From contig JAMCVM010000124.1 of assembly GCA_023475835.1 (NCBI GenBank), positions 1-33,731 of the forward strand: a DNA stretch of 33,731 nt, written 5' to 3'. The DNA comes from Bacillota bacterium. GTDB taxonomy: Bacteria > Bacillota > Sulfobacillia > Sulfobacillales > Sulfobacillaceae. The translations under genes and the position numbers were made by a program. The notes below the pieces were generated by a model that did not search any database, had not been told where the DNA came from, and saw nothing but the letters and a program-made list of their open reading frames with translations. Positions 1 through 33,731 of this stretch are shown here, piece by piece; position 1 is the stretch's first letter; every line of letters starts with the position of its first letter.

Positions 1-894
1 CGAATCCTCCTTGTCGATTATTGACGATGCTCGATTTGATGAAAATTCGACGGACCGGATGGAATCTGATCGAGGGCGACGGCCAAGCGCGGGTCGGGTC
101 AGGCCTCGACGGTCCGTGCCGTCGGCATATGAGACAGCGCTGGGAGCATCGCGCATACGAGCCGCAAGCGTCCCTTCGAGTACTGGATCCAGGGTTCACC
201 CCTCGACCAGAAATGCTTCCCACGCTGAGGGTAAAATGCCGCATTTACGCCTTATCGGTTGAGTTTCTGAACTTCCCCCTGCGTCATCGATATCCCGACT
301 GAGAAGCCGTCAAACTGCCCGAAACCTTCTCTTCCGGTACGGCGCTCCATATTCGCATCCATCCTGGCCCTGGGTGTTGGCGCTAACTGGATTTGTCATC
401 GGTTCCGCTAACTTTCGTGCCATCAGATACACCACAAATCATAACCAGACGTAAAGCCGAGATCAGCCCAAGGGGCTGAAATTCGCTGATTGACGTACCC
501 AGAAAACCACTGTCTACGCCAATCAGCGAATGCTGAGAATACCATAGGGCGAGTTCCCCGACCACCAGCGCAACCCGGGAATTAGGCTAGAACCGATGAC
601 TACAGGCTTAGCCAAACCATAGACAAAAGAAGTTAGCCAAAACACCCCCTGGGGTCTTTGGAGATGAATTGTTCGCATTTCTCTTAACGGCTGGGTTAGA
701 AGCCTGTCCCGGAGGAAATCAAAGGTCCGGACGAAATTCGATAAAATCAACGAAAGTGGAGGTCGCTAAGCGGTGCCGGGAGATAGGCTGACTCAAATCC
801 CACTCGCTGACAAGCGACTCCACCCTGTCTGTAGAATAAATGGGATGCCTGAGACAAACAATAGCTCTACGACATTCGAGGAGCGTGACACTTC
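1..894. other. Noncoding or decayed stretch, no convincing gene
   Basis: Several short open frames of 60-93 codons lie here on both strands, but none shows a recognisable domain, a strong ribosome site or codon use like the neighbouring genes. Two overlapping minus-strand frames (about 383-565 and 523-750) lie in different phases and could be one frameshifted remnant of an unidentified hydrophobic protein. I see no RNA gene or insertion-sequence end. The last 90 bases must contain the promoter of the ferritin-like gene; a TGACAA/TAGAAT pair (808-813 and 832-837, 18-base spacer) is the best candidate but weak. Confidence 0.5.
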
Positions 895-1686
895 ATGGCG
901 CAATCCAACGAAGAAACCGTAGTCTTGCTTAATGCCGATCTCTATGGCGAACACGATGCCATCCTGTATTATGTCACCCATGCTTGGACCGTAGTCCGGC
1001 AACACGGTCAGCAAATCTTAGAAATTGCCAATGACGAAATGCGCCATTTTAAATGGCTGGGTCATGCCATTTCGCAACTGGGCGGGATCCCAGATTTGAC
1101 TCCGCCCTCGATTGGCCCTGTCTCCACCGCTCAATCGGCACTGCAAACGGACGTTGATGCCGAAATTCATGCTATTCATCAATACCAAGAGCACACCGAA
1201 CTCATCGAAGATGCCAGGATTAAACAGCTCTTGCAACGTATCATCGTCGACGAACGCGACCATCTCCGACAATTTCAAGAATTATTGGATTCGACCCATG
1301 GTGAACCCGGCTTTAGCCGCCCGCCCGAGGATGATATGGCCCCCCTGGCTCAGAAATTGCAACAAACCATGCAAGCCGAATATCAGCAAATGATCGCCTA
1401 TTTGCTGCGTTCGTTTACCGAAGATCACACACGGCAACTCGGCCTCGACATGGAGGAACGGTCGATTGATGAGATGCGCCACATGGGATGGATCGGCCGT
1501 CGCCTGGGCGCTATCGGCGTGCAGGCTGATTTATCGGCCCATGAAATCCAAACCCTTGCGGCCGGAGAACAGGATGAATGGGCGCGGTATCAAGATATGA
1601 GGATTTGGGCGAAGGAGCATTTGCCGGCGCTGTTACCCACCATTGATCGCTTTTTGGCTCATGAAACTTACCATCTGCAATCGTAG
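895..1686 (+). CDS. Double ferritin-like (diiron four-helix bundle) protein
   Basis: A 263-aa protein built from two consecutive ferritin-like bundles. Bundle one has helix glutamates E19 and E90 with ExxH pairs E48/H51 (EMRH) and E120/H123 (ERDH). Bundle two has E162 and probably E228 with E193/H196 (EMRH) and E257/H260 (ETYH). Each bundle therefore shows a plausible complete set of diiron ligands. Family members (bacterioferritin, rubrerythrin-like and related proteins) oxidise or store iron or detoxify peroxide; which applies here cannot be read from sequence. There is no signal peptide or rubredoxin Cys4 tail, so it is probably cytoplasmic. GAGGAG lies 12 bases before the ATG. It appears monocistronic, with decayed DNA on both sides. 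A duplication of an ancestral one-bundle gene is the simplest origin. Confidence 0.8.
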   Translation: MAQSNEETVVLLNADLYGEHDAILYYVTHAWTVVRQHGQQILEIANDEMRHFKWLGHAISQLGGIPDLTPPSIGPVSTAQSALQTDVDAEIHAIHQYQEHTELIEDARIKQLLQRIIVDERDHLRQFQELLDSTHGEPGFSRPPEDDMAPLAQKLQQTMQAEYQQMIAYLLRSFTEDHTRQLGLDMEERSIDEMRHMGWIGRRLGAIGVQADLSAHEIQTLAAGEQDEWARYQDMRIWAKEHLPALLPTIDRFLAHETYHLQS

Positions 1687-1872
1687 ACCGCGCCACGCCA
1701 GCGCCTCTGATTCTCCGAGCATGCGGTCCGACGAAGATGGCCCAAGGCTCCCGCTGACGCTTCTATCCGGTGATCCGATCAATCTACCCGCTCTGCATTG
1801 ACTCGGCTTTCGCCAAAACCCGGTCGTCTTGGTGGATCATAGCGCCGCTCGGAGAGGTTTAACGTGAAACGA

Positions 1873-1908
1873 GTGGGTCAGAACATCGCCTTGCTCGCAC
1901 TGACCCAC
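1873..1908 (-). terminator. 9-bp inverted repeat, possible remnant terminator
   Basis: GTGGGTCAG (1873-1881) and CTGACCCAC (1900-1908) are perfect complements around an 18-base loop. The hairpin lies just past the end of the minus-strand fucosidase remnant, so it may be that gene's old terminator. On the minus strand the following bases contain only a short T run, so termination is not certain. Confidence 0.35.
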
Positions 1909-1927
1909 AAAATACCCGTCTGAACAT

Positions 1928-2329
1928 CTAGTGGCAGCCGAAAGCCCATCGCTTGAATCCAAGATGGACCTCCGTCACGGAGGTGATCAAAGCGATGACG
2001 CCCGGTCCATGCGTCGGATGAACCGAGAGACCTCCTAAGCCCCTTCGCTTTACCCCAAGGCGCTTGATCCAGCGATCCACATCGGTCCACAAGATATCGA
2101 TTTTTCCGGAGTTTGTCATCAGTTCCCGCTTAAGGACACGAAAATGGTCGGTAAAGCGGGCACAGCCATCAGGATCAAACCCGGCTCGGCCACCGTCAGG
2201 ATGATGCCAGTTCATCCATGGCGTATAAAACCCGACCCGCCATCCAAAGTCACGCGCCGCCTCGGCGAACTCTCGCACAATATCTCGTTTAGGACCAAGG
2301 TTACCGCTGGTATCAAACCCGCCGTAAAC
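1928..2329 (-). pseudogene. Alpha-L-fucosidase (GH29) remnant
   Basis: Reading leftward from 2329, the frame encodes a segment containing GNLGPKRDIVREFAEAARD, then FGWRVGFYTPWMNWHHPD, then DILWTDV near 2070. This order (GPKRDIV, helix, GxY, then a W[FT]D motif before the nucleophile region) is that of the central barrel of GH29 alpha-L-fucosidases. Two stop codons sit immediately upstream in frame, and beyond the WTDV motif the sequence no longer resembles the family, so both ends are lost. The surviving piece is about 90 codons of a protein that normally exceeds 400. It is a broken gene, not functional. The family identification is from remembered motifs and is fairly secure; what removed the ends is unknown. 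Confidence 0.65.
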
Positions 2330-2592
2330 CCCCTACCTTTAGATATCGGGATTTAAGGCGCTCGCCGTCAGGCGAAGGTGTGTCGTCTCCAAGCTATACC
2401 TTGGGCGTTATATTGAGGAGGTGTTCGTCCTTTGACCAACAGATACGTTGGCAGTTGTCTCTCGCAATCGGTGGAGACGTAGAATATATCGCGTCGTTAC
2501 GACCAGACGTTAACAGGATTGGGCGAACCAAGGTGGTTAGCGAAGTCTAACCATCACGGCAAGTCACCAGAGACCTTCGGGCGACTGGATAG

Positions 2593-2910
2593 GGGGTGTT
2601 TGGCTCACCCCTTGCGAGTAAAGCGCACCGAAGAACGTTCCTCCGAAGAATCCCCTGCGTTATCGCATGGGGAGTGTCAAACTCCCATCAGACCGGCGTG
2701 GTCGCGCCTTACCGCGGCCGTGGGATTGGCCGGAGGCTGAAGCAGCAGCAAAATCAGTGGGCCCACCGCCATGGCTATGGGCAAATCGCCAGAAGTTTCG
2801 ATCCGCTCTATCGCCGCAGCAATCAAGGATTGCCTACAGACGGTCTTCATTGGGGATGGGCCGTGCCCATCCCTACCCATATCGAGCGATCGAGGATCCT
2901 GCCAACCTAA
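2593..2910 (+). pseudogene. GNAT acetyltransferase (COG3375-like) remnant
   Basis: The frame contains TGVVAPYRGRGIGRRLKQQQ (from 2692), the acetyl-CoA pyrophosphate-binding motif A of GNAT proteins, followed by the FDPLYRRSN segment typical of the COG3375 subgroup. Directly after it comes NQGLPTDGLHWGWAV, which in intact relatives lies well downstream as N-x-GLPTD-x-L-x-x-x-W. The 40 or so residues normally between these motifs are missing, pointing to an internal deletion. A TAG stop sits just upstream of the frame (2590-2592), and the N-terminal half of the family is absent. The gene is therefore decayed. The substrate of the ancestor is unknown. Confidence 0.6.
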
Positions 2911-3123
2911 AACCCTCCATCCCGACTGACATGGCTATCCTAAAACGAGAAAACCCGTCGTGGCCCTTCGCTGGCACCAAGCGCTCAGCCGCCCGTTCAC
3001 AGTTGCCTTGGACCGCAAATTTCCGGTGGTTGGGGTGTCTAACGGACAAAATCTGTGGTATCACATCAAAAACATTTGGTTGCGCGGCCGACCATGGCCT
3101 AACCCTCTTCCTGAGGTCACACC
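2911..3123. other. Noncoding stretch before the his operon
   Basis: Together with 1687-1927 and 2330-2592 this is the anonymous part of the 1.5-kb decayed region. Short frames are present on both strands without recognisable motifs. I see no T-box, no leader peptide rich in histidine and no transposase. Confidence 0.4.
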
Positions 3124-3185
3124 TTGCCGCGTAATCGATTCATCGAGTACAATTGCTTTAGCACGATACTGCATTAGCGAGGTGA
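3124..3185 (+). promoter_or_regulatory. hisC promoter and leader, twin of the hisZ promoter
   Basis: TTGCCG (3124-3129), an 18-base spacer and TACAAT (3148-3153) form a sigma-A-type promoter. The -10 box continues into CTTTAGCACGATA, then ATTAGCGAGGTGA, ending in the ribosome site at 3179. The same layout, with 35 of 38 bases from the -10 onward identical, recurs before hisZ at 4295-4357. Two TTAGC motifs spaced 16 bases apart are kept in both copies. The transcript leader would be only about 25 bases. Confidence 0.6.
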
Positions 3186-3186
3186 T

Positions 3187-4287
3187 GTGGCGGTGGTCGA
3201 ACCCCGAGATGAAATCTTAACCATGCCGGGCTATACTCCCGGACGTTCTGTCGAGATGGTGGCCCGCGAATTGGGATTGAAAGACGTCATTAAACTGGCT
3301 TCGAACGAAAGTTTGTGGGGAACCTCCGAACGAGTATTAGCTGCAGCCTCTAGGAGTCTTTTAAGCCTGTATCAATATCCCGAAGTGGTACCCCTCCCTC
3401 TCGTTGAACTGCTGGCAGAGCGTTCTGGTTTTTCTCCTGCCGAGATTTTGGTTGGCAATGGTGCTGATGAGCTCTTGCGTCTCGTGGCCACGGTCTATGT
3501 GAAACCTGGGCAGCAAGTGATTTACCCCACCCCCAGTTTTGCCGCCTATGCCTATGGCGCAAGCTTGATGGGAGCTCAAGGCGTGGCGGTCTCGTTGCAA
3601 GCCAATGGCGCGATGGACCTCGAGGCGATGGCTGACCGCATCGACTCTAACACCGCGTTAGTTTATCTCTGCAGTCCCAACAATCCTACCGGCGCAATCT
3701 TTCGGCAACAAGAATGGGATCGCTTTTTAGAGCGTGTCGAGGGTCGCGCCTTGATTGTGGTCGATCAAGCTTACCGTGAGTTCGTCGACGATAAGGACTA
3801 TGCACGGATTGAAGATGCCATTCAGCAGGGGCTGGCGGTGGCTATGGTGCGAACTTTTTCTAAGCTCTACGGCCTAGCCGGAGCCCGCGTGGGATGGGCC
3901 GCTGCCCCGGCCCCTGTCATCGACCTCATGCGCCGCGTGCGCGAACCTTTTTCTCTTAATGCGATTGGCATTGCCGCTGCCACCGAGGCTCTTCGTGACT
4001 GCGAGTATTTCGACCATGTTCGCCAAGAAACATTGGCACTGCGCCGTTGGCTGCAGATCGAATTGACGAGGCGCGGGCTGAGCGTACTAGAAAGCCAAGC
4101 AAACTTTTTGACCTTCGCCTGCCCAATCGATGCCACCGACATGGCCCGGCGTTTGGAACAACAAGGCATCATTATTCGCCCCACCACCAGCTTCGGACTT
4201 CCTCAGCATTGCCGAGTCTCCATTGCTCCCAAACCGATGCTAGAACGTTTCGTCCACGGCTTAGATCGCATTCTGGCCGAAGCCTAA
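3187..4287 (+). CDS. hisC: Histidinol-phosphate aminotransferase
   Basis: HisC (366 aa) converts imidazole acetol phosphate plus glutamate to histidinol phosphate, using PLP, in the cytoplasm. It is a fold-type I aminotransferase. YTPGRSVEMV and KLASNES near the N-terminus are HisC-like. SPNNPTG (163-169) carries the PLP-ring asparagine, VVDQAYREF gives D193 and Y196, and RTFSKLYGLAGARVGW carries the Schiff-base lysine K226 and the phosphate-binding arginine R234. It is first in the his operon. The start is GTG at 3187, only four bases after GAGG; GTG at 3193 has better spacing and would shorten the protein by two residues. The 73-base gap to hisZ contains a second promoter. Confidence 0.93.
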   Translation: MAVVEPRDEILTMPGYTPGRSVEMVARELGLKDVIKLASNESLWGTSERVLAAASRSLLSLYQYPEVVPLPLVELLAERSGFSPAEILVGNGADELLRLVATVYVKPGQQVIYPTPSFAAYAYGASLMGAQGVAVSLQANGAMDLEAMADRIDSNTALVYLCSPNNPTGAIFRQQEWDRFLERVEGRALIVVDQAYREFVDDKDYARIEDAIQQGLAVAMVRTFSKLYGLAGARVGWAAAPAPVIDLMRRVREPFSLNAIGIAAATEALRDCEYFDHVRQETLALRRWLQIELTRRGLSVLESQANFLTFACPIDATDMARRLEQQGIIIRPTTSFGLPQHCRVSIAPKPMLERFVHGLDRILAEA

Positions 4288-4294
4288 CCGGGTC

Positions 4295-4357
4295 TTGCCC
4301 ATTTTAGAGGATGCATGCTACAATTCACTTTAGCACGATAGTGTATTAGCGAGGTGA
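4295..4357 (+). promoter_or_regulatory. hisZ promoter and leader, twin of the hisC promoter
   Basis: TTGCCC (4295-4300), an 18-base spacer and TACAAT (4319-4324) are followed by CTTTAGCACGATA and ATTAGCGAGGTGA. The only differences from the hisC block downstream of the -10 are one single-base insertion and three substitutions. The GAGG ribosome site (4351-4354) lies six bases before the hisZ ATG. The promoter lies between the hisC stop and hisZ, so hisZ onward could be transcribed independently of hisC. Confidence 0.6.
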
Positions 4358-4360
4358 CTT

Positions 4361-5179
4361 ATGAAGACTTGGATGGCTCAGGCCCGCGATCAGTTTCGAC
4401 AAACCAGCGCCCTGATTGGACAATTGGACCAAAAGGGATTTACTCCCGTCTCCACCGCACCTACGCACGATACCGAGGTGCGCCGAGATCACACCCTAGC
4501 CATCATCGAACGCTTGGCATCCTGGTCACCCGAGGCTTTTGAGTATCCGCTCAAGGTTTTTTCCACCGGTCCGGTCTTCGCCCACGGAACCTGGGCCGAA
4601 AGCCTGGACGTGGAAGTGCTGGAAGATCCCATGGTCGATCCCGAAGCCATCATTTTCGACCTTTTAACCCACCTTATCTCTGAACGCTTTATCCCTCCGA
4701 GCAACCGGGACCTGGTGTTCGTGGCTGGCCACTTGGGCCTCTTGCGCACGCTCCTCTCCCAAAGCCAATGGCCGCCGGAAGACATCTCGGCACTGGAACG
4801 AAACTTTGCGGAAGGACGCTTTAGCCAAGCCGAACGTTTCGTTGCCAAACGCAATCCGAACCTCTTGCCACTGTTCCGACCGACGCCGCCGAGAGCCGTT
4901 CTCTCGCTGTTGGACTCGCTCCCCGGGGCCAGTACAGGAAACAATGTGAGGGCACTGACGGCGGTGCTTCCCTCTGGGGTCGACCATGTGCCTTCGGTCC
5001 TCTGGGATTTGAGCCTCACCGGGGCCTTTGCCTACTACTCCGGCCTTGTGTTTGCACTCTATGCCCGGGGTCAGGGAGAAGCCCTCATAAAAGGGGGCCG
5101 CTTTTCGGTGCACTATCAAGAGCGCCACTGGCAAGGTGCGGGGTTCACCATTGTGTTGCCCGAATGGTTTGCTTCGTAA
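4361..5179 (+). CDS. hisZ: ATP phosphoribosyltransferase regulatory subunit
   Basis: HisZ is a catalytically dead paralogue of histidyl-tRNA synthetase. It assembles with short-form HisG and carries the histidine feedback response of the first pathway step. The protein is 272 aa, shorter than many HisZ proteins (about 380 aa), and keeps only a class II synthetase-like core: the TGPVFAHGTWAES segment occupies the motif 2 position and a glycine-rich GALIKGGRF-like tail lies near the C-terminus. The usual motif 2 arginine is not obvious, consistent with loss of aminoacylation. Sequence similarity is weak; the identification rests largely on its place just before a HisG that lacks a regulatory domain. 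The ATG follows GAGGTGAC closely, and the gene has its own promoter. Confidence 0.75.
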   Translation: MKTWMAQARDQFRQTSALIGQLDQKGFTPVSTAPTHDTEVRRDHTLAIIERLASWSPEAFEYPLKVFSTGPVFAHGTWAESLDVEVLEDPMVDPEAIIFDLLTHLISERFIPPSNRDLVFVAGHLGLLRTLLSQSQWPPEDISALERNFAEGRFSQAERFVAKRNPNLLPLFRPTPPRAVLSLLDSLPGASTGNNVRALTAVLPSGVDHVPSVLWDLSLTGAFAYYSGLVFALYARGQGEALIKGGRFSVHYQERHWQGAGFTIVLPEWFAS

Positions 5180-5210
5180 GTCCGCTGTCGCTCAGAGAGG
5201 GGGGAGATGC

Positions 5211-5837
5211 ATGGAACACTTTCACGATATTCGCGTGGCTATCGCTAAAGGCCGCATTTTAGAACAACTGGTTCCGCGCTGGACCAAGGCCCATCTTCCT
5301 TGGCCGATCGAGCCAGAAAGCCGCCAATTGTGGTTTTCTGGGGATGACGCCGGCCCGGGCGCAATGATTGTGCGCGGGCCTGATGTACCTACGCTGGTCG
5401 CCCGCGGAGCGGCAGATCTCGGCATCGTCGGCACCGACCTCTTGGTGGAGCGAGGCATCCAAGGGGTTTTGGAAGTGGGCGACCTGGATCTGGCCGAATG
5501 TCGGGTGGTGTTAGCTGGCACCAGCGGCAAGCGCCCTGACGGGCCGTTCCGGGTCGCTAGCAAGTACCAGAAAATCACCCGCGACTATCTCGACCGCAAT
5601 CATTTCCAGGCGGATATTGTTCGTCTTTCTGGCAGTCTCGAGCTGGCCCCGTTGATTGGGTTGGCCGCCTATATTGTCGACATCGTGGAGACTGGAGAAA
5701 CCCTGCGCCAACATCGTCTCATCGAGATAGAAACCATCATGCCGTCACACGCCTGTCTCATCGCCAATCCGGCGCATTGGCGAGCCAAGCCGGAGGTCGT
5801 CACCATTCGCGATCGCCTGGTCCAGCACCTGGCCTGA
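5211..5837 (+). CDS. hisG: ATP phosphoribosyltransferase, catalytic subunit (short form)
   Basis: HisG condenses ATP with PRPP to give phosphoribosyl-ATP, the committed step of histidine synthesis. The product is 208 aa, the short form that ends after the two catalytic lobes and lacks the C-terminal ACT-like regulatory domain; such enzymes need HisZ, which is the preceding gene. Visible motifs are VAIAKGRILEQL at the N-terminus, AADLGIVGTDLLVE in the middle and the PRPP loop VDIVETGETLR near residue 165. The open frame extends upstream into hisZ, but the ATG at 5211 is preceded by a GAGGGGGGAG ribosome site and begins where the family begins. Confidence 0.92.
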   Translation: MEHFHDIRVAIAKGRILEQLVPRWTKAHLPWPIEPESRQLWFSGDDAGPGAMIVRGPDVPTLVARGAADLGIVGTDLLVERGIQGVLEVGDLDLAECRVVLAGTSGKRPDGPFRVASKYQKITRDYLDRNHFQADIVRLSGSLELAPLIGLAAYIVDIVETGETLRQHRLIEIETIMPSHACLIANPAHWRAKPEVVTIRDRLVQHLA

Positions 5838-5936
5838 CTACATTTTGTCCGTGGCCGCAGTCGCTTGCTGTATCTTCGAACAGATATGTCGGGTTGGCTG
5901 GCGTGAACTACCTACTTAATTAAGGAGGACGACCCC

Positions 5937-7133
5937 TTGACCGATGTCCTTGAAATTCTTCGCCGCGTTCGCGAAGGCCGGGAACGCGCCGTGGTCGAGT
6001 ATAATCTTATCTTCGATCAGGTAAACATGACGCCCCACGACTTGGTCTACGATCCCTTCACGGTCGAGGTGGGGCTCCCCTCTCCTGCCATCCGAGAGGC
6101 CCTAGACGTAGCCATCGCCCGCATTCGCCGTTTCCACCGCGCGACCCGTCCTGCAGAAACCACGCAATTCGACGCCGATCATGGTCTTGGCCTCAGTGAG
6201 AGGTGGCTGGCTTTGGGTCGGGTTGGAGTCTATGCGCCTAATGGCGGTTATCCTCTAGTCTCCAGTCTTTTGATGACCGCTATCCCTGCTCAAGAAGCGG
6301 GGGTAGAAGACATCGTGGTCGCCATTTCACCGCGCGGCAACTCCCGTACCCATCCGGTATGGAACTATGCTCTCAAACAGTTGGGTTGCCATCAAGTACT
6401 GGCCGCTGGCGGGGCTCAGGCGATGGCGGCCTTGGCTTACGGCATCGACGGACTGAAGCCCGTGGATCTGATTGCCGGCCCCGGCAACCGTTACGTCACT
6501 GCAGCCAAACAAGCCTTATCCGCTGAAGGGGTCGTCGGTATCGACCTCTTAGCCGGTCCTTCGGAAGTGCTCATCATCGCCGATGGCAGTGCCCGCCCCG
6601 AATTCGTTGCCTACGACCTGTTGTCCCAAGCCGAGCACGCCGAAGATGCCAGTGCAATTTTGCTCAGTTGGGATCAGGCATTATTGACGGCAGTCGAAAC
6701 GCTGACCCAAAATGCCCGAGCGGCTGACCCTCATCGTGCGCTCGGCCGCATCCGCTTCGAACTCGTGGCCGACCCCGATTCGGCAGTGGATCGACTGAAC
6801 CAGATTGCGCCGGAACACGCCGGATTGGTGGGTACCGCTGCCGAAGCCCTGGCACCTAAAGTGCGCACAGCCGGAGCGCTGTTCATTGGAGCCATGGCGG
6901 GTCAAGCGTTGGGCGATTATGTGGCTGGACCCAGCCACGTCCTCCCCACAGGCGGCACCGGCCGATTTCTCTCGGGTCTTTCCACCCGGACGTTTATGCG
7001 CCGGATGTCTGTGATCGAAGCGCGGGGCCCATTGCGCTCCGATCTGCTCGACCACGGTGCGACTCTCGCGGAATTGGAAGGTCTTCGCTTTCATCAGCAG
7101 TCGCTTTTGATCCGAAAATCTCCACTCGGTTAG
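5937..7133 (+). CDS. hisD: Histidinol dehydrogenase
   Basis: HisD oxidises L-histidinol to L-histidine in two NAD-dependent steps and is a zinc enzyme. The 398-aa product contains GRVGVYAPNGGYPLVSS, the NAD-site region IAGPGNRYVTAAK, GPSEVLIIADGSARPE, the zinc-ligand segment LLSQAEHAED, the catalytic-histidine motif IAPEHAGL and GDYVAGPSHVLPTGG. Family members are usually about 430 aa; this one lacks roughly 30 N-terminal residues, outside the active site. The start is TTG at 5937, eight bases after AAGGAGGA, and no better in-frame start is visible. A gap of 99 bases separates it from hisG. Confidence 0.94.
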   Translation: MTDVLEILRRVREGRERAVVEYNLIFDQVNMTPHDLVYDPFTVEVGLPSPAIREALDVAIARIRRFHRATRPAETTQFDADHGLGLSERWLALGRVGVYAPNGGYPLVSSLLMTAIPAQEAGVEDIVVAISPRGNSRTHPVWNYALKQLGCHQVLAAGGAQAMAALAYGIDGLKPVDLIAGPGNRYVTAAKQALSAEGVVGIDLLAGPSEVLIIADGSARPEFVAYDLLSQAEHAEDASAILLSWDQALLTAVETLTQNARAADPHRALGRIRFELVADPDSAVDRLNQIAPEHAGLVGTAAEALAPKVRTAGALFIGAMAGQALGDYVAGPSHVLPTGGTGRFLSGLSTRTFMRRMSVIEARGPLRSDLLDHGATLAELEGLRFHQQSLLIRKSPLG

Positions 7134-7224
7134 CCCCCGGCCGTTGGCTGATTGGCTGGACCGCATTTTCTCGCCGCAAGGTGGAGATTCCTACAAGGTT
7201 GACATTTTTAAAGGAGGATAGCTT

Positions 7225-7824
7225 ATGAGTACCCTTCGAAGCCATCGCGTGAAGCGCACCACCCGCGAAACCGACATCACCCTGACGCTTGACCTGGATG
7301 GTCCGCTCGCTGATCCCCAGATTAACACCGGCCTGCCTTTATTTGATCATTTCCTTTCTGCCTTCGCTCAGCACAGTGGATACGGCATGGACCTTAAGGC
7401 CACGGGCGATCTAGCCGTCGATCCCCATCATTTGATCGAAGATGTCGGCATCGTTCTTGGCGATGCGCTCCAGGTTGCTCTCGGTGACCGTCGAGGGATC
7501 CAACGCTTTGGGCAGCGTTATTTGCCCATGGATGAAGCGTTAGTCTTAGTGGTTTTAGACATCTCAGGAAGAGGCCAATTGTTCTGGTCTGGCCCCTTTC
7601 CCGACCGTTCGATCAACAATGTGGCGAGTGAAGTCTGGCCCGAGTTCTTTAAGGGCCTGGCCCAGCACGGCGGCCTTACGCTTCATCTCATTTGTCAATT
7701 CGGAACCAATGCCCATCATGTTTACGAAGCCGCCTTCAAGGGACTGGGCCGGGCTTTAGCTGAGGCCACCCACAGCACAGGATCGGACGATATTCCCTCG
7801 ACGAAAGGTTCGCTTACGGTCTGA
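7225..7824 (+). CDS. hisB: Imidazoleglycerol-phosphate dehydratase
   Basis: HisB dehydrates imidazoleglycerol phosphate to imidazole acetol phosphate, the substrate of HisC. At 199 aa this is the monofunctional dehydratase without the N-terminal HAD phosphatase found in enterobacterial HisB. Manganese-site motifs of both sequence halves are present: LFDHFLSAFAQHSG, DPHHLIEDVG (HHxxED) and the second-half copy NAHHVYEAAFKGLGRAL. The ATG has an AAAGGAGGA site seven bases upstream. It is the fifth gene of the operon. Confidence 0.95.
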   Translation: MSTLRSHRVKRTTRETDITLTLDLDGPLADPQINTGLPLFDHFLSAFAQHSGYGMDLKATGDLAVDPHHLIEDVGIVLGDALQVALGDRRGIQRFGQRYLPMDEALVLVVLDISGRGQLFWSGPFPDRSINNVASEVWPEFFKGLAQHGGLTLHLICQFGTNAHHVYEAAFKGLGRALAEATHSTGSDDIPSTKGSLTV

Positions 7825-7853
7825 GCGTTGTGGATTTCTTAAGGAGTGAAGTC

Positions 7854-8465
7854 ATGCACGTTGCCATTGTCGATTATGGAATGGGTAATTTAGGAAGCCT
7901 GGAGGCGATGGCCCACCGCCTCGATCTCGAACCCTTACTCTGGCGCCAGGGGCCTTTGCCCAAGGGGGCAGACTGGGTGATCTTCCCCGGGGTAGGCTCG
8001 TTGTTAAACGCCACTCATGAGCTCTCCCAGCGCGGGTTGACGGCGCCCTTAGAACAGGCTAAGCAGGACGGTGTGCCCATCTTAGGGATTTGCCTTGGAT
8101 TGCAGCTTTTGTTTGAATCGGGAGACGAAGGCGGGCGAGGGCTCGGTTGGTTCGAAGGTACCGTCCCTCGCCTCCAGGCCGCTCGCACCCCCCACATGGG
8201 CTGGAACACCGTCCGGTCGACCAGGCCGAATCCGCTTTTGGACAGCGACCCAAACCCGGCTGATCCTGCCTATTACTTCGTTCACAGCTATGTCGTCCGG
8301 CCCCGTCATGCCGATCTCACCCTCGGGGAAACCACCTATGCTAACGAAACCTTTACCAGTGTCGTAAAGGACCGAGCCGTGGTCGGCGTCCAGTTTCACC
8401 CAGAACTGAGCGGCAGCGCAGGGCGTCGCTTCATCCAGTCCTTCATCCGTCAGGTCGTCGCATGA
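7854..8465 (+). CDS. hisH: Imidazole glycerol phosphate synthase, glutaminase subunit
   Basis: HisH is the class I glutamine amidotransferase that feeds ammonia to HisF. The 203-aa protein has the nucleophile elbow GICLGLQLLFE with C80 and the VQFHPELSG motif giving H182 and E184, completing the triad. The oxyanion-region segment FPGVGS is also present. The open frame begins at 7830, but ATG 7854 is preceded by AAGGAGTGA and matches the family N-terminus (VAIVDYGMGNL). Its stop overlaps the hisA start by four bases (ATGA), suggesting translational coupling. Confidence 0.95.
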   Translation: MHVAIVDYGMGNLGSLEAMAHRLDLEPLLWRQGPLPKGADWVIFPGVGSLLNATHELSQRGLTAPLEQAKQDGVPILGICLGLQLLFESGDEGGRGLGWFEGTVPRLQAARTPHMGWNTVRSTRPNPLLDSDPNPADPAYYFVHSYVVRPRHADLTLGETTYANETFTSVVKDRAVVGVQFHPELSGSAGRRFIQSFIRQVVA

Positions 8466-9178
8466 GCGCTATTGAAGTTTGGCCAGCCATCGATCTGCTG
8501 CAAGGAGCACCTACCCGACTCTATCAAGGATCTTTCGATCATCCGACCGCTTACGCCCGGACCGCGTCCTATCTCCTCGCTTACCTCCGGGAGATAGGCT
8601 GCCCGCGCCTGCACTTGGTGGATCTCACTGGCGCTCAAAGCGGTCAATTCAGTGCCTGGGACACCTTGGCTGAAGCAGCCCATCTGGGTTTTTTAGTCGA
8701 GGTGGGAGGAGGATTTCGCGACTTCGAGGCCATTGCTCGAGCCTTGGCTGAGGGGGCTGGCCATGTCGTCTTAGGCACAAAGCTCATCACCTCACGCTCC
8801 TTTGCTGAAGAGGTGCTGGCCCGATTTGGCCCGGAGCGAATCGTCGTCGGCCTGGATGTCTTAGATCATCGCGCCCGCATCCACGGCTGGACAGAGCCCG
8901 GCCCCGATGCCAAAGCCTCCTGGCAATCGTTGAACCGCCTGGGGTATGATCGCCTCAACGTCACCGATATTCAGCGCGACGGCAGTTTAGCGGGGATTCG
9001 CCCTGGTTTTTGGCAAGCCTGGGGTACTCTTCCCGGCAATCTCTGCGCCGGTGGAGGCGTCGGCTCCCTGAACGACCTCGAAATGTTGGCCCAGTGCCAC
9101 CTTAGCCGCGCGGTGGTGGGCAAGGCCTGGCTGGAAGGCATCATTGATCTCACCACCATTGACTGGGAGGAACCATAA
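8462..9178 (+). CDS. hisA: Phosphoribosylformimino-AICAR-P isomerase
   Basis: HisA opens the ribose of ProFAR by an Amadori rearrangement to give PRFAR. It is a 238-aa TIM barrel with the two catalytic aspartates D11 (WPAIDLLQG) and D132 (VVGLDVLDH), and phosphate-binding glycine motifs LVEVGGGFRD and LCAGGGVGSL. The N-terminal motif is slightly unusual, with LLQGAPTRLYQG in place of the common DxKxGxCVRLxQG form. The start overlaps hisH by four bases, and its TAA shares one base with the hisF ATG (TAATG). Confidence 0.93.
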   Translation: MSAIEVWPAIDLLQGAPTRLYQGSFDHPTAYARTASYLLAYLREIGCPRLHLVDLTGAQSGQFSAWDTLAEAAHLGFLVEVGGGFRDFEAIARALAEGAGHVVLGTKLITSRSFAEEVLARFGPERIVVGLDVLDHRARIHGWTEPGPDAKASWQSLNRLGYDRLNVTDIQRDGSLAGIRPGFWQAWGTLPGNLCAGGGVGSLNDLEMLAQCHLSRAVVGKAWLEGIIDLTTIDWEEP

Positions 9179-9936
9179 TGTATCTTCCACGCATCATTCC
9201 CTGTCTTGATGTGCGCCATGGACGCGTAGTCAAAGGCGTGAACTTTCTCGATCTGTCGGATAACGGGGACCCGGTGGAACTGGCCGAACGCTATGCCGCC
9301 ACCGGAGCCGACGAATTGGTATGGCTCGATATCGTGGCCACCGTAGAAGACCTCGAACTGGCTACCGACCTCATTCGTCGCGCTCGGCAAGGCGTCGATA
9401 TTCCGCTCACTGTGGGGGGCGGCATTCGCACCGTAGGTCAGGTGGGTGCCTTGCTGGATGCCGGGGCAGACAAAGTCTCGATTAACAGCCAAGCTCTGGC
9501 TGAACCGGACTTGATCGGTCGCGTGGCTAAACGCTGGGGCAGCCAATGCATGGTGGTGGCTATCGATGCCCAACGGGAAGGCGATCACTGGCAAGTCTAT
9601 AGCCACGGCGGTCGATCGCGGACCGATTGGGAATTAGGGGCTTGGCTGAAACGCGCTGAACAAGAAGGTGCAGGCGAATTCCTTTTAACCAGCATGGACG
9701 CCGATGGCACTCGCCGGGGCTACGACTTACCCATGTTATCGTTCGCCCGCAGTCTGATCCACCGCCCTCAGATCGCCTCGGGCGGGGCCGGCAGCATTGA
9801 CGACTTGGAGAATGCCATCCGCCACGGTGAAGATGCGCTGTTAATCGCCTCGATTTTGCACCAGGGCGATACCGATTTACCTCATATTAAAGAGGCACTA
9901 ATCCAACGGGGGGTCGCAGTGAGATGGCCGATTTAA
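9178..9936 (+). CDS. hisF: Imidazole glycerol phosphate synthase, cyclase subunit
   Basis: HisF uses ammonia channelled from HisH to convert PRFAR to imidazoleglycerol phosphate and AICAR. The 252-aa TIM barrel has both catalytic aspartates: D11 in [16 protein letters not shown] and D130 in [10 protein letters not shown]. Phosphate-site motifs LTVGGGIRT and [13 protein letters not shown] mark the two half-barrels. It is the cyclase rather than a second HisA because of the CLDV motif. The start overlaps the hisA stop by one base, and the end overlaps hisIE by 13 bases. Confidence 0.96.
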
Positions 9937-10556
9937 TCGAAGACGGACGACAGCTTTTTCCGGTAGTGGTTCAAGATATCAAGACGGGTCGGGTGTTGAT
10001 GTTGGCTTTCGCTAATGACGAAGCCTTGGCAAAGACCCGCGAGACCCATCTCGCCCATTTTTACTCGCGTAGTAGAAAGACCCTCTGGCAAAAGGGAGAG
10101 ACCTCGGGCCACATCCTCCCAGTCGATGAAGTCCTGGTCGACTGCGATCACGACAGCTATCTCTACCTAGCTCAACCGGTGCATCCTGTCTGCCACCGCA
10201 ACACCCCCGGATGCTTTGATCACGCCCCGGCTGAGTTTGCCGATTCCGGCCAAATTCTCAACACCCTCGCAGGATGGATTCATGAGCGCGCCGTCGGCCC
10301 CGAGGATTCCAGTTCCTATACCCAGCGTTTGTTGAAAGCTACCCCGGATCGGATCTTGAAAAAAATCGCTGAGGAGTCGGGCGAGGTCATTATTGCGGCG
10401 CTGACCCCGGGCGAGAGCCAAAGTCAGGAACTTATCTGGGAAAGCGCTGATCTTCTCTTCCATCTGGCCTTGGTCTGGGAGAAATTCGGCATCCATCTCG
10501 ATCAAATAGCTCGAGAACTCGAACGACGGCATCGTCCGAGTCCGGCCTCGAACTAG
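9924..10556 (+). CDS. hisIE: Bifunctional PR-AMP cyclohydrolase / PR-ATP pyrophosphohydrolase
   Basis: This fusion catalyses the second and third pathway steps. Residues about 1-105 are the HisI cyclohydrolase: [16 protein letters not shown], the magnesium/zinc cluster [11 protein letters not shown] and the zinc-ligand segment [10 protein letters not shown]. Residues about 110-205 are the HisE pyrophosphohydrolase: helix [20 protein letters not shown], then [10 protein letters not shown] and [13 protein letters not shown], which supply the acidic metal ligands of the MazG-like fold. The start ATG lies inside the end of hisF. It is the last gene of the operon; I see no clear terminator after it. 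Confidence 0.95.
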
Positions 10557-10628
10557 CAGTTTGGGCGGAAAAATGATACTACTATTAACGTACCCGTCAT
10601 TGGATCGCGGGACGAAGGGAGAACCGAT

Positions 10629-11024
10629 ATGCCGTTTCGCCGCTCGTGGGGTTATGCTGAAGGCCGTACCCTAACGTCCAACCAAGAGCAGACCTTAAAT
10701 CATCTCTTGGAGAAATATCACACCGTCCAAACCCACAATTTTGTGGATGAGTTGGATGTGACCCAAGCCGTGCTCCATCGCGCCATCCCCTTTAGTGAAC
10801 TGACTGTGGAAGAGGCCAACCACATCGGTGCCCACTTGGAGGTGCGGATCATGCTGCACACCTATTTTGCCGATGCTTTACCGGAAGAACCGTTAGACTT
10901 CGCCCATGAAACCGACCTTTTGCAACACGATCGAATGCTCGTCGAGCGCGTCATTGCCCGAGCCGGGTGGGACGTCGGCGAATACTTTTTCTCGCCCCAT
11001 CCGCTGACGTCCGATCTCAAATGA
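10629..11024 (+). CDS. Conserved-looking hypothetical protein coupled to a response regulator
   Basis: A 131-aa soluble, acidic, mostly helical protein that I do not recognise. It has no signal peptide, no membrane segment and no cysteine. Histidines recur through the middle (HNF, LHRAI, NHIGAHLE, LHTYF, FAHETD, LQHDR). ATG 10629 has AAGGGAG seven bases upstream. A possible promoter TTGGGC/TATTAA with a 16-base spacer lies just after hisIE. The TGA stop overlaps the ATG of the response regulator (ATGA at 11021-11024), and the regulator has no ribosome site of its own, so the two are probably translated together. A role linked to the two-component system is inferred from this coupling only. 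Confidence 0.65.
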   Translation: MPFRRSWGYAEGRTLTSNQEQTLNHLLEKYHTVQTHNFVDELDVTQAVLHRAIPFSELTVEEANHIGAHLEVRIMLHTYFADALPEEPLDFAHETDLLQHDRMLVERVIARAGWDVGEYFFSPHPLTSDLK

Positions 11025-11698
11025 ACGAGAGCGAAGCCCGCATCTTAGTCGTCGACGACGAAGAGAGTATTCGTGATCTTCTGGTGATGGGTCTTGGCCA
11101 TCGTGGGTTTGAGGTCGAGGCGTACGCCACGGCAGAAGACGCCCTGGCGGAAGTGGGACGGCTAGCCCCGCACGCAGCCATCGTCGATATCATGCTGCCC
11201 GGAGAAGACGGGTTTCAACTCACCCGCAAGCTGCGTCAAGATCCTGAACTCTATATCTTGGTACTCACTGCACGCGACGCCACGCAAGATCTGGTCCAGG
11301 GTCTGGATGGCGGGGCCGACGACTACGTGGTGAAGCCGTTTGAACTCGACGAATTGGTGGCGCGACTCAAAGCGGGACTGCGCCGAGTGCAGCGGGACAT
11401 AGACACCAAAATGCGCTTCCGGGAGATTTTTTTGGACGATTCTGCCCACCGCGTCGAGATCTCCGGGCAACTGGTGAACCTGACCGCCAAAGAGTATGAA
11501 CTTCTGCGCTATTTGATGCGAAACCCCGGCCAGGTCGTCTCCAAAAGTCAAATCCTCACCCACGTTTGGGGTTACGAATACCCGGGCGATGACAATTTGG
11601 TCGAGGTTCACATCTCGAGTCTTCGCGACAAAATCGGAGATACCGAGAAACAGACGGTGCAAACCGTTCGCGGATTTGGCTATCGCCTGGGAGGTTAG
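11021..11698 (+). CDS. OmpR/PhoB-family response regulator
   Basis: A 225-aa DNA-binding response regulator. The receiver domain (about 6-120) has the acidic pocket D12-D13, phosphoacceptor D56 (AIVDIMLPGEDG), T83 (LTARD) and K105 (VKPFE). The C-terminal winged helix (about 130-225) ends in the family signature LVEVHISSLRDKIG and VRGFGYRLGG. The open frame extends to 10967, but ATG 11021 gives the canonical N-terminus and overlaps the stop of the preceding gene by four bases. The histidine kinase follows after two bases, so the pair is cognate. The stimulus is not evident. Confidence 0.93.
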   Translation: MNESEARILVVDDEESIRDLLVMGLGHRGFEVEAYATAEDALAEVGRLAPHAAIVDIMLPGEDGFQLTRKLRQDPELYILVLTARDATQDLVQGLDGGADDYVVKPFELDELVARLKAGLRRVQRDIDTKMRFREIFLDDSAHRVEISGQLVNLTAKEYELLRYLMRNPGQVVSKSQILTHVWGYEYPGDDNLVEVHISSLRDKIGDTEKQTVQTVRGFGYRLGG

Positions 11699-11700
11699 CC

Positions 11701-13131
11701 TTGAAGAGCCGCACCCTGGCCTCACTGCTTATCGTCCGTCAATTGATCCTGCTGGCGTCGGTCTTGGTGGTGATCGGCGTCAGTCAATGGCTCATCTTGC
11801 GAAATATTTTGTATCAAACCGTAGCGCGCACGCTCAGTGGCTCCGCCGGCGTCTTAGAGTCGTTTGCCCGACATCTGCTGGTTAAATCCCGTACTTTGGA
11901 GTCGGCTTCTGTGCTGCCTGCCACCAAAAGAACGCACCATCTCTATTCCGCCCATTCTATCCATAGCATTCTGTCTCGGCTCAAAGCCCCGGGTACCGAA
12001 ATCGTCGTGGCCAATGCCAAAGGCAAGGTCATCGTGATCTCACCCGATCTCCCCAAACACACCGTCCTAACACCGTCATCCAGCTTCTATCTGTGGCATG
12101 GACGGGTGGTCATTACCGAGACCCTAAGGCACGGCCAGCATCTTTTGGGCTATCTCTGGATGCTTTCCTCGGTGTCGTCGATGAACCATATCTTATTCGA
12201 AGACACGGAAATTTTTGGCGCGGTCATCGTAGCCGTGATTGTGCTCTTTGCTGCGATGGGGGTGTTCTCCGTTCGCAGAGCCCTCGAGCCGTTGCGACCC
12301 GTGGTCGCCAGTACCCTTAGGATTGCCGGAGGCGAATGGGGACGTACCGTACCGGTGCCCCTGGAGCCCCAAGAACTGCGGGAGCTGAGCCATGCCGTGA
12401 ATACCATGTCGGTGCGAATCCAAGAATCCTTCGCCAAGGAACGCGCCATCTCCGACCAAATGCGAAGATTTGTCGCCGACGCGTCCCACGAACTGCGCAC
12501 TCCCTTGACCGCCATTAACGGATTTTTAGGATTGTTAGATACCGGCGACCTCAATCCTGAGGAGACCGCTCAAGGCCTACGCGCTATGCGCCGGGAGAGC
12601 CAGCGCATGGCGCGTATGGTCAACCAACTGCTGACCTTGTCGCGTCTCGATGCCGCCCCCCATCACGAATTTCACATTCGTCCCATCGACCTTGGCCGCT
12701 GGCTGACGGAAATCGGTCCGACCTTGGAGGCCCTATGCCCTGGTCACCGGCTGCACATCCAGCCCACTCCTGACACCGTAACGATTCTAGCCGACCCGGA
12801 TCGGCTGAGCGAAATCTTGTTTAATTTGGTCGACAATGCTGAGCGCCACACTCCCAAGGGCACCTCCATTCATCTCGAAATTGGAAACAGTGCGGATAGC
12901 GGATGGCTGATGGTCCGTGATCACGGTCTCGGGTTTCCTGAAGGTGCCCAGGACCGGGTTTTCCATCGTTTCTATCGCGGCGACCGCGCGCGATCCGGGG
13001 AAGGCAGCGGCCTGGGCCTTTCCATCGTCCATGCCTTGATGGCCGCGCAAGGAGGGCGCGCCGAGGCCGAAAATGTGGCGCCTCCGGGCCATGGCGGGAT
13101 GGTCACACTGTACTTCCCAAGGCCGGCATAG
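11701..13131 (+). CDS. Membrane sensor histidine kinase
   Basis: A 476-aa sensor kinase, partner of the regulator upstream. Domain order: transmembrane helix 1 (about 9-33), an extracytoplasmic sensor of about 135 residues without a recognisable fold, transmembrane helix 2 (about 172-191), HAMP (about 192-245), HisKA with H263 in ADASHELRTPLTAI, and HATPase with N box NLVDNAERH (N379), G1 RDHGLGFPEG and G2 GEGSGLGLS. The start is TTG at 11701, seven bases after GGGAGGT. Its last 29 bases overlap the end of the minus-strand glycosidase gene. The architecture resembles the OmpR-class kinases of Gram-positive bacteria. Confidence 0.92.
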   Translation: MKSRTLASLLIVRQLILLASVLVVIGVSQWLILRNILYQTVARTLSGSAGVLESFARHLLVKSRTLESASVLPATKRTHHLYSAHSIHSILSRLKAPGTEIVVANAKGKVIVISPDLPKHTVLTPSSSFYLWHGRVVITETLRHGQHLLGYLWMLSSVSSMNHILFEDTEIFGAVIVAVIVLFAAMGVFSVRRALEPLRPVVASTLRIAGGEWGRTVPVPLEPQELRELSHAVNTMSVRIQESFAKERAISDQMRRFVADASHELRTPLTAINGFLGLLDTGDLNPEETAQGLRAMRRESQRMARMVNQLLTLSRLDAAPHHEFHIRPIDLGRWLTEIGPTLEALCPGHRLHIQPTPDTVTILADPDRLSEILFNLVDNAERHTPKGTSIHLEIGNSADSGWLMVRDHGLGFPEGAQDRVFHRFYRGDRARSGEGSGLGLSIVHALMAAQGGRAEAENVAPPGHGGMVTLYFPRPA

Positions 13132-14194
13132 GGACACCAGGGCGTAAATGAAAGTAATAGCGAAGCACCGATTGGGCGGGTTTCCCCCGCGGCGTATAGC
13201 CGTTGTCATGTGGACCGCCTTGCCAGTGCGGATTGGATGGATTGGCCCACCAGAACCAAAACAAGCCAGCGAGCCATGGGCGGCGGTAAATGGTTTGAAA
13301 AGTGGCTAGATAGCATCGCTTTTGCAACCCGAGATTCACCGCCGCCGAGGGTGTCCAATCACCCGGGTTGGCTGCGGCCCCGTTGCCAGAAAAATAGCCC
13401 AACTCCGTAATCACGAAAGGTTTTCGCACGAGCCCCGAAGCCATCCGCCAGGTTTGAATCCTATCGGCTAGACGATCCCAAGCCGCGGCCAGTTCCGAAG
13501 TGGTCGGATCTTTGGCCGTGGTCAGAGGGAAATAGGCGTCTACCCCGACCACATCCAACAATTTCCAGAACGTCACCTTCTGATAGTGGGGATAGTCCGC
13601 CCCGTACGTGATCGGCCCGTGATAGTACTGACGAACGTCAGCGATGGCTCGCGCCCAATAGGGCTCGTATTGAGGCACATCGTCGATGCGGTCAAATTCA
13701 TCGCCGATTGCGAATAGACTGACATGATCCGCCTCGGCCAGTCGCGCATAGTGGATGAGGTAGTGATCATAGGAGCGAAACCAGGCCTTGGGGTCTTTGG
13801 GTTGGAATGTTGCCTGCCAGGCGTTCTGGTGGTTGGCATTAATGAAAATATCTAAAAACACACGCATCCCTAGCCCGCCTAAATAGGCAATCATGCGACG
13901 GACGCTGGCGTCAGTCGGTGTTTCTTTGTCGTCGGCAAAAATCCGGTCGGACTCGTCGTTCTTTTGATACCACGCTACCTGAAGCGACATCCAATTGACG
14001 CCGTCCTTGCGCAACTGGCCCAACGAGGCATACACCTGAGGATCGAGGAACACATTCCGCTGGTATCCCGCTTCGGTCATACCCTTCATGAACCCCTGTT
14101 CTGGCGGCAGCGCATTATGCATAGGCGACAGAAGACTCCCGGGATCGCAACCCGCCAGCGCCAAAACCGCGGCCAAATAGAGCGCCCTACTCAT
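13103..14194 (-). CDS. Lipoprotein glycoside hydrolase, GH113-like
   Basis: A surface lipoprotein with a TIM-barrel glycosidase domain. From ATG 14194 the protein has 363 aa, beginning with a short lipoprotein signal whose lipobox LAGC places the lipidated cysteine at residue 16. The barrel resembles GH113 and related clan GH-A enzymes such as the Alicyclobacillus beta-mannanase: VNWMSLQVAWYQ near the start, the proposed acid/base in LFAIGDEFDR and nucleophile in PFVITELGYFS, and LAGLFWFWWANPS at strand 8. Substrate is uncertain. ATG 14212 or 14254 would lengthen the signal region; 14194 has AGGA five bases upstream and gives the best signal peptide. It is last in a minus-strand cluster and ends 29 bases inside the kinase gene. 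Confidence 0.75.
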   Translation of the reverse strand: MSRALYLAAVLALAGCDPGSLLSPMHNALPPEQGFMKGMTEAGYQRNVFLDPQVYASLGQLRKDGVNWMSLQVAWYQKNDESDRIFADDKETPTDASVRRMIAYLGGLGMRVFLDIFINANHQNAWQATFQPKDPKAWFRSYDHYLIHYARLAEADHVSLFAIGDEFDRIDDVPQYEPYWARAIADVRQYYHGPITYGADYPHYQKVTFWKLLDVVGVDAYFPLTTAKDPTTSELAAAWDRLADRIQTWRMASGLVRKPFVITELGYFSGNGAAANPGDWTPSAAVNLGLQKRCYLATFQTIYRRPWLAGLFWFWWANPSNPHWQGGPHDNGYTPRGKPAQSVLRYYFHLRPGVPMPALGSTV

Positions 14195-14290
14195 TTTTCC
14201 TGCCACTGCCATGCCCCCGTTGGTTTCGGCCAGATCGTACCTCAGGCCTTTCATCGGGTTCAGTATGAACCGGACGGTTCGGGGATATGC

Positions 14291-15304
14291 CTAGACCTCC
14301 AGCACCACCTTGCCCACGACGTCGCCCCGTTCCAACTGCTCATGGGCCTGATCAGCTTGTTCCAAGGGATAGACATGATCAATCACCGGCATTAATTGAC
14401 CTCGAGCAAACAAGGGCAAAATACGGGGTAGAATCGATGAACTGCCTAAAAATGCGCCGATTACGGTCAAACGCCGCCTAAAGATCTCTCCGAGTTCCAG
14501 AGCCACCTTGCCACCGGTTGTGGCTCCGACCGAAATGACCACGCCACCTCGGCGACACATGGCCAAAGAGTCGTTAAAGGTCGTCTCCCCCAACGAGTCC
14601 ATGACCACGTCGGCCCCACGGCCCGCGGTCAAGCGCTGAACGTCGGGCGCAAGCGCGCTCGATCCATCCCAGACCAGGACCTCGTCGCTACGGAACTTTT
14701 TCAACACTTCCTGCTTCGGGGCGCTTCGTGTCACCGAAACCACTCGAGCCCCTCGCACTTTGGCCAGCTGCAGAGCGGCCATACCCAGCCCGCCACTGGC
14801 CCCCCAGAGTACCACCACCTGACCGGGCCGCACGTCGGCCGCGGCAAATGCCGCTTCAGCGGTAACAAACGGAATGCCCAGCGAAGCCGCTTCCACAAAG
14901 GTCAGTCCGCTGGGCATCGCCACCACATTACGCTCTGGCACCACCATATATTCCGCGTACGCTCCGCTGACTAAGCCAAAGCGAGCGCAGGCGGGTTGGT
15001 CCCCGGCCAAGCACGCGGAACATAGGCCGCAGGAAAGCCCGGGGTTAATGACCACGCGTTGCCCCTCTTCCAAGCCCCCGACTCCCACTCCCAATCGGTC
15101 CACTTCCCCGGCCGCATCCGATCCCAGAATCTGAGGCTGGGCGAACGCCCCAAAGAGCCCTTGGCGCTGCCAGATTTCCCGATGATTCACCCCGGCCGCA
15201 CGCACCTTGATCCGAACCATTCCAGCTCCCGGTTCCGGGGTGTCCACCTCCTCATAGCTAAGAGCCTCCGGTCCCCCGGGTTCATAAATTCTTACCGCGT
15301 ACAT
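14291..15304 (-). CDS. Zinc-binding medium-chain alcohol dehydrogenase/quinone oxidoreductase
   Basis: A 337-aa member of the medium-chain dehydrogenase/reductase superfamily. The N-terminal GroES-like domain contains VNHREIWQRQG, GSDAAGEVDRLG and the structural-zinc loop CGLCSACLAGDQPAC with four cysteines. The Rossmann domain has VVLWGASGGLGMAALQLAK and a downstream VVISVGATTGG. The usual catalytic-zinc cysteine position is NHRE, as in quinone-oxidoreductase-like members, so it may not be a true alcohol dehydrogenase. NAD(P)H cofactor is expected; the substrate cannot be predicted. A longer frame begins at 15448, but ATG 15304 lies six bases after GAGGAGG and matches the family N-terminus. 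It lies 41 bases downstream of the deacetylase gene. Confidence 0.87.
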   Translation of the reverse strand: MYAVRIYEPGGPEALSYEEVDTPEPGAGMVRIKVRAAGVNHREIWQRQGLFGAFAQPQILGSDAAGEVDRLGVGVGGLEEGQRVVINPGLSCGLCSACLAGDQPACARFGLVSGAYAEYMVVPERNVVAMPSGLTFVEAASLGIPFVTAEAAFAAADVRPGQVVVLWGASGGLGMAALQLAKVRGARVVSVTRSAPKQEVLKKFRSDEVLVWDGSSALAPDVQRLTAGRGADVVMDSLGETTFNDSLAMCRRGGVVISVGATTGGKVALELGEIFRRRLTVIGAFLGSSSILPRILPLFARGQLMPVIDHVYPLEQADQAHEQLERGDVVGKVVLEV

Positions 15305-15345
15305 CGCCATCCTCCTCTTCAGTGAATCCGGTTTGCAAGCTTGAA

Positions 15346-16683
15346 TCACGCCTTCCATTGGACCGGAGCGATAGTCCAAGCCAGGCGGCGGGTCTCTTGC
15401 CATAGGCGGTAGGGACGAAAGTCGGGGGCAAAAATAGGCCAATCCCAATGCAGCTCTTCAGGCGGCTTGACATAGCTTAAAAACGTTAGAGGGGTCACCT
15501 CGTCGAGGGCCAGCAGCCGATGCGCTGCCAGGATTGCAAAATGTTCAATCGCCATCCCCGCCACCCGGGCGGGCAACTCACGATCAGCATCCACCCGGGC
15601 CAAGACCTCTTCAGCAGCCGCGGTTAAAGCACCAGGGCGGTTGAGCGGCCCCGGTCCGAAGTCTGCTTCAGTCCAATCCTTAGGCGCATCTACCAGCGGG
15701 ACCACCACTTCATGGGTCTTAGGATGGGCGATAAAATAAGCTAAAAGATAGACCCATTGGCTGGCAGACAAGGTCCCATCGGAAAGCCGGGTCGGCCCTA
15801 AGCCAAATCGGCGAAGGGCTCCATCGAGTTGGTCTCGGCGCACGGCAAAAGGCCTTCGCGGTTCGACCCTATTGGCCAGGGTCACCACATCCAGCCACTC
15901 AATCCCCGGCAGTTCGGCTGCGGTCAAAAAATACTGGTCCAGGGCGTAGATGGCCCGTTCGCGGTCCCCTCGAGATCGCAACGGTGCCGGCCTCAGCCTC
16001 TGCACGGTCTTCCCCTGAGCAAAATTGACCGCGTCCCAAAACTTTGTCGCCACGAGTTCCGTCGGATGGGTCATGATGGTAAAGGTGCCCCCCTCGGGGA
16101 CCGTTTCGCCGATATTGCGAAGGCGCGAAATGGCCTCATCCAAATTATTGGGCAATCCCAGTAAGAAAGGAGCCGGAGTGGGAACCGGGAGCGAAAAATG
16201 GAGAACCTGGTCCAGCCACACGGGTTCCGTCAATTCCACCAAATAACTGTTCCACGACTCGCTGAAATAAAGCTCCATCCCCATCCGAGGCAAGCCTTGA
16301 GTCGCTTGCGGCACCCAATTTCCCCCCGGTTGGGTAAAATAGATCGGAGCTTTCATCAGGTCGGCGACCGCACCTACCCCGACGCTTTCGCGCTCGACAA
16401 AGCGATCGACCCCGGCCGGATAGGGGAGCGGCTCTAATTCCTCGGCCAGGGTCGGGTGGCGGCTATGGCTCGTCGAGTGAAATCCGAGGGCGGGCTTTTG
16501 CCGCAGACGATCGAGCAGTTCGTGCCGTCCGCGATGGGCTAAAGCCGTCGCCTTTTCACCGACCACACCATACGAGGCGGGCAAGCGATGGCGGTCGAGT
16601 TGATCGAGCATCGCTTGCAGGCCGTCATCTGACTCTGGGGTCAAAAAGTCTTCGATGTCCAGCCGAATCAGTCCGTAGCGCAT
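15346..16683 (-). CDS. Polysaccharide deacetylase-like protein with extra C-terminal domain
   Basis: A 445-aa protein whose N-terminal 260 residues look like a NodB-homology (CE4) barrel. LDIEDFL near residue 9 stands at the motif 1 position with two acidic residues (D9, D12), GFHSTSHSRHP gives the HxxxH metal pair H69/H73, FTQPGGNW resembles motif 3 and FTIMTHP the late histidine motif. There is no signal peptide, so it probably acts in the cytoplasm, perhaps on a lipid-linked or nucleotide-linked sugar. The C-terminal 170 residues are mostly helical and unrecognised. The ATG follows GGAGG by seven bases and lies three bases after the glycosyltransferase stop. The context suggests a shared glycan pathway. 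Confidence 0.65.
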   Translation of the reverse strand: MRYGLIRLDIEDFLTPESDDGLQAMLDQLDRHRLPASYGVVGEKATALAHRGRHELLDRLRQKPALGFHSTSHSRHPTLAEELEPLPYPAGVDRFVERESVGVGAVADLMKAPIYFTQPGGNWVPQATQGLPRMGMELYFSESWNSYLVELTEPVWLDQVLHFSLPVPTPAPFLLGLPNNLDEAISRLRNIGETVPEGGTFTIMTHPTELVATKFWDAVNFAQGKTVQRLRPAPLRSRGDRERAIYALDQYFLTAAELPGIEWLDVVTLANRVEPRRPFAVRRDQLDGALRRFGLGPTRLSDGTLSASQWVYLLAYFIAHPKTHEVVVPLVDAPKDWTEADFGPGPLNRPGALTAAAEEVLARVDADRELPARVAGMAIEHFAILAAHRLLALDEVTPLTFLSYVKPPEELHWDWPIFAPDFRPYRLWQETRRLAWTIAPVQWKA

Positions 16684-16686
16684 CCT

Positions 16687-17685
16687 CTACCTCCGACTCA
16701 CACAGCCGAGACAACGATCATACAACAAGCGGTAAGCTTCCGCTTCTTTGTCTAAACTATGCCGATCCAAAATTCGTTGGCGAGCGTTGATCCGCATCGG
16801 TTCAGCATCTTTTGTCCCCTGGAGATAGGGAGCCACCCGGGAAATGAACTGTTCCTCACTGTCAAAAACGAGCCCGGTCACCTCTTCTTGAATCAGATAG
16901 CGGTTCCCCGGAATGTCGGTGGCGACTACCAACGCCCCACACGCCATCGCTTCCATTAAGGCGTTGGACACCCCTTCGACTTCGGAACAATTGAGGACGA
17001 TATCCGAAGCACAATACCACGTCTTCATTTCCCGTTTGGGCACCTCCCCCAAGAGATGGACCCACGGCCGACCCTTGGCCTTTTGACTGACCCGTTCACC
17101 CTCGCTGGATTCCCGCACCGGACCGGCAATGGCCAGATTAATCTCCATGTTCGTGCGTCGACGCAACCCTTCCACTAAATCGATGGCCCAAGCCGAGCGC
17201 TTCACCGGACGGATTCCCCCCGCGACCAGCACCAACGGATGGCCGACCAAGGTCTCGGGATCATCCGGGCTAAACGCATCCGTATCTACCGAGGGCGGAA
17301 TCAGTTGAATCCGATCTTCCCACTCCGGCGCTTTATCCAACAGGTGTTGGCGGGCATCTTCGGTAAATACCACCTGGGATTCTACCCGACTCAAGCCTTC
17401 GCGAATTCGAGGGGCATCAACCTCCCAGTCTTGCCATAAGTCCGTTCCCGTCCAAGTCACCACCAGGCAGGAAGGGGGAACACCCCGGGCGACTAATTCC
17501 ATGCCGACTCGCACGGCGTTCCAAGCATGATACACCCTAGCCGGAGGAAGCTGGTCGGGGTCGTAATGGGCCACGTTGGATTCGATACCAATGAGCGACA
17601 GTCCATGGCGCACCCGCTCCGCAGAGATTTGATTTCCTCCGGTCGGTGGGGTGTCGCTTGGAATCAGCATCTGGATGTCTAACAA
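16687..17685 (-). CDS. GT4-family glycosyltransferase
   Basis: A 332-aa retaining GT-B glycosyltransferase. The N-terminal lobe begins MLIPSDTPPTGGNQISAERV, with the donor/acceptor loop at the TGG segment. The C-terminal lobe starts at LVLVAGGIRPVKR, and the EGVSNALMEAMACG segment carries the E-x7-E motif that binds the nucleotide sugar; ATDIPGNRYLI and GLVFD follow. No membrane segment is present. The chosen start is TTG 17685, seven bases after GGAG and one base past the upstream HD gene stop; the longer frame from 17730 would overlap that gene. The sugar and acceptor are unknown, but the adjacent deacetylase suggests an envelope or exported glycan. Confidence 0.82.
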   Translation of the reverse strand: MLDIQMLIPSDTPPTGGNQISAERVRHGLSLIGIESNVAHYDPDQLPPARVYHAWNAVRVGMELVARGVPPSCLVVTWTGTDLWQDWEVDAPRIREGLSRVESQVVFTEDARQHLLDKAPEWEDRIQLIPPSVDTDAFSPDDPETLVGHPLVLVAGGIRPVKRSAWAIDLVEGLRRRTNMEINLAIAGPVRESSEGERVSQKAKGRPWVHLLGEVPKREMKTWYCASDIVLNCSEVEGVSNALMEAMACGALVVATDIPGNRYLIQEEVTGLVFDSEEQFISRVAPYLQGTKDAEPMRINARQRILDRHSLDKEAEAYRLLYDRCLGCVSRR

Positions 17686-17686
17686 G

Positions 17687-19030
17687 TCAAATCTCCTTTC
17701 CATCGCCGCGGTCATCCGCCGCGATGTCAAGTTCTCCCCATTCTTTCACGGGGTCCGTTATTTGATGCAACGTATCACGTAACCGAGGATTCGCCAAGAC
17801 CTCTTCCGGAATATAGACTCGACGTACCCGCCTTTTGGTCTCTTGAGCCATGGCCCGAATAGCCCGGGAGATCTGAGACACTTCGGTCAGCTGCCCGGAT
17901 TCTTCATCGGCCAAGAAGAGACCGTCACCGTGCACTTCATCTCGATCCCCCAAATAATAATCATAATAAACTGCACCGATTTCGTCGATGGTACAGTAAT
18001 ATTCCGGATCAAATCCGGCCGCCGCCACCAACTGGTTGAGCACCTTTAAGGTCTCCTCCGTAGGCCGGGCACTGCCCAGTTCTCGATATTTGGGTAGTCT
18101 TCGATCTAAAAACCTCTGGCTGAGATCAGACAAGATCAGATCGCCGTGGCGCTGCCAGGCCGTAAACGATGCCAGCAAGATCGAATCGTCGACGGCCAAA
18201 TAATCGGCCAGCGACCACTCTCCGGCGAGCAAGCGGTCAAATTCGGGAAAAAGCGAAAGCCTGTGCCCCCCTTCGCCGACCAGATGCTGCGCCCGACGCA
18301 AAATCATTTTTAATAGGATCTCGGCCGCCCGGCATACCGGATGAAAGTAGACCTGCCAGTACATGAAATAGCGAGCCAAGAGATACGCCTCTACGGTATA
18401 GCGCCCGCTTTTTTTGACCACCAACCGATCCTGTTGGGGCACCATGATACGCACAATGCGAGGCAGGTCAAATTTTCCGTAATCCACTCCGGTAAACAGC
18501 GAGTCGCGCATCAAATAGTCCAGTCGATCCGCATCCAGTTGGCCAGAGACCAGGGAAACCACTAAACGATTGGGGTGGGTCTTGCCAATAACGTCCGCCA
18601 CTTCGGCTGGAAAATTAGACGAAACCCGGGACAGCGCCTGATGCACCTCAGTCGAGGGGTGGCGAATAATGGCCTCCGACCAATCCTCGTGATGAGTGTC
18701 CAACACGGACTCCAAAGCATGCGAAAACGGCGCGTGGCCCACATCGTGCAACAATCCACTGACTAAGGCTAGCCGTTGATCCGCTGGGGGCAGTCCGTAG
18801 CCATTGCGATCAAAATGCGATAAAATTTGACGCATCACCTCATAGACCCCAAGGGAATGAGAGAAACGGCTGTGTTCGCCCCCGGGATAGGTATGATATG
18901 CGGTGCCGAGTTGTCTGATTCGTCGTAAACGTTGGACCTCTCGGGCATTGATTACGTCCCAAATCATCGGATCATGAACGTAGATATATCCATGGACCGG
19001 ATCCTTAAAGACTTTTTCTTGTTCTTGCAT
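17687..19030 (-). CDS. HD-domain phosphohydrolase, YwfO/dNTPase-like
   Basis: A 447-aa COG1078-type HD protein. The start DPVHGYIYV, the REVQRLRRIRQLG segment and GGEHSRFSHSLG (H58) are typical of the group; the HD pair is H95/D96 in LLHDVGHAPFSH, and the last metal aspartate lies in QLDADRLDYLMRDS. Characterised relatives hydrolyse dNTPs under allosteric control by nucleotides; this one may do the same. The open frame begins at 19234 but ATG 19030, after GAGG, starts at the family N-terminus. It is first in a tight minus-strand run with a glycosyltransferase one base downstream, which is not an obvious functional partner. It diverges from the NRAMP-like gene with 164 bases between. Confidence 0.88.
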   Translation of the reverse strand: MQEQEKVFKDPVHGYIYVHDPMIWDVINAREVQRLRRIRQLGTAYHTYPGGEHSRFSHSLGVYEVMRQILSHFDRNGYGLPPADQRLALVSGLLHDVGHAPFSHALESVLDTHHEDWSEAIIRHPSTEVHQALSRVSSNFPAEVADVIGKTHPNRLVVSLVSGQLDADRLDYLMRDSLFTGVDYGKFDLPRIVRIMVPQQDRLVVKKSGRYTVEAYLLARYFMYWQVYFHPVCRAAEILLKMILRRAQHLVGEGGHRLSLFPEFDRLLAGEWSLADYLAVDDSILLASFTAWQRHGDLILSDLSQRFLDRRLPKYRELGSARPTEETLKVLNQLVAAAGFDPEYYCTIDEIGAVYYDYYLGDRDEVHGDGLFLADEESGQLTEVSQISRAIRAMAQETKRRVRRVYIPEEVLANPRLRDTLHQITDPVKEWGELDIAADDRGDGKEI

Positions 19031-19194
19031 GACGGCCTCACTTTCTTTCTCTGACAAAATTCTTAAAACGCGAGCCGATCTCCTGCTTTGGGGCAAACGT
19101 TTTCTTCGACAGATTGCGGTTGACGGTTTCAAACCATTCGCACGCCGGCTCGATTCTGACATACGATAACGGCGTAACGAAAGGAGCCGGTGCG

Positions 19195-20430
19195 TTGCAG
19201 ACCATGCGAACTCCCAATCGTCCGCCCAATCCATCCCCTCCCCGGTTAATATTGTTGCTCGCTCTCATGGGCCCGGGCGTTTTAGGACTCGCCGCGGATA
19301 ACGATGCCGGCGGCATCCTCTCCTATGTGGTCACCGGAGCCACTCATCACTTGCTCTGGTTTATCCCGGCCCTCTTGGTCATGGCACCGGTGACCTATTT
19401 CATTCAAGAGTTGGCGCTCCGCGTGGCGGTTGCCACCAAAAAACCTTTTGCCGCCTTGATTACCGAGCAATTCGGGATTTGGCCGGCGCGAATCAACGGC
19501 CTATGTTTGCATGGCTTAAACCTGCTCACCTTGGTCAGCGAATTCGTAGGCATGGCCCTCGCCCTGTCATGGTTTGGGATTCCCTGGGGGCTTGGGGTGA
19601 TCATCTCCTTCAGTTTAGTGATCTTAGTCACCCGGCTAAAAAGCTATCAGCGCATCGAACGGCTGATGCTAGCCTTTGCCGGCTTTACATTTGCGTTTAT
19701 CCCGCTGGGGCTGATGCTTCACGTCAATCTTAGTCGGGTGCAGGCCGCCTTTGGATCCTGGAGTCTCGGAGGATCGACGCCCTTCTTACTGCTGGCGCTG
19801 GCCGGAAATGCCGTCGCCCCTTGGATGATTTACTGGCAACAAAACGCGACTTGGGCGGGCACGCCGCAAAACCTCCGGCGCGGACGAACCGACGTCCGCC
19901 TGGGTATAGTCGTGCAGATTGTGATGGCGGTGGTGGCGCTCTTTATCGGTGCCCTGGCGGCCGGCCGCAAAACGTCTTTGACTATCCCTATCGCCAATCT
20001 CACCCGCATCGCCGGCCCTTTGGGTCGGACTTTATTTGCCGTCGGACTTTTCGACGCGGGATTTTTGGCTGCCGTGACGATTGGTCTGTCTTCATCATGG
20101 ATGATCCGGGAATTGCTGGCACCCACGCTGGCTAGCCAGCGCCCGCACACGCCGACCGAGGGCATCGCCGGCTGGGTGCACGCCGCCAGCCTCTTGGTGG
20201 CAGCTGCACTGGTTTTGCTGCCCGGGCTCTCACCGGCGCAGATTGCGGTCTGGGCGCAGGCTGCCAGTGGCTTGTTCATGCCCGTCACGCTATTCTTTTT
20301 AGCTTGGATCGCGGTTCGTAGTCGAGCCATGGGATCGATGCGCATGCATTTGCGACGGACCTTTCTCTTTGCTGCCATTATCTTAGGGTTTTTAGCCCTG
20401 GGCCTCTGGAGCATTTTCAGTTTCTTTTAA
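19195..20430 (+). CDS. NRAMP-family metal transporter, atypical ion site
   Basis: A 411-aa membrane protein with about eleven hydrophobic segments, similar to NRAMP proton-coupled divalent-metal transporters. TM1 contains MGPGVLGLAADNDAGG, where typical manganese/iron transporters carry DPGN; here the motif reads DNDAGG (residues 35-40). TM6 reads GNAVAPWMIYW, where typical members have a methionine-proline-histidine (MPH) motif that includes the metal-binding methionine. The two ion-site helices are therefore changed together, as reported for NRAMP-related magnesium transporters, so selectivity may differ from manganese. The start is TTG 19195, eight bases after AAGGAG; ATG 19204 is the alternative. 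Predicted location is the cytoplasmic membrane. Confidence 0.83.
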   Translation: MQTMRTPNRPPNPSPPRLILLLALMGPGVLGLAADNDAGGILSYVVTGATHHLLWFIPALLVMAPVTYFIQELALRVAVATKKPFAALITEQFGIWPARINGLCLHGLNLLTLVSEFVGMALALSWFGIPWGLGVIISFSLVILVTRLKSYQRIERLMLAFAGFTFAFIPLGLMLHVNLSRVQAAFGSWSLGGSTPFLLLALAGNAVAPWMIYWQQNATWAGTPQNLRRGRTDVRLGIVVQIVMAVVALFIGALAAGRKTSLTIPIANLTRIAGPLGRTLFAVGLFDAGFLAAVTIGLSSSWMIRELLAPTLASQRPHTPTEGIAGWVHAASLLVAAALVLLPGLSPAQIAVWAQAASGLFMPVTLFFLAWIAVRSRAMGSMRMHLRRTFLFAAIILGFLALGLWSIFSFF

Positions 20431-20498
20431 CTTTAGCGATTCATCGATTCATCGCTTTAGGCATTTAGCGGTCGATTGACGGCTTAAGGATAGACGCT

Positions 20499-20526
20499 AG
20501 CGAAACTTGACTGCTTTCGCTATGAT
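20499..20526 (+). promoter_or_regulatory. Inverted repeat next to a -10 box before the M20 peptidase operon
   Basis: AGCGAAA (20499-20505) and TTTCGCT (20515-20521) pair around a nine-base loop, and TATGAT (20521-20526) overlaps its right edge. No good -35 lies 16-18 bases upstream, so an activator or repressor might act here. The TTG start of the peptidase is 34 bases on. Confidence 0.35.
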
Positions 20527-20559
20527 AGAACCATCGATCACAGCTGGGAGGGTTTCTGG

Positions 20560-21972
20560 TTGCAGATGCCTGAGGCGGTTTGGACCTATCTAGAAGAACA
20601 CCGAGAGTCCCATCTTTTGGATCTCATCGAATTCTTGAAGATTCCGAGCATCTCGGCGCTGACGGAGTACCACCGCCAGGTGCGCGAGGCGGGGCAGTGG
20701 CTGGCTGAGCGCGCGGTGCAGGCGGGATTTTCCTCGGTCAAAATGTTGGAGACGGGCGGGCACCCAGTGGTCAGTGCGGCTTATGGCGAAGATCCAAATA
20801 AGCCGACGGTCCTTATTTATGGTCATTTTGATGTCCAACCGGTGGATCCCTTGGAGTCTTGGCTGCATCCTCCGTTTGAACCTTTCGTGGAAGGGCAGAT
20901 TCTCTACGCTCGCGGATCTAGCGATGACAAGGGTCAACTCTTCATGCAACTGATTGCCGCCGAGGCTTGGATCAAAACCGTGAAGGACCTTCCGGTCAAT
21001 TTGCGGATGTTGTGCGAAGGCGAAGAAGAGATAGGCAGCACCCACTTAGCTGAGTTCATCCGCCAGCGGCCCGAGTTGGTTAATGCCGATTTCGCGGTCA
21101 TCTCCGACACGCCTATGTTTGACCGCGAGATGCCAGCCATCTGCTACGGACTGCGAGGCTTGGCTGCGTTAGACATCACCATCACCGGGCCTTTTCAAGA
21201 CTTGCATTCTGGGGTGTACGGGGGCACGGTCGCTAATCCCGCCCATGTCTTGGCTCATCTCATCGATTCTCTGCACGACGACCAAGGTCGGGTCAGCGTG
21301 CCTCACTTCTACGATGGCGTAGATGAACCTACGGATCAGGAACGACAAGCCCTTTCGTCGCTGCCGTTTGACCATGACGCGTTTCTGTCCGATCTCCAAC
21401 TCGATGCCCTGTTTGGTGAGGCAACATTTTCTCCTTTGGAACGGACGTGGATCCGTCCTACCATTGAAGTCAACGGCATGTGGTCGGGGTTCATTGGAGA
21501 AGGTCGAAAGACCATCATTCCCCACCGGGCCCAGGCCAAGATCACCTGTCGGTTGGTGCCTCACCAAGATCCCTCGGCGGTGTTGAACGCGGTGCGAGCA
21601 CACCTTGGGGCTCACTGCCCGCCCGGGGTCCGGCTCACCGTCGACCTGGGTGAAGCCAGTCCAGCGACCCTTACCCCCCTCGACCATCCGGCCGTAGCCG
21701 CAGCAGCCCGCGCTATTCACCAAGTATTTGGGCAAGATCCGAAATACATCCGAATGGGCGGTTCCATTCCGGTGGTGGTCACCTTGCAAGAACTTTTCGC
21801 GATGCCGACGCTCCTTTTGGGATTTGCCTTGCCTACGGAAAATTTTCATGCCCCCAACGAGCATTTTCACCTGGTCAACTTTTATCGAGGGGCAAAGACC
21901 CTGGCGGCTTTTTGGGCGGAGGTGGGGCAAACAAACCGCCCCGCCCCGGGGAGTTCCCTCCATGGCCAGTGA
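20560..21972 (+). CDS. M20-family dipeptidase/metallopeptidase
   Basis: A 470-aa cytoplasmic di-zinc peptidase similar to carnosinase and PepV-like M20 enzymes. Metal ligands are readable: H89 in YGHFDVQP, D122 in ARGSSDDKGQ, the general base and ligand E156/E157 in CEGEEEIGS, D183 in VISDTP and the late histidine in ENFHAPNEHF. The lid domain carries DLHSGVYGG. It would release amino acids from dipeptides. The start is TTG 20560, seven bases after GGGAGGG; ATG 20566 is the alternative. Its end overlaps cysE by 11 bases, so a link with amino-acid supply is likely. It opens a four-gene operon. Confidence 0.87.
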   Translation: MQMPEAVWTYLEEHRESHLLDLIEFLKIPSISALTEYHRQVREAGQWLAERAVQAGFSSVKMLETGGHPVVSAAYGEDPNKPTVLIYGHFDVQPVDPLESWLHPPFEPFVEGQILYARGSSDDKGQLFMQLIAAEAWIKTVKDLPVNLRMLCEGEEEIGSTHLAEFIRQRPELVNADFAVISDTPMFDREMPAICYGLRGLAALDITITGPFQDLHSGVYGGTVANPAHVLAHLIDSLHDDQGRVSVPHFYDGVDEPTDQERQALSSLPFDHDAFLSDLQLDALFGEATFSPLERTWIRPTIEVNGMWSGFIGEGRKTIIPHRAQAKITCRLVPHQDPSAVLNAVRAHLGAHCPPGVRLTVDLGEASPATLTPLDHPAVAAAARAIHQVFGQDPKYIRMGGSIPVVVTLQELFAMPTLLLGFALPTENFHAPNEHFHLVNFYRGAKTLAAFWAEVGQTNRPAPGSSLHGQ

Positions 21973-22885
21973 ATCTGGAGTGTTGTCCATAGAAAATCTC
22001 AGCCAAATTGCCTTGCGCCTAGAGTACCGTAGGGATCACATCCGGTCCGCTCCGCTAGAAAACTCTTCGGTTCGCGAAGATACTCGCCGGCTCTTAGCCG
22101 AGTTGGAAAGTGTCATGTTTCCCGCTCAGCACCCCTGGCCTGACGGCGACGCCTCCTCAGCCCCAGGGCGGATCGAACTTTTGGGGTTGATTGCCTGGCG
22201 CAGCGCCCACTTGATTCACCGGACTAAAGCCCATGGTTGTGACTTGGCCCTAGCCCAGTCCAGCACTTGTTCGGTCTTGGCGGAGGCCTTGACGGTCGCC
22301 CAAATCCTGTTAAACGAGCTGCCAGAGATCCAAACCATGCTGATCGAGGATGTAGAATCCACCTTCCAGGGTGATCCGGCGGCTCAGAGTCGCGAAGAAG
22401 TGATATTTACCTACCCTGGCTTCTATGCCACCATGGTCTATCGTTTGGCCCATCTCTTATACCAGCACCAGGCCCCTTTGCTGGCCCGAGTGATGAGCGA
22501 GATTGCCCACCGCGAAACCGGGATCGACATTCATCCCGGCGCGCACATCGGTCGCCGCTTCTTTATCGATCACGGTACTGGCGTGGTCGTTGGAGAAACG
22601 GCGGTAATCGGTTCGGGTGTAACTCTATACCAAGGAGTCACTCTAGGTGCGGTGAATTTTCCCCGAGATCCTTCGGGAGCCATCATTCGCGGACAAAAAC
22701 GGCACCCGACCATCGAAGATGACGTCGTCATTTATTCGGGGGCGACAATTTTAGGAGGAGCTACGGTCATTGGCCGCGCTAGTGTGATCGGCGGCAACGT
22801 CTGGATTACCGAAAGCGTTCCGGCATTGAGCAAAGTGACCGCAGAACCCAAAGTTGAGTTAAGCACGACGGCCCATCCGCTGTAA
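21962..22885 (+). CDS. cysE: Serine O-acetyltransferase, long form
   Basis: CysE transfers acetyl from acetyl-CoA to serine, the first step of cysteine synthesis. The 307-aa protein has an N-terminal helical domain of about 160 residues and a left-handed beta-helix starting at DIHPGAHIGRRFFIDHGTG, with VVGETAVIGSGVTLYQGVTLG and the RGQKRHPTIEDDVVIYSGA segment. The AVNFPRDPSG insertion is the form seen in EpsC/SATase proteins of Bacteroidetes and other groups, rather than the short enteric CysE. ATG 21962 has GGGGAG eight bases upstream and overlaps the end of the peptidase gene. Confidence 0.9.
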   Translation: MASESGVLSIENLSQIALRLEYRRDHIRSAPLENSSVREDTRRLLAELESVMFPAQHPWPDGDASSAPGRIELLGLIAWRSAHLIHRTKAHGCDLALAQSSTCSVLAEALTVAQILLNELPEIQTMLIEDVESTFQGDPAAQSREEVIFTYPGFYATMVYRLAHLLYQHQAPLLARVMSEIAHRETGIDIHPGAHIGRRFFIDHGTGVVVGETAVIGSGVTLYQGVTLGAVNFPRDPSGAIIRGQKRHPTIEDDVVIYSGATILGGATVIGRASVIGGNVWITESVPALSKVTAEPKVELSTTAHPL

Positions 22886-22930
22886 GGAAAAGCATTTGGG
22901 CTACTACAGGGTTAGGAAGGCAGTGACATC

Positions 22931-23359
22931 ATGGAGTACATTCACGACAATAAACCCCCGCTGTCATCGGGAACTTCAAGCATCTTCGTTGACTTAGTCT
23001 TTTGGCACCCGGAGCAAAAAGACACCAAACCTTTGCTGCTCTATCTGCAAACCTACCACTTGGGCGAACGTTCGCAAACCGTAGAATGGCTGACCAAATT
23101 TACCGTGCGCCTGAGCATGTGGAAGGGGCGTTACTTCTCCTTTTTGACCGACGAAGAATGGAAAGAAGCCGCGCAGGACCTGATCCATTTCATCGAGGCT
23201 ACTCAGAAACTTTATCATTGCCAGAAGATCGAATATGACACCCGAGCCTTTTCCGTCGGTCTGGCTAAAAAGGTCAAGCACGAAGTCAAAGCGGTATCGG
23301 AACTCAACCAAGCCATCCCCGGCAAAGATCACCCGGTTTGGTGGACCCTCAAAGTATGA
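22931..23359 (+). CDS. Hypothetical protein between cysE and ilvA
   Basis: A 142-aa soluble protein I do not recognise. It is rich in aromatic and basic residues, with WHPEQKD, YLQTYHLGE, RLSMWKGRYFSF and a C-terminal HPVWWTLKV. It has one cysteine and no membrane segment or signal. Its stop overlaps the ilvA start by four bases (ATGA), and a GGAAGG-like site lies 12 bases or more before its ATG. Position alone suggests some role in the amino-acid operon. Confidence 0.6.
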   Translation: MEYIHDNKPPLSSGTSSIFVDLVFWHPEQKDTKPLLLYLQTYHLGERSQTVEWLTKFTVRLSMWKGRYFSFLTDEEWKEAAQDLIHFIEATQKLYHCQKIEYDTRAFSVGLAKKVKHEVKAVSELNQAIPGKDHPVWWTLKV

Positions 23360-24324
23360 CCGAATCTCGATCGGAAACTCTGACTTTGCAGTCGCTGCGC
23401 CAAGCCCGAATCCGCCTCCAAAACAGGATTCGAACGACGCCCCTGATTGCTTCGCGCAGCATTTCGGACGTCACGGAGGCCAACGTCCGTCTGAAAGCTG
23501 AACACTTGCAGCGCACCGGATCGTTCAAGATTCGCGGAGCTTTCAATCGTCTGTTAACTTTCGATCGAACTCGGGTGCAAGGGGTCGTAGCAGCGTCCTC
23601 GGGCAATCACGGCCAAGCCGTAGCTTATGCTGCCCGGGCGTTGGGACTTCAGGCCACCATCATCTTGCCTCACGGCGCCAACCGGCTGAAGGTGCGATCG
23701 ACCCAAGACTTTGGTGCCCGCATCGAGTACGCGGGCACCACCAGTGCTGACCGCTTGGCCCGCGCCCTTACTCTGGCGGACGACCTCCATCCCTTGGTCG
23801 CTCCCTATGATGATTACGCGGTCATGGCTGGCCAAGGAACGATCGGTCTTGAGATTTTGGAGCAATGGCCGGAGGTCGAAGTCGTGTTGGTGCCCATCGG
23901 GGGCGGGGGCCTGATTTCCGGCATTGCCACGGCGATCAAGTCCAGTGCTCCGCATGTCCGGGTGATCGGCGTCGAGCCTGAAGGTGCCGCCAAGGTGAGT
24001 GCTTCTCTGGCGGCCGGCCATCGAGTGACCCTCGAGTCGACCATCTCCGTGGCTGATGGGCTAAAAGCGCTAACCCCCGGGGAACTCACCTGGCCCCTCA
24101 TCGAGCGCCTGGTGGATGCCGTGGTCACGGTCAGCGACCAGGCGATTGTTGAGGCGACTCGGCTCCTGGCCGAACGCACCAAGCAAGTCGTCGAACCGTC
24201 GGGGGCTACCGCCCTGGCTTACGCACTGGCCCCCGACCATCCCCTCCAGGGTCTAAATGTCGTCGCCGTCCTCTCGGGCGGCAACATCGACTGGTCGTCC
24301 CTGCTTTCGGCGTTGGGCGAATAA
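23356..24324 (+). CDS. ilvA: Threonine ammonia-lyase (threonine/serine dehydratase)
   Basis: A 322-aa fold-type II PLP enzyme that deaminates threonine to 2-oxobutanoate, or serine to pyruvate. K58 in TGSFKIRGAFNRL is the PLP lysine, SSGNHGQAVAYAARALG is the substrate loop, VPIGGGGLISGIATAI is the phosphate-binding glycine loop and LSGGNID lies near the end. It lacks the C-terminal ACT-like regulatory domain of biosynthetic IlvA, so feedback by isoleucine is not expected; it could equally be catabolic TdcB or a serine dehydratase. The frame opens at a GTG (23338), but ATG 23356 overlaps the preceding stop and fits the family. The product is the last enzyme of this operon. Confidence 0.88.
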   Translation: MTESRSETLTLQSLRQARIRLQNRIRTTPLIASRSISDVTEANVRLKAEHLQRTGSFKIRGAFNRLLTFDRTRVQGVVAASSGNHGQAVAYAARALGLQATIILPHGANRLKVRSTQDFGARIEYAGTTSADRLARALTLADDLHPLVAPYDDYAVMAGQGTIGLEILEQWPEVEVVLVPIGGGGLISGIATAIKSSAPHVRVIGVEPEGAAKVSASLAAGHRVTLESTISVADGLKALTPGELTWPLIERLVDAVVTVSDQAIVEATRLLAERTKQVVEPSGATALAYALAPDHPLQGLNVVAVLSGGNIDWSSLLSALGE

Positions 24325-24420
24325 AACTTGTCGAATAAAAATTTTTCACAGTTCCCATAATACGGCTGAACCCACCAGCGCTTCGTAAGATTCCCTGGTG
24401 AAAGAGAGGAAGTTCAGCCG

Positions 24421-24594
24421 ATGAAAGAAGATCTTCGATGCGCCTGCGGTGCATCCACTCAATCGGAATGCCCGGACTGCCGTGTTCCTCTGTGTCCCGA
24501 TCATACGTGCAGTGCCTGCCAGCGCTGCGCTGACGACTGTTTCTGCCAAACGCAGTGGTGGACCCCGGATATGTTTGGCCTCGGCCTGTTTTAA
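24421..24594 (+). CDS. 57-aa cysteine-rich zinc-binding-type mini-protein
   Basis: A short frame encodes a 57-residue protein with ten cysteines and one histidine packed between residues 7 and 42: CAC at 7-9, C17xxC20, C25, H28, C30xxC33xxC36, and C40xC42. This spacing resembles two interleaved zinc-binding sites such as B-box or zinc-ribbon folds, although I cannot name the family. A hydrophobic tail, WWTPDMFGLGLF, follows. GAGAGGAAG lies eight bases before the ATG. An 11-bp inverted repeat follows the stop, as for a single-gene unit. Function is unknown; a metal-binding or protein-interaction role is plausible. Confidence 0.6.
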   Translation: MKEDLRCACGASTQSECPDCRVPLCPDHTCSACQRCADDCFCQTQWWTPDMFGLGLF

Positions 24595-24617
24595 CGCCGA
24601 CCCGTATCAAACCCATT

Positions 24618-24653
24618 CGGCCAGAGCCGTTAACCTCAGTTGGGCTCTGGCCG
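24618..24653 (+). terminator. 11-bp perfect hairpin after the mini-protein gene
   Basis: CGGCCAGAGCC (24618-24628) and GGCTCTGGCCG (24643-24653) pair perfectly around a 14-base loop, 23 bases after the mini-protein stop. There is no T tract after it, so it may be an end-protecting hairpin or a weak terminator. Confidence 0.45.
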
Positions 24654-24825
24654 CCACTTCATGGGGAGATTGACCGCAGGGAGACTCATCGTCGACCTGG
24701 GCCAAGGATAGCGCCGATAAGGTTCGCCTGAGCGTTCAGAGTCTCTGACCGGTGCACCATCCGAGGTACCTCAATGCAACCACCGCCCCTGACTCTCCCC
24801 TGCCTATCCGCTCTTTCAGTGCCTG

Positions 24826-24920
24826 TCGACTCCCTGAGAGGCGGCAATACTCGCAACGCTTCTCTCTTCTTTGTGGCTCACGCCCTATCGAGCGAAGAGA
24901 CCGTCCGTTGACTCACGGCC
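24826..24920 (+). repeat. Diverged intergenic repeat, copy A
   Basis: Shares a core with copy B at 33583-33679: GTGGCTC(A/T)CGCCC(T/C)ATCGAGCGA, identical at 21 of 23 positions. Both copies begin with TCGACTCC 47-49 bases before the core and carry TG(A/G)CTCAC 36 bases after the core start. The equal spacings argue for common descent. Both copies are direct and in noncoding DNA. Confidence 0.5.
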
Positions 24921-25235
24921 AATTTTTTGACCGGATGGGCTCGGTTTAGGCTTTGCCTCGCCGAATCTGAAGACGATTGGAGCGAAGTTTAGCTTCGACC
25001 CCCTCTCTTGCCTATCGCTCCTCGAAAGAGTTAAGTGTTAGGTGGGTTGGGGAAATTCGCTCTGAGACTTAACCTCTTACGTCAAAAGCCTGAAGGACTC
25101 TGGCTAACGGGTCCGGGGAATCGGCGGATTGGCAAAGCGACCACCACTCTCCCAGATCTCAATGCCGGGGCCAGCGATTGCATGGTCACCGGCCGGTTAT
25201 CGGCGATGAACAAAACGATGAACCTAAATCGGAGG

Positions 25236-25241
25236 TATAAT
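25236..25241 (+). promoter_or_regulatory. Perfect -10 box upstream of the secreted glycosidase
   Basis: TATAAT matches the sigma-A -10 consensus exactly and stands in an AT-rich leader about 120 bases before the GTG start. No convincing -35 is visible 16-18 bases upstream, so an activator or extended contacts may be needed. Confidence 0.45.
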
Positions 25242-25308
25242 AGAGAAAGCCTGTCGAAATATGGTAAACTTTGGTCAACCTCGAATTTCTTGTTCATGGT
25301 TCCCTCAT

Positions 25309-25330
25309 ACGGCCGTTTTAGCCGTTTTTT
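25309..25330 (+). terminator. Terminator-like hairpin in the glycosidase leader
   Basis: ACGGC (25309-25313) and GCCGT (25321-25325) form a short stem with a seven-base loop, followed by six thymines to 25330. It ends about 34 bases before the GTG start, between the TATAAT box and the gene, so it could act as an attenuator. The stem is only five base pairs, so the effect may be weak. Confidence 0.45.
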
Positions 25331-25364
25331 GTTGTCGTTTTGTCGCTCTTGAAAGGAGCTTGCC

Positions 25365-27977
25365 GTGGTTGTTAATCACGTACGACGTAGCGCCCGGTTC
25401 TTAGTTGGGTTGATGGTTTTGTGCCTGCTCTTGCCCACACTGCTTTGGGCTGCTCCCACCTTCGCTTCGACCCTGCCCGCGGTTCTCACCGACCACTTCC
25501 AAACCGGAACGCTGGCTCCCTTGACGGTAGCTGGCGGAAATTGGAACGTGTCTCAAGGGACGCTCATCGCCAGCAACTACGGCATCCGCACTCCGCTCGA
25601 CAAGCAATTTGTATACGTACCCACCAATATGACTGACGAAGTCATCTTGGCTCAAGTCACCATTACTGCCACTCCCGGCAACGGCAATTGGCGGGTAGGC
25701 ATCTTTACCCATGGAACCGGTACGGCCAATCCGCAAAAGTGGGCCCTCATTCTCCGCGGAGGCACGTTGTCGCTTCTTGACGAAAATACTAGTTGGGTGA
25801 GCCAGATGCCCTTTACCAGCAGTCCCGGTCAAACCTATTCCATGGAACTGGCGGTAGAGGGCACCACCGTCAACGGTCGCGTGTGGCTCAGCAGTCAACC
25901 TGAGCCCACCACTTGGACCATTACCGGTCGATTTCCTCCTAATGGCACGCGATTTGGCAAGGCGGCGGGCCTTTATGTCGCCAACGCCGATGCCAGCTTC
26001 TCCACCTTTGACGTCATGGTGGCTCCACCGAGCCTCGCGGTCACTCCGAACCAGCCTGGGGCGATCTTTCTGCAAGGGCAAGCATCGGGATACAAAGCCA
26101 GCATCACCAACACTTCTGGACAGGCCGGCAATTACCAGGTGGCCTACACCGTGGACAATCTTAACGGGAATGCCGTAGACAGTGGCAGTGTCCCCGCTTC
26201 GGTGCCGGCTCAAGGCACAACCACGGTCAATCTGCCTTTACCGTTGCCTGATTTGGGGTATTACACCGTGTCGTTTGCCCTGACCTCATCCGATGGCTTT
26301 CCGATTGAAACCCTGCCGGCCACCAGTCTCGCCCAGGTTCCACCTCCGTCGGAGGAGTCGGATGCCTCCAACCCGGTAGGAATGAACGGGAATCTCACCT
26401 ACACGGCAACGTCTAGTGCCAGCGGCGACGTCTCCGATGCCTTCCGCACCCTTCGTGAGCAAGGCATCGGCTGGTACCGACTAAACATGAATTCGACCAC
26501 CATCTTTCCTACCCACGCTTCAAGCACTCATCCCAATTGGCAGAGCATGGATCGACTGGTGGTGGCCGCCCACGGCCAAGGCGTGACCCTGCTCGGACTG
26601 TTAACCGCCTGGCCGGACGGCATGAATCCCTTCGGTCCCAAAGCCAACGTCAGTTTTGCCACCGCTTTAAACGCGTATGTTACCTATGTTCGGCAAGTCG
26701 TCGAGCGTTTTAGCCCGGGAGGCACGCTTGCCCACAACCACGGCTGGTCTACCTACGGCATTTCCACCTGGGAGTTGTGGAACGAACCGGTGACCCGCGC
26801 CTATTGGGGCGGAACCGCTGCCCAATACGCAACCCTGGCTGAAGCCGCTGCTCAGGCGATTCGGTCCATCCAGCCCCACGCGACCATTTTGGCCTATGAC
26901 GACACGCCTGCGAATTTGGTGGCTCAGGACGCGGGGACGTATTCTGGCCTCTCCTTGCACTATTACCCGGGAGACCTCCCTCCCAACAACCCCACATTCA
27001 GTGTCTATGGCACCGTCTTGCAAAACGTCCCTTGGGCCCAAAAAGTGGGCGGCAGTCTATGGCTGACCGAGGCTGGCTGGTCGACACACGACGTGACCCC
27101 TGAGGTGCAAGCCCAAGATTGGGTGGAAACGGTGTTGGACAGTTTGACCGCGGGAGCGGCCCATGTCATGCTGTTCACCCAGATTTATCCCGGGTCGGGA
27201 TTTAGCGAACAACATACCGACTTAACCCCTAAAATTAGCTATCCCGCCCTAGCGGCGGTTAACCGCCGCTTATCCGGGTATACCCCAGTCGGTCGCCTCG
27301 CTCTGGGCTCGTCCGTCATTGCCGACGCGTTCAGCAACCAGAGCGGAACCATGGTCGCCATCTGGAGTCCACAGGGCAATGGTCAATTAACCCTGCCATC
27401 CGGCAGCGGCCCGGTCGTCGCCTATGATTGGATGGACAATCCGATTAATCCCGATGGAGGGTCGCGCATCATTGTGCCCCTAAGCCCGAGTCCGGTTTAT
27501 CTCGTCTTTCCGGAGGATACCCCGGCTATCGCCGATGCCGTGTTAAGCGATTCCACCGAAACCAATATTACTCCGTTTAGTTTGTCGGCAGCTCCTCAAG
27601 CCTCCTCCAGCGCACAACATCCGGTGGTATCCGTGACGATCAACAATTCGACCAATCAACCCTTAGGCGGCACGCTGACGCTGACTTTGCCCTCGGGTTG
27701 GAGCGGCCAGCCTACGGCGTCGCTGACCAGCCAATCGGTGTACGATCCTAGCCTTAACGTGGGCCCGATTCCCGTCAACGGCAGTTTTAATGCGGTCTTC
27801 ACACTCAACACCCCCCGCCCGGTTGCTCGCTATCGCCTCATCGCCTCCATGACCAGTGTCAATGGCGGGCCTCCAGTCACCTTAAGTACTACCGTAGACT
27901 CGGTCTTTACGGGTTCTACCGCCGGCGATCGTCCGTCGCTGAAAAAATCGCCGAAGGCAAAAAAGTATGGCAGCTAA
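25365..27977 (+). CDS. Secreted multi-domain clan GH-A glycoside hydrolase
   Basis: An 870-aa exported protein. Residues 1-35 are a signal peptide with basic start and hydrophobic core. Residues about 40-220 look like a beta-sandwich of the laminin-G/carbohydrate-binding type, and 222-325 like an Ig/CARDB domain. A TIM-barrel glycosidase follows (about 335-660) with acid/base E474 in TWELWNEPV and nucleophile E569 in LWLTEAGWS, typical of GH39/GH5-related clan GH-A enzymes. The C-terminus (about 735-850) is another beta domain, ending in a lysine-rich tail. Substrate is not predictable. The start is GTG 25365, seven bases after AAAGGAG. Tandem hairpins follow at 28018. It stands alone as one transcription unit. 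Confidence 0.85.
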   Translation: MVVNHVRRSARFLVGLMVLCLLLPTLLWAAPTFASTLPAVLTDHFQTGTLAPLTVAGGNWNVSQGTLIASNYGIRTPLDKQFVYVPTNMTDEVILAQVTITATPGNGNWRVGIFTHGTGTANPQKWALILRGGTLSLLDENTSWVSQMPFTSSPGQTYSMELAVEGTTVNGRVWLSSQPEPTTWTITGRFPPNGTRFGKAAGLYVANADASFSTFDVMVAPPSLAVTPNQPGAIFLQGQASGYKASITNTSGQAGNYQVAYTVDNLNGNAVDSGSVPASVPAQGTTTVNLPLPLPDLGYYTVSFALTSSDGFPIETLPATSLAQVPPPSEESDASNPVGMNGNLTYTATSSASGDVSDAFRTLREQGIGWYRLNMNSTTIFPTHASSTHPNWQSMDRLVVAAHGQGVTLLGLLTAWPDGMNPFGPKANVSFATALNAYVTYVRQVVERFSPGGTLAHNHGWSTYGISTWELWNEPVTRAYWGGTAAQYATLAEAAAQAIRSIQPHATILAYDDTPANLVAQDAGTYSGLSLHYYPGDLPPNNPTFSVYGTVLQNVPWAQKVGGSLWLTEAGWSTHDVTPEVQAQDWVETVLDSLTAGAAHVMLFTQIYPGSGFSEQHTDLTPKISYPALAAVNRRLSGYTPVGRLALGSSVIADAFSNQSGTMVAIWSPQGNGQLTLPSGSGPVVAYDWMDNPINPDGGSRIIVPLSPSPVYLVFPEDTPAIADAVLSDSTETNITPFSLSAAPQASSSAQHPVVSVTINNSTNQPLGGTLTLTLPSGWSGQPTASLTSQSVYDPSLNVGPIPVNGSFNAVFTLNTPRPVARYRLIASMTSVNGGPPVTLSTTVDSVFTGSTAGDRPSLKKSPKAKKYGS

Positions 27978-28017
27978 ACGACTTTAGCAGCAACGCCACG
28001 ATCCCACTCCACATGCT

Positions 28018-28080
28018 GAGGCCAGCGCCGCCGTCGCTGGCCTCAAGCCCCGGAAGGAGAAACTTCCGGGGCCTCCTTTT
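28018..28080 (+). terminator. Tandem hairpins with terminator after the secreted glycosidase
   Basis: Hairpin one pairs GAGGCCAGCG (28018-28027) with CGCTGGCCTC (28035-28044). Hairpin two pairs GCCCCGGAAG (28047-28056) with CTTCCGGGGC (28063-28072) around GAGAAA. The second is followed by a pyrimidine run ending TTTT (28080), a standard intrinsic terminator. The two stems are each perfect over ten base pairs. Confidence 0.8.
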
Positions 28081-28196
28081 GCGCCGGACTCGAACGCTTT
28101 TTCGCTTTCGGATGTCACGTTAGCGAACATTCAAACCCCAAGACCATTCGCTGGAACGTCTCCTATCGCAGGCAGAGTCCCTGGCCTTGTTCGCAT

Positions 28197-28256
28197 TTAC
28201 CCGGATCACCCGGGCTTTGATATACTAAAGAAAGATTCGGGTCCGACTTTAGACCC
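28197..28256 (+). promoter_or_regulatory. purU promoter and short leader hairpin
   Basis: TTACCC (28197-28202), an 18-base spacer and TATACT (28221-28226) make a plausible sigma-A promoter. The leader includes GGGTC (28239-28243) and GACCC (28252-28256), a five-base-pair hairpin just before the GGAG ribosome site. No known riboswitch fold is recognised. The remaining 28081-28196 sequence shows no gene. Confidence 0.5.
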
Positions 28257-28280
28257 CCATGAAACGGAGAAATTATTCCC

Positions 28281-29135
28281 ATGACGTCTCGCTATCGTGT
28301 TCGCATCTTAATTGCTTGTCCGGATCGTCCGGGTATCATTGCTGCGTTATCCGATGGGTTGTTTCGACTCGGGGGCAATATCGTCACGGCCGACCAGCAT
28401 TCCGAAGATCCGGATCAAGGGATGTTTTTTATGCGCCTTGAAGTCGAGTTTCCCTCCACGGTACGCGATCAAGAAGTGTCACGGAGCTTGCGTCATCTGG
28501 GCGAGCAATTTGGGATGATGCTTCGCATCAGTCGCAGCGATGCCCCGCGCCGGATGGCAGTTTTCGTGTCGCGGGAAGATCATTGCATCAAGGAACTGGC
28601 CTGGCAATGCGAAAGTGGGGAAATCGGGGCCTCTATCGCCGTGGTCATCAGCAATCATCGCGATTTGGAAGCCTGGGCCCAATCCGCACACCTGCCCTAT
28701 CACCACATTCCCGTGACCGCGGCGACCAAATCCCAAGCCGAAGCCAAAGCCCAGTCCCTGTTAACCAATATCGACCTGGTGGTGCTGGCCCGCTATATGC
28801 AAATTTTATCTCCCGCGTTTGTCGAAGCCTGGGCGGGGCACATGATTAATATCCACCATTCATTTTTACCGGCCTTCATTGGTCCCAATCCCTATCGCCA
28901 AGCCTTCGACCGCGGAGTCAAACTCATTGGCGCCACGGCTCACTACGTCACCGCCGATTTAGATCAAGGCCCCATCATCGAACAGGATGTGCAACGCGTC
29001 GATCATCGTCAGCGGGTGCCGGACCTTAAACGCTTGGGCCGGCATGTGGAACGGATGGTCCTTACCCGAGCCGTGCGTTGGCACCTAGAAGATCGGGTCC
29101 TGGTCTATCAAAATCGGACTGTCGTCTTCCCCTAA
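28281..29135 (+). CDS. purU: Formyltetrahydrofolate deformylase
   Basis: PurU hydrolyses 10-formyl-THF to THF and formate, balancing one-carbon pools and supplying formate for purine synthesis. The 284-aa protein has an N-terminal ACT domain (about 5-85; CPDRPGIIAALSDGLFRLGG) and a formyltransferase-like catalytic domain. MINIHHSFLPAFIGPNPY supplies the catalytic asparagine and histidine, and VTADLDQGPII the aspartate. GGAG lies 11 bases before the ATG. The gene ends one base from the stop of the convergent GGDEF gene. Regulation through the ACT domain (glycine/methionine in E. coli) is family knowledge. Confidence 0.95.
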   Translation: MTSRYRVRILIACPDRPGIIAALSDGLFRLGGNIVTADQHSEDPDQGMFFMRLEVEFPSTVRDQEVSRSLRHLGEQFGMMLRISRSDAPRRMAVFVSREDHCIKELAWQCESGEIGASIAVVISNHRDLEAWAQSAHLPYHHIPVTAATKSQAEAKAQSLLTNIDLVVLARYMQILSPAFVEAWAGHMINIHHSFLPAFIGPNPYRQAFDRGVKLIGATAHYVTADLDQGPIIEQDVQRVDHRQRVPDLKRLGRHVERMVLTRAVRWHLEDRVLVYQNRTVVFP

Positions 29136-29136
29136 T

Positions 29137-31608
29137 TCACTCCGCTTTGTGCCACAAGCGATAGTGCGCTGGCCACGAAATGCTCATAGCCGCCAGGGGA
29201 ATTTCGGCTAATTGTTCTCGAGCCCAAGCCAGTACTTGCCGTATATCGCTGCCCCGAGGACGACGAATCGCCTTCCACAGGGGCGTTCGGACTAGAAACG
29301 AAAGCGCCCAGTCCGGATTGGGAAAGACCAGTGTGCCCTGGACCGCCTCCTCCTTTTCCAGTCTAAATCCCAGCGACTGGGCTAGCGCGGGCAGTGGATT
29401 CTCGACAGGCCTAAGTGGTTCGTCTAGCCGGACGCCCCAGTTTAGCCAAAACTCGGTCCACGCTTCAGGCCAGTGCCAGGCATCCGCTTCCGCCAACGCC
29501 AATCGGCCCCTTAGACGCAGCACCCGGTGCAGTTCTTTGAGAACCGGTTGGGGACTGCCATCGTAGAGCAAATACGCTCCCAACGCCAAATCAACCGTGC
29601 CGGATACCACCGGTAAATCGCTGGCGTCGGCGACTTGGCCGTGGACCCAAGTCCATTCCGGCTGAAGCCGACGAAACGCCTTGGCTAATTGCACCGCAGA
29701 GCGGTCGGTCACCAAATACTGACCCTTCGCGCCGACCCTCCAAATCATTTCGCCGTCCAGCGCTAAGCGACCGCTGCCCGCTCCGACTTCTACCACCGCT
29801 TGGCCCGGATCGGGGTCGATCCAAGCGATGAACCGACGGGCTTCGTTCTCGCCGTCAAGAAAGGTTCCGCTGTGCAAATCGTCGTAAGCACGGTCCAGCA
29901 ACGCCAGTTCCACCGATCCTTGGGACGGATTCCATAGAGTGCGTCGGCCCACCCCGGTCAACACCAGGGCACCGGACTCGGTAGGGAGGCGGCATTGTTT
30001 CATCTCCATCAGCCGATGGTCTGCCTTGACAATCGCCCCATCCAGTCCTGACGAATCGCTGTAACCTGCCACACCATAGCTAAACTTCAGCGGAATGGGG
30101 CCCTCATCTTCTGCTCGCTCCAAGCGGGTTAACGCCTCTGTCCAATTTTTGGCTTGGTCTTCTGAAGCGCCGGCCCACACCACCAAGAATTCGTCGCCGC
30201 CGTAGCGAATGGCCGACATGCCCGGTTGAATGCATTGGCGGATACGCGCCCCCGCTAATTGAAGCATCCGGTCTCCCTCGCTATGGCCGAACAAGTCGTT
30301 GACCGCCTTAAGACCGTCCATATCCATAAAGATCACCACACCGCGTCCCGCAAGGTTCGAGGCTTTGGCTTCCCACGCCACCCTAGACATTAATCCGGTT
30401 AAGGTATCGATGGCAAAGGCGCTAGGCACGTGGGTAAAGGGGATGAGATTAGTAACAATGATGACAGAATACGGCCGACCCCTTTTTTCTGCGCTAAACA
30501 CCGTAATTCGATGAACTTCTTCCCCGCCCTCTTGTCGACTAATCCGAAAGTTTTGGAACTGAAAGCCTGGGGCCGCGGGGGTGATTTCGGGCCTAATATT
30601 CCAAAGCCCCATTGCCGTGGCGGCAGGTTGACCCAACACAGCATCGACCCCGATGTGGGAAAACCGTTCCGCGGCGCGATTCATGCCAGCGATTTTCCCC
30701 TCTTCATCCACGACAAAAATCGGGACCGGCAAGTCCGCATAGAGCAGATCTCCCATTTCCCGAGCATCCAAGCCCACAAATCCGTCATCTAGGCGAAATC
30801 GTTCCCAGCCCGGCGGGCAAAAGGCCTGCACCGCCTCCACCAGATCCTCGGGATCTGAATCCACCCGGAGCTTGGAGCGCCAGAACTCTGCCGATTCCGG
30901 CCGCCCAAACCCATAACCCTGCACCCAGTCGATCTTAAGTCGCCGAAGCCAGTCTGCCATCGTTGGGTCTTCGACCCCTTCCGCGATGACCAGAGCATCG
31001 ATCCGATGAGCCTCCTTAATCCAAGAGTGGAGCGCCCCAACGTCGCCTGACTCGTGAGCCTCAACGATTAATGACCGATCCAATTTGACAAAGGCCGGTT
31101 TTAACCAAGCCATTCGTTCTAAATCTGCCATTCCCGTGCCCGCATCATCGAGCGCCATGCGCACACCAATCCCGCGCATTCTTTCAACTCCAGCAACGGC
31201 CAAGTCTCGGTATGTCTCGGGGCTCTCAATCAGTTCTAAAACCAGCGCGTCGCGTTGACGCCAGCGGGCCAAGATTACGCCAACACCGCCGGAAGGACTA
31301 GAAGACAAGCTCAAATGATTGGGATGGATATTAAGGAACAACAACCCGGGTAAGGACCGCGCTTGAACGAGGGCCGAGCGAATGGACAAGATGTTGAGGT
31401 CGCGACCGCGTTCCATGCGAATCGCGGTGTCAAAGGCCGCCGTCGGAGACATGTCGCCGAATCGTGCGAGTCCTTCAAAACCCACCACGCGGCCGGTGGT
31501 CAGATTCCACAGCGGTTGAAACACATGGTCCAAGGTATCGCCCGCTAAGATTTTAGCTATTTTTTCAGGATTTTCATCGCTTTGGCAAGCCATGCTTTGT
31601 GTATTCAT
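29137..31608 (-). CDS. EAL-PAS-GGDEF protein fused to a SAM-dependent methyltransferase
   Basis: An 823-aa soluble protein with an unusual domain order. Residues 27-236 are an EAL c-di-GMP phosphodiesterase domain: E46 (EGL variant), N93, E125, D154/D155, K175, E210 and Q230 are all readable, so it may be active. A PAS-like segment (about 290-385) follows. Residues 400-545 are a GGDEF diguanylate cyclase domain with intact GGDEF (470-474) and DMDGLKAVND; the upstream RxxD inhibitory site is absent. Residues about 590-760 are a class I methyltransferase: VVEVGAGSGRLAL (motif I), YLVTDRS, DLALGAYLLYD and VLKELHRVLRLRGRLALAE. No membrane segment is seen. ATG 31608 follows GGGGTGA by five bases. 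Confidence 0.88.
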   Translation of the reverse strand: MNTQSMACQSDENPEKIAKILAGDTLDHVFQPLWNLTTGRVVGFEGLARFGDMSPTAAFDTAIRMERGRDLNILSIRSALVQARSLPGLLFLNIHPNHLSLSSSPSGGVGVILARWRQRDALVLELIESPETYRDLAVAGVERMRGIGVRMALDDAGTGMADLERMAWLKPAFVKLDRSLIVEAHESGDVGALHSWIKEAHRIDALVIAEGVEDPTMADWLRRLKIDWVQGYGFGRPESAEFWRSKLRVDSDPEDLVEAVQAFCPPGWERFRLDDGFVGLDAREMGDLLYADLPVPIFVVDEEGKIAGMNRAAERFSHIGVDAVLGQPAATAMGLWNIRPEITPAAPGFQFQNFRISRQEGGEEVHRITVFSAEKRGRPYSVIIVTNLIPFTHVPSAFAIDTLTGLMSRVAWEAKASNLAGRGVVIFMDMDGLKAVNDLFGHSEGDRMLQLAGARIRQCIQPGMSAIRYGGDEFLVVWAGASEDQAKNWTEALTRLERAEDEGPIPLKFSYGVAGYSDSSGLDGAIVKADHRLMEMKQCRLPTESGALVLTGVGRRTLWNPSQGSVELALLDRAYDDLHSGTFLDGENEARRFIAWIDPDPGQAVVEVGAGSGRLALDGEMIWRVGAKGQYLVTDRSAVQLAKAFRRLQPEWTWVHGQVADASDLPVVSGTVDLALGAYLLYDGSPQPVLKELHRVLRLRGRLALAEADAWHWPEAWTEFWLNWGVRLDEPLRPVENPLPALAQSLGFRLEKEEAVQGTLVFPNPDWALSFLVRTPLWKAIRRPRGSDIRQVLAWAREQLAEIPLAAMSISWPAHYRLWHKAE

Positions 31609-31875
31609 GAGTTCACCCCGTCTTCATCCAGTGTAAAAAAAATAAATATGGCGTCGAGTTGTAATCGAGGTTATCTCTCACCCTGCCCGCTCCTGCCCAA
31701 GAGCCCCCCGGCCCGGGGCTTGACCGACCCACAATCGACCGGGTGGGACTAGCTCAAAACGACAGCTAAGGGTATCGACCCCGCGCCTAGACGAGAGCGG
31801 ATCTCAATTCAACGAGACTGCGCTCGCTTTGCGACGAGGTCGATACCGCGCCCTACGCTCCCCAATGCCTGCGAT
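31609..31875. other. Noncoding gap between the aldehyde dehydrogenase and the EAL-GGDEF gene
   Basis: 267 bases with no gene. It holds the large inverted repeat at 31771-31847 and an AT-rich block at about 31632-31655 likely to contain the EAL-GGDEF gene promoter on the minus strand. CGATTC and GAATCG around 31871-31888 form a small hairpin overlapping the dehydrogenase stop codon. Confidence 0.5.
31771..31847. repeat. Large inverted repeat, possible structured element
   Basis: GGTATCGACC (31771-31780) and GGTCGATACC (31838-31847) are perfect 10-bp complements. Inside, CGAGAGCG and GCGCTCG nearly pair, extending the structure toward a terminal loop. CGCGCC also follows both outer arms as a direct repeat. 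It lies downstream of the aldehyde dehydrogenase and upstream of the EAL-GGDEF gene. Confidence 0.5.
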
Positions 31876-33330
31876 TCAGATACGAATCGAAACGTACTTA
31901 GTCTCTAAAAACGGATCCATGCCCCAATGTCCGCCCTCGCGACCAAATCCGCTCTCCTTAACTCCGCCGAACGGTGCTTGCACCACGGTGGGCACGGGGT
32001 CGTTGACCCCAACAATCCCGTATTCCAGTTGTTCACTAACCCGGAACACCCTGGCGATATCTTGAGTAAACACATAAGATGCCAGGCCGTACACCGTATC
32101 ATTCGCCATGCTAATGGCTTCGGCCTCATCGTGAAATCCTATCACCGGTGCGACTGGGCCAAAAGTCTCTTCATGCATAATGGCCATCTGGGGAGTGACA
32201 TTGAGGAGCACGGTCGGAGCATAAAAGTGACCTCGCTGGTCGCCGATGCGCTTGCCACCACAAGCCAAAATCGCACCATACCCCACCGCATCGTCGACTT
32301 GGGACTGCACCTTGGCTAGCCCTTCGGCGTTAATTAATGGGCCCACGTCGATACCGGGTTTGGTGCCATCGCCCACCTGCAATTGGGATACCGCGGCGGC
32401 CAAGCGGCGGCCAAACTCACCGAGAATCGATGCTTCGACCAGGACACGGTTTAGGCAGATGCAAGTTTGGCCGGCATTTCGGAATTTGGAGGCGATGACC
32501 CCCGCTACGGCCACATCGATATCGGCGTCGGCAAACACTAATGTGGGGGCGTTTCCACCCAGTTCCATGGACAATTTTTTCACCTGTGCGGCCGATTCGC
32601 GTATAAGATATTTACCTACCTCTGTAGACCCGGTAAAGCTTAACTTGCGCACCCGGGGGTCATCGAGCAACACCCTGCCCAAGGGCTCTGGGTCCTCCGC
32701 CGTGATGACGTTAAACACCCCGGGAGGCAGGCCTGCCCGTTCCCCGAGGTCAGCCAAAGCCAAAGCGCAGAGCGGAGTCTTTTCCGCTGGCTTTAACACT
32801 ACGCTGCACCCCGCGGCCAGGGCCGGAGCCATTTTACGCGTCACCATGGACACTGGGAAGTTCCAAGGCGTAATCGCCCCGACCACTCCCACGGGCTGCC
32901 GCAAAACGAGAATGCGTTGACTAGCACTCACGCCCGGAACGGTTTCTCCATAGACCCGGCGCGCCTCCTCAGCATACCAAGCGACGTATTCCGCCCCAAT
33001 CGCCGCTTCACCCCGCGCTTCGCTCAAGGGCTTGCCTTCTTCCGCGGTAATCAGTTGCGCCAAGTCTTCTTGGTGAGCCACTATCTCTTCGTAAAACTTT
33101 CGCAAAATTTGAGCGCGCTCTGGTGCGGCGAGTCCGGCCCACGGTTTAAACGCTCGGTAGGCGGCATGAATCGCAGCCTCAGCATCCTCTGGGGACGCTG
33201 AGGGCGCACTGCCCACCACCTCCCCGTTGGCGGGGTTGGTGACGCTATAGCGGCGGCCATTTTTAGCTTCCTGAAATTTCCCATTAATGAACAATGCCGG
33301 GTGCAACCACTTCTCGGGTATGTTGGACAT
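31876..33330 (-). CDS. gabD: NAD(P)-dependent succinate-semialdehyde dehydrogenase
   Basis: A 484-aa aldehyde dehydrogenase that oxidises succinate semialdehyde or a similar aldehyde to the acid. Residues: N157 in PWNFP, K180 and the following PAEKTP, catalytic E256 in MELGGNAP and nucleophile C290 in NAGQTCICLNR. FTGSTEVGK is the cofactor glycine motif. The motif NAGQTCICLNR, together with the length, matches the GabD/SSADH group rather than betaine or acetaldehyde dehydrogenases. ATG 33330 has a GGGAGGAG site seven bases upstream. The gene stands alone with four 10-bp repeats just before its start. The exact aldehyde is inferred from family likeness. Confidence 0.88.
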   Translation of the reverse strand: MSNIPEKWLHPALFINGKFQEAKNGRRYSVTNPANGEVVGSAPSASPEDAEAAIHAAYRAFKPWAGLAAPERAQILRKFYEEIVAHQEDLAQLITAEEGKPLSEARGEAAIGAEYVAWYAEEARRVYGETVPGVSASQRILVLRQPVGVVGAITPWNFPVSMVTRKMAPALAAGCSVVLKPAEKTPLCALALADLGERAGLPPGVFNVITAEDPEPLGRVLLDDPRVRKLSFTGSTEVGKYLIRESAAQVKKLSMELGGNAPTLVFADADIDVAVAGVIASKFRNAGQTCICLNRVLVEASILGEFGRRLAAAVSQLQVGDGTKPGIDVGPLINAEGLAKVQSQVDDAVGYGAILACGGKRIGDQRGHFYAPTVLLNVTPQMAIMHEETFGPVAPVIGFHDEAEAISMANDTVYGLASYVFTQDIARVFRVSEQLEYGIVGVNDPVPTVVQAPFGGVKESGFGREGGHWGMDPFLETKYVSIRI

Positions 33331-33352
33331 GATGACTCCTCCCTTACTTTGC

Positions 33353-33392
33353 TTGCTATCTCTTGCTATCTTTTGCTATCTCTTGCTAAGGC
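33353..33392 (-). repeat. Four 10-bp tandem repeats upstream of gabD
   Basis: TTGCTATCTC, TTGCTATCTT, TTGCTATCTC and TTGCTAAGGC run head to tail on the + strand, 23-62 bases before the gabD start. The period of one helical turn would place equivalent sites on one DNA face. The last unit is diverged. It could bind a regulator or be slippage-prone. Confidence 0.7.
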
Positions 33393-33731
33393 CGCCCTGA
33401 TGGTTCGATTCAGGACGCGCGAGGATGCGTTAACACACTGAAGCCACGATCACCACCCCCTATGGAGATCAGACCTGTCTATGCCTGCTGAGTGTCGCCA
33501 TCGTCGGCGATGGCCCGGGGTTTGCCCCAAATCTTCACCGCTACCTGGTTAAAAAACCTACAATAATTTCTTTCGGCTTTTTTCGACTCCGTACGGAGTC
33601 CGCAGACCTCACAGGATTCGTCTGCTCGGGGGTGGCTCTCGCCCCATCGAGCGAGGACGTGATTCCCTGGCTCACCACCGAGGAGCCCGAACGGAGAAGA
33701 GGCCGGTCTGCTATCCGACCGTTCCGGTGTC
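33393..33731. other. Noncoding end of window upstream of gabD
   Basis: No gene is recognisable. It includes AT-rich sequence (about 33548-33584) that could host the gabD promoter on the minus strand or another promoter on the plus strand, the palindrome GACTCCGTACGGAGTC (33585-33600) and repeat copy B. A gene may begin beyond the window. Confidence 0.4.
33583..33679 (+). repeat. Diverged intergenic repeat, copy B
   Basis: Counterpart of 24826-24920: TCGACTCC at 33583, core at 33632-33654 and TGGCTCAC at 33668 keep the spacing of copy A to within two bases. Here TCGACTCC is part of the 16-base palindrome, whereas copy A has lost the right half. The element type is unknown. Confidence 0.5.

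Follow-up and report, generated by a model that had tools for sequence, protein, structure and literature searches.

A conserved fusion of c-di-GMP turnover domains with a class I methyltransferase domain in relatives of Sulfobacillus

The gene at positions 29137 to 31608 of the window (the whole stretch of 33,731 nucleotides analysed here, which is contig C138 of a 3.8-Mb draft host genome in 246 contigs) encodes an 823-amino-acid protein in which EAL, PAS and GGDEF domains are followed by an S-adenosylmethionine (SAM)-dependent methyltransferase (MT) domain. The gene is conserved, and is neither a chance open reading frame nor a mis-assembly; what sets it apart is the joining of GGDEF to MT, a feature far broader than this one gene. 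Activity of the enzymes, binding of SAM, a direction of coupling and a physiological role are inferences from the sequence, and we tentatively prefer, at somewhat under even chances, a reading in which the MT domain of the EAL-bearing clade acts as a SAM/SAH-responsive module that controls c-di-GMP turnover.

The gene, its domains and its neighbours

The open reading frame runs on the minus strand, in a single frame without interruption, from an ATG at 31608 to a stop at 29137, and includes or adjoins the following features.

29137..31608, minus strand: whole gene, encoding the EAL-PAS-GGDEF-MT protein of 823 aa (intact reading frame, Pfam, homologues in seven genomes)
31614..31619, minus strand: Shine-Dalgarno-like GGGGTG, separated from the ATG by 5 bases (read from the sequence; putative role)
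30898..31548, minus strand: EAL phosphodiesterase domain, aa 21-237 (Pfam E=1.7e-32; residue check against relatives)
30439..30765, minus strand: PAS domain, Pfam aa 286-329, modelled fold ~282-390 (Pfam E=2e-7; AlphaFold model)
29995..30414, minus strand: GGDEF diguanylate cyclase domain, aa 399-538 (Pfam E=7e-23; motif table)
29467..29886, minus strand: SAM-binding core of the MT, ~aa 575-714 (Pfam Methyltransf_25/11 at aa 605-704; model; class I MT structures)
29140..29466, minus strand: C-terminal extension of the MT, ~aa 715-823, the substrate side in related MTs (model; identity tables)

All four domains of the protein exceeded their Pfam gathering scores, in agreement with the initial annotation, which had read this architecture in one product and expected an MT match after residue 585; the Pfam matches to the MT start at residue 605 (Methyltransf_25, 8e-8; Methyltransf_11, 2e-7). 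No stop codon or frameshift separates the domains in the 823-aa frame, and the full-length fusion recurs in other genera. The full-length AlphaFold2 model (mean pLDDT 83, pTM 0.53) has folded domains whose mutual placement is without confidence, and the linker at residues 562-574 is of low confidence in this model.

The catalytic residues of both c-di-GMP turnover domains, which had been described as readable, were confirmed by a residue check and a motif table. In the EAL domain, the E of ExLxR, the N, ExxE, DD, K, EGVE and QG are all there when checked against relatives; in loop 6, DDAGTG takes the place of DDFGTG, and the same F to A change is found in EAL relatives of the class. The GGDEF domain carries RYGGDEF, NDLFGH and a DMD metal site within FMDMDGLK (two-metal DxD), and no RxxD I-site was found upstream of GGDEF in the query, which has QPGM there, or in any aligned family member. 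By their residues, the predicted synthase (GGDEF) and hydrolase (EAL) active sites are thus both complete. c-di-GMP signalling appears to be live in the host, since its genome has about 10 GGDEF, 3 EAL and 3 PilZ domains.

The MT domain has the features of a class I SAM-dependent MT of the Methyltransf_11/25 clan, i.e., the Pfam matches, motif I (VEVGAGSGR), an acidic residue after beta-2 (in VTDRS) and a Rossmann-like fold. An AlphaFold2 model of the MT alone (pLDDT 85, pTM 0.85) has a fold that runs to residue 823, and VIA-align matched it to the class I MTs TleD, BH2331, YcgJ and Coq5 with Z of approximately 20-22, which informs on fold and not on substrate. A UbiE/MenG identity was rejected because the UbiE score of the query lies far under the NCBIfam equivalog cut-off; the MT domains of two relatives likewise fell far under the equivalog cut-offs for UbiE, ArsM and BioC, and a CheR-type MT was rejected as Pfam gave no CheR match at E-values up to 1.

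A gene for PurU (formyltetrahydrofolate deformylase; window 28281-29137) is convergent with the fusion gene, with the two stop codons one base apart, which puts a one-carbon gene next to a gene with a SAM domain. The neighbours PurU and an SSADH-like dehydrogenase are common to the genus only, while g10 and g6 have others; a guess at the MT substrate from the operon was therefore dropped, and no substrate is deduced from the neighbours. An Rfam search of the window for a riboswitch or other RNA gave no match. Elsewhere in the window are an 870-aa protein with sub-threshold Pfam matches to CopC and cellulase (25365-27977; 97% in a congener) and an HD plus HD_assoc_2 protein with a sub-threshold match to dGTP triphosphohydrolase (17687-19234).

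Distribution of the fusion

Proteins with the EAL-PAS-GGDEF-MT architecture, which was sought in other genomes, were found in seven genomes of three genera, all in one family, at identities of 94% (two congeners), 51% (one genome) and approximately 35-39% (four genomes, in one of which, G022, the copy is truncated by a contig end within EAL). Because of this recurrence, the fusion is not a chimera. Mis-assembly of neighbouring genes in a metagenome-assembled genome (MAG), or a frameshift, could find some encouragement in the fragmentation of the host draft into 246 contigs and in one relative (G041, L034) that does show a split frame; this explanation is refuted by independent recurrences, with the junction recurring in seven genomes of three genera and 38 GGDEF-MT fusions overall, and we regard its probability as negligible.

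A maximum-likelihood tree built on the GGDEF-MT region puts the seven EAL-bearing proteins on one side of a fully supported branch (100/99), consistent with a single acquisition of EAL within the PAS-GGDEF-MT family. Genome G002 encodes a stand-alone EAL-PAS protein that is 41-43% identical to the N-terminal half of the fusion as well as a separate PAS-GGDEF-MT protein, and a pair of separate genes like this one is how the EAL-PAS and GGDEF-MT halves could have met. The placement of EAL before GGDEF, which had been singled out as unusual, turned out to be ordinary in the Sulfobacillus class, where at least five EAL-x-GGDEF proteins occur, one of them with a protoglobin domain in between; outside it, an EAL-CBS-GGDEF protein has been published from Pseudomonas aeruginosa (PA3258; PMC12900916). 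In G041 (L034:3666-7258, G041:C48), an EAL-Protoglobin-GGDEF gene adjoins a PAS-GGDEF-MT gene broken into two frames that overlap (4661-5467 and 3666-4799).

A GGDEF-MT profile (A3) had matches in 19 of 154 genomes and 15 of 88 genera of the class that comprises the Sulfobacillus relatives; the query, which is itself a row of this profile, matched positions 2-443 (E=1e-173), with contiguous GGDEF and MT in one frame. Full GGDEF-MT fusions numbered 38 in 18 genomes, including nine in G119, in addition to the one split copy in G041, and their N-termini differ, consisting of PAS, of regions without assignment or of EAL-PAS. A profile scan of contigs yielded 11 loci, ten in Bacillota MAGs and one a weak, unfused MT in Achromobacter; those named records that hold fused relatives are MAGs of Bacillota, including Sulfobacillus sp. 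and the congener G001 (Clostridiales bacterium clean1781). When up to four candidates were scored in each of 398 genomes sampled from the phylum Bacillota, no fusion was found beyond the host's own genome, which does not prove absence elsewhere, and the same sampling (398 genomes, up to four candidates each) of the phylum of the Achromobacter genome found no fusion. Within the searches made, the GGDEF-MT family was thus found only in one Bacillota class, the Sulfobacillus relatives, and no description of a GGDEF-methyltransferase fusion was found in the open-access literature. The same class also has GGDEF-free proteins of about 500 aa with the same kind of MT (L055-L062, L065-L072, L121-L124; e.g., L066:1492-3072), with as many as five copies per genome (in G035, a single contig); their conserved N-terminus of about 200 aa has no Pfam match and reads VVLDTWMNGEQEE...HRPWS...LTxxGR.

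Constraint on the two halves and the role of the methyltransferase domain

Between the query and its congener (G000 vs. G001), dN/dS was 0.20 for EAL, 0.18 for the PAS region, 0.23 for GGDEF, 0.13 for the MT core and 0.25 for the MT C-terminus; every domain is hence under purifying selection in this pair. Compared to its g10 homologue, the query is best conserved in the MT core (60% identity, vs. 55% for EAL and 50% for GGDEF) and least conserved in the C-terminal part of the MT (34%). Among pairs with 45-65% core identity, the ratio of C-terminal to core identity was 0.60 for EAL-bearing proteins, 0.68 and 0.51 for the two PAS-GGDEF-MT groups and 0.83 for the GGDEF-free family, a trend rather than a test, as the pairs are not independent. 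Because of this difference (0.51-0.68 vs. 0.83), SAM binding has apparently been kept in the GGDEF-fused MTs and substrate specificity has not.

In the sister (g6) EAL subclade (G006, G014, G022 and G028), MT motif I is eroded (VNAGRG), while GGDEF is intact in all four members and the EAL residues are intact wherever they can be read; methyl transfer therefore looks dispensable in this subclade. Another relative (L109) has an altered MT motif I and an intact GGDEF. Conversely, L110 (RAGADEL) and L130 (RLEGNVF) have a dead GGDEF site and an intact MT signature, which suggests that the MT has its own job at least in these two proteins. With the GGDEF site lost but the MT motif retained in some members and the reverse in others, the evidence on the direction of coupling differs among members, and, given this double dissociation, neither half simply serves the other in every relative. 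The query has both signatures intact.

For the EAL-bearing clade, the reading that we tentatively prefer is a soluble, PAS-bearing c-di-GMP turnover enzyme whose GGDEF domain would be free of product inhibition via an I-site. SAM or SAH would occupy the class I MT domain in a mainly regulatory rather than catalytic capacity, and this occupancy signal would pass through the short GGDEF-MT linker and tip the balance towards synthesis or hydrolysis; c-di-GMP output would in this way track methyl-donor (one-carbon/sulfur) status together with the PAS signal. The complete EAL and GGDEF residues, c-di-GMP signalling that appears live in the host, the MT core, which ranks first in conservation against the g10 homologue and lowest in dN/dS (0.13), the drifting C-terminal region of the MT and the apparent dispensability of methyl transfer in the sister subclade all count for a SAM/SAH-responsive module that acts on turnover; retention of the MT in L110 and L130 despite a dead GGDEF suggests otherwise, substrate-side drift could mean different substrates rather than none, and the full model gives no confident arrangement of the domains (pTM 0.53).

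The initial annotation had described the MT as an output-type domain, a label on which the evidence is divided: the EAL clade leans towards a SAM-responsive regulatory role (eroded motif I in one subclade, substrate-side drift, conserved SAM core), while L110 and L130, in which GGDEF is dead and the MT intact, lean towards output. A working MT with a small molecule, lipid, RNA or protein as its substrate, gated by PAS-GGDEF(-EAL) through GTP- or c-di-GMP-driven dimerisation or through local c-di-GMP, is in our judgement a close contender, only slightly less probable than the preferred reading. The MT sits at the C-terminus, the usual place of outputs, motif I and the beta-2 acidic residue of the query are intact, and in the GGDEF-free relatives the same kind of MT follows an N-terminal domain unrelated to those of the query; these observations, retention of the MT by the dead-GGDEF relatives and the finding that c-di-GMP binds and inhibits Escherichia coli RlmI (PMC11894153) all favour such an output. 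Against it stand an MT motif I that is eroded in half of the EAL clade, weak conservation of the substrate side and the lack of a conserved neighbour gene hinting at a substrate pathway. That the domains are merely co-localised, as on a scaffold, with turnover and methyl transfer independent or one of them vestigial, would fit the independent loss of each half in different relatives and the low confidence of the linker at 562-574; we consider this unlikely, however, as the fusion is maintained in 18 genomes with many paralogues and all domains are under purifying selection in the query pair. Finally, we give very little credence to the idea that the MT methylates the c-di-GMP (or an intermediate) produced by GGDEF, or its precursor, while EAL removes the unmethylated form, which would create a lineage-specific methylated cyclic dinucleotide signal and in favour of which only the fusion speaks.

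Comparison with known systems

The fusion family of these Sulfobacillus-like bacteria may join methyl metabolism to c-di-GMP signalling. If true, a recurrent covalent link between an MT and a diguanylate cyclase, with nine paralogues in one genome, would represent a direct bridge between the two, for which the sole precedent found is RlmI, a separate protein; relatives in which GGDEF is dead and the MT intact, and those with the reverse, are natural variants for probing the direction of control. What is new is the GGDEF-MT junction; the EAL-first order is ordinary in the class.

Hybrid GGDEF-EAL enzymes such as P. aeruginosa PA0861 (PAS-GGDEF-EAL) and PA3258 (EAL-CBS-GGDEF) resemble the query in having both turnover domains with canonical residues, and PA0861, which Foldseek ranked first for the whole model, shares the PAS sensor; the query differs from this group in having EAL first, a GGDEF without an I-site and a C-terminal SAM-methyltransferase, which is absent from those structures. 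Bacillus subtilis YkuI, which ranked high in Foldseek over approximately 430 columns, also has EAL followed by a PAS-like fold but has neither GGDEF nor MT. MTs of the UbiE/Methyltransf_11 type (TleD, YcgJ, BH2331 and Coq5) share the fold and SAM motifs of the query MT at approximately 14-20% identity, while the query MT is fused to signalling domains and the MT domains scored from its family fell under each NCBIfam cut-off listed. For the terms searched, a census of c-di-GMP sensory inputs (PMC8846402) names SAM only as a ligand that CBS domains may bind and a methyltransferase only as chemotaxis CheR; CheR-containing chemosensory proteins likewise place a SAM methyltransferase in a signalling setting, although the query MT has no CheR Pfam match. 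E. coli RlmI differs from the query in being a separate protein with an rRNA substrate and no GGDEF/EAL fusion; as an rRNA methyltransferase bound and inhibited by c-di-GMP (PMC11894153), it is nevertheless a precedent, at the level of function, for an effect of c-di-GMP on a SAM methyltransferase, and control of the MT by c-di-GMP is therefore possible.
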